Of a stretch of 64,000 bases of DNA, positions 1 through 64,000 are shown in pieces. Every line of letters starts with the position of its first letter. Within the stretch, counting starts at the first letter, position 1. Below the pieces are notes generated by a model. The model saw only the letters and a list, made by a program, of their open reading frames with translations, did not search any database and had not been told where the DNA came from. The DNA comes from Halomonas sp. CUBES01 (GTDB lineage: Bacteria > Pseudomonadota > Gammaproteobacteria > Pseudomonadales > Halomonadaceae): positions 62,001 through 126,000 of the forward strand of contig NZ_JAJLLW010000008.1 in the NCBI RefSeq assembly GCF_020991005.1, in the 5' to 3' direction. Position numbers and translations under genes: made by a program.

Positions 1-1473
1 ATGCTCGCCGGCTATCAGCTGCGCGCACTGGGCGACATCACCCGCCGCTATGATCGCGGCTATGGTCACTTCACGACGCGCCAGAATCTGCAGCTTAACT
101 GGCCGGCGATCGAAGACGTGCCGGACATCCTGGCAGACCTTGCCAAGGTGGAGATGCATGCCATCCAGACCAGCGGTAACTGCATCCGCAACACGACCAG
201 TGACCAGTTTGCCGGTATCGCCAACGACGAAGTCGAAGACCCGCGCCCCTGGTGCGAGCTGATTCGTCAATGGTCGACCCTGCACCCGGAGTTTGCTTAC
301 CTGCCGCGCAAGTTCAAGATTGCCGTGAGCGGCGCCGCGCAGGATCGTGCGGCCATTCAGGTTCACGATATCGGCCTGCGGCTGTGGTACAACGACGCAG
401 GCGAATTGCGCGTCAGGGTACTCGCCGGTGGTGGCCTGGGCCGCACGCCGATGATCGGCGATGTGGTTCGCGACGACCTGCCCTGGCAGCACCTGCTGAC
501 CTACCTGGAAGCCTGTGTGCGGGTGTACAACCAGTTTGGCCGCCGTGACAACAAATTCAAGGCGCGGATCAAGATCCTGGTCAAGGCGCTGGGTATCGAG
601 GAATATCGCCGCCGCGTCGAGGAAGAGTGGGCGCACTTGAAAGACGGCCCGCAAACGCTCAATCAAGCCGCCGTGGATGCGGCGAAAGCCCACTTTCCCG
701 AGCCTGAGCGTCGCGAGGTGGGCGAAGCTGCCGTGGCGGCGTTCGAGCGCCTACGCCAGGATGATCGTGGCTTCGCGCGTTTCGTGACCAATAACGTCAC
801 CGACCACAAGGTGTACGGCTACAAGGCCGTGACGCTGTCGCTGAAACGCCGCGAACACGCCCCGGGGGATGTCACGGCTGACCAGATGGATGCGATTGCC
901 GACCTCGCCGACCGCTACAGCTTTGGCGAAGTCCGCGTGACCCACGAACAGAACCTGGTTCTTTCGGACGTACCGGTGGATGAACTCGAAGCGCTCTGGA
1001 AGGAGCTAGACGCCCTGGGGATGGCCAATCCGACGGTGGGCACGCTCAACGATATTATCTGCTGCCCCGGCGGCGACTACTGTAGTCTGGCCAATGCCGT
1101 GTCGATCCCCATCGCTCAGGCTCTGCAGGAACGTTTTGAAGACCTCGACTTCCTCTACGACCTGGGGCCTGTGGATCTCAATATTTCCGGCTGCATGAAT
1201 GCCTGTGGCCACCACCACGTGGGCCATATCGGCATCCTGGGCGTCGACAAGAAGGGCGAGGAGTACTACCAGGTATCGATTGGCGGCAACGCCACCGACG
1301 ACGCCTCATTGGGTAAAATCCTTGGCCCGTCGTTCTTCCGTGAAGACGTCCCCGGTGTGGTCGAGAAAGTCCTCCAGGTGTATGTATCACAGCGTCACGA
1401 AGACGAGCGCTTCCTGGATACCTATCGCCGCATTGGCCTGAAACCCTTCAAGGAGCACGTTTATGCCAAGTAA
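1..1473 (+). CDS. cysI: Sulfite reductase hemoprotein (beta subunit), 5' end cut by window
   Basis: Reduces sulfite to sulfide in cysteine synthesis using siroheme and a 4Fe-4S cluster. The visible 490 residues carry the cluster/siroheme cysteines as C355-x5-C361 and C398-x3-C402 (numbering from base 1), each in the expected family context. The sequence near the start (YDRGYGHFTTRQNLQLNW) is an internal part of the family, so the ATG at base 1 is an internal methionine. Roughly 60 N-terminal residues are probably outside the window. It overlaps the next gene by 11 bp, which suggests translational coupling. The pairing with a DUF934 protein, with no flavoprotein CysJ visible here, fits the proteobacterial type of assimilatory reductase. 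Confidence 0.93.
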   Translation: MLAGYQLRALGDITRRYDRGYGHFTTRQNLQLNWPAIEDVPDILADLAKVEMHAIQTSGNCIRNTTSDQFAGIANDEVEDPRPWCELIRQWSTLHPEFAYLPRKFKIAVSGAAQDRAAIQVHDIGLRLWYNDAGELRVRVLAGGGLGRTPMIGDVVRDDLPWQHLLTYLEACVRVYNQFGRRDNKFKARIKILVKALGIEEYRRRVEEEWAHLKDGPQTLNQAAVDAAKAHFPEPERREVGEAAVAAFERLRQDDRGFARFVTNNVTDHKVYGYKAVTLSLKRREHAPGDVTADQMDAIADLADRYSFGEVRVTHEQNLVLSDVPVDELEALWKELDALGMANPTVGTLNDIICCPGGDYCSLANAVSIPIAQALQERFEDLDFLYDLGPVDLNISGCMNACGHHHVGHIGILGVDKKGEEYYQVSIGGNATDDASLGKILGPSFFREDVPGVVEKVLQVYVSQRHEDERFLDTYRRIGLKPFKEHVYAK

Positions 1474-2005
1474 TGCCACGGCGGGCGATGCGCCATCAAT
1501 GGCTCCGGTGCACGTCGACCATCTGATCGCCGACGGTGAACTGGCGGCGGAAAACGCCTGGTGCGTGTCCTACGATGCAGAGGCGCTCCCCGAGCGGCGC
1601 CCGGCGTTTGTCCCCCTGGCGCTCTGGGAGGCCAATCAGGAGGATACCGAGCTGGCACCGCTGCTGCCCAGCGACTGCGAATTGACCGCCGAACTGGTCA
1701 AGAGCATCAGCGCGGCCCCGGCGATCGCGATTGATTTTCCGGCGTTCACCGACGGCCGTGGCTACTCCATCGCGCGCCTGCTGCGCGAGCGGTTTGGCTA
1801 TCGCGGTGAAATCCGCGCGGTGGGTGATGTGCTGGTCGACCAGTTGAATTACATGCAGCGCTGCGGTTTCAATGCCATGGCCCTGCGCGACGACCAGCAC
1901 CCTGACGATGCCCTGCGCGCACTTAATGCCTTCAGCGTGCGCTATCAGCCTGATGTCGAAGAGCGCCAGGCGCTGTTTGAAAAGCGCCTGAACGCCGACA
2001 GCTAA
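1463..2005 (+). CDS. DUF934 family protein coupled to cysI
   Basis: A 180-residue protein of the DUF934 family, whose members almost always follow a sulfite/nitrite reductase gene. The family core is visible at about residues 85-150 (AIDFPAFTDGRGYSIARLLR, then VGDVLVDQLNYMQRCGF). No signal peptide, membrane segment or metal motif is apparent. The ATG lies inside the end of cysI (11-bp overlap), so the two are very likely one operon and translationally coupled. The biochemical role is unknown. From context it probably serves sulfite reduction, for instance in electron delivery or assembly. It is followed after about 30 bp by a strong hairpin terminator. Confidence 0.85.
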   Translation: MPSNATAGDAPSMAPVHVDHLIADGELAAENAWCVSYDAEALPERRPAFVPLALWEANQEDTELAPLLPSDCELTAELVKSISAAPAIAIDFPAFTDGRGYSIARLLRERFGYRGEIRAVGDVLVDQLNYMQRCGFNAMALRDDQHPDDALRALNAFSVRYQPDVEERQALFEKRLNADS

Positions 2006-2032
2006 GCAGCGCAACCGTGGTCATTCCCCCCA

Positions 2033-2061
2033 AAAAGGGCCGCCTAAATGGCGGCCCTTTT
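2033..2061. terminator. Bidirectional intrinsic terminator between DUF934 gene and smr gene
   Basis: A perfect 12-bp inverted repeat, AAAAGGGCCGCC / GGCGGCCCTTTT, with a 5-nt loop. The A tract on one side and the T tract on the other let it terminate both the cysI-DUF934 transcript and the convergent Smr-domain gene. Confidence 0.85.
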
Positions 2062-2071
2062 GCGTCAGCGG

Positions 2072-2662
2072 TCAGCCCCGACGTTTCTGCTGGCGTTCGC
2101 GGTTATTGGCTTTGGCTCGGTCGCTCTTGCGCAACATGACCCAAGTCGCGCCCAGCCCGCCGTCAGAGGGCTGGGCGGAAATGTAGGCCTGCACCTCATC
2201 AAACTGAAGGAGCCATTTGGCAACGTAGGAGCGCAGCACATTGGGCGGGCTGTCGATATCACGCCCGCGCCCGTGAACGATGAGTACCGAACGCAAGTCG
2301 TTGGCGTAAGCATCCTGAATGAAAGGGAAAATCAGCCCTCGGCATTCTGCAAGGGGACGCCGCAGCAGATGCAGCTGAGCCTGAACCGGGTAGCCGCCGT
2401 GCTTTAATTTATCGACCACCCCCTGTTGAATGCCTTCGCGGCGAAATTCGATGGGATCGAAGGCCGGCACGAGATCGACAAAATCATCGGACAGAAAATT
2501 ACGCTCTTCAACTGCCGATTCGGCGCGCTCGCGTCTGGCCAGTTGCGCCTCGGAGGGTTGCTGGCGCCGGGGGCCTGTATCCGCACGATTATGGCGGGGG
2601 AGCGGCTTAACGTCGCCGACGAGCGCGCTAAAATCCATCTCATCACGAAGTTGCTGATTCAT
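2072..2662 (-). CDS. smrA: Smr-domain protein (SmrA-like putative nuclease)
   Basis: A 196-residue protein with the MutS2-related Smr domain in its C-terminal half (about residues 95-180), a fold linked to DNA or RNA nicking. The N-terminal region with FSALVGDVKPLPR is typical of the stand-alone gammaproteobacterial SmrA group. The HGRG element (LIVHGRGRD) is intact. The usual LDLHG motif reads QLHLLRRP, so only part of it is kept. The ATG at 2662 has GGAGAG 6 nt upstream and is preferred over a longer frame starting further out. It converges on the cysI operon and shares its terminator. The substrate is unknown. Confidence 0.8.
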   Translation of the reverse strand: MNQQLRDEMDFSALVGDVKPLPRHNRADTGPRRQQPSEAQLARRERAESAVEERNFLSDDFVDLVPAFDPIEFRREGIQQGVVDKLKHGGYPVQAQLHLLRRPLAECRGLIFPFIQDAYANDLRSVLIVHGRGRDIDSPPNVLRSYVAKWLLQFDEVQAYISAQPSDGGLGATWVMLRKSDRAKANNRERQQKRRG

Positions 2663-2795
2663 GGCAGGCTCTCCGATTGGATAGGCAATACATCGTAACA
2701 AACCCATATCGATTGCTTAAGCATATTGTTACGCTTGTCTTCCACGCAATGTCACGCCACGCTAGTCGCTTTACGAGTCGCATAAGGACATCACC

Positions 2796-4320
<1,525 letters not shown>

Positions 4321-4414
4321 TGTGTATCAACCAGCGCCGAGAAATAGCCACAACAAACACCAGGATCGACAGCGCGACCCACTGATTTCCATTATGATGA
4401 GAGGTAGGCACTGG

Positions 4415-4460
4415 CATAACGTTTTGGTTGGCTGGGTGTATAACGCATTGAAACGTTATG
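4415..4460. promoter_or_regulatory. 10-bp perfect inverted repeat between wrbA operon and pdxH
   Basis: Arms CATAACGTTT (4415-4424) and AAACGTTATG (4451-4460) are exact inverses with 26 nt between them, followed by TTTTATT. It may be a weak terminator of the wrbA operon or an operator for pdxH. Nothing else is visible in the 219-bp gap. Confidence 0.35.
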
Positions 4461-4539
4461 TTTTATTGCAATGCTTGCTACTTGAGCTTTGTCAGCACAC
4501 CCGCCACCATGGTAAAAATTCTTGACGGAGAGCCTAGCA

Positions 4540-5184
4540 ATGGCACGCGACATAGCGGATATCAGGCGTGATTATGAAGGAGGTCGGCTCGACGAGTCCC
4601 AGGCCCCTGATGATCCATTAGACCTGTTTGATGAGTGGTTCACCCTGGCACTCGAGCAGGAAGGCAAAGACGGCAACGCCATGACGCTGGCGACGGTGGA
4701 TAGCCAAGGCCGTCCCCATGCGCGTGTGGTCTTGCTGAAAGGGTTCGACGAGCACGGCATGGTCTTTTTCACCAACTACCATAGCCACAAGGGCAGCGAG
4801 CTCAGCAACGTACCCTATGCAGCCCTCACCTTCTGGTGGCCTTCCATCTCCAGGCAGGTACGCATCGAAGGGTCGGTGGAACAAGTCGCTGGAGAAGAGT
4901 CCGATGACTATTTCGCCAGCCGCCCCCGGGGTAGTCAGCTGGGCGCCTGGATTGCCACCCAAAGCGTGGTAATACCCAACCGCAACTGGATCGAAGAGCG
5001 TCAGAAACGCTTCGAGCAGGCCTACGAGGGGCAGGATATCCCACGCCCTATTCATTGGGGCGGCTACCGCGTCTCGCCTGACATGATCGAATTCTGGCAG
5101 GGCCAGCCCAGCCGCCTCCACGACCGCATCCGCTACGAACGTCGCGACGGCGGTGAATGGAGTTCTTTCCGCCTGGCTCCCTGA
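4540..5184 (+). CDS. pdxH: Pyridoxine/pyridoxamine 5'-phosphate oxidase
   Basis: An FMN enzyme that makes pyridoxal 5'-phosphate, the last step of vitamin B6 synthesis and salvage. 214 residues, the usual length. Visible family motifs: [19 protein letters not shown] (FMN binding), [24 protein letters not shown] and the C-terminal [12 protein letters not shown]. The ATG at 4540 has ACGGAG 9 nt upstream. A TTG six codons earlier is in frame but less likely. It is apparently monocistronic, converging on the acetyltransferase gene. Confidence 0.95.
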
Positions 5185-5190
5185 CGCGCT

Positions 5191-5240
5191 GCCCGCCGCT
5201 TGTGCTTCATTGCTGGTTCTATCAATGGCCAGCGGCGGGC
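5191..5240. other. Nested hairpin between convergent pdxH and pat genes
   Basis: Outer arms GCCCGCCGC (5191-5199) and GCGGCGGGC (5232-5240) pair perfectly. Inside them CATTG (5209-5213) pairs with CAATG (5223-5227). There is no T run on either side, so it is not a standard intrinsic terminator. It may end or stabilise the two converging transcripts. Confidence 0.45.
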
Positions 5241-5249
5241 AAAACGGCT

Positions 5250-7997
5250 TCAGTCAGGCAGGCTTTCCAGGCGATGGCGTTGCCATTCGCTCTCGGGCTC
5301 GTTGAGCCGCATGATGGCATCGATCACCTGTTCTTCCATGTTATAGCGGCAGGTGAAGCCCAGGTGCTTCATCAATGCCCGCATGGGGTGATTGTCCGCC
5401 ATGATCTTGCCCACCATTTCCAGCGTACCGATGCTGGTGCAGTAGTCGATCATTTTCTTCATCAATAGACTGCCGATCCCCAACCCCTGAAGGTCGTCGC
5501 GGATGATCACCGAAAACTCCGTGCGGATGTTATCCGGATCGTTCCACACCCGCACCACGCCCAGCATCTCCTTACTGCCATCGTCGCGCTGGTGTTCTGC
5601 AATGAAGGCCATCTGGCGGTCGTAATTGATATGCGACAGCACCGATAGATCGCGCTGGGTTAGATTCGACTTGTTATGAAAATAGCGAAAACGGATGCTT
5701 TCTTCAGACAGCTGGCGGTGGAAATTGGTGATCAACGGCGCGTCCTCGGCGCGGATGGGACGTACCTCCACCTGCCAGCCGTTCTTCAGCGTGACCCATT
5801 CGCGCAGCTCTTCCGGATAGGGCATGATGGCAAACCGCGCCGGCGGCCCCAAGTCCATGGCGAAGTCGACCGCGACGATGCCGTCCCGGTTGAGCAGCAA
5901 GGGGTTGAGCTCCAGCCCGCGCAGCTCGCCAAGGTCCGAGGCCATTTGCGAGAGTTTCACCAGCAGTTGGCATAAATGTTGGGTATCACGGTCAGGGTCT
6001 GACGAATGCTCGCGTATCAATGAAGCTGCATGGGTGCGATTGACCACGTCGGCGGCCAGTCCCATGTTGAGCGGTGGTAATGCCACCTGCCGGTCAGCAA
6101 GAATGTTAACCTTGTAACCCCCGATACCAAACACGATCAGCGGCCCGAATACCGGATCCCTCGTGATGCCCGCGCATACCTGCATGGAATGCTTGCCGCG
6201 CTGCATGGGCTGCAAGCAATACTCATGAATGGCATTTTCAGGGAATTTTTCGTTGACTTTTTCGCCCAGCCGGCGTACTCCATCTGCCACCTGCTCGGGG
6301 GTTTCCAGATCCTGGAGCAGCCCTGCCGATATTTTATGCGGGTGCTTGCGATAGCGATAAGGCCGACAATTTCCTTCGTGAACGACCTTCAACGCTTTGG
6401 GGCCTTCAATCCGAGTGGCCGCCTCCAGCGCCTGTTCGGGACGGGTAAGGTAAATGCTCGTGGCGGCTGGAATGCCGTAGGCCTCGAGCACCTGGGCGGT
6501 TTCCGAGTGGCTTAACGTCTGCCGCCCCTCGGCCTTGGCGTCACTGATGAGCGTACGGCATTGAGCGCGGATTGTGGCGCTGGTGGTAAATGGCAGGCTG
6601 GGGGGCGTTTCCTGGAGCAATTGCTGCACGCGCTGGTAATCCACCATGTGCATGAAGGCTTTGACCGCCTTTTCGGGCGAAATATAGGTAGGAATGCCCG
6701 CCAGGTTGCATTCGTGGCGGGCATTCAACGCCTCCTTCAATCCCATCCAACTGGTCAACAGGTTACGCCGGAACGACTTGCGGTTGGCTATCAGCGCCTG
6801 GGCGGTCACCAGCGAAGGGGCGAGTCGCGTCGGCGCATGCACCACCAGAACCGCATCCACATTGGTGTCGGCGGCCACGATTCGCAGCGCTTCGACAAAT
6901 CGCTCAGGGGTGGCATTGCCGCCGAGATCAACGGGATTTTCCCCCGGTTTGCTGACCTCGATCTCGCTCTTGCGCAGTGCCTGCTGAGTATCGTCGCTGA
7001 ACTCCGCCAGTTTGCCCCCGGCGCTGATCAGTTTGTCGATCGCCAGCATGGCTGGGCCTAAACCGTTGGACACCACCGCCAGCCGATCGCCGCGCAGCGG
7101 TTTCATGCGCGACAGCGTTTCCAGGGCGTCGAGCAGCTCGTCGGAGTCGTCGACGCGCACCACGCCAGCGCGGGAGAAGGCCGCATCAAACACCACGTCG
7201 CGATTGGCGATGCCGGGGGTCGGTGCCATCCCGGAGATGTCCGAGGCAAAGGTACGCCCGCTTTTAATGGCCAGCACGAGCCGATTTCGGGAAGCGTCTC
7301 GCACCGCTGTCATGAAATGCTGCGCGTCGGATATTCGCTCAAGGTGGAGCAGTATTGCCTGGGCCGGCGAAAATTGGTTCACGTAATCGATCATATCCGG
7401 CAGCAGGACATCAACGCTGTTGCCCACGGTAATCAGGTGGGAAAACCCCACATCGCGCCCGGCGGCCCAATCGATCATGGCATTGGCGAGCATGCCCGAC
7501 TGCCCTAGATACGCCACCCGTCCTGCCTTGACCGGCTGGCTGGCATAGGAGGCGTTGAGTTTCTTGGCGGGCACGATCAAGCCCATGCATTCAGGGCCCA
7601 GCACCCGGATGCCGGATTCGCGGGCCGCGCTCAGCATGCGCTCGCGGATCGATCCCTTGTTGCCCTTGTCGCGATCCAGGTAGGCACCGCCGGACAGTAC
7701 CAGCGCCGCTTTCACACCAAACTTGCCAAGCTGTTGAATCAACTTGGGCACGCCCTCGATGGGCGAACAGATGATGGCAAGGTCGGGAATCTCGGGAAGG
7801 TCGTCGACGCGTTTGACACAGGGGTCACCAAATACCTGATCATAGCCTTTCAGGTTGACCGCCCAACGCTGTCCCTTGAAGCCACCTTCATGGATGTTGC
7901 GCAGCACCAGGCCGCCTAGCGAGGCCGGATTCTCCGACGCGCCGATAACGGCCAGCGAGCGGGGTTCAAAAAAATGGTGCAAGAAACGTGTGCTCAC
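5250..7997 (-). CDS. pat: Protein lysine acetyltransferase, ADP-forming acyl-CoA-synthetase-like plus GNAT domain (PatZ/Pka type)
   Basis: A 915-residue protein of the PatZ/YfiQ type. From the N-terminus: a CoA-binding domain (FFEPRSLAVIGAS at about 8-20), succinyl-CoA-ligase-like domains (about 150-460), an ATP-grasp domain (about 490-720) and a C-terminal GNAT domain (about 735-900) with the acetyl-CoA loop GLGIGSLL. Relatives acetylate acetyl-CoA synthetase on its catalytic lysine and other proteins. The GTG at 7997 has AAGGAGAGG 5 nt upstream; a start 16 codons earlier lacks a ribosome site. The gene faces away from a deacetylase-fold gene across a 104-bp promoter region. The propionyl-CoA-synthetase-like gene at 25.8 kb is a plausible target. 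Confidence 0.88.
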   Translation of the reverse strand: MSTRFLHHFFEPRSLAVIGASENPASLGGLVLRNIHEGGFKGQRWAVNLKGYDQVFGDPCVKRVDDLPEIPDLAIICSPIEGVPKLIQQLGKFGVKAALVLSGGAYLDRDKGNKGSIRERMLSAARESGIRVLGPECMGLIVPAKKLNASYASQPVKAGRVAYLGQSGMLANAMIDWAAGRDVGFSHLITVGNSVDVLLPDMIDYVNQFSPAQAILLHLERISDAQHFMTAVRDASRNRLVLAIKSGRTFASDISGMAPTPGIANRDVVFDAAFSRAGVVRVDDSDELLDALETLSRMKPLRGDRLAVVSNGLGPAMLAIDKLISAGGKLAEFSDDTQQALRKSEIEVSKPGENPVDLGGNATPERFVEALRIVAADTNVDAVLVVHAPTRLAPSLVTAQALIANRKSFRRNLLTSWMGLKEALNARHECNLAGIPTYISPEKAVKAFMHMVDYQRVQQLLQETPPSLPFTTSATIRAQCRTLISDAKAEGRQTLSHSETAQVLEAYGIPAATSIYLTRPEQALEAATRIEGPKALKVVHEGNCRPYRYRKHPHKISAGLLQDLETPEQVADGVRRLGEKVNEKFPENAIHEYCLQPMQRGKHSMQVCAGITRDPVFGPLIVFGIGGYKVNILADRQVALPPLNMGLAADVVNRTHAASLIREHSSDPDRDTQHLCQLLVKLSQMASDLGELRGLELNPLLLNRDGIVAVDFAMDLGPPARFAIMPYPEELREWVTLKNGWQVEVRPIRAEDAPLITNFHRQLSEESIRFRYFHNKSNLTQRDLSVLSHINYDRQMAFIAEHQRDDGSKEMLGVVRVWNDPDNIRTEFSVIIRDDLQGLGIGSLLMKKMIDYCTSIGTLEMVGKIMADNHPMRALMKHLGFTCRYNMEEQVIDAIMRLNEPESEWQRHRLESLPD

Positions 7998-8101
7998 GTT
8001 TGCCTCTCCTTGAGCGGTGCCGCGCGATGTAAGACTTATGGACACTGTCGCGCATCAGCGTGTCGCGATTAAGGTGATGCTACCCATCCTGGAGCGCTTG
8101 A

Positions 8102-9043
8102 ATGATCACTGCCTACCTTACCCATCCAGACTGCTTATTACATCACATGGGACCGGATCACCCCGAAAACCCTCAGCGACTGGAGGCCATTCGCGCGCGT
8201 CTGTCGTTGTCAGGCCTATTACAGCAAACCATGCAGGCCGATGCCAAGGAAGCGGATGAGGCCTCGCTTGGCCGGGTTCACGCCAAGCGGCATCTCAACG
8301 CCCTGACTAAATGCCTGCCTGACGAAGGGATTGTGCCGCTGGATAACGACACCTTCATGAATCCTGACAGCCTGAAGGCCGCACGGCTAGCCGCCGGTGC
8401 GGTTATCAAAGGCATTGATCAGGTATTCAAGCGCCAGGCGGACAACGTATTCTGTGCGATTCGGCCACCCGGACATCATGCTGAAGCGGCTGAAGCCATG
8501 GGGTTTTGCTTCTACAACAACATTGCCGTGGGGGCGGCTTACGCCAAGGAGCGCTACGGTGCCCAGCGGATTGCCGTGCTGGATTTTGACGTACACCAGT
8601 GCAATGGCACCATCGATATCTTCAAGAATGACCCCAGCGTGCTGATATGCACAAGCTTCCAATACCCGTTCTATCCGTGGCGGTATTTGCGCAGCGAATG
8701 GCAGAACGTGGTCAACACGCCGCTGGAAGTCGGCACTGAGGGGCCCGAATTCCGCCGCCTGATCGAAAATCAATGGCTGCCGGCGCTGCACCGCTTCAAG
8801 CCTGACCTGGTGCTGATATCCGCGGGCTTTGACGCTCACCGCGACGACCCCATGGGCGATATCTGCCTGACCGACGAGGATTTTTACTGGATCACCCACA
8901 TGGCAATGGAAATTGCCACGCTCTACGCCGATAACCGGCTGGTATCGTCACTTGAGGGCGGCTACAACCCTACCTCGCTGGCCAGTGGCGTAGAGGCCCA
9001 TCTGAAAGCACTGCTTGGCCTACCCTATGCGGTGGCATCATAA
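8102..9043 (+). CDS. Histone-deacetylase-fold amidohydrolase (acetylpolyamine/protein deacetylase family)
   Basis: A 313-residue Zn-dependent deacetylase of the arginase/HDAC fold. Visible: the general-base pair H125-H126 in RPPGHHAE, the metal ligands D163 and H165 in DFDVHQCNGT, a later aspartate in SAGFDAHRDDPMG, and EGGYN near the C-terminus. The usual DVHHGNGT reads DVHQCNGT: the two metal-ligand positions are kept but the neighbouring His-Gly is Gln-Cys. Bacterial relatives remove acetyl groups from polyamines, small amides or proteins. The divergent arrangement with a lysine acetyltransferase suggests reversal of protein acetylation, which is inference. No clear terminator before the convergent tus genes. 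Confidence 0.85.
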   Translation: MITAYLTHPDCLLHHMGPDHPENPQRLEAIRARLSLSGLLQQTMQADAKEADEASLGRVHAKRHLNALTKCLPDEGIVPLDNDTFMNPDSLKAARLAAGAVIKGIDQVFKRQADNVFCAIRPPGHHAEAAEAMGFCFYNNIAVGAAYAKERYGAQRIAVLDFDVHQCNGTIDIFKNDPSVLICTSFQYPFYPWRYLRSEWQNVVNTPLEVGTEGPEFRRLIENQWLPALHRFKPDLVLISAGFDAHRDDPMGDICLTDEDFYWITHMAMEIATLYADNRLVSSLEGGYNPTSLASGVEAHLKALLGLPYAVAS

Positions 9044-9089
9044 CCCGGGTACAGCATATGGTGCCAAACCACAGCGATGCCTGGCGCCG

Positions 9090-9428
9090 TCAAAGGCAGT
9101 TGGTCGGTTTGGGCAGGCCGGCAACTCGGGCCACGACTTTGGCAGTACTGCCTGGAAATAGCTGCATCAAATAAATCGAGCGCCCTTTTTCACTGCCCAG
9201 CGCCTGCTGTGTGGCTTTGACGAGGGGGCGCATGGCGGGCGCCATTTCGTAGCGTGCGTAAAAGTCTCGCACCAGGCGGATGATTTCCCAGTGGTCGGGC
9301 GTCAGCTCGACCCCTTCATCATCGGCGAGCTGTTCGGCAACGGCTTCAGACCAGTCATTCAGGTCGGCAAGATACCCTTCCGGATCAAGTGGTACCTGTA
9401 CGTCGGCGTTTTCCATCGGTGTATTCAC
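9090..9428 (-). CDS. tusE: Sulfurtransferase TusE (DsrC/DsvC family)
   Basis: Last persulfide carrier of the Tus relay that feeds sulfur to MnmA for the 2-thio group of tRNA wobble uridine. 112 residues, with the family motifs DPEGYLADLNDWSEAVA, LTPDHWEIIRLVRDFY and the C-terminal PKPTNCL, whose C111 is the conserved penultimate carrier cysteine. Only that one of the two DsrC C-terminal cysteines is present, as expected for TusE rather than dissimilatory DsrC. A GTG start with AAGGG upstream is preferred; an ATG four codons later is possible. It lies 76 bp after tusB, so the order tusD-C-B-E is complete. Confidence 0.9.
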   Translation of the reverse strand: MNTPMENADVQVPLDPEGYLADLNDWSEAVAEQLADDEGVELTPDHWEIIRLVRDFYARYEMAPAMRPLVKATQQALGSEKGRSIYLMQLFPGSTAKVVARVAGLPKPTNCL

Positions 9429-9504
9429 GGGTTAGCCCTTTCTTTCATGACGATAGGTTCATGTCGATCGGTACACCAAGGTCTGTTTGACTGGCACAGG
9501 TGGC

Positions 9505-9795
9505 TCAATACCAGGTGACCGACTGTTCATGCTGCTCGGTCAAGGCGACAAACCCGTCCATGTTGACGGTCGCCAATCGATGCTTCTTGGCAATGTTCCC
9601 AAGGCCTCGGGCCACCAGATCTTCCTCAAGCAACCATACCGTATACGCAGGTTGTGTCCAGCAGTTCAACTGGGGGTCGAGTGCAGCGGTGACGGCTGCT
9701 TCGATCAGCAGCAGGGTATCGCCTGCATTGAGAGCCTGTTCGACCTGCCGGGCGGGGTCGCTGTTGGGCGCAGTTGTCAGAATATGCAGGGTCAT
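9505..9795 (-). CDS. tusB: Sulfur relay protein TusB (DsrH family)
   Basis: 96 residues, beginning MTLHILTTAP and ending in the TusB/DsrH-type DGFVALTEQHEQSVTWY. It forms the TusBCD complex that takes sulfur from TusA and passes it to TusE. It follows tusC by 8 bp and has a GAGAG ribosome site. Similarity within this family is weak by eye; the position in the tusDCBE order makes the call secure. Confidence 0.86.
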   Translation of the reverse strand: MTLHILTTAPNSDPARQVEQALNAGDTLLLIEAAVTAALDPQLNCWTQPAYTVWLLEEDLVARGLGNIAKKHRLATVNMDGFVALTEQHEQSVTWY

Positions 9796-9803
9796 GAGGC
9801 TCT

Positions 9804-10169
9804 CTAGAAGTTGAGTATCGGACGGTTCTGGCTGAACAGCGCATTAACCTGGGCGTCGGTCAGCGTTGAGACGCCATCCACCAGCGATTCCAGCCCGATG
9901 TTCAGCTCGTCGAGCGTTCGCACGGGGACATTCAATTGATCGATATCGTACATCTCAAGCATGTCGATTGTCGGCAGACTGGCTTTTTGCCCCGGCGCGC
10001 CGGCCTGCTGTGCCTTGCACAGCGCCAGTGCGCCCTCGCCCATGAACAAAAGCCTGACGGATTGCCCGAAGGCGGCGGCCACCAGGGCGGCGTCCAGGCC
10101 TTCGCGGAGCCAGCTGGCGTTATGCGGCGCGTGGCGGATGATTACCAGAAAATCTTCGGATGCGTGCAT
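9804..10169 (-). CDS. tusC: Sulfur relay protein TusC (DsrF family)
   Basis: 121 residues of the DsrE/F fold (VIIRHAPHNASWLREGLDAA at the start, LLFMGEGALAL in the core, TLTDAQVNALFSQNRPILNF at the end). Subunit of the TusBCD heterohexamer in tRNA thiolation. The ATG at 10169 has TGAGG 6 nt upstream, made of the tusD stop region. A TTG at 10181 overlapping the tusD stop is an alternative. No redox cysteine is conserved here, as expected for TusC. Confidence 0.87.
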   Translation of the reverse strand: MHASEDFLVIIRHAPHNASWLREGLDAALVAAAFGQSVRLLFMGEGALALCKAQQAGAPGQKASLPTIDMLEMYDIDQLNVPVRTLDELNIGLESLVDGVSTLTDAQVNALFSQNRPILNF

Positions 10170-10177
10170 GGGCGGCC

Positions 10178-10570
10178 TCAACTGGCAAAGGTAATCAAGC
10201 GGTCACAGCGCTGCTGTAGCGTTAACAGCTGCCCTAATCCGGTTAGCTCAAACGGCGCCTCCAGATTATAGGCGCTGTGCCCGTGACGCGCTGCTTCGGC
10301 CTCGCTGACGATACCACGCCGCAACGCGGCGGCAATACATACATCCAGCGGTACGCCGTGGCGTTCGTTAAGCGCCTTCCAGGCTTTGCGCAGGTTGAGC
10401 TCGTCCTGCGGCGGGGTCATAAGCGACGATGCGTTATGCACGCCGTCATGATAAAAGAAAACGCCTGTCAGTCGATGCCCTCTTGCCAGCACTGCCTCGG
10501 CAAACCGCAACGCCGAATGAGGTGCCGGGTCGCTATAGGGGGCGCCCATTACTAATAGTCCATAGTCCAT
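10178..10570 (-). CDS. tusD: Sulfurtransferase TusD (DsrE family)
   Basis: 130 residues. It carries the catalytic cysteine in PLDVCIAAALRRGI at about residue 76, which accepts the persulfide from TusA, and the substrate-side motif GVFFYHDGVHNAS. First gene of the tusDCBE cluster. The ATG at 10570 has AGGTGA 5 nt upstream; a GTG three codons earlier overlaps that site and is less likely. Confidence 0.9.
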   Translation of the reverse strand: MDYGLLVMGAPYSDPAPHSALRFAEAVLARGHRLTGVFFYHDGVHNASSLMTPPQDELNLRKAWKALNERHGVPLDVCIAAALRRGIVSEAEAARHGHSAYNLEAPFELTGLGQLLTLQQRCDRLITFAS

Positions 10571-10631
10571 CTTGCTCACCTATCGCTGATCAGTGGTTAC
10601 CTGCCTGGTGACCCTGCCCTGACGCCCAGAA

Positions 10632-10665
10632 TAAAAAAAGCAGACCCTAAATGAATAGGGTCTGC
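10632..10665 (-). terminator. Intrinsic terminator of the yccA-like gene
   Basis: On the minus strand GCAGACCCT pairs with AGGGTCTGC around an 8-nt loop and is followed by a run of seven T. It sits 34 bp after the YccA stop and upstream of tusD, separating the two units. Confidence 0.85.
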
Positions 10666-10698
10666 CGCGATATTACGTTTTGTCAGCACATCAAGCCA

Positions 10699-11379
10699 TT
10701 AGTCGCTGCTCATGAACCCGAGCAGCGATAGCAAGCTGATGAACAGGTTATAGATGGACACAAACAATGTGATGGTGGCCAAGATATAGTTGGTCTCACC
10801 CTGGCGGTGAATGATTTCGCTGGTTTGATAAAGAATCGCCGCAGACGAAAACAGTACAAAGCCAGCTGACACCATCAGCGACAGCGCGGGGATATTAAAG
10901 ATCAACCCTGCGACCATCGCGAGCACCAGCACAATCGCACCGGCCACCATGAAGTTGGCCAGGAAGCCAAAATCTTTCTTGGTTATCAAGGCAACAGCAG
11001 AAAGGCCGATGAAGGTGACGCCGGTCATTGCCAGGGCATTCATGATCAACGCGCCGCCGTTGGGCAACGCCAGGTAGGCAGAAAGTATCGGCCCCAGCGT
11101 GAAGCCCATAAAGCCTGTGAAGGCAAAAGTGGCCAGCAGACCCATCGCTGAATTGGCGGTTTTATGGACCAGGAACATCAACCCATAGGCACCAATGAAG
11201 AACACGAAGATGTTCATTTGCTGAACGCCCATCGCGACGGCGGCCCCTGCAGCGGCTGCAGAGAACAGTAGCGTCATCGCCAGCAACGCGTAGGTGTTAC
11301 GCAGCACTTTGTTGGTGCTAACCGAATTGGCTACACCGCCAGAGGCTGATTGCGCAATATGTGAGTCGTTGTAACTCAT
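10699..11379 (-). CDS. yccA: Bax inhibitor-1/YccA family inner-membrane protein
   Basis: 226 residues with seven hydrophobic segments from about residue 24 to the C-terminus, in the BI-1 pattern (NKVLRNTYALLAMTLLFS at the start, SLYNLF-like ISLYNLFISLLSLLGF at the end). Escherichia coli YccA binds and modulates the membrane protease FtsH; relatives act as pH-sensitive calcium leak channels. The ATG at 11379 has CGGAG 9 nt upstream. The soluble N-terminus is about 25 residues. Monocistronic, with its own terminator. Confidence 0.88.
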   Translation of the reverse strand: MSYNDSHIAQSASGGVANSVSTNKVLRNTYALLAMTLLFSAAAAGAAVAMGVQQMNIFVFFIGAYGLMFLVHKTANSAMGLLATFAFTGFMGFTLGPILSAYLALPNGGALIMNALAMTGVTFIGLSAVALITKKDFGFLANFMVAGAIVLVLAMVAGLIFNIPALSLMVSAGFVLFSSAAILYQTSEIIHRQGETNYILATITLFVSIYNLFISLLSLLGFMSSD

Positions 11380-11462
11380 GTGTTCATGCTCCGTAATGAT
11401 CTGTCGAACAGTGGACAAGCATGCCGTTAGCGAGTTCCAGACGCAAGCCTTTGTCTTCTACG

Positions 11463-11507
11463 CTGATACAATTTCAACGTTGTATCACTCTTGCAACGCT
11501 GTATCAG
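11463..11507. promoter_or_regulatory. Repeated motif in the divergent yccA / hydrolase promoter region
   Basis: CAACGTTGTATCAC (11475-11488) is repeated as CAACGCTGTATCAG (11494-11507), a 19-bp period. CTGATACA (11463-11470) is an exact inverse of the TGTATCAG end of the second copy. Three related half-sites between two divergent genes look like an operator. The regulator is unknown. Confidence 0.45.
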
Positions 11508-11557
11508 TTTATCAAGAGTGACTATGCTTACTGGACACCCTATAGGACAACAATACC

Positions 11558-12316
11558 ATGAAAAAGATTCTGCTCCCCACCAGCACTATCGCCATGTTAT
11601 CCCTCGCCCAGGCGGCGCTGGCGTTTTCTCCCGCCGGGCAAGATATTGCGTACAACGTGGATGACGAAGATTTCCAGGGCTATTTTGTTTCAGGTGGCGA
11701 CGATGCCAGAGGCAGTGTGCTGATCGTTCACGATTGGGACGGGGTGGATGATTACGAGCGTGAACGCGCCGATATGCTGGCCGATGAAGGCTACGATGTG
11801 TTTGCTGTTGACCTGTTTGGCGAAGGTAACCGCCCCCAGGCGGTTGAGGATAAGCGCGCCGCCACCCACCGTCTCTATGAAGATCGCGAACGCATGCGCG
11901 CCCTCACTCTCGGTGGCCTGGCGCAAGCCAGGAAAGAAGGTGCAGCCGAACAGACGGTCATTGCGGGTTACTGCTTTGGCGGTGCGGTCGCGCTGGAAAT
12001 CGCCCGTTCCGGCGAAGCAGACGGCATTGCCGCCTATACCAGCTTCCATGGCGGATTAATGACGCCCGACGGCCAGACTTATTCAAGCGATACCGCGCCT
12101 ATCCTGATCGCCCATGGTGGAGCCGACACGTCAGTGAGCCTTGAGGATGTGGCCACGCTGGCTGAAGAGCTTGAAAGCGCTGACGTTACCTACGAAGTCG
12201 GTATTTATTCCGGCGCGCCCCATGCCTTCAGCGTGTTTGGAAGCGATGCCTACCATGAGCGTGCCGACGAACGCTCTTGGGCAGCGTTCACCGCCTGGCT
12301 GGAAGAGAGGCTCTAG
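11558..12316 (+). CDS. Exported dienelactone-hydrolase family protein
   Basis: 252 residues. A cleavable signal peptide is evident (MKKILLPTSTIAMLSLAQAALA, cleavage near residue 22). The mature part is an alpha/beta hydrolase of the dienelactone hydrolase family: nucleophile cysteine in AGYCFGGAV, an aspartate after ILIAHGGAD, and a histidine in APHAFSVFG. The catalytic Cys rather than Ser is typical of the family. The natural substrate is unknown and export argues against a role in chloroaromatic breakdown. The end overlaps the convergent yheT-like gene by 29 bp. Confidence 0.85.
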   Translation: MKKILLPTSTIAMLSLAQAALAFSPAGQDIAYNVDDEDFQGYFVSGGDDARGSVLIVHDWDGVDDYERERADMLADEGYDVFAVDLFGEGNRPQAVEDKRAATHRLYEDRERMRALTLGGLAQARKEGAAEQTVIAGYCFGGAVALEIARSGEADGIAAYTSFHGGLMTPDGQTYSSDTAPILIAHGGADTSVSLEDVATLAEELESADVTYEVGIYSGAPHAFSVFGSDAYHERADERSWAAFTAWLEERL

Positions 12317-13322
12317 GCGCAGGTTCTCCATTTTTTGCGGTCAACGGCGACGCTGACAGCCACGCGGGCAGCCGCTTTTCCAGGTAGTACCCGGGCGACC
12401 AAGGTGCGCCTTCAATGAAGCCCACATGCCCCCCTTTGGGGTGATATTCCAGGGTTACATCGTCTGGTAAATCCGAGGGCTTAGGGGCACTGTGCGGGTA
12501 CACAAACGGATCGTCCTGGGACTGGACGATCAGCGTCGGCACACGAATCGAAGACAGGAAATACAGGCTGCTGCAGCGCTGATAGTAATCGCTGGCGCTG
12601 GCATAGCCATGCAGCGGCGCGGTTACCCGGTCATCGAAATCCCACAGGGTTGTCATCCCCTTGAGCGCCCCCAATTCAAGCAGTTTTGTGTACTCGTCGG
12701 GGTCGCCGTTAATGGCGAACTGGTGACGCTTGTTGGCCATATAATGTCGTAGGTCACGCAGGAAGCGTGCCTGATAGAGTCGCGACATCCCCTGGCTGAT
12801 GCGTTCGGCGCTGTGGTCGAGACGAAACGGCACCGATACCGCAGCAGCCGCCATCAATGGCGTAGCACCGCCCTGTTCACCCAGATATTTCAACAGCACA
12901 TTGCCACCCAGCGAATAACCAATGGCCGCCAGGGGTTGGGCGGGTCGGCGTGCGGCCAGCACGTCGACCACTTCGGCTAGATCTTCACTCACCCCTGAGT
13001 GATAGCCTCTGGCCAGACGATTAGGCGTGCCAGAACAGCCACGCCAATTGACCGCGACGCTCTGCCACCCCTGCAAGGTCAACGCTTGCTGCTGACCCAG
13101 AATATAACGCGAGGACGAGCTGCCGGTGAGGCCGTGCAGCAGTATCACGCATGGCGTGTCGTCATTGGCCTCGCCCAGCCAGTCGAGATCCAGAAAGTCG
13201 CCATCCTGGAGCGTCAACCTCTCGCGTTGCCGCGGCAGGGAGAGCGCAGGTCGAAGAAGCGGGCTATACAGCGTTTGAAGATGGCCGCCGGAGAGCCCGT
13301 GCGCAACGTGAAATGAAGGCAT
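12288..13322 (-). CDS. yheT: YheT-family alpha/beta hydrolase
   Basis: 344 residues. Family features: the start FHVAHGLSGGHLQTLYSPLL, the oxyanion region ILLHGLTGSSSSRY, the nucleophile elbow GYSLGGNVLLKYLGE, a late aspartate in VQSQDDPFV and histidine in HPKGGHVGF. No signal peptide. Relatives are carboxylesterases of unknown biological substrate. Its 3' end overlaps the exported hydrolase gene on the other strand by 29 bp, with no terminator visible between them. Confidence 0.87.
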   Translation of the reverse strand: MPSFHVAHGLSGGHLQTLYSPLLRPALSLPRQRERLTLQDGDFLDLDWLGEANDDTPCVILLHGLTGSSSSRYILGQQQALTLQGWQSVAVNWRGCSGTPNRLARGYHSGVSEDLAEVVDVLAARRPAQPLAAIGYSLGGNVLLKYLGEQGGATPLMAAAAVSVPFRLDHSAERISQGMSRLYQARFLRDLRHYMANKRHQFAINGDPDEYTKLLELGALKGMTTLWDFDDRVTAPLHGYASASDYYQRCSSLYFLSSIRVPTLIVQSQDDPFVYPHSAPKPSDLPDDVTLEYHPKGGHVGFIEGAPWSPGYYLEKRLPAWLSASPLTAKNGEPAPRASLPARR

Positions 13323-13398
13323 TAATAACAGTCATGATCATGAAGAAGTGGATACGATATCAATACATTGCATTGGGGAGATATACAAAGGCATTCGC

Positions 13399-14085
13399 TC
13401 ACTCAGCTTCATCTTTTTCGTTCGGTGAAACCATCAAGCCAAGCCGAAGAGCTTCGTGAACAAGCCCTGCCGTATGCCGAACCCCCAGACGGTGCATGAT
13501 ATCGGCGCGGTGGGTTTCGATGGTTTTTATACTGACATTTAGCTGATCGGCAATGGCCTTGCTTCTGAAGCCTTTGGCCACCAGTTCCAGAACCTCACTT
13601 TGACGGGGTGTAAGGGGATTATCTCGAATGATCGAGCTCTCCTTGGCGGGGGCTGCTGCGACAAACGGCTCAGGCTCCATAGGAGTAAGCACAAAACGCT
13701 CCCCCGATGCCGCTTTCTGAATGGCCATTTCGAGTGCATCAACGTCTGCATTTTTATGAAGGAAACCAGCGACGCCCTCTTCGAAAAGTCGCCGGATGAA
13801 AGAGTCGCTGGAGTAATCCGACAGAACCACGATGCGACCTTTGGGGAGCAGGTTTCTTATCCGGCTTAAAGACGACATACCCTCCAGAGAAATCACCATG
13901 GCATCAATCAGTGCCACATCGACATCGTTATATACCCCGTCGGCGTCCAGGAGATGCCGCTCAGAAACCACTTCAGCGATAACGGTCATGCCGTCGAAGG
14001 TTTCGATCAGGGAACTAATGGCAGAGAGAATCAGCTGATGTTCATCCGCCAACAGTACCTGAATGGTGTTATCTTTATATTTCAT
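13399..14085 (-). CDS. LuxR/NarL-family response regulator
   Basis: 228 residues. An N-terminal receiver domain (about 8-125) has the acidic pair D14-E15, phospho-acceptor D61 in ALIDAMV and conserved K111 in GFLHKNAD. A linker leads to a LuxR-type helix-turn-helix (about 152-215: LTPRQSEVLELVAKGFRSKA and SIKTIETHRADIMHRLGV). It is probably a phosphorylation-controlled transcription factor. No sensor kinase gene is adjacent, so its partner is unknown. A related regulator that lacks the DNA-binding domain lies 190 bp upstream. Confidence 0.9.
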   Translation of the reverse strand: MKYKDNTIQVLLADEHQLILSAISSLIETFDGMTVIAEVVSERHLLDADGVYNDVDVALIDAMVISLEGMSSLSRIRNLLPKGRIVVLSDYSSDSFIRRLFEEGVAGFLHKNADVDALEMAIQKAASGERFVLTPMEPEPFVAAAPAKESSIIRDNPLTPRQSEVLELVAKGFRSKAIADQLNVSIKTIETHRADIMHRLGVRHTAGLVHEALRLGLMVSPNEKDEAE

Positions 14086-14275
14086 GGGATTATGCTGTAA
14101 ACTTTGACAGGGTGCAGCCTAAAATCGGCCTTCTCTCTTGAGGACGGGCCCGATCGTGCACAATGGAGTCATTAGGCGCTTCGCTTCGTTCCTGGGAAAG
14201 TCGTAAATCCAGAAGCACACTCGATGCCGCAAGGTAACTCACTGAATGACAAAGCAGTATACGTAAAAACCCTGA

Positions 14276-14869
14276 TCAATAATCTTGATGCAGGATACCC
14301 AAGCGCAGTGCCTCGAGAAGCAGATCATCGATCGAATCGCGGTTCTGCGGCATACGGGTATAAGTGTTGACGTCTTTCAGAAAACCGTCGGCATCATGCA
14401 GACGTTTAATTAGGGTTGGGCACAGGAATATTTCACTCTCCGCCGCTGCGTACAGCGCTAATTCAAGGTCGCTGATGCCAGCGTCCCGCAGCAGGAAACC
14501 GCTTGCTCCCGCCTGGAACGCTCGCCTTACATCCGCCAGACTGGGGTTCACCGATAAGATGACGACCCTTACCTCAACACCACTTTCGTGAAGGCTTCGA
14601 GCGGCATGAAACCCCGTTTGGCTGGGGTATTGTGAGTCGATCAGAGCAACATCGACCCGCAGATCTTCCGCGATCTCTATCAGGTCATGAGCGAAACAGG
14701 TGCCTCCAACGACCTCGACTCTCCAGAAACGCTCGATGACCCTGCAAAGCCCCTCGCGGATGAAGCCGCTTTCATTGATGACCAGCACCCTTATCGTTGA
14801 GCCGGAAACGTCTTGTGGATCCACTTCGCGCACCTCTGCTAATGCCTGTGTATCGGTATATTCGGTCAA
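14276..14869 (-). CDS. Response-regulator paralogue without the LuxR DNA-binding domain
   Basis: 197 residues. The receiver domain (about 25-145) keeps phospho-acceptor D78 in ALIDSQY. The acidic pair is N32-E33 and the conserved lysine is R128 (GFLLRDAG), so phosphoryl chemistry may be altered. After the receiver only about 40 residues follow. The last ones (LLLEALRLGILHQDY) match the last helix of the neighbour's LuxR domain (LVHEALRLGLM), but the helix-turn-helix between them is missing. This looks like an in-frame internal deletion of a duplicated regulator. It may act by protein contact rather than by DNA binding. Transcribed with a 190-bp gap to the intact regulator. Confidence 0.8.
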   Translation of the reverse strand: MTEYTDTQALAEVREVDPQDVSGSTIRVLVINESGFIREGLCRVIERFWRVEVVGGTCFAHDLIEIAEDLRVDVALIDSQYPSQTGFHAARSLHESGVEVRVVILSVNPSLADVRRAFQAGASGFLLRDAGISDLELALYAAAESEIFLCPTLIKRLHDADGFLKDVNTYTRMPQNRDSIDDLLLEALRLGILHQDY

Positions 14870-15019
14870 TGGTGGGCGCGGCTCTTTGTCAACGGGTATC
14901 TTAGGACTTTTTAATGAGAATGATCATCGCTTATGTTAACGCCAGCATGATTTTACGCGCCGCCATGAGCTAGCATATACAAAGAAACCACTAGACGTTG
15001 TTTGAAAGATATCAGCAGA

Positions 15020-15034
15020 AATGATTAAATCATT
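15020..15034. promoter_or_regulatory. Palindrome upstream of the EAL gene
   Basis: AATGATT-A-AATCATT is a perfect 7-bp inverted repeat 76 bp before the EAL protein start, in the 240-bp gap between divergent signalling genes. A candidate operator. Nothing else was recognised in that gap. Confidence 0.35.
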
Positions 15035-15109
15035 CCACATTGTTTAAAACACGACTGGCGACGCCCTTCCAGCTGTTTTTTACGTGCTCAACATTATCAG
15101 GCACGCCTT

Positions 15110-16921
15110 ATGGAAGAAGACCGTCATCCTCTGGACCCTTTGCAAGAGGACACGACCCAGCTCGCCGCGTCTCGCTCGTGCTCGACCCAGAAGGCTGCTC
15201 CCGCTGCACATTTCGACTGTTACATCCGCCTGGTTTCACAGGTCTTCAACACTTCCATCGTTTTCATCTCGTTATTCGATGATGGAAGCCAGCGAATAGT
15301 ATCGTCCGTCGGGCTGGACGGCATGGAACTCCCATATGAATGCCCCTGCGGGACAAAAGATTTAGAGCAAGATTATTTTGAGGTGTCCGACACGCAGGAA
15401 ATTGATCTGCTCGATACCTGCCAAAGCTTGATTTCATGTTCCTGTAATCGTTTCTACGCGGGGATCGTGTTGCGAGATCCTTGCCATAATGCTATTGGCA
15501 CCCTCTGCATAAGCGATACGGCACCAAGATCGCTCAACGAGGTCGAGCGATCTTGGCTGAAAGCGTTTGGCAATATTGTTGAAGAGCAGCTCAACCTCAA
15601 TTCGCAACTTCTTGATATGCGACATCGTGCCAGCCGTGTCCACCAGCGGGATACACGGACGGGGCTTCCCGATGAGACCCTCCTGGGAGAAACTCTGGAC
15701 AATCTCGTCCAGCTTGCTGAGACAGAGTCATACCACCTGGTGGTCTTGCATCTTCGAGTGAACAACCTCGATGAAATTAGTCGCCTACATGGACGTCGAT
15801 ACCGCAACGCGATTCTCAAATGCCTCGCCGAGCGACTTACAGCCCCTGACGTCGGTATTCTGACCGCTGGCAATATCGATATTGATCGCTTTGGCGCGGT
15901 GGTTTCCATCTTCTCATTGCGCGACCTCTTTGGCGTCATCAAGCCCGTCATCAACAAGCTGAATGCTCCCATCGATCTTCATGGTCACACTATTAATCCG
16001 AACATTGATGTCGGGGTGAGCGTGTCGCCCGATGACGGGGTCAACCCTGATGACTTGCTGGAGAGGGCTAGAACGGCTCTGAAAGCCCCCAAGACCTACG
16101 ACAGCATTCATGTCTTCACTCAGCGTACAGAAGAAAGCGCGTTACGCCGGCACAAGGTCGAGCAGCGCCTGGACGCGGCGCTTTCTGCTAACCAGCTGTA
16201 TCAACACTATCAGCCGCTGGTGCTTGCCGACGGCAGCAAGGTCACAGGTTTTGAAGCACTAGCACGCTGGCAAGACAGCGAGCTGGGTATCATCAGCCCT
16301 GGCGAGTTTGTTCCCATTGCCGAAAAAAATGCTCGGCTGTCACGATTACTTACCGAGTGGTCGCTTGGGTGTGTATGTGAAAAAGCGTTTCATTGGCCCA
16401 TCAAGCCTAGCGACCCTCCGTTTAAAATCGGGATCAACATTCCCGCTAACCAGTTTTATCAACCCAATTTTGTTGATCAGATTCTTCATACGCTTGATGA
16501 GCACAGCTTGCCTCCAGAGCGATTGACGCTAGAGCTTACTGAAGAGAGCCTGCTGACCGATATCGATCAGGCTATTTTGACCATGGAAAAGCTGCGAGAG
16601 CGCGGCATTTCTCTGGCATTGGACGATTTTGGTACTGGCTATTCTTCGCTGAATTATCTCAAACGCCTGCCGGTTGACATGCTTAAAATCGACAAGAGCT
16701 TTATCGATGATCTGCCTCATGATGAAAAAGCCATAAACTTGGTGAGCGGCATTATTCGGATTGCTCACGGCCTCGGCCTGACGGTGGTAGGCGAAGGCGT
16801 CGAATACCAGGAACAACAAAAGCTACTTTACATGCTTGGCTGCGATGTTCTCCAAGGCTACCTGTTCAGCCGTCCAGTTGATGCCTACCAAGCACTACAT
16901 TTTTTAGAGACGTGGCCTTAG
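15110..16921 (+). CDS. GAF - degenerate GGDEF - EAL cyclic-di-GMP phosphodiesterase
   Basis: 603 residues, no membrane segment. A GAF-like sensor domain occupies about 35-170 and is cysteine-rich (YECPCGTKD, DTCQSLISCSCNRF). A GGDEF-fold domain (about 185-335) lacks the GGDEF loop; the matching place reads NIDIDRFGAVV, so it should not make c-di-GMP. The EAL domain (about 350-595) looks active: FEALARW, the ELTEES glutamate, DDFGTGYSSLNYL, MLKIDKSF and VVGEGVE. It should degrade c-di-GMP and so favour motility, matching the chemoreceptor gene next to it. The GAF cysteines could sense redox or metal, which is speculation. Confidence 0.87.
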   Translation: MEEDRHPLDPLQEDTTQLAASRSCSTQKAAPAAHFDCYIRLVSQVFNTSIVFISLFDDGSQRIVSSVGLDGMELPYECPCGTKDLEQDYFEVSDTQEIDLLDTCQSLISCSCNRFYAGIVLRDPCHNAIGTLCISDTAPRSLNEVERSWLKAFGNIVEEQLNLNSQLLDMRHRASRVHQRDTRTGLPDETLLGETLDNLVQLAETESYHLVVLHLRVNNLDEISRLHGRRYRNAILKCLAERLTAPDVGILTAGNIDIDRFGAVVSIFSLRDLFGVIKPVINKLNAPIDLHGHTINPNIDVGVSVSPDDGVNPDDLLERARTALKAPKTYDSIHVFTQRTEESALRRHKVEQRLDAALSANQLYQHYQPLVLADGSKVTGFEALARWQDSELGIISPGEFVPIAEKNARLSRLLTEWSLGCVCEKAFHWPIKPSDPPFKIGINIPANQFYQPNFVDQILHTLDEHSLPPERLTLELTEESLLTDIDQAILTMEKLRERGISLALDDFGTGYSSLNYLKRLPVDMLKIDKSFIDDLPHDEKAINLVSGIIRIAHGLGLTVVGEGVEYQEQQKLLYMLGCDVLQGYLFSRPVDAYQALHFLETWP

Positions 16922-17042
16922 AGGCCTCGCCCCGCAGTGATATGGCAACCAGACACTTCAGCATAGCAACCAGCCTGTAAATCAGTACCCTCGGCATACC
17001 CTCAATATATGTGGCATGCCAGTCTAGTACATGAGTACTGCT

Positions 17043-17090
17043 TAAAACGGCATTGACACACCAAACGATAAAGCGCCTGACATGGCGCTT
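17043..17090 (+). promoter_or_regulatory. Possible flagellar-type (sigma-28) promoter and 5' hairpin of the chemoreceptor gene
   Basis: TAAAACGG (17043-17050) and CGATAA (17066-17071) resemble the two boxes of flagellar promoters, but the spacing is about 2 nt too long. AAGCGCC (17071-17077) and GGCGCTT (17084-17090) form a 7-bp hairpin directly before the AAGGA ribosome site. Transcription from such a promoter would begin near 17078, consistent with the GTG start at 17103. Confidence 0.3.
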
Positions 17091-17102
17091 AAGGAAAACA
17101 TA

Positions 17103-18797
17103 GTGGCATCTTCATTCAAGGCCAATGCGAAAATTAGTACTCGATTGGCGATTGGCTTTTCCACCCTGCTCACTCTGCTAGTGGGTCTGGTCGTGGTCGG
17201 GATTTATCAGGTGAATCAAATTGACCGTGATTTAACCATGATTAATGACGTGAACGGCAGCAAGCTGGGTTTTGCGGTAAATATGCGCGGTAGCGTGCAT
17301 GATCGCGCCATCGCCCTGCGCGATATTGTGCTTACCCAAAACGAGGATCGGTTGGGCAGCTTACTTGCAGAGATGGATCGTCTGGAAAGTGATTATACGG
17401 TTGCGTCCGAAGGTGAGCACCAGGTGGCTGAGGAATACTCGTCCGGCCAAGATGAGCAGACCCTACTTGCCAACATCGACGACCAGGCCGCAACGGCTCT
17501 ATCACTAACACAGCAAGTGATTAGTGACCGCCAAGCGGGTCGATTGGACGATGCTGAAACCTTGCTCCGTGAACAAGCGGGCCCTGCCTACGCCGAGTGG
17601 CTCAATCGCATCAATCAATTCATTGGCCTTCAGGAGCAATTGAATGATGTGACCACCGCTGACGCACGTGACACGGCGTCAGGTTTCCAGATGCAAATGC
17701 TGGGACTCACGCTCTTCGCCCTGCTCCTTGGGGGTGGCATCGCCTACTGGTTAACCCGCCAACTACTGAGGGAGCTAGGCGCCGAGCCCTACGAAGTCAA
17801 AGCCTTTGCCGAGGCCATCGGCCGTGGAGAGCTAGCCATTCAGGGACGCCTCAAAAAGGGCGATACCCAAAGTATCATGGCGTCGCAGGTGGCCATGGCT
17901 TGCCAGTTACAGGACATCGTCGCAAAAGTGCGCGCATCGGCCGATGCTGTTGCCAGCAACAGCGAGCAAATCGTTGAAGGCAATAACGACCTCTCTTCGC
18001 GCACTGAGCAACAAGCCAGCGCGCTTGCCGAAACTGCTTCGGCAATGGAAGAGCTTAACAGCACGGTTAAACTCAACGCAGAAAACTCCGAGCAGGCCAG
18101 CCAGGAAGCTTCACGGGCATCTAAAACGGCCACTCAGGGCGGTGAAGCAGTTCATCAAGTCGTCGCCACAATGAACGATCTCAACACTAGTTCGAAAGAA
18201 ATTTCCGGCATCATATCAACCATTGATTCCATTGCTTTCCAAACTAATATTCTAGCGCTTAATGCCTCTGTTGAGGCTGCTCGCGCTGGCGAACACGGCC
18301 GAGGCTTTGCGGTGGTAGCTGAAGAGGTGCGTAAGCTGGCCCAACGAAGCGCCGATGCGGCAAGCGAGATTAATAAACTAATTTCCAGTAACTTAGAGCG
18401 TGTCAATCACGGCAACGAGCGTGCTGAAGAAGCAAGTAAATCAACCGAAGACATTGTTGCCGCTATTTCAAGCGTTACCAACATTATGAAGGAAATTAGC
18501 CACGCCAGCGCTGAGCAGAGCGCGGGCGTGCAAGAAGTCGGTCAGGCGGTGACTGAGATGGATCAGGTGACCCAGCAAAATGCCAGCCTGGTACACGAAA
18601 GCGCGGAATCGGCGGGAAACCTACAATTAAATGCCAAGCGTCTGCTAGAAGCGATGGAAGTCTTCAAGCTGCCCGATGCTGGTCAAAATCGACAACAGGC
18701 ACAGCCCGTATCAACGCCAGCTTCAGCACGCTTATCCAAGCCGCAAAGCCCTTCTCAATCTATGACGCAGTCTCAACCGGAGTGGGAAAGCTTTTAA
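17103..18797 (+). CDS. Methyl-accepting chemotaxis protein with C-terminal CheR-binding-type pentapeptide
   Basis: 564 residues. Membrane segments near 15-36 and 200-220 flank a roughly 160-residue helical periplasmic domain of the Tar/Tsr four-helix type. A short HAMP-like stretch and the cytoplasmic signalling domain (about 265-520) follow, with the highly conserved tip IAFQTNILALNASVEAARAG. A Gln/Ser/Pro-rich tether ends in EWESF, which fits the xWxxF pentapeptide that recruits CheR/CheB. The GTG at 17103 has TAAGGA 8 nt upstream; an ATG seven codons earlier lies inside a hairpin. The ligand is unknown. No che genes are in the window. Confidence 0.92.
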   Translation: MASSFKANAKISTRLAIGFSTLLTLLVGLVVVGIYQVNQIDRDLTMINDVNGSKLGFAVNMRGSVHDRAIALRDIVLTQNEDRLGSLLAEMDRLESDYTVASEGEHQVAEEYSSGQDEQTLLANIDDQAATALSLTQQVISDRQAGRLDDAETLLREQAGPAYAEWLNRINQFIGLQEQLNDVTTADARDTASGFQMQMLGLTLFALLLGGGIAYWLTRQLLRELGAEPYEVKAFAEAIGRGELAIQGRLKKGDTQSIMASQVAMACQLQDIVAKVRASADAVASNSEQIVEGNNDLSSRTEQQASALAETASAMEELNSTVKLNAENSEQASQEASRASKTATQGGEAVHQVVATMNDLNTSSKEISGIISTIDSIAFQTNILALNASVEAARAGEHGRGFAVVAEEVRKLAQRSADAASEINKLISSNLERVNHGNERAEEASKSTEDIVAAISSVTNIMKEISHASAEQSAGVQEVGQAVTEMDQVTQQNASLVHESAESAGNLQLNAKRLLEAMEVFKLPDAGQNRQQAQPVSTPASARLSKPQSPSQSMTQSQPEWESF

Positions 18798-18997
18798 GTT
18801 AAACTCGCAAGTGCTTACGTGGCTACATCTCCAAGTCTTCCGACACCATAGGAGTTGTTCGCCTATCACGCCAAGGTGCCAGTGACACTCGTGTTTCGCT
18901 GTAAGCAGCCCTGACCCTGAACGCGGTTTGATTCACCGGCGTCGAGCGCTGAATGTGTTCCGGGTTGGCTTTCTCAGCTAGCGGTGCCAGGGTACCT
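18798..18997. other. Gap with an uninterpreted minus-strand open frame
   Basis: On the minus strand a stop-free frame of about 67 codons runs from near 19025 to a TAG at 18823-18825. It overlaps the tail of the small membrane protein gene in another frame. Its translation (NPEHIQRSTPVNQTAF in the middle) has balanced composition but no ATG start or ribosome site. It may be the remnant of a gene, a frameshifted extension of the small protein, or chance. Confidence 0.25.
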
Positions 18998-19150
18998 TCA
19001 CCTCCCCCGCGCAGACCCGGGACTCAGCGCCACCGCATACAATGCGATGCCGACTGCAGACAGAAGAAATCTTGCAATGAGGAAATCCTGAGTGGTGATG
19101 GCCAGCAACAGGGCAATCGTTCCCAGTATCAGGACAAAGACGGATTTCAT
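18998..19150 (-). CDS. Small hydrophobic membrane protein, 50 residues
   Basis: ATG at 19150 with AAGGA 7 nt upstream, TGA at 18998-19000. The protein starts MKSVFVLILGTIALLLAIT, then a short polar turn (TQDF), then LIARFLLSAVGIALYAVAL, and ends in a basic tail SPGSARGR. This predicts two membrane helices in a hairpin. The good ribosome site and clean hydrophobic pattern support a real gene, but I recognise no family. It lies in the only long gene-poor stretch of the window. It could be a regulatory small membrane protein or a toxin-like peptide; neither can be argued from the sequence. Confidence 0.55.
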   Translation of the reverse strand: MKSVFVLILGTIALLLAITTQDFLIARFLLSAVGIALYAVALSPGSARGR

Positions 19151-19613
19151 AACGGTTTCCTTGCAGAGGAATCGAGGGACTGCTGAATATGTATGTCGTT
19201 TAGAGGGTAAAATTGGCGACGCCGCTTACTTCCAGCGCGCTGGCCAATACGTAATAAAAGTCGATGGCTCATACAGTCGACAACTGTCAGGCGAATCATT
19301 GAGAACAGCGGGTCTTCAACGCCCGGAACAAAACGCGAAGCGAATAACGAGATATTATTAAACCAGCGGTCTACTATCAGAAAGGGGCGCTGCAGTCCTT
19401 GCAGCGCATAGCGCAACGTCCCTGTTCAGGCATTTCCTTTGCCACGCTCACCGACAGTATGGTCATTAGTGCGAGCCCTCACCGTTCGCTGGCGAACGTA
19501 GCGTTGAGCTATGGTCTTAATGATGCATCAGTGGTTTTTATATGCTGGCGTTTTTAACACAACCGCCGGAAAGATCGACTGGCGATTATTGGATAAATTA
19601 ACTCCCAGACAAT
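19151..19613. other. 463-bp gap with possible remnant of an outer-membrane protein gene
   Basis: No convincing intact gene. A plus-strand frame open from 19348 to a TAA at 19555-19557 ends ANVALSYGLNDASVVFICWRF, in the style of a beta-barrel C-terminus (alternating hydrophobic residues, terminal Phe). It has no start or ribosome site and a stop just upstream at 19345. CGTTCGC-TG-GCGAACG (19483-19498) is a tight hairpin inside it. This is weak evidence for a decayed porin-like gene. Confidence 0.25.
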
Positions 19614-19645
19614 AAAAAAGCCCCTGACGAATCAGGGGCTTTTTT
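19614..19645. terminator. Terminator after tRNA-Ser
   Basis: AAGCCCCTGA / TCAGGGGCTT with a 4-nt loop, flanked by A and T tracts on the two sides. On the minus strand it ends the tRNA-Ser transcript 7 bp after the CCA end. It could also act on plus-strand transcripts. Confidence 0.88.
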
Positions 19646-19652
19646 ATTGAGG

Positions 19653-19743
19653 TGGCGGAGGGACAGGGATTCGAACCCTGGAAAGGCTATTAACCTTTGC
19701 CGGTTTTCAAGACCGGTGCATTCAACCGCTCTGCCATCCCTCC
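19653..19743 (-). tRNA. serT: tRNA-Ser, anticodon TGA
   Basis: 91 nt on the minus strand with encoded CCA. The acceptor GGAGGGA pairs with TCCCTCC. The anticodon stem-loop CCGGTCTTGAAAACCGG has TGA at its centre, read as serine. The long variable arm (CAAAGGTTAATAGCCTTT region) is typical of class II tRNA-Ser, and the T loop is GGTTCGAATCC. It reads UCA and other UCN codons. It lies 48 bp after the antiporter gene on the same strand. A degraded 5' copy is found at 40624-40680. Confidence 0.97.
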
Positions 19744-19791
19744 GGCTTACGGATGCATATACTACCAGCTTTTCCTTGGAAGTCAACGCCT

Positions 19792-21498
19792 TTAGTACAA
19801 TCTTAGCCCGACGCGTGTAATCTTGCCGCCTTCCATATTACTGACCACCCAGTGGATGCCGTGCCAATCAACGTCGTCACCCACCACAGGGTGCCCGCCT
19901 ACCCGTAGCGACACGAAATCGGCCAGGGTCATTTCCTTTTCGCCAGGGCTCAAGGTCAAGCCGTAGGCCTGGGCAATATCTTGCATCTGCGCACTGCCAT
20001 CCAGCGTAAAGGTACCAAAGAAGGCCCGTTCCCGCTTGAGCTTGGAATCGCCGTTGAATAACCGGTTGAGCGCGTTGAGGTCTTCCGAGCGACCAATGAC
20101 GCAGATCACATCGCCAAGCTTGAGGCGCGTGCTGCCTTTGGGGTGCAGCATGGCGTGTTCGCGGAACAGCGCGGAAATCAGCGCCCCGGATGGAAACCGC
20201 AGCAGACGGATCGGCACGTCCTCCAGATCCTTGTTTTCAACCGAGTAGACGAACATCTCGTAGTCGTTTTCGGGCAGTATACCGAGCGGCCCGCGCCGGT
20301 CGGGTGTCGTACCTGCTGGCACCTCAACCTTGAGCCACCGAGCCATCAGGGTGAGTGAACCGCCCTGGATGAGCAGCGACATCAGCACCACCGCGAAGGC
20401 CACGTTGAAATAAAGCGACGCGTCCTCTACCCCGCCAATCAGCGGAAAAATGGCCAGTACGATCGGCACTGCCCCGCGCAGCCCCACCCAGGCAATGAAC
20501 CAGGTTTCCCGCCAGCGAAACTTGAAAAACGGCTTGATGGTAATCAGCACGGCCAATGGCCGGGCGATAAAGATCAGCGCAAGTGCCACTAGCCCTGCGG
20601 GCAGCGCCACTTCCCAGAGTTCACTGGGGGTAACCAGAAGCCCCAGCACCAGGAAGAGCCCGATCTGGCTGAGCCATGCCAGGCCATCGTGTACCGGCAA
20701 TATAAAGTTGAGGTGACGCCCGGGTTGATTGCCGATCATCAGGCCCGCCAGGTAGATGGCGAGGAAGCCGCTGCCGCCCAGCACGCTGGTCAGGCCGAAC
20801 ACGCTGAAGCCCAGCGCAAGGGCCAGCATGGCGTACAACCCCGGCGCCAGGTCTAGCCAGCGCAGCAGCTTGCCGCTCAGCCAGCCCCCGCCGATACCGA
20901 CTACCAGGCCTATGCCGAACTGGCTGAGGAAAAACAACAGCGTCTCGAGCGGGCCGCCAATATCGCCGACCAGAATATCGACCAGCATCAAGGTCAGGAA
21001 AATGGCCATCGGATCGTTGGTACCCGACTCGATTTCTAGCGTCGCCCCCACCCGCTCGTTGAGGTTGACGCCACGCCCGCTGAGCATCGAAAACACCGCT
21101 GCCGCATCGGTAGAGCCCACAATGGCACCGACCAGCAAGCCTTCCACCAGGGTTAAGTCGAACACCAGCATCGCGATGCCGCCGACAATGGCGCTGGTAA
21201 TGAACACCCCGAAGGTGGAAAGCGAAAGCGCCGGCCTGAAACCGACGCGGAAGGTTTTGAGGCGTGTGCGAAGACCGCCATCGAGCAGGATCATCGCCAG
21301 GGCGAGATGGCCGATCGTGAAGGCCATGAAGTAGTCGTCGAACTCGAGTCCCAGCAGCCCTTCTTCGCCGGCCACCATTCCCAGCCCCAGGAAGATAAGA
21401 AGAAGTGGCACGCCCATCATGGCGGACAGGCGACTCCCCAGAATGCTGAGCGCCATCAACGAACCGCCGATCAAAAAAAACGTATAGATTGCGTCCAT
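19792..21498 (-). CDS. nhaP2: Potassium/proton antiporter of the CvrA/NhaP2 family
   Basis: 568 residues. About 12-13 membrane segments of the CPA1 type fill the first 390 residues, including the exchange-site region LEIESGTNDPMAIFLTLMLV and VGLRGAVPIVLA. A cytosolic TrkA-C-like domain (about 400-485, RLKLGDVICVIGRSEDL) and a C-terminal CorC/HlyC-like domain follow. Relatives export K+ (and Na+ or Rb+) in exchange for protons and help cell volume and pH control under low osmolarity, a plausible need for a halophile. The start at 21498 lies within a 151-bp divergent promoter region. Confidence 0.92.
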   Translation of the reverse strand: MDAIYTFFLIGGSLMALSILGSRLSAMMGVPLLLIFLGLGMVAGEEGLLGLEFDDYFMAFTIGHLALAMILLDGGLRTRLKTFRVGFRPALSLSTFGVFITSAIVGGIAMLVFDLTLVEGLLVGAIVGSTDAAAVFSMLSGRGVNLNERVGATLEIESGTNDPMAIFLTLMLVDILVGDIGGPLETLLFFLSQFGIGLVVGIGGGWLSGKLLRWLDLAPGLYAMLALALGFSVFGLTSVLGGSGFLAIYLAGLMIGNQPGRHLNFILPVHDGLAWLSQIGLFLVLGLLVTPSELWEVALPAGLVALALIFIARPLAVLITIKPFFKFRWRETWFIAWVGLRGAVPIVLAIFPLIGGVEDASLYFNVAFAVVLMSLLIQGGSLTLMARWLKVEVPAGTTPDRRGPLGILPENDYEMFVYSVENKDLEDVPIRLLRFPSGALISALFREHAMLHPKGSTRLKLGDVICVIGRSEDLNALNRLFNGDSKLKRERAFFGTFTLDGSAQMQDIAQAYGLTLSPGEKEMTLADFVSLRVGGHPVVGDDVDWHGIHWVVSNMEGGKITRVGLRLY

Positions 21499-21649
21499 GT
21501 CTCTCCGTCTCTTCTCAAAGCGTTTCCATTATTGCATGGCACCGTTGAATTTACTGCGTTATGGCCGTGCACAAGTCGCAACAGAAGGCTAGTCAGATGC
21601 TTTGCGTGCCAGATACACTTCGATGTCTGTATACGGGGAGTTATTGACG

Positions 21650-22789
21650 ATGCTGACTTGTTTGTGCCGCGCTTGGTATTTTTCATTGCTGGTAATGGTT
21701 GCATTATTATTTGTAACATCAATGGCCTATGCAAATGAGTCGGCGGCACAGGAAAATACCAGCGCCGACCCGCTGGAACTGAACAGCGAGGTGATGGTGC
21801 CTCCTGCCTGGTGGGCCTCGGATGCAGAATCGGAAGCGCCCGAACAGGAAGCGCCTACCACTGCCGTGACCCCTCCGCCGCCTCTTGAGCCACCGCCGCT
21901 TCAGCAGATCAGTATCATGTTGGACTGGTTTTTGAGTCCGCAGCACGCGGGCTTGATCATCGCACAGCAACGCGGTCTGTTTGCTGCCCAGGAAATACAG
22001 GTCGAGTTCCAGACGCCGGCAGAACCCAGCGTGGCGGTGAAGTTGCTCGCGGCAGATGAAATCGACTTTGCCCTGAGTCGCCAGCCGACGCTGCACCTTT
22101 ATGTACACGATGGCGCCCCTATCGTGCGCATCGCGACACTGATCGAAACCCCATTGACCGCGCTAGTCATTAAGGGCGAACAGGAAGAACCTGCTCATGA
22201 CAAGCTGGCAAGACTGCGCTATGGCTATTCGACCCGCGAGGGCCGCGAGGTATTTATTCCTTACCTGATACCTGAGTCACTGACGCAAGCAGGCAATGTG
22301 GCTCCCCCGGTCAATCTCAATTTTGATACCCGGCGAGGCTTCGCTGAGGATCAGGTCGACGCGGTGGTCGATGCTCCCTTTCGTTCATTTCCCGAACGGA
22401 TGGCCAGCGAAGGGATCAAGACTCAGGTAATTCGCCATGAGACGCTGGGCATTCCCCGTTACGATGGCCTGGTGCTACTTGCCAACCGGGATGGGGCGGC
22501 ACGCCGTGCCAGCACCTGGGTGCACGTGGTGGCTGCGCTGGAAGAGGCGCATCACTGGATGCTGGAAAACCCCGATGCGGCGTGGGAGCTCATGGTCAGC
22601 GCCGAGCCGGTACTCGACAACCCCATCAACAAGGCCAACTGGCCGGATTTGCTCAGGCGAATTGCGTTGTCACCTGGCGCAGTGGATCATCGCCGCTATC
22701 AGGCCTTTGAGGAATTTCTACTCAAGCAAGGAATCAGCAAGGCGGTGTTACCGGTCTCGCGTCTGGCCGTTGATCCCCATGCTCTGTAG
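21650..22789 (+). CDS. SsuA/THI5-like periplasmic substrate-binding protein (orphan)
   Basis: 379 residues. Signal peptide with cleavage near TSMAYA-NES (about residue 25). Then an acidic, Pro-rich stretch of about 60 residues (TTAVTPPPPLEPPP), and then the NMT1/THI5 fold beginning ISIMLDWFLSPQHAGLIIAQ. Relatives bind pyrimidine precursors of thiamine or sulfonates for an ABC importer. Here no permease or ATPase gene is near, and no TPP riboswitch was seen upstream. The ATG at 21650 has GGGGAG 9 nt upstream. Ligand unknown; the unusual linker could let it reach across the periplasm. Confidence 0.78.
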   Translation: MLTCLCRAWYFSLLVMVALLFVTSMAYANESAAQENTSADPLELNSEVMVPPAWWASDAESEAPEQEAPTTAVTPPPPLEPPPLQQISIMLDWFLSPQHAGLIIAQQRGLFAAQEIQVEFQTPAEPSVAVKLLAADEIDFALSRQPTLHLYVHDGAPIVRIATLIETPLTALVIKGEQEEPAHDKLARLRYGYSTREGREVFIPYLIPESLTQAGNVAPPVNLNFDTRRGFAEDQVDAVVDAPFRSFPERMASEGIKTQVIRHETLGIPRYDGLVLLANRDGAARRASTWVHVVAALEEAHHWMLENPDAAWELMVSAEPVLDNPINKANWPDLLRRIALSPGAVDHRRYQAFEEFLLKQGISKAVLPVSRLAVDPHAL

Positions 22790-22801
22790 CAAGGCCACTG
22801 C

Positions 22802-24190
22802 ATGAGTCAGACGACGTACGTCATCATGGATGTCGAAACCACGGGAACACGCGCAACGCGGGACCGGATTACCGAAGTCGCCGCGATCAAGATCGTTGAG
22901 GGTCGGCCCACCGATCGCTGGTCGAGCCTGATTTACCCTGAGTGCCGTATCCCCTTTCCCGTGACCCAATTGACCGGCATCGATGACGACATGGTGCGCG
23001 AAGCGCCGCCTTTCGCGGAGATGGCCGAGTCGCTTCACGCCTGGCTTGGCGATGCGGTTCTTGTCGCCCATAACGCGCGCTTCGACGAAAGCTTTCTGCG
23101 TCATGAATTTCAGCGCTGTGGTATCGATTACCGTCCCTCCCAGCTGTGTACGCTGCGTTTATCGCGACGCATCGAGCCCGGTGCGCAGCACCATCATCTG
23201 GGCGCCCTGCTGGATCGCTACCAGATCGAAACGCCGGGCCTGCACCGCGCCGAGCACGACGTGTCCGCGCTGTGGCAGGTCTGGCAGACCTGGCAGCAGC
23301 GGTTTACCGCCAACGTGTGGCAAACCCTGCTGGATGAAGAGCGCAAACGTGGCCAGCTGCCCAGCCATCTCGATAACAACATACTCAACCAGCTGCCGAC
23401 GGGGCCTGGCGTTTATCTCTTTTACGGTCATAACCGGCTGCCCCTTTACGTGGGCAAAAGCGTCCGGCTGCGCGACCGGGTGCGTGACCATTTCCAGCGC
23501 GCCCGCCAGGATGACAGGGAAATGCGCCTGACCGAGCAGATACAGCACGTTGAATGGGAAGAAACCGCAGGCGACCTGGGCGCCCAGCTGCGGGAAGCAC
23601 AGTTGGTAAAGACGTTGCTGCCGATCATGAATCGCCAGTTGCGCAAGCAGCGCAAGCTGACGACCTGGCACTGGCCGGATGACGGCACAAAGCCCGAACT
23701 GCTGAGTGGTGCCGCCCTCGATCAGCCAGCGTCAGGCGCTTTCTACGGGCTGTTTCGCAATGCCCGGGATGCCAGGCAGGCGCTACGCACGCTGGCCGAG
23801 ACGCACCAGCTTTGCCCTCGGGTACTAGGCCTTGAAAACGGCAAGGGCCGCTGTTTCAGCAGTCAGGTAGGCAAGTGTCGTGGCGCTTGCTGGGGGAATG
23901 AAACGCTGTCCGAACATACCCGGCGAGCACGGGCGGCGTTGCATCCGCAGCAGGTGAACACCTGGCCGTGGCCGGGGCGTATTGCCATCCGGGAAGCATC
24001 AAAAACCGGCGAAAAAGTCGCCTGGCATGTGGTGCATCAATGGTGCTATCAGGGCAGTGCCGCAACGCTTGATGAAGCGCAACGCCTTGATCCAACAGCG
24101 ACGAGCTTCGATATCGACAGCTATCGCATCCTGCAACGCTTTTTGCGCGATCCGGACGCTCACGGTCTGTCGATAACGCCCCTCGACTGA
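22802..24190 (+). CDS. DnaQ-type 3'-5' exonuclease fused to a GIY-YIG (UvrC/Cho-like) nuclease
   Basis: 462 residues. Residues 1-165 are a DEDDh exonuclease: D10-E12 in MDVETTG, HNARFDESFL and HRAEHDVSAL. Residues about 190-275 are a GIY-YIG nuclease with GPGVYLFYGHNRLPLYVGKS and an arginine in RLRDRVRDHF. The last ~180 residues have a cysteine cluster (GKGRCFSSQVGKCRGACWG) similar to the region after the nuclease in UvrC and Cho. Such fusions are known in proteobacteria and may act in DNA repair by incising and then trimming. Start 12 bp after the binding protein stop. Not the replicative epsilon subunit, which is at 30.7 kb. Confidence 0.85.
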   Translation: MSQTTYVIMDVETTGTRATRDRITEVAAIKIVEGRPTDRWSSLIYPECRIPFPVTQLTGIDDDMVREAPPFAEMAESLHAWLGDAVLVAHNARFDESFLRHEFQRCGIDYRPSQLCTLRLSRRIEPGAQHHHLGALLDRYQIETPGLHRAEHDVSALWQVWQTWQQRFTANVWQTLLDEERKRGQLPSHLDNNILNQLPTGPGVYLFYGHNRLPLYVGKSVRLRDRVRDHFQRARQDDREMRLTEQIQHVEWEETAGDLGAQLREAQLVKTLLPIMNRQLRKQRKLTTWHWPDDGTKPELLSGAALDQPASGAFYGLFRNARDARQALRTLAETHQLCPRVLGLENGKGRCFSSQVGKCRGACWGNETLSEHTRRARAALHPQQVNTWPWPGRIAIREASKTGEKVAWHVVHQWCYQGSAATLDEAQRLDPTATSFDIDSYRILQRFLRDPDAHGLSITPLD

Positions 24191-24194
24191 GTTG

Positions 24195-25001
24195 TCAGGT
24201 ACGTTGCGCGCTGAGGAACACATCCACCGACTGCTGAAAGGCAGCGGGCTGGTCGGCGTGCAGCCAGTGACCGGCCTGTTTTAACGTCACCACGCGCGCG
24301 CTGGGCAGTATCTCGCGCAGCGTCGGTAGCATCGCATCGCTGACGTAGGGCGATTCATCACCGCGTAATACCAGCGTGGGCCCCTGGTACGCAGCGTCCC
24401 CCGACGGCAGACCGATGATCGCGTCGTAGTCGTTACGGATCTGATCCAGCCCGACACGTAACGTCAGACCGCCCTGCTCGCTGCGCACCAGGTTGGTGGC
24501 GAGAAACAGCCGGGTCGGCCGCGAATCGACATGTTCCGCCAGCAGGTCATCGGCTTCACGGCGGTTAGCCGGTTGGCCTTCCTTCACCCGCGCAAGAGCC
24601 GCAAACACGTCATCGTGGCCGTGCTCGTAGGCTACCGGGGCAATATCGGCCACCACCAGTGACGCCACCCGCTCGGGGTTTTGCCGGGCCAGGCTGATCG
24701 CCACCTTCCCGCCCATGGAGTGTCCCAGTAGGTGGACACGGGAAAGCGATAGCTTGTCCATCAGCGCAAGCACGTCAGCACTCATTTGCGCGTAACTCAT
24801 GCCTTCGGCATGGGGCGAGCGGCCATGATTGCGCAAATCGATGGCGATCACCCGGCGCGAGGTTTGCCACACTTTAAGATGGGAGCGCCAGTTGTCGGCG
24901 CTACCCAGCAGCCCATGGATCACCACCAGGGGAATGGCGTCGGGGTGCTCATCCGATGGCTGGTCCAGGTACTGCAATTCGACCGGTGCGGGATCTGTCA
25001 T
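24195..25001 (-). CDS. Alpha/beta-hydrolase esterase (YbfF-like)
   Basis: 268 residues. Oxyanion region VVIHGLLGSADNWRSH, the RNHGRSPH motif, nucleophile serine in LGHSMGGKVAI, aspartate in the LVLRGDESPYV region and histidine in QAGHWLHAD. This pattern is that of YbfF and related short-chain acyl esterases and thioesterases. The closing gap to the convergent exonuclease gene is 4 bp. It is 29 bp downstream of yhhQ on the same strand and may be co-transcribed. Confidence 0.85.
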   Translation of the reverse strand: MTDPAPVELQYLDQPSDEHPDAIPLVVIHGLLGSADNWRSHLKVWQTSRRVIAIDLRNHGRSPHAEGMSYAQMSADVLALMDKLSLSRVHLLGHSMGGKVAISLARQNPERVASLVVADIAPVAYEHGHDDVFAALARVKEGQPANRREADDLLAEHVDSRPTRLFLATNLVRSEQGGLTLRVGLDQIRNDYDAIIGLPSGDAAYQGPTLVLRGDESPYVSDAMLPTLREILPSARVVTLKQAGHWLHADQPAAFQQSVDVFLSAQRT

Positions 25002-25030
25002 CTGGTCTCCTCGTCACTCAAAGTGGGGAA

Positions 25031-25699
25031 TTAGGCGGTCCGCGGTTCAGCGTCGGACTGATCCGTCCAGACCACCAGTCGACGCGTCAACCAGGCTAGC
25101 AGCAAGCCATAAAGCGGCAGGAAAAACATCAGGCTGATGGCCAGCTTGATGGCATAATCAACGGCGGCGATTTCCACCCAGTGGGTGGCCATGAACGGAT
25201 CCGGGCTTTGATAGAACGCCACCGAGAAAAACGCAAAAGTATCCGCCAGGTTGCCCAGCACCGTGGAAAATACCGGCGCGACCCACCAGACCCATTGGCG
25301 CAAGCGGTCGAACACCTGGACATCGAGTAACTGACCAATGACGTAGGCCAGAAAGCTCGCCAGCGCAATCCGCGCGACAAACAGATTGCCCTCGCCGAGC
25401 GCTTCGAGCCCGGCATAGCGTCCCTGAGGAAAGACCACCGACACGACGTAGGAAACCACCAGCGCGGGCAGCATTACCCGCAGCACGATGGCACGCGCGG
25501 GCTCCTTGCCAAACAGCCGGACGGTCAGGTCGGTGGCCAAGAAGATGAACGGAAAGCTGAAGGCGCCCCAGGTAGTATGGAAACCAAACAGGGTAAACGG
25601 GAGCTGAACGAGGTAGTTGCTGGCAGCAATGATGCCGATATGAAACGCCACCATGACGGTGAGACAACGGCGGTGCTGAGCATCGCTTAAAACAAACAT
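25031..25699 (-). CDS. yhhQ: Queuosine precursor transporter YhhQ
   Basis: 222 residues with six or seven membrane segments. Family (COG1738, VUT/ECF-like) signatures: TTWGAFSFPFIFLATDLTVRLFG, FLAYVIGQLLDVQVFDRLR and STVLGNLADTFAFFSVAF. It imports preQ0/preQ1, the precursors of the tRNA base queuosine. The ATG at 25699 is the only start with a suitable ribosome site (AAAAGG, 8 nt before), and that site is the 3' strand of a preQ1-I riboswitch. This makes both the start and the function firm. Longer in-frame starts lie inside the riboswitch or promoter and are rejected. Confidence 0.94.
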   Translation of the reverse strand: MFVLSDAQHRRCLTVMVAFHIGIIAASNYLVQLPFTLFGFHTTWGAFSFPFIFLATDLTVRLFGKEPARAIVLRVMLPALVVSYVVSVVFPQGRYAGLEALGEGNLFVARIALASFLAYVIGQLLDVQVFDRLRQWVWWVAPVFSTVLGNLADTFAFFSVAFYQSPDPFMATHWVEIAAVDYAIKLAISLMFFLPLYGLLLAWLTRRLVVWTDQSDAEPRTA

Positions 25700-25707
25700 G
25701 CGGCTGG

Positions 25708-25741
25708 CCTTTTTATGTTGACGAGGGGTTAGGGAACCCTC
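25708..25741 (-). promoter_or_regulatory. preQ1-I riboswitch controlling yhhQ
   Basis: The minus strand reads GAGGG-TTCCCTAA-C-CCCTC-GTCAACATAAAAAGG in sequence order. GAGGG pairs with CCCTC as P1, the cytosine just before CCCTC is in the preQ1-recognising place, and the A-rich tail ends in GG, which can pair with the CC of the loop to form the H-type pseudoknot. Compact size (34 nt) and the CAACA-A-rich tail resemble the translational Thermoanaerobacter preQ1 switch. The closing GG belongs to the ribosome site 8 nt before the yhhQ ATG, so ligand binding should hide it. Confidence 0.88.
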
Positions 25742-25775
25742 AACGCATGGCGCACCCAGGTGCGGTGAGAGGCGC

Positions 25776-25804
25776 ATTATACGCCTTCTCGACCGCATTG
25801 AAAG
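25776..25804 (-). promoter_or_regulatory. Likely yhhQ promoter
   Basis: TATAAT (25776-25781) with CTTTCA 17 nt upstream on the minus strand. A transcript would start about 28 nt before the riboswitch. The -10 is perfect and the -35 is poor. Confidence 0.55.
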
Positions 25805-25819
25805 TGGTTGCGCCATCGC

Positions 25820-27733
25820 CTAGATCACCGGCGGCGCCTTGTTGGCACTGCCGATCTGGTGCTCGCACATGGCGCGATGCACGTCATCCACGCTGGTCGG
25901 GTCATCGATGGTGGAGGGTATGCCCACTTCTTGACCGTCGGCGAGATTGCGCAGCAGCTTGCGCAATATTTTCCCCGAGCGCGTCTTGGGCAGGCGATCG
26001 ACCACAATAACCTGCTTGAAGCAGGCTATCGGGCCGATTGTCTCCCGCACCCGGGCAATCAATTCGGCCTCAAGGGTTTCAGGCGCCTCGCGATAGCCAT
26101 CCTTGGGGATCACCAGGCCGACGGGTAACTGTCCCTTTAAGTCGTCGTGAATGCCAATCACCGCACACTCGGCAACCGCCGGATGCCCGCCGAGCACTTC
26201 CTCCATTTCCCCGGTTGAAAGCCGATGACCCGCCACATTGATGACGTCATCCGTGCGACCCATGATGAATAGATAACCCTGCTCGTCAAAATAGCCGCCA
26301 TCGCCGGTCAGATAGTAGCCAGGGAACGCCGCCATGTAGGCTGAGTGAAAACGCTGGGGATCACCCCAGACGCCGGTCAGGCAGCCCGGCGGCATCGGCT
26401 GCTTGATGACCACGCTGCCCTGCTCCAGCGGGCCTGCCTGTTCGCCGTTACGATCAAGCACCTGCACATTGAAGCCGGGCACGGGCACGGTGGCCGAACC
26501 GGCCTTGGTGGGCATGGGCTCAATGCCCGGCAGATTGGCCGCGATAGGCCAGCCGGTTTCGGTTTGCCACCAATGGTCGATCACCGGTACGTCGAGCAGG
26601 TCGTCCAGCCAATGGTAGGTTGGCGGATCGAGCCGCTCACCGGCCACATAAAGGTGCTTGAGGCTGCTGATGTCGTACCTTTCAAGGCACGTTGCTTCCG
26701 GGTCTTCTTTCTTGATGGCCCGGAACGCCGTGGGCGCCGTGAAGAAGCTGGTCACGCGGTACTGTTCGATAATCCGCCAGAAGCTCCCCGCATCGGGGGT
26801 TTTAACCGGCTTGCCTTCATAGAGGACGGTGCTGCACCCATGCAGCAACGGGCCATAAACGATGTAAGAATGCCCCACTACCCAGCCGACATCCGAGGCG
26901 GTAAAGAACACATCGCCAGGTGCCAGGGCGTAAATGGCCTCCATCGAGTACGCCAGCGCCACGGCGTAGCCGGCGGTATCACGCACGATGCCTTTGGGTT
27001 TTCCCGTGGTGCCCGACGTGTAAAGGATATATAGCGGGTCGGTGCCTTTGACGGCGACGCACTCGGCGGGTGACGCCTGGCTGACCAGCGTTTCCCAGTC
27101 GTATTCCCGCTCGTTGAACTCAACCGTGCATTCGGGGCGCACCTTGATCACGCAGGCATCGGGACGGTGTGGGCTTTGCGCAAGCGCTTGTTCAATAATG
27201 GGCTTATAAGGCACCACCTTGCCAGCTTCGATGCCACAGGAAGCCGCCACGACCACCTTGGGGGCTGCGTCTTCAATCCGAGCGGCAAGTTCGTGGGGTG
27301 CAAAGCCACCGAAAACCACGGAATGTATCGCCCCAAGCCGCGCGCAGGCGTACATGGCGACCACCGCTTCCGGGATCATCGGCATATAGATGACGACCCG
27401 GTCGCCCTTTTCAACGCCTAGCTGCTGGAGCGCGCCGGCAAAGGTCGCCACTCGCACCAATAGCTGGCGGTAGGTAATGGTCTGCTGTGTCTGGGTAACC
27501 GGCGAGTCCCAGTAAATCGCGGCCTGTTCGCCACGACCCTGTTCCACGTGGTAATCCAGCGCGGCATGACACAGGTTCATCTCGCCATCTGAAAACCATC
27601 GCGCATGCTGTTGGTCGTCGTAGCTCAAGATGGTTGTAGGTGGCGTCAGCCAGGGAATTCGCCTGGCCTGTTCGGCCCAGAATGCTTCAGGTTGGTCAAT
27701 CGACTGGTGGTATGTCTGCTGATAAGGGCGCAT
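25820..27733 (-). CDS. prpE: Propionyl-CoA synthetase-like acyl-CoA synthetase
   Basis: 637 residues, AMP-forming. Nucleotide-binding loop YILYTSGTTGKPKGIVRD, WWQTETGWPIAANLPG, YYLTGDGGYFDEQGYLFI, GHRLSTGEMEEVL and the C-terminal PKTRSGKILRK, whose last-but-one lysine is the residue acetylated in this family. The WWQTETGWPI form and length point to PrpE/ACSS3 rather than acetyl-CoA synthetase. It activates propionate, perhaps also acetate. ATG at 27733 with AGG 7 nt upstream; a GTG 17 codons earlier is possible. No methylcitrate genes are nearby. A likely target of the PatZ-type acetylase at 5.2-8.0 kb. Confidence 0.88.
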   Translation of the reverse strand: MRPYQQTYHQSIDQPEAFWAEQARRIPWLTPPTTILSYDDQQHARWFSDGEMNLCHAALDYHVEQGRGEQAAIYWDSPVTQTQQTITYRQLLVRVATFAGALQQLGVEKGDRVVIYMPMIPEAVVAMYACARLGAIHSVVFGGFAPHELAARIEDAAPKVVVAASCGIEAGKVVPYKPIIEQALAQSPHRPDACVIKVRPECTVEFNEREYDWETLVSQASPAECVAVKGTDPLYILYTSGTTGKPKGIVRDTAGYAVALAYSMEAIYALAPGDVFFTASDVGWVVGHSYIVYGPLLHGCSTVLYEGKPVKTPDAGSFWRIIEQYRVTSFFTAPTAFRAIKKEDPEATCLERYDISSLKHLYVAGERLDPPTYHWLDDLLDVPVIDHWWQTETGWPIAANLPGIEPMPTKAGSATVPVPGFNVQVLDRNGEQAGPLEQGSVVIKQPMPPGCLTGVWGDPQRFHSAYMAAFPGYYLTGDGGYFDEQGYLFIMGRTDDVINVAGHRLSTGEMEEVLGGHPAVAECAVIGIHDDLKGQLPVGLVIPKDGYREAPETLEAELIARVRETIGPIACFKQVIVVDRLPKTRSGKILRKLLRNLADGQEVGIPSTIDDPTSVDDVHRAMCEHQIGSANKAPPVI

Positions 27734-28021
27734 GGGAGACCTATCGTTATTGTGATTGGGTAAGGCTTCAACGATTGTTGACACTGTAAGCGTAAAGCAA
27801 GCGAATTTCCCTCATACCATGGGCTAAATATGCCATTAATCCGCATTTCCTCGAATTTATTGTCAACAAAGCGCGCTGATTACCATTGACTAACCGTTAA
27901 ACAATGACTTGGACAAACCCCACTAAATTACTGATCATTAAATAACCAGACCCTACAGCGCAACAATGCCTTCAATAACCGATAACAACGCTACCCCAAC
28001 AAGGTAGGCCAGGAGACCTCC

Positions 28022-28339
28022 ATGACCGTTTCTACCAGTGCTGCACGCCTGCTTGACCACAACGGTCGCGCAATTGAGGCGGGAACGAACTTGTTAAAAG
28101 CCTTGGCCAATGAAAAGCGATTGCAGATTTTGTGCTTGCTTGCAGGGAATGAGCTGTCGGTCACTCAAATCAACCAGCAGCTGGCGCTAAGCCAGTCGGC
28201 GCTGTCACAGCACCTGGCGATTTTGCGGCGTGACCAGCTCGTCGAGACACGGCGGGAATCACAAACGATTTATTATTCGTTGAGCAGTGACAGCGCCAAG
28301 GCGATCATTACTACCCTGGCAGCGCACTTTGCCGCATGA
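28022..28339 (+). CDS. ArsR-family regulator, YgaV/BigR-like
   Basis: 105 residues, a winged helix-turn-helix (NLLKALANEKRLQILCLLAG, then LSQSALSQHLAILRRDQLVETRR, wing QTIYYSL). The sequence resembles YgaV/BigR/SqrR, which sense sulfide-derived persulfides by two cysteines. C38 (ILCLL) matches the first. The C-terminus ends AAHFAA where YgaV-type proteins have the second cysteine, so disulfide or trisulfide formation within one subunit is not possible. AGGAG lies 7 nt before the ATG. The 288-bp region to the divergent acyl-CoA synthetase gene may hold its operator; no clear palindrome was found. Confidence 0.85.
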   Translation: MTVSTSAARLLDHNGRAIEAGTNLLKALANEKRLQILCLLAGNELSVTQINQQLALSQSALSQHLAILRRDQLVETRRESQTIYYSLSSDSAKAIITTLAAHFAA

Positions 28340-28404
28340 CAGCGTCTGCTGCATGCGGCTGACAATCCATATGACAACGCTAAGGGGCTGAAGCCTGCAC
28401 GCGA

Positions 28405-29436
28405 TCAGCGGCGGTGCCAACCAGAGGCTTCCAGCATGCTCAACCCCTTCAGCACGGCGTTTTCCACGCCGCTTGCAGCGGCCAGGCCGAACTTGCGGCC
28501 CATTGTTTTCGGCGGTTCCAGCTTTACCCGGTAGACGTGGGTCTGGGCAATGCGCTCCATCAGGTAGGCCTCGCTGGTGCCGACGCTATCCACCAGCTTG
28601 CGAGCCACCGCTTCACTGCCGTACCAGATCTCGCCGGTGGCCAGGGCGTCAATGTCCATATCCGGGCGACGCTCACCCACGTACTGCTTGAATAGCCGAT
28701 GGGTGTTCTCGAGATCTTCGAGGAATTTATCACGTCCCTCCTCGGTATTTTCCCCTAAGACGGTCAGCGTGCGCTTGTACTTGCCTGCGGTCAGCATCTC
28801 GACATCGATATCGTTGCGCTTGAGTAAGCGGTGGATGTTCGGCACCTGCGCGACAACCCCGATAGAGCCAATGACCGCAAATGGCGCCGCCTTGATGTGA
28901 TGCGCCGTGCAGGCCATCAGATAACCGCCACTCGCGGCCACCTTATCCACGCAGACAGTCGTCGTCAGGCCGGCGTCTCTCAGGCGGTCGAGCTGAGCGG
29001 CGGCGAGCCCATAGGCGTGCACCAGACCGCCAGGGGATTCGAGACAGATCACCACCTCGTCGTCGGGCTTGGCCACTTCGATAAGCGCTGAAATTTCCTG
29101 GGCGAAATGCTCGGTCGCCGAGGCTTTCATGTCGCCCTTGAACGTCAGCACCCAGACATTGGGCGTTTCGGCTGCCGAAGTCTGCTTGCTGCGGTGCTTA
29201 TCCTCCTTGCGGAAGGTCTTGAGAAGTTTTTTGCGAATGCCTGCAGGGGTGGCGGCCAGCTTCAAACGCCGCGCACGGCGACGGCGGCGCTCGTGAAGCG
29301 GTTCCACCTGCAGGGTCAAGTCGCGATCACCGTCTGATTTCGCACGTGCAATCAGTAGAATACCAATCCCTATGACCGCCACGACGATGAACACCTGTAC
29401 AATAAAGGTACCTATCTCTACTACCCATTCGTTCAT
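28405..29436 (-). CDS. sohB: Inner-membrane serine protease SohB (peptidase family S49)
   Basis: 343 residues. One N-terminal membrane segment (about 5-30), a basic cytosolic linker (ERRRRRARRLK), then the S49 domain: SPGGLVHAYGLAAAQL, the nucleophile serine in KVAASGGYLMACTA and the lysine in AGKYKRTLTVLG. Relatives degrade membrane or misfolded proteins and suppress loss of DegP. AAGGAG lies 6 nt before the ATG at 29436; a longer start is unnecessary. Divergent from the SCP2 gene. Confidence 0.92.
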   Translation of the reverse strand: MNEWVVEIGTFIVQVFIVVAVIGIGILLIARAKSDGDRDLTLQVEPLHERRRRRARRLKLAATPAGIRKKLLKTFRKEDKHRSKQTSAAETPNVWVLTFKGDMKASATEHFAQEISALIEVAKPDDEVVICLESPGGLVHAYGLAAAQLDRLRDAGLTTTVCVDKVAASGGYLMACTAHHIKAAPFAVIGSIGVVAQVPNIHRLLKRNDIDVEMLTAGKYKRTLTVLGENTEEGRDKFLEDLENTHRLFKQYVGERRPDMDIDALATGEIWYGSEAVARKLVDSVGTSEAYLMERIAQTHVYRVKLEPPKTMGRKFGLAAASGVENAVLKGLSMLEASGWHRR

Positions 29437-29613
29437 CTGCATCTCCTTGAATCGATTGGCGTCTGGCAGGCACCGTTGATGCATGCATTAAAAACGGCGC
29501 TTGATGTGATACATGCGTTTGAAATATTCTTCCACCAAGGGCGAGAAATTGTACAATGGTACGATGTTCCACGCCTTCCCTTTATTCCATACCGCATTTA
29601 ACGGAACGCTATT

Positions 29614-29925
29614 ATGTCAACGAACACCCTTGAAAAGCTGCAGGCCCGCTTCGACCCCCAGGCGGCCCAGGGAATGAACGAGATTTTCCAGTTCCACTTT
29701 TCGGATGCCGGTAGTCACTACCTGGACATTCAGGATGGGACGCTGGGCATTCATGAGGGTGAGCATGATGATCCGTCTGTAAGCCTGAGCATGAGCACCG
29801 ATACCCTGAAAGGCATCATGACCGGCGATATCAACGGCATGACGGCGTTCATGACGGGCAAGCTGAAAGCCACCGGCAACGTCATGCTGGCCACCAAGCT
29901 GACCAGTCTCTTCCCCGGCGAGTAG
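29614..29925 (+). CDS. SCP2 sterol-carrier-domain protein
   Basis: 103 residues making up a single SCP2 domain, a small lipid-binding fold. Visible: the central IQDGTLGIHEGEHDDPSVSL, the DTLKGIMTGDINGMTAFMTG helix and the GKLKATGNVMLATKLTSLF end. No signal peptide. Stand-alone bacterial SCP2 proteins are often near acyl-CoA or lipid genes; the ligand is unknown. GGAA lies 10 nt before the ATG. It converges on nudC with a 21-bp gap. Confidence 0.88.
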   Translation: MSTNTLEKLQARFDPQAAQGMNEIFQFHFSDAGSHYLDIQDGTLGIHEGEHDDPSVSLSMSTDTLKGIMTGDINGMTAFMTGKLKATGNVMLATKLTSLFPGE

Positions 29926-29946
29926 ATCGCAATCCCGCCCGACGGA

Positions 29947-30726
29947 TTATCGCCAGCGCGCGAGATGGGTTTCGATCAGCTCGCGGGAAATCGAATAAAC
30001 CGGTGGGAGTACGGGTAGCTGGCGTGGCGAGAACCACGCCGCATCGCTGATTTCCACGCCATCAATGCGTATACGACGGGTGGTGGCTTCGGCGAAAAAG
30101 CCCAGCATCAACGAGTGCGGGAACGGCCACGCCTGGCTCTGGTAGTACTTGAGCTGACTGACATGCACCCCCACCTCCTCGAAGACCTCCCGATGTACCG
30201 CCTCCTCTGCCGTTTCTCCCGGCTCGATGAACCCGGCGAGAGTGGAATAGCGACCCGGTGGAAAGCGCGGGCTGCGCCCCAGCAGCATGGCTTCGCCGCT
30301 GGTGACCAGGGTAATGATACACGGTGAAATCCGCGGGTAGTTGCGGTGTCCACAAGCGTGGCAATGCATGGCAAATTCAGTGGAAAGCTTGGTCGCTTCA
30401 GCACCACAACGGCCGCAGAAACGGTGATTCTCCAGCCAGGCGCCTACCTGCAGGGCCGTGGACAGTAGCGAGTACCAGTCCACCGGCAACTCCCCCATCC
30501 ACTGGCGACCGTCTATCCACTCATCACCAGGGGTGCTGGCCAGTTGCAACGCGACCGGCTCATCGTGCCAGTAACATAGCGGCTGCATATCGCGGGTCCA
30601 CGGCTGCCAGGGGTGAAGCGGTGTCAGCGCCTGCTCATCTGACAGCGGTGCGGGCGCCAGGCGGCTACGTGAAATGTAAAGAACACGCCCTTCGCGCGCC
30701 TGATGAGGAATCTCGCGTTTAAGCAT
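29947..30726 (-). CDS. nudC: NAD-capped RNA hydrolase / NADH pyrophosphatase NudC
   Basis: 259 residues. Zinc ribbon CGRCG and CHACG (about residues 110-130) and a Nudix box GFIEPGETAEEAVHREVFEEVGV followed by SQAWPFPHSLMLGF, the NADH-specificity signature SQPWPFPxS with one change. It removes NAD caps from RNA and hydrolyses NADH. The ATG at 30726 overlaps the end of dnaQ by 8 bp, so the two are coupled; a longer frame is internal to dnaQ. Confidence 0.93.
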   Translation of the reverse strand: MLKREIPHQAREGRVLYISRSRLAPAPLSDEQALTPLHPWQPWTRDMQPLCYWHDEPVALQLASTPGDEWIDGRQWMGELPVDWYSLLSTALQVGAWLENHRFCGRCGAEATKLSTEFAMHCHACGHRNYPRISPCIITLVTSGEAMLLGRSPRFPPGRYSTLAGFIEPGETAEEAVHREVFEEVGVHVSQLKYYQSQAWPFPHSLMLGFFAEATTRRIRIDGVEISDAAWFSPRQLPVLPPVYSISRELIETHLARWR

Positions 30727-31450
30727 CGTGCGCGGCTTCCTCGAACCAGCGCAGCTGATGCGTGGCGCATTTTGCCTGATGCGCCTGGCGCTCTTGCTCG
30801 TTGGGCGCAATGACCCTTAGCTGCCCTGGCGTGAGCGTCATGCGCTGGATGGACAGTCCGGAGGTTTCCTGGGTATCGCTGCGCTGGTTCTGGCTCGCGT
30901 CGGCATCGAGGGTCAGCGCGGTTTGCCCGCCGGTCATGGCCAGGTAGACATCGGCCAGAATTTCGGCGTCCAGCAGGGCGCCGTGGAGAACCCGGTGGCC
31001 GTTATCGATAGCGTAGCGCTTGCACAGCGCGTCAAGGCTGTTGCGCTGGCCCGGATGCATTTTTCTGGCCATGACCAGCGTATCGAGGATGCGGCAGTGA
31101 TCGGCGACAGGGCCAAGCTGCTGCGCACGCCCCTTGAGCATTTTCAGCTCGTGATCAATGAACCCCACATCGAAAGGCGCGTTGTGAATGACCAGTTCCG
31201 CGCCTTCGATGAACGCCCAGAAGTCATCGGCTACCTGGGCAAACACCGGCTCATTGGCCACTTTAGCGTCATCAATCCCGTGAACCGCGACCACTTCTGC
31301 ATCGATGTGGCGCTCGGGATTGATGTATTGATGGTAGGTGCGGCCGGTAAAACGCCGATTGACCATTTCCACGGCGCCGATTTCAACCAGCCGGTGGCCG
31401 TCTCTGGGGTCGATGCCCGTCGTTTCCGTATCCAATATGACTTGGCGCAT
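30719..31450 (-). CDS. dnaQ: DNA polymerase III epsilon subunit
   Basis: 243 residues, the proofreading 3'-5' exonuclease of the replicase. Exo motifs D7-E9 (VILDTETTG), HNAPFDVGFIDHEL and the LHGALLDAEILADVYLAM histidine-aspartate. The C-terminal tail of about 60 residues contains a Gln-rich segment and binds the polymerase subunit in relatives. GGAG lies 6 nt before the ATG. It follows rnhA by 9 bp and overlaps nudC. Confidence 0.96.
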   Translation of the reverse strand: MRQVILDTETTGIDPRDGHRLVEIGAVEMVNRRFTGRTYHQYINPERHIDAEVVAVHGIDDAKVANEPVFAQVADDFWAFIEGAELVIHNAPFDVGFIDHELKMLKGRAQQLGPVADHCRILDTLVMARKMHPGQRNSLDALCKRYAIDNGHRVLHGALLDAEILADVYLAMTGGQTALTLDADASQNQRSDTQETSGLSIQRMTLTPGQLRVIAPNEQERQAHQAKCATHQLRWFEEAAHDA

Positions 31451-31459
31451 CCTGGTCTC

Positions 31460-31921
31460 CTATGCGTTCTGCACTGCTTCGTCTATGGCCTGATTGGCAA
31501 GCGCATCGGCCCGTTCATTACCGGGGTGTCCGCTGTGGCCTTTCACCCAATGCCACTCGACCTGGTGCCGCTGGGCTTCGGCATCCAGCTGCTTCCACAG
31601 CTCGGCGTTCTTGACGGGCTGCTTAGCCGCCGTTTTCCATTGACGTTTCCGCCAGTTATGGATCCACTGGGTGATCCCCTGCCGGACGTATTGGGAATCT
31701 GTCCAGATGGCCACCTGGCAGGGCGTATTGAGGGTGCGCAGCGCCATGATGGCGGCCATCAGCTCCATCCGGTTGTTGGTCGTCTGGGCTTCGTACCCGT
31801 ACAGCGTTTTCTCATGCTGCCCGCTTGCCAACACAACGCCCCACCCTCCAGGGCCAGGATTGCCCCGGCAGGCGCCATCGGTATACACGGTTACTTTTGG
31901 CAACCGGTCAGTGTCTGTCAC
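31460..31921 (-). CDS. rnhA: Ribonuclease HI
   Basis: 153 residues, the usual length. It removes RNA from RNA-DNA hybrids. Catalytic acids are visible: D15 in [17 protein letters not shown] in [10 protein letters not shown] in WTDSQYV and D in GNERADALA. The handle region [18 protein letters not shown] is present. In the conserved order methyltransferase-rnhA-dnaQ on this strand. Confidence 0.97.
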
Positions 31922-31988
31922 GTCGTGAATCCTTGAATCAATGATGTGGCGTCATTCTCGTCGGTTACGCTTGCCCCCAATACGGCGT

Positions 31989-32735
31989 TTAATCGCTTTC
32001 GTTGCGCGTGGCGCCAAGCGAGTTTGCCGTGACGGGCGCCTTGAGGCCAAACTTGATACGCTGCGTGGGCGCACGGCGCTGGCGGCGCTTGGCCACGATC
32101 ATATAGCTTTCCCCCAACGGGCAGTTATAGCGCCGCCCCAGGGACTCCCAGCGTTCGACGCAGTGCCCGCTCGGCCAGCTTCTGAAGCAGCAATAGTCTA
32201 CTCGCTCGACCTCAAAGTCGACAAATGCCAGCCAGTCCTCCATTCGCCTGGCCGTGCGCCACTGGCCGTCCCATGGGTACTGGCCCTGACGTTTGCGCCA
32301 TTGTTTCAACATTCCGCTGACGCCGACGGGATTAAAGCCGAACAGTACCAGAAGGCCGCTGTCGGACGTGACCCGCGCGGCGTCCTGCAGCACATGATGG
32401 GCATCGGGCATCTGTTCGAGCCAGTGATGCACCACGACCACATCCAGACACCGATCAGGCAGCGCCAATCGCTCAGCCGGGCACACCAGCGTCTGCTCGT
32501 GAGGGGAGCTGGCACGGGTGGGCGCCCATTGCAGAGTGTGGGCAATCCCCGACATCGACATCATGGCGGGCCCCATACCGATCTCGAGGCTGTGGCCACC
32601 CGAACGCGCATCGACCAGAGGCCCGAGGCAGGCCCGCTGGGATTCCCACAGCGACCTGCCTGCCTCGGATGCCCAGTAGGCGCGACTCGCATACAGCTTC
32701 TTGGCGAGTGTCTCTGCCGCTGTTGAATTTGACAT
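31989..32735 (-). CDS. Class I SAM-dependent methyltransferase of the rnhA-gloB neighbourhood
   Basis: 248 residues with a Rossmann methyltransferase core: SLEIGMGPAMM as motif I, ERLALPDRCLDVVVVHHWLE as motifs III-IV, and a C-terminal extension with KRRQRRAPTQRIKFGLK. Genes of this type sit beside rnhA/dnaQ and opposite gloB in many gammaproteobacteria. The substrate is not established. Motif I is E-I-G-M-G-P rather than D/E-x-G-x-G-x-G, so it is slightly relaxed. The ATG at 32735 is chosen by the typical family N-terminus; a start at 32819 is in frame and would extend into the gloB promoter. Confidence 0.8.
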   Translation of the reverse strand: MSNSTAAETLAKKLYASRAYWASEAGRSLWESQRACLGPLVDARSGGHSLEIGMGPAMMSMSGIAHTLQWAPTRASSPHEQTLVCPAERLALPDRCLDVVVVHHWLEQMPDAHHVLQDAARVTSDSGLLVLFGFNPVGVSGMLKQWRKRQGQYPWDGQWRTARRMEDWLAFVDFEVERVDYCCFRSWPSGHCVERWESLGRRYNCPLGESYMIVAKRRQRRAPTQRIKFGLKAPVTANSLGATRNESD

Positions 32736-32837
32736 GTACCGCTCGACCCTCCAGAGTAACGGCTTTTTGACGTCTTGAATCAAATCCGAAAGCGCCATTA
32801 ATGATGAGCGCCCCTTCATCGTTAAAGGATTTCGCCT

Positions 32838-33605
32838 ATGCTGAGCGTGACACCGATTCCCGCCTTAAGCGACAACTATATTTGGCTGCTCCGCCAGGAC
32901 ACCAGCCAGGAAGTATGCGTTGTGGATCCTGGTGAAGCGCTTCCGGTTATCGAGTTCCTTGAGCGCGAATCGCTGTCTCTCGGCACCATCCTGATCACCC
33001 ACCATCACCCTGACCATACTGACGGGTTGGGAGAATTGATCAAGCGCTACGCGCCTCGGGTGATTGGTCCTGACAACCCTTCCATTTCGGGCGTGGACGA
33101 ACGCGTGGGCGATGGCGACGAAATCCGCGTGATGGGACGTCTCTTTGAGGTCTTCGAAACCCCCGGCCACACGTTAGACCACATCAGCTACTTTACACCA
33201 GGGATTCCCCCGCTGTTGTTCTGTGGGGATACCTTGTTCTGCGCCGGCTGCGGTCGCCTTTTCGAAGGCACGCCCGCGCAGATGCACACGGCCTTGCAGC
33301 GCCTGGCTACACTGCCCGAAGAAACCTTCGTATTTGCCGCCCACGAATACACGCAGGCCAATCTTCGCTTTGCCAGTGACGCTGACCCTGACAATGACGA
33401 CGTCAAACACGCCTTGTCGGAATGTGAAAAGGCACGGGCGCTAGACCGCCCCACCCTACCCAGCACGATAGGACGCGAGCTGAAGATCAACCCCTACCTG
33501 CGCGTGGATACCGAAAGTGTCCGCGCCGCAGCGAGCCAGCAGGGATCGGTTGATGATGACCTCGCAACGTTCGCCACTCTTCGCGAGTGGAAGAACCGTT
33601 ACTAA
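32838..33605 (+). CDS. gloB: Hydroxyacylglutathione hydrolase (glyoxalase II)
   Basis: 255 residues. Metallo-beta-lactamase fold with the dinuclear metal motif THHHPDHTDG (H55, H57, D59, H60), then TPGHTLDHISYF, FCGDTLFCAGCGRLFEG and AAHEYTQANLRFA. It hydrolyses S-lactoylglutathione to lactate in methylglyoxal detoxification. Divergent from the methyltransferase gene and 26 bp upstream of mltD. Confidence 0.96.
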   Translation: MLSVTPIPALSDNYIWLLRQDTSQEVCVVDPGEALPVIEFLERESLSLGTILITHHHPDHTDGLGELIKRYAPRVIGPDNPSISGVDERVGDGDEIRVMGRLFEVFETPGHTLDHISYFTPGIPPLLFCGDTLFCAGCGRLFEGTPAQMHTALQRLATLPEETFVFAAHEYTQANLRFASDADPDNDDVKHALSECEKARALDRPTLPSTIGRELKINPYLRVDTESVRAAASQQGSVDDDLATFATLREWKNRY

Positions 33606-33631
33606 ACGCTATCGCAATGACGTAAACCATT

Positions 33632-34846
33632 ATGACCTATCGCACGATTCGCCAACGCTTTTTATTGAGCGCCGGCAGCACGGTGATCATGAGTCTGTTA
33701 TTGGCCGCCGCCGCCAACTCGCAGGCGTCGACCACCGACTACGGTTCGTCGCCGCGTGCGGCTTCCAGCGCTAACGCAGCGCCTGGCAGCAACCGTGATA
33801 CCGACGTCCAGATGCATTTCTGGGAACAACTGACGCTCGAACCCAAGGACGCTTGGAGCCAACTGCGTGACAGCTTCCAGTGGCGCGAGCAATCACTTTC
33901 CGCCAAGGCTCAGGCGCGCGTGGACGAGTGGATCGATTACTACCTGGAAAGTCCCGAGAATATTGCCGCCATTACCCGGAGAGCCACCCCCTGGCTGGCC
34001 TGGATCACCCAAAAGGTGACGGAACGTCGTTTGCCTGGTGAACTGGCCTTGATTCCGTTTGTAGAAAGCTCTTTCGACCCCGTAGCGCGCAGCCACCGGG
34101 GCGCGGCTGGCCTTTGGCAATTCATGCCCCGAACGGGTGATGCTCTTGGCCTGGTACGCAACGGCCACTACGATGGTAGGCTCGATGTCATTACCTCGAC
34201 CAAAGCCGCGCTCGACTACCTCGAAATGCAGGCCGACCAGTGGTATGAGGGTGACCTGGAGCTATCCCTGGCGGCCTATAATGCGGGCGCCGGCACAGTG
34301 AACAAAGCCAAACGGCGCGCCGAACGCCAGGGACTGAAAGGCGAATACTGGGATTTAAGCCTGCCCCAGGAAACCATGCAGTATCTGCCCAAGCTGCTTG
34401 CCATCGCCACCATCATCGACACGCCGGAACGCTACGGCGTCAGTCTGCCGGACATCCATTCAGAGCCCGCCTTTGCCAAGGTGAAGCTCGATCATTCGGT
34501 CACCCTTGCCGAGGCCTCCCGCCTGCTGGAGGTCGACAGGTCGGCGTTGGCCGAGCTCAATCCCGGTCTGCTTAATGGCACCCTTAATGCCCCAAGCGCC
34601 CAGACATTGCTGGTGCCTGAAGACGTCGATCAACAGGTGCTCGCGGAACTGTCAAACGGTGGCAATGACCGCCGGACGGTTGCCGACGGCAGCGCACCGG
34701 CCACCTATCGCGTCGAAAGTGGTGATAGCCTGTCCGTCATTGCCAGCCGTTATGATCTCAGCGCGCAAGAACTGATGCGGTTGAATGCCATCGAGCGTCC
34801 GGAGGCTTTACAAGCGGGTCAACTCCTGACACTTTCAGAGCGTTAA
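33632..34846 (+). CDS. mltD: Membrane-bound lytic murein transglycosylase D-like, with LysM domain
   Basis: 404 residues. An N-terminal export signal (about 5-32) is seen, but I see no lipobox cysteine, unlike E. coli MltD. The lytic transglycosylase domain (about 115-240) has catalytic E145 in PFVESSFDP, then GAAGLWQFMPRTGDALGL and LSLAAYNAGAGTVNKAKR. LysM-like modules follow: a degenerate one at about 288-335 and a clear one at about 357-402 (YRVESGDSLSVIASRYDLS). It cuts peptidoglycan glycan strands with anhydro-muramic ends. Confidence 0.9.
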   Translation: MTYRTIRQRFLLSAGSTVIMSLLLAAAANSQASTTDYGSSPRAASSANAAPGSNRDTDVQMHFWEQLTLEPKDAWSQLRDSFQWREQSLSAKAQARVDEWIDYYLESPENIAAITRRATPWLAWITQKVTERRLPGELALIPFVESSFDPVARSHRGAAGLWQFMPRTGDALGLVRNGHYDGRLDVITSTKAALDYLEMQADQWYEGDLELSLAAYNAGAGTVNKAKRRAERQGLKGEYWDLSLPQETMQYLPKLLAIATIIDTPERYGVSLPDIHSEPAFAKVKLDHSVTLAEASRLLEVDRSALAELNPGLLNGTLNAPSAQTLLVPEDVDQQVLAELSNGGNDRRTVADGSAPATYRVESGDSLSVIASRYDLSAQELMRLNAIERPEALQAGQLLTLSER

Positions 34847-34879
34847 TATTAACCGCCTTGTTAACAGGAAAACTGCCCC

Positions 34880-36778
34880 ATGCACTGTGGCGTTATCGCG
34901 CGTCCCGTTCTAAGCATTGCCCGTCACGCACTGCTTGTGCTGTCGTCACTGGCAAGCCCTTTCGCCAACAGCGGTACAGATATTGCCCCAACGGCCACGG
35001 ACGGCACGTCGCCTATCGAAACGGTTCATGCACTTTCGCTTTACGGCTCCCCGGCGCTGGATGACGATTTCGAGCACTTTTCGCACGTCAACCCAGACGC
35101 GCCCAAAGGGGGCAGTATCAAGCACACAGCCGTGGGCAGCAGTTTTGACTCGACAAACCCTTTCATTATTCGCGGCACGCCGGCAACGGGCGTGTCACGG
35201 ATTTATGACACCTTGATGGCGAGTAACCCCAACGAGCCTTTCAGCCTTTACGGCCTGCTTGCAGAAGGCGTGCGCCTTGACCCCGGTCGCGAATGGATCG
35301 AGTTCGATATGCGCCCGGAAGCGCGTTTCCAGGACGGCGAACCGGTCACCGCCCACGATGTGGTGTTTTCGCTGAACCTGTTGCGCGAGAAAGGCAACCC
35401 CTTCTACAGCAGCTATTATGCGGGGGTAGATGAGGCCATCGCGCTCAATGATCATCAGGTACGCTTCACGCTGAACGACACCGAATCCCGGGAGCTGCCG
35501 CTCATCGTGGCCCAGTTGCCCATCCTGCCGCGACACTACTGGGAGCAGCACGACTTCAGCGCTCCCACACTGGCCGCTCACCCCGGCTCCGGCCCCTACA
35601 AGATCGGCGAAGTGGATCCAGGGCGGCGAATCGTCTATCAGCGCGACGCCAACTACTGGGCAAAAGATCTGCCGGTCAACGTGGGTCGCCACAATATCGA
35701 TCGGGTGATCTATGATTACTATAGAGACCGGGATATCGCCTGGGAAGCTTTCAAGGCCGGGCTGACGGATTTTCGCACCGATGCCCGCGCCGCCACCTGG
35801 GCCGTTGGCTACGACTTTCCTGCCTATGAAGAGGGTCTGGTCAAGCGCATCACGGTACCCGACGTGAATCCTTCCATGATGCAGGCATTCGTGTTCAACC
35901 TGCGCAAGGAGAAGTTCCAGGATCCTCGGGTGCGCGAGGCGCTTAGCCTGACGTTTGACTTCCCCTGGCTGAATACCAATATTTTCTACGATACCTACCA
36001 GCGAACCGAGAGCTTTTTCCAGAACTCCGAGATGGAAGCCAAGGGCCCACCCAGTGAGGCCGCCCTCGAGCTACTCGAGCCCCATCGCGAAGCACTGCTG
36101 GAGGCCTTTCAATCCGACCGCCTGTTCACCGAGCCCTTGCCGATCGATCATCCCAATGACCTTCGCGAACGGCTACGGCTTGCGCTCGATCTACTTCGCG
36201 AGGCAGGTTATCGAGTGGAAGACGGCGTGCTGGTGCATCAGGACACTCAGCAGCCACTGAGTCTAGAGGTTCTGCTCTATGATTCGGGGCTTGAACGGGT
36301 GGTGCAGCCGATGCTGCGCAACATGGCCCGCCTGGGTGTGCAGACATCGTTACGCATTGTCGATATCAATCAGTACCTCAACCGTCAGCGCAATTTCGAC
36401 TTCGATATGGTGATCAGCCATTTCCCGCAGTCCAATAACCCCGGTAACGAGCAGCGCGACTTCTGGACCAGCCAGGCGGCTGAATCGCCCCAGAGTCGCA
36501 ACCGTATGGGGCTGGCAAACCCGGCGGTCGATGACCTGGTCGAGCAGCTTATCCGCGCCGACGACCGTGAATCGCTCAATACTATCGCCCGGACGCTGGA
36601 TCGGGTGCTGCGCTGGGGATTCTATGTCATTCCCCACTATCATTCAGGCGAGACGCGGATCGCCATCTGGGATAAATTTGGTTACCCCGAGCCCTTCCCT
36701 GAGTACGCCATGGATCTGGACGCGTGGTGGGTAGATCCCGAACGTGAGGCCGCACTGCAGCGTCAATCCCGACGCTGA
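34880..36778 (+). CDS. yejA: Periplasmic peptide-binding protein YejA
   Basis: 632 residues, solute-binding family 5. Signal peptide about 1-30. Then the YejA-type entry [29 protein letters not shown] and the family 5 core ([32 protein letters not shown]). In enterobacteria YejABEF imports oligopeptides and lets in microcin C. AGGAAA lies 8 nt before the ATG. First gene of yejABEF; 33 bp after mltD, so read-through from mltD is possible. Confidence 0.93.
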
Positions 36779-36798
36779 ACGGCTGCAAGGAGAACGCT

Positions 36799-37872
36799 GT
36801 GGCGCGCTATACCCTACGTCGACTGCTGCTGATGATGCCGACACTGATCGGTATCATGCTGCTCAATTTCATCATCGTTCAGGCCGCCCCTGGCGGCCCC
36901 ATCGACCAGATGCTGGCGCGCTTCGAAGGCGCCGATGCCATGGCCAGTACGCGCCTGGATATGGGCGGCGCGGACGTCCAGGTTAACGACGAGTCGCGGG
37001 GTGCCCGGGGGATCGACCCGCGCTTCATCGAGCAGCTCGAGCAGCAGTTCGGCTTTGACAAGCCGGCCCATGAGCGCTTTCTGGGCATGATGGGCGACTA
37101 TCTGACGTTCGACTTTGGCACCAGTTTCTTCCGCGACCGCCCCGTCACCGAGCTGATGATCGAGCGTCTTCCGGTATCGATATCACTGGGACTCTGGACG
37201 ACGCTGCTGGTGTACGTGATCTCGATTCCACTCGGCATTCGTAAAGCGTTACGCCACGGCTCGCGCTTTGACGTCTGGACCTCTGGCCTGGTGGTCGTCG
37301 GCTATGCCATTCCCGGGTTTTTATTCGCCATTTTGCTGATTGTGCTGTTTGCCGGGGGCACGTACCTGGACTGGTTTCCGCTCAGGGGGCTGACATCGCC
37401 GGATTTCGACCAGCTTTCCAACTGGGGCAAGATCAAGGATTATTTCTGGCATATCACCCTCCCCGTGATTGCCGCGGCGATCGGCAGCTTTGCCACCCTC
37501 ACCATGCTCACCAAGAACAGCTTTCTGGATGAAATCCATAAGCAGTACGTACTGACCGCCCGTGCCAAGGGCGCCGACGAGCAACGGATTCTTTACGGTC
37601 ATGTGTTCCGTAATGCCATGCTGATCATTATCGCCGGCCTGCCCTCCGCCCTGATCGGCATCTTCTTTACCGGCTCGCTACTGATCGAGGTAATATTCTC
37701 CCTCGACGGCCTTGGCCTGCTGGGGTTTGAAGCGGTCATGCAGCGGGACTATCCGGTCATCTTTGGCACCTTGTTTCTCTATACGGTGATTGGGTTGCTG
37801 CTCAAACTGGTGTCGGATCTGACGTATGTGTGGGTAGATCCACGCATCGACTTTGCAACACGGGAATCGTGA
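36799..37872 (+). CDS. yejB: Peptide ABC transporter permease YejB
   Basis: 357 residues, DppB/OppB-like permease with six membrane segments. The N-terminus [20 protein letters not shown], a periplasmic insert after the first helix, and the EAA loop [22 protein letters not shown] are seen. GTG start with AAGGAG 7 nt upstream. It ends 2 bp before yejE. Confidence 0.95.
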
Positions 37873-37874
37873 AC

Positions 37875-38948
37875 ATGGCCGCCTTTTCGTCTCGATTTTC
37901 ACCCATCACGAAGCGTCGTCTGGCGGCATTCAGGTCGAACCGGCGTGCCCGGGTATCGCTATGGGTATTTGGCGTACTGTTTGTGCTGAGCCTGTTTGCC
38001 GACCTGATCGCCAACGACAAGCCGATCATCATGCAGTACGACGGCCAGTGGTACGTGCCGCTGCTGGTCGACTACCCGGAAACCGAGTTCGACGGCTTTC
38101 TGCCCACTCGCACCGATTACCTGGATCCCTTTGTCCAGCAGCAGATCGCGGATAACGGCTGGGCGCTGTGGCCGCTGATCCCGTTTTCCTACCAGACCCT
38201 CGACATGCAGATGACCAGGCCTTCCCCCGCGCCCCCTGACGGCCGTCACTGGCTGGGCACCGATGACCAGGGGCGCGATGTGCTTGCCCGGGTTATCTAT
38301 GGGTTTCGCCTCTCGGTGGCCTTTGCCCTGGTGTTAACCGCCGGCTCGCTGGTCTTGGGGGTGGTCATAGGCGGCGTTCAAGGCTACTTCGGCGGCAAAG
38401 TCGATCTGGTAGGCCAGCGAATCACCGAAATCTGGTCGGGGCTTCCGGTGCTGTTTTTATTGATTATTTTAGCCAGCTTCGTGCAGCCAGGTTTCTGGTG
38501 GCTGCTGGGCATCATGCTGCTGTTTTCATGGCTGGGGCTTGTTGATATTGTCCGCGCAGAGTTTCTGCGGGCGCGGAACCTTGAGTATGTACGTGCCGCC
38601 AAGGCAATGGGGCTGCCGTCTCGGCTGATCATGTGGCGGCACGTCCTGCCCAACGCCATGGTCGCCACCCTGACCTTCATTCCATTTCTGTTCACCGGGG
38701 CGATTGGCACCTTGACCGCGCTGGACTTTCTCGGCTTTGGTCTGCCACCGGGGGCGCCCTCGCTGGGCGAGCTTGCGGCACAGGGCAAGAATAACCTGCA
38801 TGCGCCCTGGCTGGGGATAACCGCTTTCATGACGCTAGCCATCATGCTGTCGCTGCTGGTATTCATCGGCGAAGGCCTGCGTGACGCCTTTGACCCCCGT
38901 CACGTTCAGCAGCACGCCTCTCCTGCCAAGGACATTCCCCATGCATGA
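37875..38948 (+). CDS. yejE: Peptide ABC transporter permease YejE
   Basis: 357 residues, DppC/OppC-like permease. Membrane segments begin at about residue 30, with a long periplasmic loop (about 55-135) ending LGTDDQGRDVLARVIYGFR, and the EAA loop VRAAKAMGLPSRLIMWRHVLPN. The ATG at 37875 follows the yejB stop by 2 bp. Its end overlaps yejF by 8 bp. Confidence 0.95.
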   Translation: MAAFSSRFSPITKRRLAAFRSNRRARVSLWVFGVLFVLSLFADLIANDKPIIMQYDGQWYVPLLVDYPETEFDGFLPTRTDYLDPFVQQQIADNGWALWPLIPFSYQTLDMQMTRPSPAPPDGRHWLGTDDQGRDVLARVIYGFRLSVAFALVLTAGSLVLGVVIGGVQGYFGGKVDLVGQRITEIWSGLPVLFLLIILASFVQPGFWWLLGIMLLFSWLGLVDIVRAEFLRARNLEYVRAAKAMGLPSRLIMWRHVLPNAMVATLTFIPFLFTGAIGTLTALDFLGFGLPPGAPSLGELAAQGKNNLHAPWLGITAFMTLAIMLSLLVFIGEGLRDAFDPRHVQQHASPAKDIPHA

Positions 38949-40533
38949 GCCGCTACTTCGCGTCGACAACCTGAGCGTCGCCTTTGACGGCAGCCCGGTG
39001 GTCGAGTCGCTTTCTCTGTCACTTCACGCGGGCGAAACCCTGGCGATTGTCGGTGAATCAGGTTCGGGTAAATCCGTCTCGGCATTGGGGCTGGTGAATC
39101 TGCTCCCTGCCAACGCTCAGGTCAGCGGCGAGCGTCGCTTGAACGGCACGCTGCTTAACACGCTCAGCAAGGCCGAGTGGAATGGTTTGCGCGGCAATAC
39201 CGTGGGGGTTGTCTTTCAGGAACCCATGACGTCGCTCAACCCGCTCCACCGCATTGGCAAACAGATTGGTGAGTCGCTGCGCCTGCATCAGGGGCTCCGC
39301 GGCAAAGCCGCACGGGCGCGAGCCAAAATCCTGCTCGAGCAGGTGAAGCTGCCCCGTGCAGAAGAGCTACTCGATGTGTGGCCCCATCAGCTGTCGGGCG
39401 GGCAGCGTCAGCGGGTCATGATTGCCATGGCCATCGCCAACCACCCATCGCTGTTGATTGCCGATGAGCCCACTACGGCACTCGATGTCACCGTTCAGCA
39501 GGAAATCCTGGCCTTGCTCAAGGATCTGCGCGACGAACACGGCATGGGCCTGTTGCTAATCAGCCACGACCTGAATCTGGTGCGCCGGCACGCCGACCGG
39601 GTGTGCGTCATGTTCCAGGGCAAGATTCAGGAAACCGGACCTGTCGATCGCGTCTTCGCGCAGCCCCAGAGTGACTATACCCAACGGCTATTGGCGGCTG
39701 AACCTGAAGGTCGGCCCGCACCGGTCACCGCAAGCCCGCCGCTGTTGACGGTCAAGCAGCTGAAAGTCAGCTTCAAGCGTCCCAAAGCAGGCTTATTCAA
39801 GCGACAGCCGCCAGCGTTCGAAGCTGTCAAGGCCACCGATTTAAGCATCGCCCCGGGTGAAACCTTGGGCATCGTGGGCGAATCGGGCTCGGGGAAAACC
39901 ACCCTTGCCTCCGCCATCATGCGGATGGTCGCTAGCCAGGGGGATATCACCCTGGGCGACGCACCGTTGAGCCAACTGAGCGGTAACGATTTACGCCGCC
40001 AGCGCCATCGGCTGCAAATGGTGTTCCAGGATCCTTATGGCGCGCTGTCACCGCGCATGCCGGTGTTTGATATCGTCAGCGAAGGCTTACGCTTCCACTA
40101 CCCCCACTTGTCCGCTGACGAGGTTACCCAACGCGTGCATCAGACGCTAAGCGAAGTCGGCCTGCCGGAAAGCTGTGCGGCGCGCTACCCGCACGAATTT
40201 TCCGGCGGCCAGCGCCAGCGGATCGCGGTGGCGCGAGCGATCATCCTGGAGCCTGAACTCCTGGTGCTCGACGAGCCGACCTCGGCGCTGGATCGCACGG
40301 TTCAAAAACAGCTGGTGACGTTGTTGCGTGAGTTACAGGCGAGGCGCCAGCTGAGCTATCTGTTCATCAGCCATGATCTCGCCGTTGTGCGCGCCATGGC
40401 CCATCGCATCATGGTGCTCAAGGACGGCGAGGTCGTCGAGCAAGGCCCGTGTCTGGACGTGCTTGCCTCCCCTCAACACCCGTATACCAAGGCACTGATT
40501 GCCGCTGCGTATCTAAAGAAATTTGCAGGCTAG
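38941..40533 (+). CDS. yejF: Peptide ABC transporter ATPase YejF (two nucleotide-binding domains)
   Basis: 530 residues with two fused ABC domains. The first has GESGSGKSVSALG (Walker A), LSGGQRQRVMIAMAI and LLIADEPTTALD; the second has GESGSGKTTLASAI, FSGGQRQRIAVARAI and LLVLDEPTSALD. Both look active. The ATG at 38941 lies in the end of yejE (8-bp overlap). Last gene of the importer; no strong terminator follows. Confidence 0.95.
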   Translation: MHEPLLRVDNLSVAFDGSPVVESLSLSLHAGETLAIVGESGSGKSVSALGLVNLLPANAQVSGERRLNGTLLNTLSKAEWNGLRGNTVGVVFQEPMTSLNPLHRIGKQIGESLRLHQGLRGKAARARAKILLEQVKLPRAEELLDVWPHQLSGGQRQRVMIAMAIANHPSLLIADEPTTALDVTVQQEILALLKDLRDEHGMGLLLISHDLNLVRRHADRVCVMFQGKIQETGPVDRVFAQPQSDYTQRLLAAEPEGRPAPVTASPPLLTVKQLKVSFKRPKAGLFKRQPPAFEAVKATDLSIAPGETLGIVGESGSGKTTLASAIMRMVASQGDITLGDAPLSQLSGNDLRRQRHRLQMVFQDPYGALSPRMPVFDIVSEGLRFHYPHLSADEVTQRVHQTLSEVGLPESCAARYPHEFSGGQRQRIAVARAIILEPELLVLDEPTSALDRTVQKQLVTLLRELQARRQLSYLFISHDLAVVRAMAHRIMVLKDGEVVEQGPCLDVLASPQHPYTKALIAAAYLKKFAG

Positions 40534-40623
40534 CTCTTTTTTATCTCAATTCAGGAGCTTGATCTGATGTGCCAGGTAAAAAAGATAACGGTATAAATAT
40601 TTAGCCATGTGAAATAGTAAAAC

Positions 40624-40680
40624 GGAAGGATGGCAGAGCAGTTGAATGAGCCGGTCTTGAAAACCGGCAAAGGTTAATAG
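40624..40680 (+). pseudogene. Truncated tRNA-Ser(TGA) remnant
   Basis: 57 nt nearly identical to the first 57 nt of the intact tRNA-Ser at 19653-19743, with about four changes (in the acceptor stem, D arm and near the anticodon stem). The anticodon stem-loop CCGGTCTTGAAAACCGG is kept exactly. The match ends in the variable arm; T arm, 3' acceptor strand and CCA are missing. It cannot make a normal tRNA. It could be left by duplication or by an element that used the tRNA as an integration site. Confidence 0.85.
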
Positions 40681-40691
40681 TCCTAGTAATC

Positions 40692-40721
40692 CCGAGGTGA
40701 CTGCAGGACATGCCACCTCGG
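40692..40721. other. Hairpin after the tRNA remnant
   Basis: CCGAGGTG and CACCTCGG pair over a 14-nt loop between convergent yejF and rsuA. No T run, so terminator function is uncertain. The 40534-40620 stretch before the remnant is clearly richer in A and T than its surroundings and holds nothing else recognised. Confidence 0.45.
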
Positions 40722-40738
40722 TAGATCATTATCTCTAA

Positions 40739-41443
40739 TTAGAAACTGGCGATTTCGTCAGGAGTAAGTTCGCGCCATTCGCCGGGCGCCAGCGCTTCGG
40801 TCAGCACCACATCGCCAATGGAACGTCGATGCAGCGAGACAACGTGGTTGCCGAGTGCCACGAACATGCGCTTGACCTGATGGTAACGACCTTCGGTGAT
40901 GGTCAGCTCGGCCTGCTGGGGTGACAGGAAGCGCAACGTAGCGGGCTGTGTCGGCGTTTCTTCGCCGTCGAGCGTGATGCCTTCGGCGACTTGATTGATC
41001 GCCCATTGAGCCGCTTCACCTTCCATGGGCTCGTCCAGCTCGGCGATATACACCTTTGCGCATCGATGGCGTGGCGACGTGACGCGATGCGACCACTGGC
41101 CGTCGTCGGTCAACAGCAACAAGCCCGTGGTATCGACATCCAGCCGCCCGACGGGTTGCAATCGCTCCGCCTTGGGCAGGTCGATCAAGTCAACCACTCG
41201 CGGGTAGAGGCCGCGCCGAGCGGTGCACTCTACATCGGCCGGCTTGTGCAGCATGATATAGCGAAGCCCGACCAGCGCCAGCTGTGCGCCGTTGAGCACC
41301 ACCACATCAGTATCGGTATCGATGTGCGTGGCGGGCTGTTTAATCGGCTCGCCGTTCAAGGTGACCTCGCCATTTTTCAGCGCGCGTTTCGCCAGGCTAC
41401 GCGTCAACGGGGTCGTTTCACTTAAAAAGCGGTCAAGACGCAT
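40739..41443 (-). CDS. rsuA: 16S rRNA pseudouridine(516) synthase
   Basis: 234 residues. S4 RNA-binding domain at 1-55 (RLDRFLSETTPLTRSLAKRA), then the RsuA/RluBEF catalytic domain with the aspartate in GRLDVDTTGLLLLTDDG and the late motif EGRYHQVKRMFVALGN. It modifies U516 of 16S rRNA; the related rRNA synthases of the same subfamily are the alternatives. Start ATG shares one base with the stop of the upstream gene (TAATG), so translation is coupled. Confidence 0.9.
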   Translation of the reverse strand: MRLDRFLSETTPLTRSLAKRALKNGEVTLNGEPIKQPATHIDTDTDVVVLNGAQLALVGLRYIMLHKPADVECTARRGLYPRVVDLIDLPKAERLQPVGRLDVDTTGLLLLTDDGQWSHRVTSPRHRCAKVYIAELDEPMEGEAAQWAINQVAEGITLDGEETPTQPATLRFLSPQQAELTITEGRYHQVKRMFVALGNHVVSLHRRSIGDVVLTEALAPGEWRELTPDEIASF

Positions 41444-42258
41444 TATTGGCCGACTCCTGGCTGCAGCGAAAAACGATCGGCATCTTGCCAGGCTGGGAAT
41501 TTTTCTCGAAAAGCATCTAAGTCCGTTTTATTGAGGCATCCCGTTTCAACGAACGGCGTATGCGCTGAATGATCGATAAGTGGCTCGCCCTTGAAGTCCA
41601 CCAGCATGGAGTCGCCGCTGTAGGCCAGCCCTTTGGCATCTTCGCCGACACGGTTGACGCCAATCACATAGGTGAGGTTTTCAATCGCGCGGGCCTGCAG
41701 TAGCGTCCGCCAGGGTTGACGACGAGGTGCCGGCCAGTTGGCCACGCACAGCAGCGCATCATACTCGAAATGTTCGTCCTGTGCCGGCTGCTGACGCAGC
41801 CAGACCGGAAAACGCAGGTCGTAGCAGACCGTCAGCAGAATCTTGAAACCGTTCAGCTCGACGATCTCGCGGCGCTCGCCCATGCCATAGCGTTCGTGCT
41901 CGCCGGCCATGCGGAAAAGATGCCGTTTATCGTAGTAAATGAGTTCGCCTCGAGGGGTCACCCAGATTAGTCGATTGTAGAACTCACCGTCTTGCTTGAT
42001 AGCAACGCTGCCGGTAATCACGCAGTCACGGGACCGCGCCTGATCCAGCAGCCACGCCACACTTTCGCTTTCCTCCATGGGCTGCGCCATTTCACGCGAG
42101 TTCATCGTGAAACCGGTGGCAAACATCTCAGGCAGTACGATCAGATCGGTATCTCGGCTATCAAGCTCACCGAGGAAGTGCGCCAGATGCTCGTGATTGG
42201 CCTGGGGGTTTTCCCAGCGCAGATCGCATTGCACCAGGCTTGTTCTGAGTTGGCTCAT
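41443..42258 (-). CDS. yafV: Omega-amidase of the nitrilase superfamily (YafV-like)
   Basis: 271 residues. Catalytic Glu in LPEMFATGFT, Lys in YYDKRHLFRMAGEH and Cys in LTVCYDLRFPVWLR. The long basic-acidic RMAGEHERYGMGERR pattern is that of YafV/Nit2, which hydrolyse alpha-ketoglutaramate and ketosuccinamate to the keto acid and ammonia. Coupled to rsuA by a 1-bp overlap. Confidence 0.88.
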   Translation of the reverse strand: MSQLRTSLVQCDLRWENPQANHEHLAHFLGELDSRDTDLIVLPEMFATGFTMNSREMAQPMEESESVAWLLDQARSRDCVITGSVAIKQDGEFYNRLIWVTPRGELIYYDKRHLFRMAGEHERYGMGERREIVELNGFKILLTVCYDLRFPVWLRQQPAQDEHFEYDALLCVANWPAPRRQPWRTLLQARAIENLTYVIGVNRVGEDAKGLAYSGDSMLVDFKGEPLIDHSAHTPFVETGCLNKTDLDAFREKFPAWQDADRFSLQPGVGQ

Positions 42259-42329
42259 GGAATCACTCCTTACGCCGCTCTCGTTGTCGCGGTTGTGTTA
42301 GATTAACCTTTTTAAATAATGAGGCTGCC

Positions 42330-43238
42330 ATGCTTCCTACTTCACCACGCGATCCAGAAGCCGTCAAAGGGGTAGGCTTTGGTTTGACGGCCTACATCAT
42401 GTGGGGCTGTTTTCCGCTTTTTTTTGCACTGTTTGATGGCGTCCCCGCCATCGAGGTGCTTGTTCACCGTATTCTCTGGTCGTGCCTGTTTCTGGTAGGC
42501 CTGATCAGCCTGTTACGGCGTTGGCCACCGGTCGTCGCCGCGCTGGTGGAGCCCAGGCGTCTTGGCCGTGTGTTGGCCTGCGCCGTGCTGATTGGCTTCA
42601 ACTGGGGGTTGTACATTTATGCGGTGGAAACCCAACAGGTACTGCAGGCCAGTTTAGGCTATTTCTTGACGCCGCTGGTGAACATAGCGCTGGGCATGCT
42701 GGTGTTACGCGAAGTCATGGCGCGGCTGCAGCTGGTGGCGCTAGGGTTGGCCAGCCTTGCCATTGCCATCCAGTTTTTCATGTTGGGAGAGTTGCCATGG
42801 ATAAGCCTGGCGCTGGCATTGAGTTTCGGCAGCTACGGGCTGTTCAGGAAACAGGTGCCACTTGATGGTCTTTCCGGGCTCTTCGTGGAAACCCTGCTGC
42901 TATTTCCGATAGCGCTGATCGCGCTGGCAGGCTTCAGCTGGTATGGCGCCTCGCACTTCCTGGGCGATACGCAAACAACGGCCTTGCTGGTGGCCAGTGG
43001 CGTTATCACCGCCCTGCCCCTCATGGCCTTTGCGGGTGCCGCACGGCGTCTGCGTCTCGCCACGCTGGGGTTCTTGATGTACATCAACCCAAGCATCCAG
43101 TTTCTGATTGCCCTGACGGTGTTCAACGAGCCGCTAAGCCCCATTCAGCTGACCACCTTCGTGATGATCTGGACAGGGCTTGCGCTTTACTCCTGGTCGG
43201 CCTGGCAGTCACGTCCTCGCCAGTTGGCCGCCGGGTAG
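42330..43238 (+). CDS. rarD: EamA-family transporter RarD
   Basis: 302 residues with ten membrane segments. Family signature at the start: [36 protein letters not shown], and [28 protein letters not shown] in the middle. DMT-superfamily exporter; E. coli RarD is linked to chloramphenicol sensitivity but its substrate is unknown. Its last 30 bp overlap the convergent chemoreceptor gene. Confidence 0.93.
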
Positions 43239-44858
43239 CGACAGCGCTGCCTGATCGTCCGGCAGCGGTTCTGGCGACGCTTCTCGCTCGGGCTGATAGC
43301 CGATACGGAAGCCACCCCAGTGCCGACCATTGATATAGATGGGGACGGACAGGTCATGCATGATTTCGCCGGTATCGCGCTTGTAGGTTTGCAGCAGCAA
43401 GGGCTTTTCGTGGGCACCGCAGCGACGCCCGGTGGGATCATCGAAGATGCGTTTGCTGCGGCAGAATTTTAGATCGTGATCGTAATCACCGGTGGGCGGG
43501 CGGCTGACGGCCTTATTATGCGTCGGCACGTAGCCTTTCCGATCACAGGTGATCGCATAGCCCAGATCGAACCGCGTCAGCAGCGGTTCCTGGAGGTCGG
43601 GCAGGTACTTGTCGGTGAAACCGTCAAAGGACGTTCGGTAAAGCGGCGGGCGGGTATCGGGAACCTGCTGATAGTCGGGCTGAAATAGCGCGGCCTCGCT
43701 CAGCTCGCCTCTCTTGAGCGCGCTTTCAAACAGCTTGCCGATCCGATCCGCCGTTTGCCGCGCCGCATGAAACACCTGCTGATGACGGCCGTTGAGCCGC
43801 TGCTGCGCCAGCTCACCGTCGACGCCTTCGGCCGCGTCCATCAGGGCGCGCGCCTGGTTGGCCAGATCGTGCATGTCGCGATTGCCCTCATCCACGTCGG
43901 CTTCCAGCTGATCCAAGGTGTCGGCAACGGTCTGGCTATGCTCCCGGGTGTTGTCGATGGCCTGGGCGACGCTACTGATTTCGCTTTGTACCTGGTCGAA
44001 CTCCTGGGTGATGGTGCCAAGACTCTCGCCTACTTGCTGCATATCTGTCGAACGATGGCTGATACGGCTCATCAGGATGCCCATTGAGGACACCACATTC
44101 TGACCGCTCTGGTGCATGTCCTTGACCAGCTCATCGACGCTTTGGGTCGCCGTCGAGGTCTTGTGCGCCAGATTACGCACCTCGCCCGCCACCACGGCAA
44201 ACCCGCGCCCGTGTTCACCCGCACGAGCGGCCTCGATGGACGCATTGAGCGACAGCAGGTGCGTCTGCTCGGCGATGTCCTCGATCATCGACGTGACGTT
44301 ACGCACGCGCTCGATCTTGTCGTTGAGCGCGGTCAGCATCTCGAGCGACTGTTGGGATTGCGCAGACACCTCGCTCATCTCGTTGATGATGTCGGTCAGG
44401 GCTGCCTGGTTATGGTGACTGGATTCCCGCGCGCTTTCCGCAAGCGCGGCCACCTGGGAAGCACTGGCGCTGACCTGCATGATGGCCGTGTTGATCGCGC
44501 CCATGCTCGCCGACGAATCGCGGGCCATCTTCTCCTGCTTGCTCAGGCGCTGATCCATCAGGTCGGCATAGTGAGAGACTTCAGCCGAGGCGATGGCGGT
44601 GCTGCTGGCGCGACGCATCAGCCGGAACGCCATGGCCCTCAGTGAGGCATAGTCCGCCATCAGACGAAGGCCTGTGCGCCTGCCCTCGAGCTGCTGCTGA
44701 TCAGCCTGGTAAAGCGACCACCACGGGTTCAAGACACACAGCGCGCCCGCCAGCGCCGCCAGGCCAATTGCGATATACCCTCCCAGCGTGCTGTAGGACA
44801 CCAGCCACCCGGCAAGTGCCAGCAGCACTACGGGAACTAACCATCGAAGGACACGCAT
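43209..44858 (-). CDS. Methyl-accepting chemotaxis-like protein with a C-terminal Cache-like sensor domain
   Basis: 549 residues. Two close N-terminal membrane segments (about 5-45) have almost no periplasmic loop. Then comes the signalling domain (about 90-330) with tip [22 protein letters not shown]-terminal region of about 180 residues follows ([48 protein letters not shown]), which resembles Cache-type small-ligand sensor domains. The sensor therefore lies behind the signalling tip and should be in the cytoplasm. Three ATGs in a row (44858, 44861, 44864); the last has AAGAG at 8 nt. No pentapeptide at the C-terminus. Confidence 0.85.
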
Positions 44859-45103
44859 CATCATTACTCTTGTTATTGACGTGATAAAAAGCTCCCAAGC
44901 CATTGATCAGGCTCAAGGTTAGCTTACCCGTTCATTAGCGTTAAATAAGTAACACTTTGGGAGAAGACCATGAGAACAGATGAAATCAGTGTCAGGTGCC
45001 GTAATTTTGCTTATAACACGTTAATATAATGACTTGCGTTCGTGTTAGGCCATTGCCCTAGCTCATCGACCTGCTGATTGACGGCGAATCGCCACGGGAG
45101 CCC

Positions 45104-46807
45104 ATGCTAAAGCGCTATTTGCCTATCCTGTCCTGGCTGCCTTACTACCATAAACGGTTACTCGGCGCGGATTTACTTGCAGGCCTGATTGTCACCGTCA
45201 TGGTAATCCCGCAGTCGCTCGCCTACGCGCTCCTCGCTGGACTGCCCGCAGTGGTGGGATTGTACGCCAGTATCCTGCCGCAGCTGGTGTACACCCTGTT
45301 TGGCACCAGCCGCACCCTGGCCGTCGGCCCGGTGGCCATCATTGCGCTGATGACCGGAGCCGCCCTTTCCTCGGTGGCCGCTCCCGGCTCAGAAACTTAT
45401 CTGCAAGCGGCCCTCGTGCTGTCGCTGCTTTCCGGGCTCATGCTGGTGGCCATGGGGCTGCTGAAAATGGGCTTTTTCAGCAATTTCCTGAGCCATCCGG
45501 TCATATCCGGCTTTTTAACCGCCTCGGGGATTCTGATTGCCGTCAGCCAGCTCGGCAGCCTGCTGGGCATCGAGAGCAGCGGATTTACGCTTGTCGAGCG
45601 CCTGGTGTCACTCGTTCCCAACCTGTCCGCTGCCAACCTGCCTACCTGTATGCTAGGCGTCGGTACGCTGGCGTTTCTGGTCTGGCTGCGCCGGCATGGC
45701 AAATCGACGTTGCGGCGGCTGGGGCTGCCCAGCAGCATCGCTGACCTGGTCGCCAAGGCAGGGCCGGTGATCGCAGTGGTAGCCACGACCCTGACTACTT
45801 GGCATTGGGGGCTCGCCGACCAGGGTGTCAACGTCGTGGGCGATGTTCCCGCCGGGCTGCCTGCTTTTAGCCTGCCCTGGGCGGACGCCTCGTTATGGCG
45901 GGCGCTGTTCATCCCCGCCTTGCTTATCAGCCTGGTCGGTTTTGTGGAGTCTGTTTCCATGGGGCAAATGCTGGCGGCGAAACGCCGTCAGCGTATTTCA
46001 CCCAACCAGGAACTGATTGGCCTGGGCGCTACCAACCTGGCGGCCGCCGTATCCCATGGCATGCCGGTCACCGGCGGTCTTTCGCGCACCGTGATCAATT
46101 ACGATGCGGGAGCGCAAACGCCGGCGGCAGGCGCCTTTGCCGCACTGGGGATTGCGCTGGTCACCATGGCCTTTACCGGCTGGCTTTATTACCTGCCGAT
46201 TGCCACCCTGGCGGCCACCATCACGGTATCTATCCTCACCCTGGTGGATATCCCCATGCTGCGCCAGACGTGGCGCTACTCGCGCAGCGATTTCTCGGCC
46301 ATGGCGTTGACCATCGTGCTCACGCTCGTCGAGGGAATAGAGGCAGGCATCCTGGGGGGTGTCACCCTGTCGATTGCGCTTTATCTTTACCGCACCAGCC
46401 GTCCGCATAGCGCGCTGGTCGGCCGAGTGCCTGAGACCGAGCATTTTCGCAACGTCGAACGTCACGATGTCGAAACCGTCAGCCGCGTGGCGCTCCTGCG
46501 GATCGATGAAAGCCTTTACTTTGCCAATGCGCGCTACCTGGAAGATACGCTGTACAACCTGGTGGCCAGCCGCCCCGAACTCGAGCACGTGGTGCTGATC
46601 TGCTCGGCGGTCAACCTGATCGACGCCTCGGCGCTGGAAAGCCTGGATGCCATCAATGCCCGCCTCAAGGATTCAAGCGTCAAGCTGCACCTTGCCGAAG
46701 TCAAAGGGCCGGTGATGGACCAGCTCAAGAAAAGCGACTTTCTTGACGCCCTCACCGGGCGCGTGTTTCTCAGCACCTATGCCGCGTGGCGTGAGTTTGC
46801 CCAGTGA
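45104..46807 (+). CDS. SulP-family anion transporter with STAS domain
   Basis: 567 residues. About 12-14 membrane segments with the SulP signature at the start (GLIVTVMVIPQSLAYALLAGLPAVVGLYASILP), then a cytosolic STAS domain (about 450-560: LLRIDESLYFANARYLED, NLIDASALESLD). Relatives take up sulfate, bicarbonate or dicarboxylates with Na+ or H+. The substrate cannot be told here. A TATAAT lies at 45025-45030 in the 245-bp upstream gap, without a good -35. It converges on the kinase gene with an 18-bp gap. Confidence 0.9.
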   Translation: MLKRYLPILSWLPYYHKRLLGADLLAGLIVTVMVIPQSLAYALLAGLPAVVGLYASILPQLVYTLFGTSRTLAVGPVAIIALMTGAALSSVAAPGSETYLQAALVLSLLSGLMLVAMGLLKMGFFSNFLSHPVISGFLTASGILIAVSQLGSLLGIESSGFTLVERLVSLVPNLSAANLPTCMLGVGTLAFLVWLRRHGKSTLRRLGLPSSIADLVAKAGPVIAVVATTLTTWHWGLADQGVNVVGDVPAGLPAFSLPWADASLWRALFIPALLISLVGFVESVSMGQMLAAKRRQRISPNQELIGLGATNLAAAVSHGMPVTGGLSRTVINYDAGAQTPAAGAFAALGIALVTMAFTGWLYYLPIATLAATITVSILTLVDIPMLRQTWRYSRSDFSAMALTIVLTLVEGIEAGILGGVTLSIALYLYRTSRPHSALVGRVPETEHFRNVERHDVETVSRVALLRIDESLYFANARYLEDTLYNLVASRPELEHVVLICSAVNLIDASALESLDAINARLKDSSVKLHLAEVKGPVMDQLKKSDFLDALTGRVFLSTYAAWREFAQ

Positions 46808-46825
46808 ACTCACGCAAGATGGCGC

Positions 46826-48691
46826 CTACTGGCGTGATTGCCTGATGTGTTCCCGCGGGTCGCGGGGATAGTAGCGCTCGGGCTGCCGTTCAAGATGGGT
46901 GAAGTAACGCGTGTCCTTGTAAGGCATTTTCATGAAGCCCGACACCCCCAGCCCTTCGATCTCGCATACCGAGGCCAGCATCTGTGCCAGCAAACGGCGA
47001 AATTCCTGCTCCCGGGAAGGGTCTAGCAGGCGGTAGTAGCTATGGATCTTGAGATGTTCGGGAAGCGCTTCAAAAATGATCATGCCGGTGTGGTGAATCT
47101 CGTTAAGCTGCTGCAGCACCTGCATGATCGAATCCGGCAGGGCCAGCAGCTCCTCGGGGTCGGGGCCGTCTTCAAAATAGCTGTGTTGCCGGGTGCGATC
47201 CTCGAGCTCTGGAACGGCGCTCATTTCATAGCTGATGGCCATGCCGGGAGCGCAGTAAAACGACGCCTCGGCGGAACGACGCTCAAGGTGCAGCGTTTGG
47301 CGGGCGTTGAACAGACAGCTTTTGAAGACGCCCTGACGATGGATCGCCCGCGCCAGGTGCACCATATTGTTGACCGCTTCAATAAAGGCGGGCTTGAGCA
47401 ACGGGTCGTGCAGGTTCAGGGAGGAGTCTATGTACACCCCTTCCCGCTCCCAGCGCACGGCCAGGCCGCCCACTACGGGATACTTACCGAGTCGACTCAC
47501 CGACGCCAGAAAGGCCTTTTCCGTCTCGCCCATGCCCTGCATGAACTGCTTGTAGTAACGGTCGAGTTGCACATCGTTGACGTCGTTCAGGGTCTCGGGC
47601 GCATTGGCTTCGCGCAGGAAGGCCTTGCGCGAACTGTACACCACCGTATCGATTTCCTGCTCGGCAGGACGAACCCACACCGGCACCAGCGGTGATTGAG
47701 CGTGGCCGGGCAGATCAAGCATCACGACCTTGGCCATGCGCGGCATCGCCTGTAGGAAGTAGTCACCGGCCCGGCGGCGCAAGTGCGGGTCGGGATCCAG
47801 CATGCCGTCGAGGGTGCGCGCAAACTCCATGGGCAACCCCAACGAACTGGCCGGAATCGCACGGTGGCCAAAACGGCAGGATTGCGCCGAGGCCAGTGCA
47901 TAAAGCGTGCCCGCCACGCCCTGCTCATCGAACCGCGGCGAGGAAAGCGCGCCGTTCAGCTGTTCCTCGCCGATAAAGTACACATCGCCCAGGCGGGCGT
48001 TGGTTTGCTGAAGATTATCCGACATCAGCTCCATCACGTTAGCGCCGACGAACTGCAGCTGGGCATCGAGCTGGGCAAACACCGCCGAGCCCCAGTCGAT
48101 CAGCGCGATGGATTCATGGTTCGGATCGAACACCAGGTTGGAGGGCTTGATATCGCCGTGCACCACCGGCCGCGCCTGGGGGCCCGACTCGCAGCGCAGG
48201 GCGGTGAGGATATCCGCAAGCTGAGCGGCAATGCGCATGATCAGGCGGGGCGACAATCGCCCTTCCCTGAGAGAGATCTGCTCCAGATTCCAGCCGGGCG
48301 CGCGTTCCATGACCAAAATGGACTGCCCGCGCGACCGCTGGTAGGTGATCAGCTTGGGGATACGCGGATGCGCGACCTGATCGAGCATGAACGCCTCTTC
48401 TTCAAGACGCTCCTGCAGATGGGTCGGCAAGGTAATACGGGAAAATTTAAACACATAATGCACGTTCGGCCCCGGGCCGCGGGTGTCGCCACCCACCGCT
48501 GGCGCGCTGCCGGCGAACACGAATCCGTAGGCCCCCTTGCCGATCAATTCGATGTCCTGATAGCCAAGCTGGGCGAGCTGCGCCTGGCACAGCGCCACCC
48601 AGTCCTTGAGTTTTCGGGCATCGTGATGGCTCAGCAGATAGACCGACTGTTCTTCGGGGATATAGAACTGCTGAAGCGGTGCCTGGGCCAT
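46826..48691 (-). CDS. Hanks-type serine/threonine protein kinase with a C-terminal domain of unknown function
   Basis: 621 residues, no membrane segment. The kinase domain (about 45-320) has the glycine loop IGKGAYGFVFAG (51-56), K82, a helix-C glutamate near 98-99, HGDIKPSN (D180, K182, N185) and DWG (D199-G201) in place of DFG, a common bacterial variant. All catalytic residues are present, so it should be active. Residues about 345-610 belong to no domain I know. It lies 12 bp after the dehydrogenase E2 gene on the same strand and is almost surely in that operon. Phosphorylation of the E1 alpha subunit is the natural hypothesis. Unlike the mitochondrial kinase, it is not of the histidine-kinase-like fold. 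Confidence 0.88.
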   Translation of the reverse strand: MAQAPLQQFYIPEEQSVYLLSHHDARKLKDWVALCQAQLAQLGYQDIELIGKGAYGFVFAGSAPAVGGDTRGPGPNVHYVFKFSRITLPTHLQERLEEEAFMLDQVAHPRIPKLITYQRSRGQSILVMERAPGWNLEQISLREGRLSPRLIMRIAAQLADILTALRCESGPQARPVVHGDIKPSNLVFDPNHESIALIDWGSAVFAQLDAQLQFVGANVMELMSDNLQQTNARLGDVYFIGEEQLNGALSSPRFDEQGVAGTLYALASAQSCRFGHRAIPASSLGLPMEFARTLDGMLDPDPHLRRRAGDYFLQAMPRMAKVVMLDLPGHAQSPLVPVWVRPAEQEIDTVVYSSRKAFLREANAPETLNDVNDVQLDRYYKQFMQGMGETEKAFLASVSRLGKYPVVGGLAVRWEREGVYIDSSLNLHDPLLKPAFIEAVNNMVHLARAIHRQGVFKSCLFNARQTLHLERRSAEASFYCAPGMAISYEMSAVPELEDRTRQHSYFEDGPDPEELLALPDSIMQVLQQLNEIHHTGMIIFEALPEHLKIHSYYRLLDPSREQEFRRLLAQMLASVCEIEGLGVSGFMKMPYKDTRYFTHLERQPERYYPRDPREHIRQSRQ

Positions 48692-48703
48692 AGGTTGCCT
48701 GCG

Positions 48704-49972
48704 TTAGCCTAGATGGAGAAGCATGGTCTCCGGGGCTTCGAGGAACGCTTTCCAGGCGTTGCAGAACCGCGCGATGGTGCCGCCATCGATAAACCGGTGG
48801 TCTCCCGCCCAGGTGATGGTCATGATCGCGCGACGCTGCACGTCGCCCCGTTCATCAAAGCGGGGCAGCCACTGGGTTTTGCCAATGGCGACGATGGCCG
48901 CTTCCGGCGCATTGATGATGGGCGCGGCGTAAGTGCCACCCAGCGCGCCGATATTGGAAATACTGATGGTGCCACCCTTGAGATCGGACTGATCGACCCG
49001 TCCCTCGCGAGCGGCGTTGGTCAAGCGGCCGACTTCCCGGGCAATCTCCAACAGCGTCAGGCGTTCGACGCCTTTAACATTGGGCACCATCAACCCCGCC
49101 TTGCTATCCACCGCCATGCCAATATTGCACTGCGGGTAGTAATGCAGCTCATCGCCGGCCTTATTCAGCTGCGCGTTGACGATTGGCTGCTCCGCCACAG
49201 CCAGCGCCATGGCCTTCATGAAAAACGGCATCAAGGTTAAACGCTCGCCCTGGGCCTCGGCCAAGGGCTTCAGGCGCTCGCGCATTGCCAGCAGTGCCGT
49301 CACGTCGATCTCGTCGCCGTAGTGAAAATGCGGAATGGTGGTCGCCGCCTCCACCATGCGCTTGGCCATGACCGCCCGCATGCCGCGTAGCGGCTCAACC
49401 CTGGGCACATTCTCGCCTACCTTGGCCCCCTCGATTCTCGGTGTCTGCTGGCCCACCTCGGCAGGCTGATCAAGGTGTGCCAGAACGTCTTCCTTGAGTA
49501 TCCGGCCGTCTTTGCCGCTGCCGTCAATATCCGTCAGGTTAAGGTGATGCTCGCGCACCAGCCTTCTCACGGCGGGGCTGGCGGGCACTTTACCTTGCCC
49601 TTTTGCGGACGCTGGTGCTGGCGACGTTACCTCCGACGGCGCCGCGGTTGTTTCGGTGCCGGAGGCGCGAGCGGCCTGTGAATCGCCGCCACCCTCCCGC
49701 GAGGCGCTGGTTTCGCCTGCTTCGCTGGTCGCTTCGCCTTCGGCCTGGTAGGCGTAAAGCGGCGCGTGCACTTTGGCAATCTGCCCCTGCTCGACATACA
49801 GCTTGGTCACCACCCCCGCTTCAGGGGCGGTAATTTCTACCAGCGCCTTGTCGGTCATCACCTCGACAATGGGCTGATCTTCCTCGATGCGATCGCCTTC
49901 CACGACGCGCCACTCGACCACTTCACACTCGACAATGCCTTCGCCGATATCCGGCAGCATAAAATCGCTCAT
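48704..49972 (-). CDS. bkdB: Branched-chain 2-oxoacid dehydrogenase E2 (dihydrolipoamide acyltransferase)
   Basis: 422 residues. One lipoyl domain (1-75) with the lipoylated lysine in VMTDKALVEI, an acidic Ala/Ser/Thr-rich hinge, an E1/E3-binding domain (about 130-165: ASPAVRRLVREHHLNLTDID), and the catalytic acyltransferase domain with DHRFIDGGTIARFCNAW at the end. It carries the acyl group from E1 to CoA. Begins 38 bp after the E1 beta stop. No lipoamide dehydrogenase gene is near, so E3 must come from elsewhere. Confidence 0.92.
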   Translation of the reverse strand: MSDFMLPDIGEGIVECEVVEWRVVEGDRIEEDQPIVEVMTDKALVEITAPEAGVVTKLYVEQGQIAKVHAPLYAYQAEGEATSEAGETSASREGGGDSQAARASGTETTAAPSEVTSPAPASAKGQGKVPASPAVRRLVREHHLNLTDIDGSGKDGRILKEDVLAHLDQPAEVGQQTPRIEGAKVGENVPRVEPLRGMRAVMAKRMVEAATTIPHFHYGDEIDVTALLAMRERLKPLAEAQGERLTLMPFFMKAMALAVAEQPIVNAQLNKAGDELHYYPQCNIGMAVDSKAGLMVPNVKGVERLTLLEIAREVGRLTNAAREGRVDQSDLKGGTISISNIGALGGTYAAPIINAPEAAIVAIGKTQWLPRFDERGDVQRRAIMTITWAGDHRFIDGGTIARFCNAWKAFLEAPETMLLHLG

Positions 49973-50010
49973 TGTTCTTCTCCCCGTGCGTGCTTGGGCG
50001 TTATACGCCG

Positions 50011-50988
50011 CTAGAAATTGACGCTTTCGCGAATCGCTTCAAAGATTTTGAGATGATCGGGCAGATACTCTTTTTCCAGCACCAGCGGGAAAGGCGTATC
50101 CAGCCCGGTCACCCGTGCAATGGGCGATTCCAGGTAGAGAAAACAACGTTCCTGTATCGTCGCGGCGATTTCACCGGCAAAGCCACCGGTCAGCGGTGCT
50201 TCATGGCTGACCACCAGGCGGCCGGTCTTGAATACCGATTCAGCCACCGTATCGGCGTCCCAGGGCAGCAGCGAACGCAGGTCGATCACCTCACAGTTGA
50301 TGCCCTGTTCTTCCGCCAGCTCCACCGCCTTGCCGATCACTTCCATCTGCGCGCCCCAACCCACCAGGGTAACGTCGCTACCTTCCTTGATGATCTCGGC
50401 GTCGCCAATGGGTAGCTGGTAATCGTCTTCCGGCACCTCACCCACTGCCGCGCGGTAAAGCCGCTTGGGTTCGAGAAACAGCACCGGATCGGGATCGCGA
50501 ATCGCCGCCAGCAACAAGCCCTTGGCCTGATAGGGATTACGCGGCACGACGACTTTCAGCCCCGGCGTGTGGGTGAAATACGCCTCGGGGGATTGCGAGT
50601 GATAAAGCCCGCCGGAGATACCGCCGCCATAGGGAGTGCGGATGGTCAGACCGCCGACGTTGAACAGATCGCCCGAGCGATACCGGAATTTGGCGGTCTC
50701 ATTTACGATCTGGTCGAAGGCGGGAAAAATATAGTCGGCGAACTGAATTTCAGCGACAGGTACCGAACCTTGAGCCGCCAGGCCGTTGGCAAAGCCAATG
50801 ATGCCCTGCTCAACCAGCGGCGTATTGAAACAGCGGGCTTTGCCGTATTTTTCCTGGAGATGGCTCGTGGCACGAAAGACACCGCCAAAGATCCCCACGT
50901 CTTCCCCAAAGCAGATGACTTTCTCGTCTTCCGCCATGGCAATGTCGAGGGCGTTATTGATCGCCTGGAGCATATTCATTGTAGCCAT
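50011..50988 (-). CDS. bkdA2: Branched-chain 2-oxoacid dehydrogenase E1 beta subunit
   Basis: 325 residues, start [20 protein letters not shown]. Motifs of the transketolase pyrimidine domain ([61 protein letters not shown]) and the C-terminal domain ([31 protein letters not shown]). The QSPEAYF segment fits the branched-chain group. GGGAGG lies 6 nt before the ATG. One base separates it from the E1 alpha stop. Confidence 0.93.
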
Positions 50989-50989
50989 G

Positions 50990-52195
50990 TTACGCCTCCC
51001 TTTGTGAGTCGCTGTCCGTGCTTACGCCAAGGTCCAACGACTTGGCGCCTCGGGGATAGGCTTCCGGGTAACGGCGAATATGCTGCTTGAGCTGATCGAA
51101 TTGACGCTGCAGTGCCGGCGTGACATCCGCATAGACATCGCTGATCAAGGAATCGAGCGGCGGTGGCGAGCGTTTTTCAGCGCGCTTCATGGTATCCAGC
51201 ACGTCGCGACGCAGGCTTTCCTGCTCGCGGGTTTCCTCGTCCTCGCTCCACCAGCCTTTGGCCAGCAACCACTTCTGCATGCGCAACAGCGGATCCTTGA
51301 TGCGCCAGGCTTCTTCCTCATTTTTGGAACGATAGCCTGACGGGTCATCGGAGGAAGAGTGCGCAGCCAGCCGATAGGTCATGGCTTCAATGAGTACCGG
51401 TTGATTATGCTCTACCGCTAACTTGCGTGCCTGACGGGTGGCTTCATAGACCGCCAGCACGTCGTTGCCGTCGACCCGAATGACATGCATATGATAGCCA
51501 AACGCCCGCGGCGCAATGCCGTCGGCGGCAAATTGCTCAACCGCCGGGGTCGAAATCGCGTAGCCGTTGTTGCGGCAGAAGAAAATCACCGGCACCTGAT
51601 GCACCGAGGCCATATTGAGCGCCGCGTGAAAATCGCCTTCCGACGCGGCGCCCTCGCCAAAGAAAGTCAGCGTGCAGTGGCCGTCTCCGGCCATTTTCTG
51701 GCCGTAGGCATAGCCAGTGGCCTGAGGAATCTGGGTGGCGAGCGGCGATGAGATCGTCATGTAGTGGAGCTTGCGCGAGCCATAATGAATCGGCATCTGC
51801 CGGCCCTTGCCGTAATCCAGCTCGTTGCCGAACAGCTGATTCATGAACTCGTCGATGGAGAACCCCCGGTACATCAACGCGCCCTGTTCACGGTACTGGG
51901 CCATGATCATGTCGGCATCGTCGAGTGCGGCAGTCGCGCCCACGACGGCGGCTTCTTCACCGGTGCACTGCATGTAGAAACTCAGCCGCCCCTGCCGCTG
52001 GGCCGCCAGCATGCGTTCATCGAGGATACGCGTGGCCAGCATGGCGTGGTAGATACGCCGGGCATGGTCATGTTCCAGGTGCGGCGCATCCGCCTCGCTG
52101 TAGAGCTCGCCCTCGGGGCTTAACAAACTAAAGGTAGGGATCGAGAATTCATCACCTGTCAGAAAAACAGGCTGGTGCGATTGCTGTGTCATCAT
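50990..52195 (-). CDS. bkdA1: Branched-chain 2-oxoacid dehydrogenase E1 alpha subunit
   Basis: 401 residues, thiamine-diphosphate enzyme that decarboxylates the keto acids of valine, leucine and isoleucine. The sequence is strikingly close to animal [86 protein letters not shown] and [13 protein letters not shown]. The loop [13 protein letters not shown] keeps both serines (S280, S290) that correspond to the two phosphosites of the mammalian enzyme. AAGGAC lies just before two ATG codons. First gene of the operon; a 131-bp upstream gap presumably holds the promoter. Confidence 0.94.
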
Positions 52196-52326
52196 TATTG
52201 TCCTTGTCGTACCCCTTTTGAGGGCAGTGTTGTCGGTGATGACCTTTTATGCCAGTGGATTTATCTGGCAATGGTCAACGCAACACCTGCGACAGTAACG
52301 CAGCCGGGACACATTAGGCATTCGAC

Positions 52327-53103
52327 TTAAGATGTAAACAGACGCGAGCGCAGACGTTCCTGAAGCCGCTCGAACAGACTGTCGACGGTCAGCGCCAGCA
52401 GCGCAATCGTCAGTGCCCCCTGGATGATATATGCCATATTGCCGTTCACGATGCCGGCGATGATGGGGTCGCCCAGATTGCGCGCCCCCACCGTCGCGCC
52501 GATGGCGGCCGTCGAAATATTGATGGTGATGGAAGTGCGTATGCCCGCCAGAATTATCGGCGCTGCAAGCGGCAGCTCTACCTGACGGAGCACTTGCCAG
52601 GGCGTCATGCCCATGGCGGTGGCCGCGCTTTTGATGTCTTTATCGACATCCTGCAGCCCGCCCAGGGTGTTACGCACGATGGGAAGCATGCCATACAGCA
52701 CCAGCGCGACAATGATCGGCAAGGTGCCAAAGCCTAGCGCCGGTACCGCCAGCGCAAGCACGGCCACCGGTGGAAAGGTCTGCCCCAGCGAGGCCACCTG
52801 CGCGACCATGGGTAAAAAGTCGCGGCCCCATTCGCGGGTCACCACAATAGCCGCGAGAACGCCCCCCACGATGGTCACCACGGCGGCCACGCTGACCACG
52901 AAGAGATGCTTTAGCAATAGCGAGGCCAGACTCGCCCGCTGGTAAACCACCTGGTTGGCGTCGGGTTCGAGCACCCGCAGCAAACCGTCGGCGTAGGGGA
53001 AACCCCATACGCATAGCATCAAGAGTACAAACCATGTTGCTGGCCATATCGCGCGGCTGGCACCCCGCGATGCAAGGGAGCGACGCACGGCGCTAGGACT
53101 CAC
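52327..53103 (-). CDS. yehW: Osmoprotectant ABC transporter permease YehW
   Basis: 258 residues with about six membrane segments and the ProW/OpuB-type EAA loop AATAMGMTPWQVLRQVELPLAAPIIL. GTG start, overlapping the ATPase gene by 11 bp. The gene order osmF-yehY-yehX-yehW is the same as in E. coli. The system binds glycine betaine with low affinity in E. coli; in a halophile it is probably used for compatible solutes. Confidence 0.9.
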   Translation of the reverse strand: MSPSAVRRSLASRGASRAIWPATWFVLLMLCVWGFPYADGLLRVLEPDANQVVYQRASLASLLLKHLFVVSVAAVVTIVGGVLAAIVVTREWGRDFLPMVAQVASLGQTFPPVAVLALAVPALGFGTLPIIVALVLYGMLPIVRNTLGGLQDVDKDIKSAATAMGMTPWQVLRQVELPLAAPIILAGIRTSITINISTAAIGATVGARNLGDPIIAGIVNGNMAYIIQGALTIALLALTVDSLFERLQERLRSRLFTS

Positions 53104-54058
53104 GCACTTTTCCTTGTTCGGGCTGGGCTTCCTTGACGATCTTGCGCAGCGTCAGCTCGCCCACGGGCACATCGTGCTGATCCACCACGGTAAGACGATC
53201 GGTGTGATCACGGAGCATCATGGAAAGCGCCTGTCGCAGCGAGAAAGCAGCCGGGATACGCGAGTGGGCAGGAAGCGTTGGCCCCATGGGGGACATATGG
53301 TCTTTGATCCGCGTCAGTGCCGCCTGCTTGAGCCCACGCTCGAGGCCGCCGAGCAACGACTCGACGAACGAATCGTTGGGGTGCTGCAGAAGCGAAAGGG
53401 GCGAGCCCTGCTGAACGATGCGTCCGTCGCGCATCACCACGAGGTGGTCCGCCAGCCTCAGCGCTTCATCCATGTCGTGGGTCACGAACACCACGGTTTT
53501 ATGCAGCCGGGCCTGTAGCCTGGAAAGCTCATCCTGGAGCTTTTCCCGGGTGATAGGGTCCAACGCGCCGAAAGGCTCGTCCATCAACAGAATATCCGGG
53601 TCGGCGGCCAGCGCCCGGGCCACGCCAACGCGCTGCGCCTGGCCGCCCGAAAGCTGGTGAGGGTATTTGGTAGCAAACTCGCCCACCGGAAGTCCCAACA
53701 GCGTCATCAGCTCCTCGACCTTGGCCTGAATATCCGCCGACGACCATTTAAGCAGGCGCGGCACCAGGCCAATATTGCGCGCCACGGTCCAGTGCGGAAA
53801 CAGCCCTGTATGTTGAATGACGTAGCCGATACGCCGACGCAGCTTGACCGGGTCGTAGGCGGCCACCGGCTGGCCGTCGAGGATGATGTCACCGTCGCTG
53901 TGCTCGATAAGCCGATTGATCATGCGCAGCGTCGTCGATTTACCACAGCCCGAGGTGCCCACCAGCGCACAAAAGGTGCCTTTTGGAATATGCAGCGAAA
54001 TGTCATCCACTGCCGCAACGTCACCGAACCGTTTGGTCACGTGGGCAAGTTCGATCAT
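53093..54058 (-). CDS. yehX: Osmoprotectant ABC transporter ATPase YehX
   Basis: 321 residues. Walker A GTSGCGKSTTLRMI, Q loop VIQHTGLFPHWTV, signature LSGGQAQRVGVARAL, Walker B ILLMDEPFGALD and H loop FVTHDMDEAL. The C-terminal 70 residues form a short CBS-like segment (RLTVVDQHDVPVGELTL) as in OpuCA/ProV-like proteins. Overlaps yehY by 4 bp (ATGA) and yehW by 11 bp. Confidence 0.92.
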   Translation of the reverse strand: MIELAHVTKRFGDVAAVDDISLHIPKGTFCALVGTSGCGKSTTLRMINRLIEHSDGDIILDGQPVAAYDPVKLRRRIGYVIQHTGLFPHWTVARNIGLVPRLLKWSSADIQAKVEELMTLLGLPVGEFATKYPHQLSGGQAQRVGVARALAADPDILLMDEPFGALDPITREKLQDELSRLQARLHKTVVFVTHDMDEALRLADHLVVMRDGRIVQQGSPLSLLQHPNDSFVESLLGGLERGLKQAALTRIKDHMSPMGPTLPAHSRIPAAFSLRQALSMMLRDHTDRLTVVDQHDVPVGELTLRKIVKEAQPEQGKVRES

Positions 54059-55272
54059 GGGGAGTCTCCAGACTGCACGCTATCGTTAGGCCGCAGAATA
54101 TCCGCCAGGGCACCGAGACCGGCGTCGGCAATGAGCGCCAGTATCAGAATCGGCAACGCCCCCAGCAATACCATGTCCATGGCCGCCTGCCCCAGGCCCT
54201 GAAAGATAAACGCTCCCAGACCACCCGCCCCGATCAAGGCGGCGACAGCGGTCAGGCCGATCGCCTGAACGGTGGTGATGCGGATTCCTTCGAGCAGCAC
54301 CGGCAGCGCCAGTGGCAAGCGAACCTGGATGAAACGCTGGCGGTTGCGCATCCCCATGCCCCGCGCCGCTTCCAGGGTTTCCGGGCTCACCTGCTCGAGC
54401 GCAATATAGGTATTGCGCACCATCGGCAGCAGGCTGTAGGCGACCAGCGCGAGCAAGGCCGGGGCCCAGCCAATCCCGCTGAAACCTAACTGTGACAGCA
54501 GCGGCCACTTTGCGGCAAGCCACGCCAAGGGGCCCAGCATCAGGCCAAACAGGGCAATACTGGGGATGGTTTGCAGGAAGTTGAGCACGCCAAAGGCAAT
54601 TTTCTGGCATCTTGTATAGCGTCGCATCAGCATGGTCAGCGAGAGCCCCAGCACAATACTAATGGCCACTGATGCACTGACAAGGGTGACATGCTGATGC
54701 AGGGCACGCCAGAACTCGTCGTCCCGGGCGCGAAACTCTTGCCCCAGGGCAAGCGATTCGAGCCCCAGCATGACGCACAGCCCCCAGACAACGGTCACGC
54801 CCGCCAGCATCAGTAGCAAGCGTCGCCGTGACAGCGCCAGGCGTAGCCGCAGCTCGATCCAGCCAAGCAACAGCAGCGAGAGCATCAGCCAATAGGCCAT
54901 GCCCATATTGAGGCGTGCCATGGGCGTATCACTGCTGATCAGCCTGTGGCTGGCGACCATCAGGCCAACGGGTAGCAACAACAGCAGCAGCGATACACCG
55001 ACCAGAACGACCTGATAGCCTTGTCGGCTGGGCTGAAGCGACAACGCCAGAAGGGTGAGTATCACCGCACTGACCAACGAAGCCCCCATCCAACCCATGG
55101 CCTCGATCAGCCCGACCCCTTCCCCGCTGACAATCCGGTTGGGGGCGACACTGACCACATCCAGAAGCCAGACAGCCGCCAGCATGGCACTGAAAAGGAC
55201 AAACAGGACGCGATTCGGCCGCCACTGCCGCCAAGACACCTGCGGGGTAGGCAGTGCATCCAATAACGACAT
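54055..55272 (-). CDS. yehY: Osmoprotectant ABC transporter permease YehY
   Basis: 405 residues. About four extra N-terminal membrane segments (residues 20-180) come before the usual permease domain, whose EAA loop reads AARGMGMRNRQRFIQVRLPLALPVLL. The long form is typical of YehY. Starts 2 bp after the osmF stop. Confidence 0.9.
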   Translation of the reverse strand: MSLLDALPTPQVSWRQWRPNRVLFVLFSAMLAAVWLLDVVSVAPNRIVSGEGVGLIEAMGWMGASLVSAVILTLLALSLQPSRQGYQVVLVGVSLLLLLLPVGLMVASHRLISSDTPMARLNMGMAYWLMLSLLLLGWIELRLRLALSRRRLLLMLAGVTVVWGLCVMLGLESLALGQEFRARDDEFWRALHQHVTLVSASVAISIVLGLSLTMLMRRYTRCQKIAFGVLNFLQTIPSIALFGLMLGPLAWLAAKWPLLSQLGFSGIGWAPALLALVAYSLLPMVRNTYIALEQVSPETLEAARGMGMRNRQRFIQVRLPLALPVLLEGIRITTVQAIGLTAVAALIGAGGLGAFIFQGLGQAAMDMVLLGALPILILALIADAGLGALADILRPNDSVQSGDSP

Positions 55273-55274
55273 GC

Positions 55275-56189
55275 TCAGTCGTTATCCAGGCTATCGAGGT
55301 AATCGCCGGCGACCTTATTGGGTGACATGCCGTTCACTGCCACATCGGCATTGAGCTTTTGCAGCGTCTCGAGATCCAGGGTGTTGAAGACCTCCTCGAG
55401 AAGCCCGTCGATATCCGGATAGGTTGCCAGCACGCTTTCACGCACCACCGGTGCCGGTTGATAGACAGGCTGAACGCCCCTTGAGTCCTCAAGCACGACC
55501 AGCCCCAGGGCATTCAGCCCGCCGTCGGTACCGTAAGTCATCGCCGCATTGACACCGCTGGTCTGTTCCGCTGCCGCGCGCATCGTCGCCGCGGTATTGC
55601 CGCCGGAAAGAACCAGCAACTGATCTTCACTCAGCTCGAACCCGTAGGCCTGCTGAAAGGCGGGCAACGCCTGCGCGGACTCGACGAACTCGGCGCTTGC
55701 GGCAAACTTGAACTCGCCGCCGTCCTCAAGGTAGGCGGCAAGGTCGTCAAGCGTTTCAAGGTCATGCGCGTCGGCCACATCGCGACGCACGCTCATCGCC
55801 CAGGTGTTGTTGGCGCTGGCGGGGGTCAACCAGACCAGGCCCTGCTCGGCATCGCGCTCGCGGACGGTCTCGTAGGCTTGTTCGGCATCCTTCCACACGT
55901 CGCTGTCGGCCATGTCGAAGAAAAAGGCCCCGTTACCGGTATATTCGGGATAAAGGTCTATTTCTCCGGCTTCCAGCGCGCTACGCACCACGCTGGTGCC
56001 GCCTAGCTGCAGCCGGTCTTCGGTGGGAATATCATGGCGCTCCAGCGTTTGCATGATCAGCTCACCCAATACCGAGCCTTCCGTGTCGATCTTGGACGAC
56101 ACCACCACGGCGTCGTCGGCGTTGACCGAAGCAAACGGCAGCAAGCTGAGACAGCCCAGGGCAATGGTTGATTTCGTGGCAAAGCGCAT
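55275..56189 (-). CDS. osmF: Osmoprotectant-binding protein OsmF (YehZ)
   Basis: 304 residues. Signal peptide with cleavage near VNA-DD (about residue 25). The OpuAC/ProX-like binding domain begins VVVSSKIDTEGSVLGELIMQ and contains DLYPEYTGNGAFFF, the aromatic-rich quaternary-amine site region. The ATG at 56189 has AAGG 9 nt upstream; an ATG three codons earlier is too close to it. First gene of the osmF-yehYXW operon. Confidence 0.91.
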   Translation of the reverse strand: MRFATKSTIALGCLSLLPFASVNADDAVVVSSKIDTEGSVLGELIMQTLERHDIPTEDRLQLGGTSVVRSALEAGEIDLYPEYTGNGAFFFDMADSDVWKDAEQAYETVRERDAEQGLVWLTPASANNTWAMSVRRDVADAHDLETLDDLAAYLEDGGEFKFAASAEFVESAQALPAFQQAYGFELSEDQLLVLSGGNTAATMRAAAEQTSGVNAAMTYGTDGGLNALGLVVLEDSRGVQPVYQPAPVVRESVLATYPDIDGLLEEVFNTLDLETLQKLNADVAVNGMSPNKVAGDYLDSLDND

Positions 56190-56278
56190 TGTTATCATCC
56201 TTTTGGCAGAAACTCATTAAAGTATATGCCCGTCGTGCGTTGAAGTCAGATTCCTTGCCATCCCTTGATAGCCTATCC

Positions 56279-57679
56279 CTAGACAGACTCGATCACCCAG
56301 GTGGTTCCTTCGCGGGAATCTTTCAGAATAATTCCCTGTGCTGCCAGCTCATCGCGGATAGCATCGGCCTGGGCAAAATCCTTGTTGGCCTTGGCGGCCT
56401 GACGCTCGGCAATCTTGGCCTCGATGGCCAATTCGCTGATCGCCGGGGCATGCTGCTGAGTGCCTTTCAGGAAGACATCGGGGGCCTGTTGCAGCAGGCC
56501 GAGCACGCCGCCAAGATGCTTCAACTCGCCGGCCAGCGGCGCTGCTTTTTCCGGCGCCTCCTGTTTGGCACGGTTGAGATCACGCGCCAGGTCAAAAAGC
56601 GCGGCCAACGCATCAGGTGTGTTGAAGTCGTCGTCCATCGCGGCGGTGAAGCGTTCGCGATGGGCAGTCGACGCCTTAGTATCCATTGCGCTGTCGTCAC
56701 CGTTGACGCCATCCAGCGCGGTGTAAAAACGCGTCAGTGACTTCCTGGCCTCGACCAGCGAATCCAGCGAGTAGTTGATGGCACTGCGATAATGGCTGGC
56801 AACCAGCAGATAGCGCACAACCTCCGGGTCGTGCTCGGCGAGCACCTCTCGTATGGTGAAGAAGTTGCCCAGGGACTTGGACATCTTTTCCTGATCCACC
56901 CGCACGGCCCCAGCGTGCATCCAGGTATTGACATAGGTCTTGCCGGTGGCGGCTTCCGACTGCGCAATCTCGTTTTCGTGGTGAGGAAAGGTCAAGTCAG
57001 GCCCACCGCCGTGGATATCGAAGGTCTCTCCAAGGCAGCAGGTCGACATCGCCGAGCATTCGATATGCCAGCCCGGTCGTCCGTCGCCCCAGGGTGACGG
57101 CCAGCTTGCTTCGCCGGGCTTGGCGGCTTTCCACAGCACGAAATCGAGCGGGTCTTCCTTGTGCACATCAACGCCGACGCGGGCGCCGGCGCGCATGTCA
57201 TCCAGCTGGCGATTATTGAGCTTGCCGTAGTCGGCAAAACGGCGAACGCGATAGTAGACATCGCCGTTATCTGCCGGGTAGGCATAGCCTTTTTCCACCA
57301 GCGTCTCAATCATCGCGATGATATCGCCCACGTGTCCCGTCGCTCGGGGTTCGTGGCTGGGCGGCAGCACATTGAGCCGCGCTTCGTCCTCGTGCATGGC
57401 AGCGATCATACGCTCGGTCAACGCGGTGATCGTCTCGTCATTTTCGTCGGCACGCTTGAGAATCTTGTCGTCTATGTCGGTAATGTTGCGCACATAATTG
57501 ACGTCGTAGCCGCGTTCGCGCAGGTAACGGGTAATCACGTCAAACGCCACCATGACCCGGGCATGGCCCAGGTGGCAGTAGTCATACACCGTCATGCCGC
57601 AGACATACATGCTGACCTTGCCCGCCTCCAGCGGGGTGAAAGGCTCTTTGCGACGCGTCAGCGTATTGTAGATTTGCAT
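56279..57679 (-). CDS. cysS: Cysteinyl-tRNA synthetase
   Basis: 466 residues, the usual length. Class I synthetase with [11 protein letters not shown] (HIGH motif), zinc-site residues including CGMTVYD and WHIECSAMS with the [15 protein letters not shown] segment, and the KMSKSLGNF loop. The ATG at 57679 follows glnS by 12 bp, so the two synthetase genes are likely co-transcribed. Confidence 0.97.
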
Positions 57680-57691
57680 TGGCCGAATTCC

Positions 57692-59371
57692 TTAACCTTT
57701 CTGTTTGATTTTCGCCCAGCTATCCTTGAGCCCGACGGTGCGGTTGAAGACCGGACGACCCGGCGTCGACACGTGACGATCCGCACAGAAATAGCCTACC
57801 CGCTCGAACTGGTAGCGCGCTTCGGGGCCCGCCTCCGCCAGGCTGGGTTCACCGATTGCCTGACAGACGGTCAGGGACTCGGGATTCAAATGGTCAAGGA
57901 AGTCGACGTCCTTGTCGCGATCCGGCTGTTCGACCATGAACAGGTTATCGTACAGCCGCACTTCGAGCGGAATACCGTGCTCGGCACTGACCCAGTGAAT
58001 AACCCCCTTCACCTTGCGACCTTCCGGGTTTTTACCCAGGGTGTCAAAATCCACCGAGCAATGCAGTTCCGTGACGTCGCCTGCCTCGTTCTTGATCACC
58101 TCATCGCACCGGATGACGTAGCTGTTACGCAGACGCACCTCTTTACCCGGCGCAAGACGGAAGAATTTTTTCGGCGCGTCTTCCATGAAGTCGTCCTGAT
58201 CGATATACACCTCTCGGGTCAGGGGCACCTTGCGCACCGACATATCGTCACGCGCAGGGTGGCCGGCCACCTCGTATACTTCTTCATGGTCGTCAGGCAC
58301 GTTGGTAAGCACCACTTTGAGCGGCTTGAGCACGCACATCGCCCGCGGGGCATTGTCTTCCAGGTCCGAGCGAATCGCGTGGGTCAACATGGCAATATCG
58401 ACCAGGCCGCCGTCGGCGCGGGTCACCCCGATCATGTCGCAGAACTTGCGGATCGACGCGGGCGTGTAGCCCCGCCGACGCATCCCCGAGATCGTGGGCA
58501 TGCGCGGGTCGTCCCAGCCGTCCACGATCTGTTCGTCGACCAGCATCTTCAATTTGCGCTTGGACGTCAGCGTGTAGTTGAGGTTTAACCGCGCAAACTC
58601 GATCTGGCGGGGCTTGGCAGGTACCGGCAAATTATCCAGGAACCACTCGTAAAGCGGACGGTGGTCTTCAAACTCCAGGGTGCAAATGGAGTGAGTCACG
58701 CCTTCGAGGGCGTCAGACTGGCCATGGGTGAAATCGTAGGACGGATAGATTTTCCATTTATCGCCGGTCTGATGATGGCTGGCGTGGCGGATACGGTAGA
58801 GTATCGGATCGCGTAGATTGATGTTCGGCGATGCCATGTCGATCTTGGCGCGCAGCACTTTCTCGCCCTCGGCAAACTCCCCATTGCGCATACGTTCCAG
58901 GAGGTCCAGGTTTTCGTCGGCGCTACGCTCGCGATAGGGACTCGGCTGGCCGGGCTCGGTCAGCGTGCCGCGGTATTCCCGGATCTCGTCGGGCGTCAGG
59001 TCATCGACGTAGGCCTTGTCCTCACGGATCAAGTGCTGCGCCCAGGCGTAGAGCTGATCAAAGTAGTCCGAGGCAAACCGCACAGGACCCGTCCATTCAA
59101 ACCCCAGCCAGCTGACGTCATCCTTGATCGCGTCAATATAGGCCTGTTCTTCCTTGGCCGGGTTGGTGTCGTCAAAGCGCAAGTGACACTCACCACCCAT
59201 CTGCTCCGCCAACCCGAAGTTGAGACAGATCGACTTGGCATGGCCGATATGCAGGAAACCATTGGGCTCCGGGGGAAAGCGCGTCACGATTTTTGTGACC
59301 TGGCCGCCCTCGATCTCGTCGCGTACTTGGTTGCGAATGAAGTTCGGCGCTGGGGTGGTCTCGTTGGTCAT
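57692..59371 (-). CDS. glnS: Glutaminyl-tRNA synthetase
   Basis: 559 residues. [15 protein letters not shown] near residue 41 (HIGH) and the catalytic core as in bacterial GlnRS ([20 protein letters not shown] [10 protein letters not shown]). The second signature reads [13 protein letters not shown] where most GlnRS have MSKRK: Thr replaces Met and the lysine-arginine are kept. The C-terminal anticodon-binding beta barrels are complete. Divergent from ppiB across 155 bp, with a TATAAT at 59464-59469 on this strand. Confidence 0.97.
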
Positions 59372-59526
59372 GGTGGTGTTGAAAACCTCGTGGTGGATGG
59401 CGTGCCCGGTATCGTCTGTCTACGCTAACGGTATAGCGCTTCGCGGTGCCGGGCAAAACCGTTATTATAACGTGACGCCGATGCACAGCGCCAAGGCGAA
59501 CGCCTTTATTGAACAGGAATTTATCT

Positions 59527-60027
59527 ATGATCGTATTAAAGACGAACCACGGTGACATCACGATTGCGCTTAATCACGAAAAAGCGCCCGAGACGGCCGC
59601 CAACTTTGAACAATACGTTCGCGATGGCTTTTACGACGGCACACTGTTTCATCGGGTCATTGATGGCTTCATGGTACAGGGCGGCGGCTTTGACCAGGAT
59701 TTCAATCAAAAACCTACCCGCGACCCGATCCAGAACGAAGCGGATAACGGCCTGAAAAACACCCTGGGCACCCTGGCCATGGCCCGCACCCAGGATCCGC
59801 ATTCAGCCACCGCCCAGTTTTTCATCAACGTCGGCAATAACAGCTTCCTGGATCACAGCGGTAAAAACCTCCAGGGCTGGGGCTATGCTGTCTTTGGCGA
59901 AGTGGTCGACGGCATGGACGTTGTCAACGCCATTAAAAACGTCAGCACCACCCGTCGCGGCATGCACGCCGACGTGCCCGCCGAGGACGTGATTATTGAG
60001 CGCGCCTTTATCAAGGAATCTGAATAA
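59527..60027 (+). CDS. ppiB: Cytoplasmic cyclophilin-type peptidyl-prolyl isomerase B
   Basis: 166 residues, no signal peptide. Cyclophilin motifs: [20 protein letters not shown] with the catalytic arginine, [18 protein letters not shown] and [16 protein letters not shown]. It speeds proline isomerisation in protein folding. ATG at 59527 with AGGAA upstream; an ATG six codons earlier is weaker. lpxH follows 14 bp later. Confidence 0.95.
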
Positions 60028-60041
60028 GCCTCGGGAGCGCT

Positions 60042-60815
60042 ATGCGTACTCTACTAGTAGCGGATATGCACCTGAGTCATGATACCCCTGAGCTTAATCA
60101 GGGGTTCTATGATTATCTGACGCAAACCGCCAACGGCGCCGACGCCCTGTACATTCTGGGCGATCTGTTCGACGCCTGGATCGGCGACGATCTCCTCGAT
60201 TCGCCTCACCCATTGGGCGCCGTGGGACGCGAGGTCATTGCGCGCCTGCATCAATTGAGCAGCGATGGCACCGCTGTGTACCTGCTTCATGGCAACCGCG
60301 ACTTCCTGATCGGCGAGCGCTTCATTGCAGCCTGCCAGGCGACGCTGCTCGCCGACATTGAAGAAGTCGAGCTCCAGGGCATGCCTGCCGTCATTCTCCA
60401 CGGTGACAGCCTGTGTACCCGGGATAACGCCTACATGGCTTTCCGGCAGCAGTCCCGCCACCCGGAATGGCAGGCGCAGATACTCGCCCTGCCCCTGGAT
60501 CAGCGACTGGAGCTAGCCTCAAGCCTGCGTATGCAGTCGGGGGATGCCAACGCCACGAAGGAAGACGCCATCATGGACGTGACCCATGACGAGGTGGTCA
60601 GCCTGATGGAAAGCTACGGTGTCACCACCATGATTCATGGGCACACGCACCGTCCCAAGGTTCACGACCTGACGGTGGAAGACGTCCCGGCAAAACGCTA
60701 TGTATTGGGTGACTGGGATGCCCAGCACGGCTGGGATATCGTGATCGAGAAGGCCGATCACAAAACGGCCCCAAGGCTGCGCCAATTCGCTCTCAGCGAC
60801 CCACCGTCAGCCTGA
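60042..60815 (+). CDS. lpxH: UDP-2,3-diacylglucosamine diphosphatase LpxH
   Basis: 257 residues. Calcineurin-like metallophosphoesterase with VADMHLSHD, LGDLFDAWIGDD, LLHGNRDFLIG, HGDSLCTRD and MIHGHTHRPKVH. It makes lipid X in lipid A synthesis. Usual context ppiB-lpxH. The first motif has M in place of the usual I/L (DMHLS against DLHLS), which is minor. Confidence 0.96.
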   Translation: MRTLLVADMHLSHDTPELNQGFYDYLTQTANGADALYILGDLFDAWIGDDLLDSPHPLGAVGREVIARLHQLSSDGTAVYLLHGNRDFLIGERFIAACQATLLADIEEVELQGMPAVILHGDSLCTRDNAYMAFRQQSRHPEWQAQILALPLDQRLELASSLRMQSGDANATKEDAIMDVTHDEVVSLMESYGVTTMIHGHTHRPKVHDLTVEDVPAKRYVLGDWDAQHGWDIVIEKADHKTAPRLRQFALSDPPSA

Positions 60816-60827
60816 TGATCACGCATG

Positions 60828-60857
60828 AAAAAGCCGATCGCAAGGATCGGCTTTTTT
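60828..60857. terminator. Terminator between lpxH and ppiD
   Basis: AAAAAGCCGATC / GATCGGCTTTTT with a 5-nt loop, and T or A tracts on both sides. It ends the ppiB-lpxH transcript and probably ppiD from the other side. Confidence 0.88.
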
Positions 60858-60878
60858 GTGGACAACAGCGCCTGACGG

Positions 60879-62699
60879 TTAACGCTCTATCTCGGCATCG
60901 CTGCGCAGGTCGTCGATGAGCCCTTGGATGATGGCCTGGGCGCGAAGCTGCTCGGCCATTCGGGCCACAAAACGCTCGCGCTCTTCATCCACATCACCAC
61001 TTGTCACTTCATCGAGGGCAATCAGGGCAACGCCACTGGGCATCATGGCCGTTTGATAGGTGGTCTCTCCCTCGTCGGGGTGCGGCATCCGGAAGGCTTC
61101 CTGGACAATCAGCTGCGACGCCGTTACGTCATCCTGGCGACGTACCTCGTCGGCTTCCAGCCATTCCACATCGACGGACTCGCCGTCTTGCAGCCGGGCG
61201 ATCATTTCCTGTGCCTGCGCCTCCAGTCGCTCGCGCTGACGCTGGTCACGCACGGCCGCCTCCACCTCATCACGAACGGCGTCGAGGGGTAGCTGGGTCT
61301 GCTCGCGATGTTCGGCAACGCGTACCACCAGCCGGCGATCTTCATCGAGTTCGATCACGTCACTGTTGTAGCCTTCTTCCAGGACGTCGTCGCTGAAGGC
61401 CTGCTCCATCACGCCTGGTTCGAACAGGACACCATCGCCGTCGGCATCCCGCGCCAGCCAATCGCTTTCCTGCAGGGTCAGCGACAGATCATTCGCCACG
61501 CTTTCAAGATCATCCGCCGCAAAGCTCTCGTCGATCAGCTGCTGGGCCTTGTCGTTGAACACGTCGCTGACTTCATCCAGCGCTACCTGTTCACGGAGGC
61601 TATCGCGCTGCTCGTCGAAGGTCGGGCGATCGATATCGGTCACCTGAATGATATGCAGGGCGTTGTCCATCTCGACGATTGACGACGTTTGACCTTCATC
61701 AAGCGAAAAGGCTGCTTCATCAAAGGCCTCACCGAAGAAACCGCGACTGATCGTGCCCAGATCGCCGCCTTCTTCGGCGCTTGCGGTATCATCGGAATAG
61801 CGCAAGGCGGTATCGGCGAACGACTCGCCTTCTTCCAGCGCCTGGAGCGCCTCTTCGGCTTGCTGCTGGGCGGCTTCCCGGTCACGCTCATCACCAAAGG
61901 TGATCATGATGTGAGAAACGCGGCGATCGGCATCGGCGTTTCGCTCATGCCAGGCATCGCGTAGCGCCTCTTCGTCCACATCAGCATCGCTGGCCATGTC
62001 TCGACGATCCAGCAGCACGTACTCGAGACGTACCTGTTCAGGACGCTCGAATCGATCGGCGTTATCTTCGTAGTAGGCTTCGAGCTCGCCTTCGCTGATC
62101 TCGATATCCCCTTCGAGGTCATCGGTATCCAGCATTACATAACGAAAGCTGCGCTGTTGGCGCTGAAGCTCGGCCAGTCGCTGACGCTCGCTTTCCAGCG
62201 TGAAATCACTGAACGCAAGTCCTTGCTGAAGCTGCTGACGCTTGACGTCCACTGCCAGTTCTTCACGGAATGACAGCGGCGTATAGCCGGCACCGGATAA
62301 CCGGCTGCGGAACACATCGGGCGAGAAGCGTCCGTCCTCGTCCTGAAACTCGGGGATCCCGACAATCAGTTGATCGACCTGATCTTCCGATACGTACAGG
62401 CCGCCCCCTTCGGCGTACTGGGTCACCAGCGCTTGGGTGATCAGGTCATCCAGCACGTCTTTGCGTAGCTGCCGCTCCTGCTCAGGCGGCACCTGCCCCG
62501 AACGCATGGCACGCTGAACGTTCATCTCGATCTGCTGACGCATGATCGGCTGGCCGTTTACGCTGGCTTCCTGATTCGGGTCGTCACCGAACAGGCCAAA
62601 CAAGGATTCCACACCAAAAAGCGCCATGGCGGCCACCATGACACCAATAATAATCTTGGCTCCCCAGCTTCGGGATCCATCTCGAATACTTTGCAGCAT
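60879..62699 (-). CDS. ppiD: Periplasmic folding chaperone PpiD (SurA-N / parvulin)
   Basis: 606 residues. One membrane anchor near 16-36 (KIIIGVMVAAMALFGVESLFGLF), a SurA-like N-terminal domain, a parvulin domain (about 230-335: RRVSHIMITFG, ESFADTALRYSDD, GGDLGTISRGFFGEAFDEAAF) and a long C-terminal domain. It helps fold outer-membrane and secreted proteins at the Sec translocon. The periplasmic part is strongly acidic, as expected for a halophile. It follows hupB and lon in the usual order lon-hupB-ppiD. Confidence 0.94.
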   Translation of the reverse strand: MLQSIRDGSRSWGAKIIIGVMVAAMALFGVESLFGLFGDDPNQEASVNGQPIMRQQIEMNVQRAMRSGQVPPEQERQLRKDVLDDLITQALVTQYAEGGGLYVSEDQVDQLIVGIPEFQDEDGRFSPDVFRSRLSGAGYTPLSFREELAVDVKRQQLQQGLAFSDFTLESERQRLAELQRQQRSFRYVMLDTDDLEGDIEISEGELEAYYEDNADRFERPEQVRLEYVLLDRRDMASDADVDEEALRDAWHERNADADRRVSHIMITFGDERDREAAQQQAEEALQALEEGESFADTALRYSDDTASAEEGGDLGTISRGFFGEAFDEAAFSLDEGQTSSIVEMDNALHIIQVTDIDRPTFDEQRDSLREQVALDEVSDVFNDKAQQLIDESFAADDLESVANDLSLTLQESDWLARDADGDGVLFEPGVMEQAFSDDVLEEGYNSDVIELDEDRRLVVRVAEHREQTQLPLDAVRDEVEAAVRDQRQRERLEAQAQEMIARLQDGESVDVEWLEADEVRRQDDVTASQLIVQEAFRMPHPDEGETTYQTAMMPSGVALIALDEVTSGDVDEERERFVARMAEQLRAQAIIQGLIDDLRSDAEIER

Positions 62700-62759
62700 G
62701 TTGGCCTCAGGTAGTCACAGCTAAACGGGTCGCCCCTGATGAGTGGGCTAGAAAATAAC

Positions 62760-62789
62760 ATGGGCGCATCGCGGTTGCGATGCGCCCAT
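62760..62789 (-). terminator. Terminator after hupB
   Basis: ATGGGCGCATCGC / GCGATGCGCCCAT, 13 perfect base pairs around a 4-nt loop, with GTTATTTTCT after it on the minus strand. Lies 23 bp after the hupB stop. ppiD may start from its own promoter in the remaining 60 bp. Confidence 0.8.
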
Positions 62790-62812
62790 AGATGACATCA
62801 AACGCGTACAAA

Positions 62813-63085
62813 TTAGTTAACGGCGTCTTTCAATGCTTTGCCGGCCTTGAAGCTAGGCACTTTTGCCGCGCTGATCTCGATCGGTTCACCCGTTTGCGGG
62901 TTGCGCCCGGTACGTGCAGCACGCTCTTTGATCGCGAAGGTACCAAAGCCCACCAGTGAAACACTGTCGCCTTTCTTGAGGCTATCGGTGACAGACTCCA
63001 CCATGGCATCCAATGCGCGTGTTGCCGCTGCTTTTGGAATATCGGCAGACGCGGCAATGGCTTCAATCAGCTCAGACTTATTCAC
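62813..63085 (-). CDS. hupB: DNA-binding protein HU-beta
   Basis: 90 residues, start [27 protein letters not shown], with the HU signature [21 protein letters not shown] that forms the DNA-embracing arms and the [14 protein letters not shown] end. It bends and compacts DNA. It lies between lon and ppiD as in most gammaproteobacteria. Confidence 0.97.
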
Positions 63086-63165
63086 ACTTCACCCCTTGAC
63101 TGTTTCTAAAAATGGCTCTGACGGCATGGTCACCGATGTAATCGACGATCAAGGCATAGCAGCGT

Positions 63166-63195
63166 TTTATAGCAATGCCTTGAAACGACTGTCAA
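63166..63195 (-). promoter_or_regulatory. hupB promoter
   Basis: On the minus strand TTGACA (63190-63195), an 18-bp spacer and TATAAA (63166-63171), about 80 bp before the hupB start. A strong sigma-70 promoter. Confidence 0.75.
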
Positions 63196-63271
63196 GCAAC
63201 CCTGCCTGGATGTGCCCGCCATGACGGCATTGGGCAGTAATACAAATAAACGTTAGCGGACAGCCGACCCT

Positions 63272-64000
63272 CTAGTGGGTATTGGCGACAGCGGTACTGC
63301 TGAACGTATTATCCGTTTTGGGTAGCGGCGCGCCCTCCAGGGGCTCATCCGCTAGCGCGACGGCGAGTACATCGTCAATCCAGCGCACCGGACGAATATC
63401 CAGTGCATCCTTGATATTGTCAGGTACTTCCTTGAGATCACGACGGTTTTCTTCCGGAATCAGGACTATCTTTATACCACCCCGGCGGGCCGCCAGCAAT
63501 TTCTCCTTTAGGCCGCCGATCGGCATAACCTCACCGCGCAGGTTCACTTCGCCGGTCATCGCCACATCGCATTTTACCGGCCGCTGGGTATAGGCCGAGA
63601 CAATCGCCGTGACCATCGCGACACCGGCGCTGGGCCCGTCCTTGGGGGTCGCCCCTTCGGGCACGTGGATATGCAGGTCTTCTTTCTCGAAACGCTCAGC
63701 ATCGATGCCGTACGCCTCTGCCCTGGCACGCACCACCGTTTGCGCGGCGCTGACCGACTCTTTCATGACGTCGCCCAGCGAACCGGTCTTGTTGATACGC
63801 CCCTTACCCGGCGTGACCACCGACTCGATATTGAGCAGTTCGCCACCGACTGACGTCCACGCCAGCCCGGTCACCCGACCGACCTGATCATCTTCCTCGG
63901 CAAGCCCGTAGCTATAGCGCCGCACGCCGGCATAGTGTTCGATGTGCGTGGCAGCCAGCACGCCCGGCGGCAGCTCGCCGTCGCTTTCCGCCGACGGCTC
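63272..64000 (-). CDS. lon: ATP-dependent protease Lon, C-terminal part, 5' end beyond window
   Basis: 242 residues of the C-terminus. The frame is open to base 64000, so the gene continues outside. Protease domain: EEDDQVGRVTGLAWTSVGGE, catalytic serine in PKDGPSAGVAMVTAIV and lysine in PIGGLKEKLLAARRGG. It degrades misfolded and regulatory proteins. A linker specific to this protein (EPSAESDGELPPG) lies at the very end of the visible part. The upstream ATPase and N-domains are not in the window. Confidence 0.96.
   Translation of the reverse strand, partial: EPSAESDGELPPGVLAATHIEHYAGVRRYSYGLAEEDDQVGRVTGLAWTSVGGELLNIESVVTPGKGRINKTGSLGDVMKESVSAAQTVVRARAEAYGIDAERFEKEDLHIHVPEGATPKDGPSAGVAMVTAIVSAYTQRPVKCDVAMTGEVNLRGEVMPIGGLKEKLLAARRGGIKIVLIPEENRRDLKEVPDNIKDALDIRPVRWIDDVLAVALADEPLEGAPLPKTDNTFSSTAVANTH

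Follow-up and report, generated by a model that had tools for sequence, protein, structure and literature searches.

A Hanks-type protein kinase encoded with, and almost always accompanying, a mitochondrial-type branched-chain dehydrogenase in Halomonas and its relatives

The window, the whole 64-kb stretch of DNA that was analysed, comes from a 3.6-Mb genome of the Halomonas/Vreelandella group assembled in 30 contigs. Its minus strand carries three genes of a branched-chain 2-oxoacid dehydrogenase (BCKDH) and a protein kinase gene in the order bkdA1-bkdA2-bkdB-kinase, separated by gaps of 1, 38 and 12 bp in the list of open reading frames. The initial annotation had described this four-gene layout with the same gaps, and the reading frames and their Pfam matches agree with it exactly. 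The genes and the features within them are as follows:

50990..52195, minus strand: bkdA1, E1 alpha of the branched-chain 2-oxoacid dehydrogenase, mitochondrial type (401 aa; Pfam E1_dh, 6.6e-99)
51326..51364, minus strand: E1-alpha loop A278-S290, the counterpart of the mitochondrial phosphorylation loop in the alignment with 1dtw_A
50011..50988, minus strand: bkdA2, E1 beta (325 aa; Pfam Transket_pyr, 3.9e-43, and Transketolase_C, 2.5e-37)
48704..49972, minus strand: bkdB, E2 acyltransferase (422 aa; one lipoyl domain, PF00364; E3_binding, PF02817; 2-oxoacid_dh catalytic domain, PF00198)
46826..48691, minus strand: kinase gene, proposed dedicated BCKDH kinase on the basis of linkage and co-occurrence (621 aa; Pfam Pkinase, 55 bits)
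48632..48676, minus strand: conserved N-terminal motif LQQFYIPEEQSVYLL, kinase residues 6-20, a possible docking or regulatory segment
47723..48595, minus strand: Hanks kinase domain, approximately residues 33-323, from the predicted fold
48137..48160, minus strand: catalytic loop HGDIKPSN, residues 178-185, invariant in 37/37 aligned kinases
48089..48097, minus strand: metal-binding motif at residues 199-201, which reads DWG instead of DFG and is invariant in 37/37
46829..47704, minus strand: C-terminal domain, residues 330-621 (about 290 residues), predicted to form two alpha-beta-beta-alpha-beta-beta units

An E3 gene is absent from the four-gene set. A consensus scan of the minus strand between 46500 and 52700 found no sigma-70-like site and hence no sign of the separate kinase promoter that the initial annotation had named as an argument against its reading, although such a scan is weak evidence. 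Upstream of bkd lies a glycine-betaine-type ABC transporter (52327-56198, minus strand) with a substrate-binding protein, two permeases and an ATPase recognized by Pfam. Among the best 80 of 285 named loci, most of those from the Halomonas group that have long flanks share this neighbourhood. On the other side, a SulP sulfate-permease-family transporter with a STAS domain (45104-46807, plus strand) is convergent with the kinase gene; its adjacency to the kinase differs from relative to relative among the same best 80 of 285 loci.

The kinase matched Pfam Pkinase (PF00069) at 55 bits, above the gathering cut-off of 31.7, and all 37 members of kinase alignment A1 matched the same family at E <=0.05. 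The predicted structure has the two lobes of a kinase fold. No Pfam match at E <=0.01 was found in the kinase to the GHKL ATPase or BCDHK_Adom3 domains that would place it with BCKDK and PDK, or to the AceK domain that would place it with AceK. The kinase was thus correctly described at the outset as Hanks-type and not GHKL. A search of the genomes with PF10436 was uninformative because no control genome gave a match.

The E1 alpha encoded by bkdA1 is closer to mitochondrial BCKDHA than to the other E1 alphas among solved structures. Its best PDB match was the BCKDH E1-alpha 1dtw_A (397 bits), versus 236 bits for 1um9_A, 228 for 2bp7_A and 223 for the pyruvate dehydrogenase 1w85_A; we take these four structures to come from human, Thermus, P. 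putida and Geobacillus, respectively. E1-alpha matches in genomes were bimodal, with either E <=4e-146 and >=57% identity or E >=5e-83 and <=45% identity, and we use 'mitochondrial-type' for the former group. By sequence, the E1 alpha is of the kind that is under kinase control in mitochondria (PMC11078707). In the phylum sample, mitochondrial-type E1 alpha occurred only in the window's own class, the matches from other classes having <=45% identity. Such a restriction to one class could be informative about where the mitochondrial enzyme came from. The E2 subunit also varies among the loci: those at L199:7371-8978 (family f185) and L204:4015-5637 (Shewanella-type) have two lipoyl domains, compared with one in the window.

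The initial annotation had tied the kinase to the dehydrogenase and proposed asking whether the kinase follows bkd in relatives. For the named kinase loci, we fetched the best 80 of 285 confirmed, all of them close relatives, the closest being Halomonas sp. HL-48 (98%). E2 lay upstream of the kinase in 79 of these best 80. Both ends of the E2-kinase gap were readable in 75 loci, and in 73 of them it measured 4-191 bp. The one locus without E2 upstream is L079 from Halomonas ramblicola, where neither E1 nor E2 was found in the 8 kb preceding the kinase. Across the genome samples described below, 124 genomes have both genes, and in 103 of them the kinase follows E1 alpha on the same strand at a distance of <=3.5 kb. 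The two genes are 3.5-8 kb apart in seven more, and >8 kb apart or on different contigs in the remaining 14. One of these 14 (G390) likely reflects a contig break because its contigs end in E2-kinase and E1-E2. The other 13 still hold the kinase, including two Shewanella-type genomes (the genus label is taken from their kinase homologs) in which kinase and E1 alpha are 1.7 and 2.0 Mb apart. The sampled groups with unlinked but paired genes are family f225, part of f6 and genus g3 of f1. Furthermore, other genes can intervene between E2 and the kinase in loci of f185 (L157, L199, L201, L202 and L203), such as rlmJ in L199. The bkd-kinase arrangement is far beyond chance, and the proposed tie holds both in gene order and in the co-occurrence of the two genes. 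The absence of linkage in relatives, which the initial annotation had named as a refutation, is not borne out, the genes being linked in most genomes and unlinked but both present in 13.

The same genome samples, which overlap, were searched for the kinase and for E1 alpha. In the family sample (121 genomes), kinase and mitochondrial-type E1 alpha were each found in 86 genomes, and these were identical; the other 35 had neither gene and none was discordant. The family kinase count omits nine weak matches with E >1e-5 and includes genome G105, whose match lies in a faulty stretch. Each gene was present in 36 of the 293 genomes of the order sample (35 in common), in the same three of the 274 genomes of the class sample, the window's own genome among them, and in the same 16 of the 299 genomes of the phylum sample. 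Pooling the samples gave 126 distinct genomes with either gene, of which 124 had both; 39 of the 125 kinase genomes fall outside the window's family. No kinase was found in genomes having only the weaker E1-alpha type (0/12 in the order, 0/7 in the class and 0/39 in the phylum sample), nor in five such genomes retested individually at E 1e-6. Fisher values for the pairing are tiny; the genomes are phylogenetically non-independent, so the argument rests on the pattern and not on these values. The new result is that the kinase and mitochondrial-type E1 alpha almost always co-occur, even when unlinked. Genera among the kinase homologs include Halomonas, Vreelandella, Marinobacter, Shewanella, Pseudoalteromonas, Paraglaciecola and Hahella. 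One homolog with 87% identity (P0007) is filed under the brown alga Ectocarpus and is probably bacterial contamination of that assembly.

Several records call for individual comment. G257, an assembly of 280 contigs, has E1 alpha, E1 beta and E2 with no kinase match and speaks against a dedicated kinase. Next after its three bkd genes comes a Glu/Leu/Phe/Val dehydrogenase gene, which fits branched-chain catabolism. Conversely, G315 is the only sampled genome in which a kinase was found but E1 alpha, searched at E 1e-60, was not. Its kinase starts about 33 codons late, keeps the catalytic motifs and adjoins the same acyl-CoA-dehydrogenase-like gene (presumably of the glutaryl-CoA type) as in G274, where bkd precedes the kinase. 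The kinase thus stands at the locus that carries bkd in relatives, and from this position and the late start we infer that a deletion probably removed bkd along with the beginning of the kinase gene. In-frame stops interrupt 10 of the 86 family kinase matches: nine have a single stop and open frames of 607-1222 aa, and the tenth is G105. In the G105 locus (L166, contig C8), E2, kinase and SulP drop to 25-36% identity with stops from position ~5700 on, next to an E1 alpha with 80% identity, and the stretch looks like faulty assembly sequence.

We consider it reasonably probable that the kinase is dedicated to the co-encoded mitochondrial-type BCKDH, functionally convergent with mitochondrial BCKDK and of unrelated fold. 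It probably switches the branched-chain dehydrogenase, as the unrelated kinase does in mitochondria. The regulatory role suggested in the initial annotation is strengthened to a functional pairing in genomes; activity, subunit, site, direction and signal are what we infer. The kinase domain would phosphorylate E1 alpha as the most likely subunit, probably at Ser280 in the phosphorylation loop, and phosphorylation would slow the conversion of branched-chain keto acids to acyl-CoAs. The N-terminal motif and C-terminal domain may attach the kinase to the complex and respond to a metabolic signal such as a keto acid, a CoA ester, a nucleotide or the redox state.

The pairing in genomes is blind to which subunit is the substrate. 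The kinase could therefore serve the branched-chain pathway without acting on E1 alpha, its substrate being E2, E1 beta, a transcription factor of the pathway or some other enzyme of catabolism, or it could activate rather than inhibit, an alternative that we regard as unlikely. In line with it, the kinase also adjoins the acyl-CoA-dehydrogenase-like gene in G274 and G315 and an acyl-CoA thioesterase gene in L199. Nor does the candidate site favour E1 alpha. Ser280 (codon 51356-51358) and Ser290, which we take to be sites 1 and 2 of the mitochondrial loop, differ in conservation: position 280 is serine in 121/121 mitochondrial-type loci and in 19/20 other E1-alphas, whereas position 290 is serine in 92/121 and 5/20, respectively, and varies within kinase-bearing lineages. 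Conservation of site 1 is thus independent of kinase presence, and because Ser280 is equally kept in E1-alphas without the kinase it lends no support to phosphorylation there. However, the distribution of the kinase tracks the E1-alpha type, while its other neighbours change between lineages, and this speaks against the alternative.

A purely historical link, in which the gene has travelled with bkd through shared ancestry while doing something unrelated in the cell, is improbable. The kinase and bkd trees branch much alike, as shared descent alone can produce. Distance matrices from 39 hand-picked genomes correlated at r = 0.83 for kinase and E1 alpha and equally (0.83) for E1 alpha and E2, which favours a dedicated kinase; the lower correlation of kinase and E2 distances in the same genomes (r = 0.71) tells against one. 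Common descent accounts for part of these correlations, and G315 keeps its kinase without a detected E1 alpha. Nevertheless, the pairing survives gene separation in three groups, and the family sample contains 35 genomes without both genes and not one that is discordant.

It is highly unlikely that the protein is a pseudokinase or scaffold that aids complex assembly without phosphorylation. The HRD motif reads HGD, the DFG motif reads DWG, and the activation segment is of low confidence at residues 218-232 of the predicted structure. Yet the glycine loop (G51/G53/G56), the VAIK lysine K82, the alpha-C glutamate E99, the HRD aspartate D180, the asparagine N185 and the DFG aspartate D199, roles assigned from the canonical Hanks motifs, are invariant in 37/37 kinases, and degenerate sites usually drift in pseudokinases. 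As modelled, the kinase has a Hanks fold and its predicted catalytic residues are intact. Least credible of all is a role in anti-phage defence as a PD-T4-6-type kinase: PD-T4-6 models are the top PADLOC matches (E 1.7e-19), but they cover mainly the generic kinase core (best, residues 90-207) and have no PADLOC cut-off, and the gene is widely conserved, bound to a metabolic operon and follows the operon's tree, whereas typical defence genes behave otherwise.

For a dedicated BCKDH kinase, the regions outside the kinase core are of particular interest. Residues F9, Y10, I11, E13, Q15, S16, Y18, L19 and L20 of the N-terminal motif are invariant in all 37 aligned kinases, and the pattern ending in YL[LM] is present in 143 of 145 distinct kinases from the fetched loci. 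Family and fold searches with the C-terminal domain gave no match. PknG has a regulatory TPR domain (PMC8546545), and on this analogy the C-terminal domain is the best candidate for signal input. Evenly balanced, in our view, is the broader proposal of an undescribed family of Hanks-fold BCKDH kinases with a new C-terminal sensor domain, spread over many gammaproteobacteria, in which on-enzyme control was re-invented independently of the GHKL kinase. A targeted search of the open-access literature found no earlier description of a bkd-linked Hanks kinase. A search of the window's genome with one PP2C family identified no dedicated phosphatase; the sole match above cut-off (L206:1447-3177) is a fusion of phosphatase and kinase whose contig is not the one with bkd, with neighbours that we take to resemble cysG and part of a nitrite reductase.

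If the proposed role is correct, bacteria have their own equivalent of BCKDK, derived from another kinase fold and readily testable in tractable species. A eukaryote-like kinase acting on the complex would mean reversible phosphorylation of a 2-oxoacid dehydrogenase in gammaproteobacteria. It would also assign a function to a kinase whose source names say just 'protein kinase', point to an uncharacterised sensor domain and bear on branched-chain metabolism in Halomonas, a genus with industrial use.

Among known systems, AceK, the isocitrate dehydrogenase kinase/phosphatase, acts on a metabolic enzyme and has its gene together with those of the pathway under its control. The window's kinase is likewise encoded with its presumed target pathway; it differs in lacking an AceK family match, in its N-terminal kinase domain and in having no known phosphatase activity. 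Unlike PknB-type Hanks kinases, it has no Pfam match to PASTA domains and carries its own N- and C-terminal extensions. PknG, according to PMC8546545, is a bacterial Hanks-type kinase for nutrient-responsive control of the 2-oxoacid dehydrogenase regulator OdhI/GarA in actinobacteria, and so resembles the role proposed for the window's kinase. PknG, however, carries a TPR domain and its target is an inhibitor protein distinct from the enzyme, whereas the window's four genes include no inhibitor gene and its kinase has no Pfam match to TPR domains. BCKDK, as portrayed in PMC11078707, belongs to the histidine-kinase family; held by a tether to the lipoyl group of E2, it phosphorylates S293 of E1, and activity falls. 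In contrast to that family membership, the window's kinase is predicted to adopt a Hanks fold, and no fold match was found for its C-terminal domain. The likeness to BCKDK lies in the proposed role, that of a kinase dedicated to a mitochondrial-type BCKDH, and in E1-alpha loops that align.
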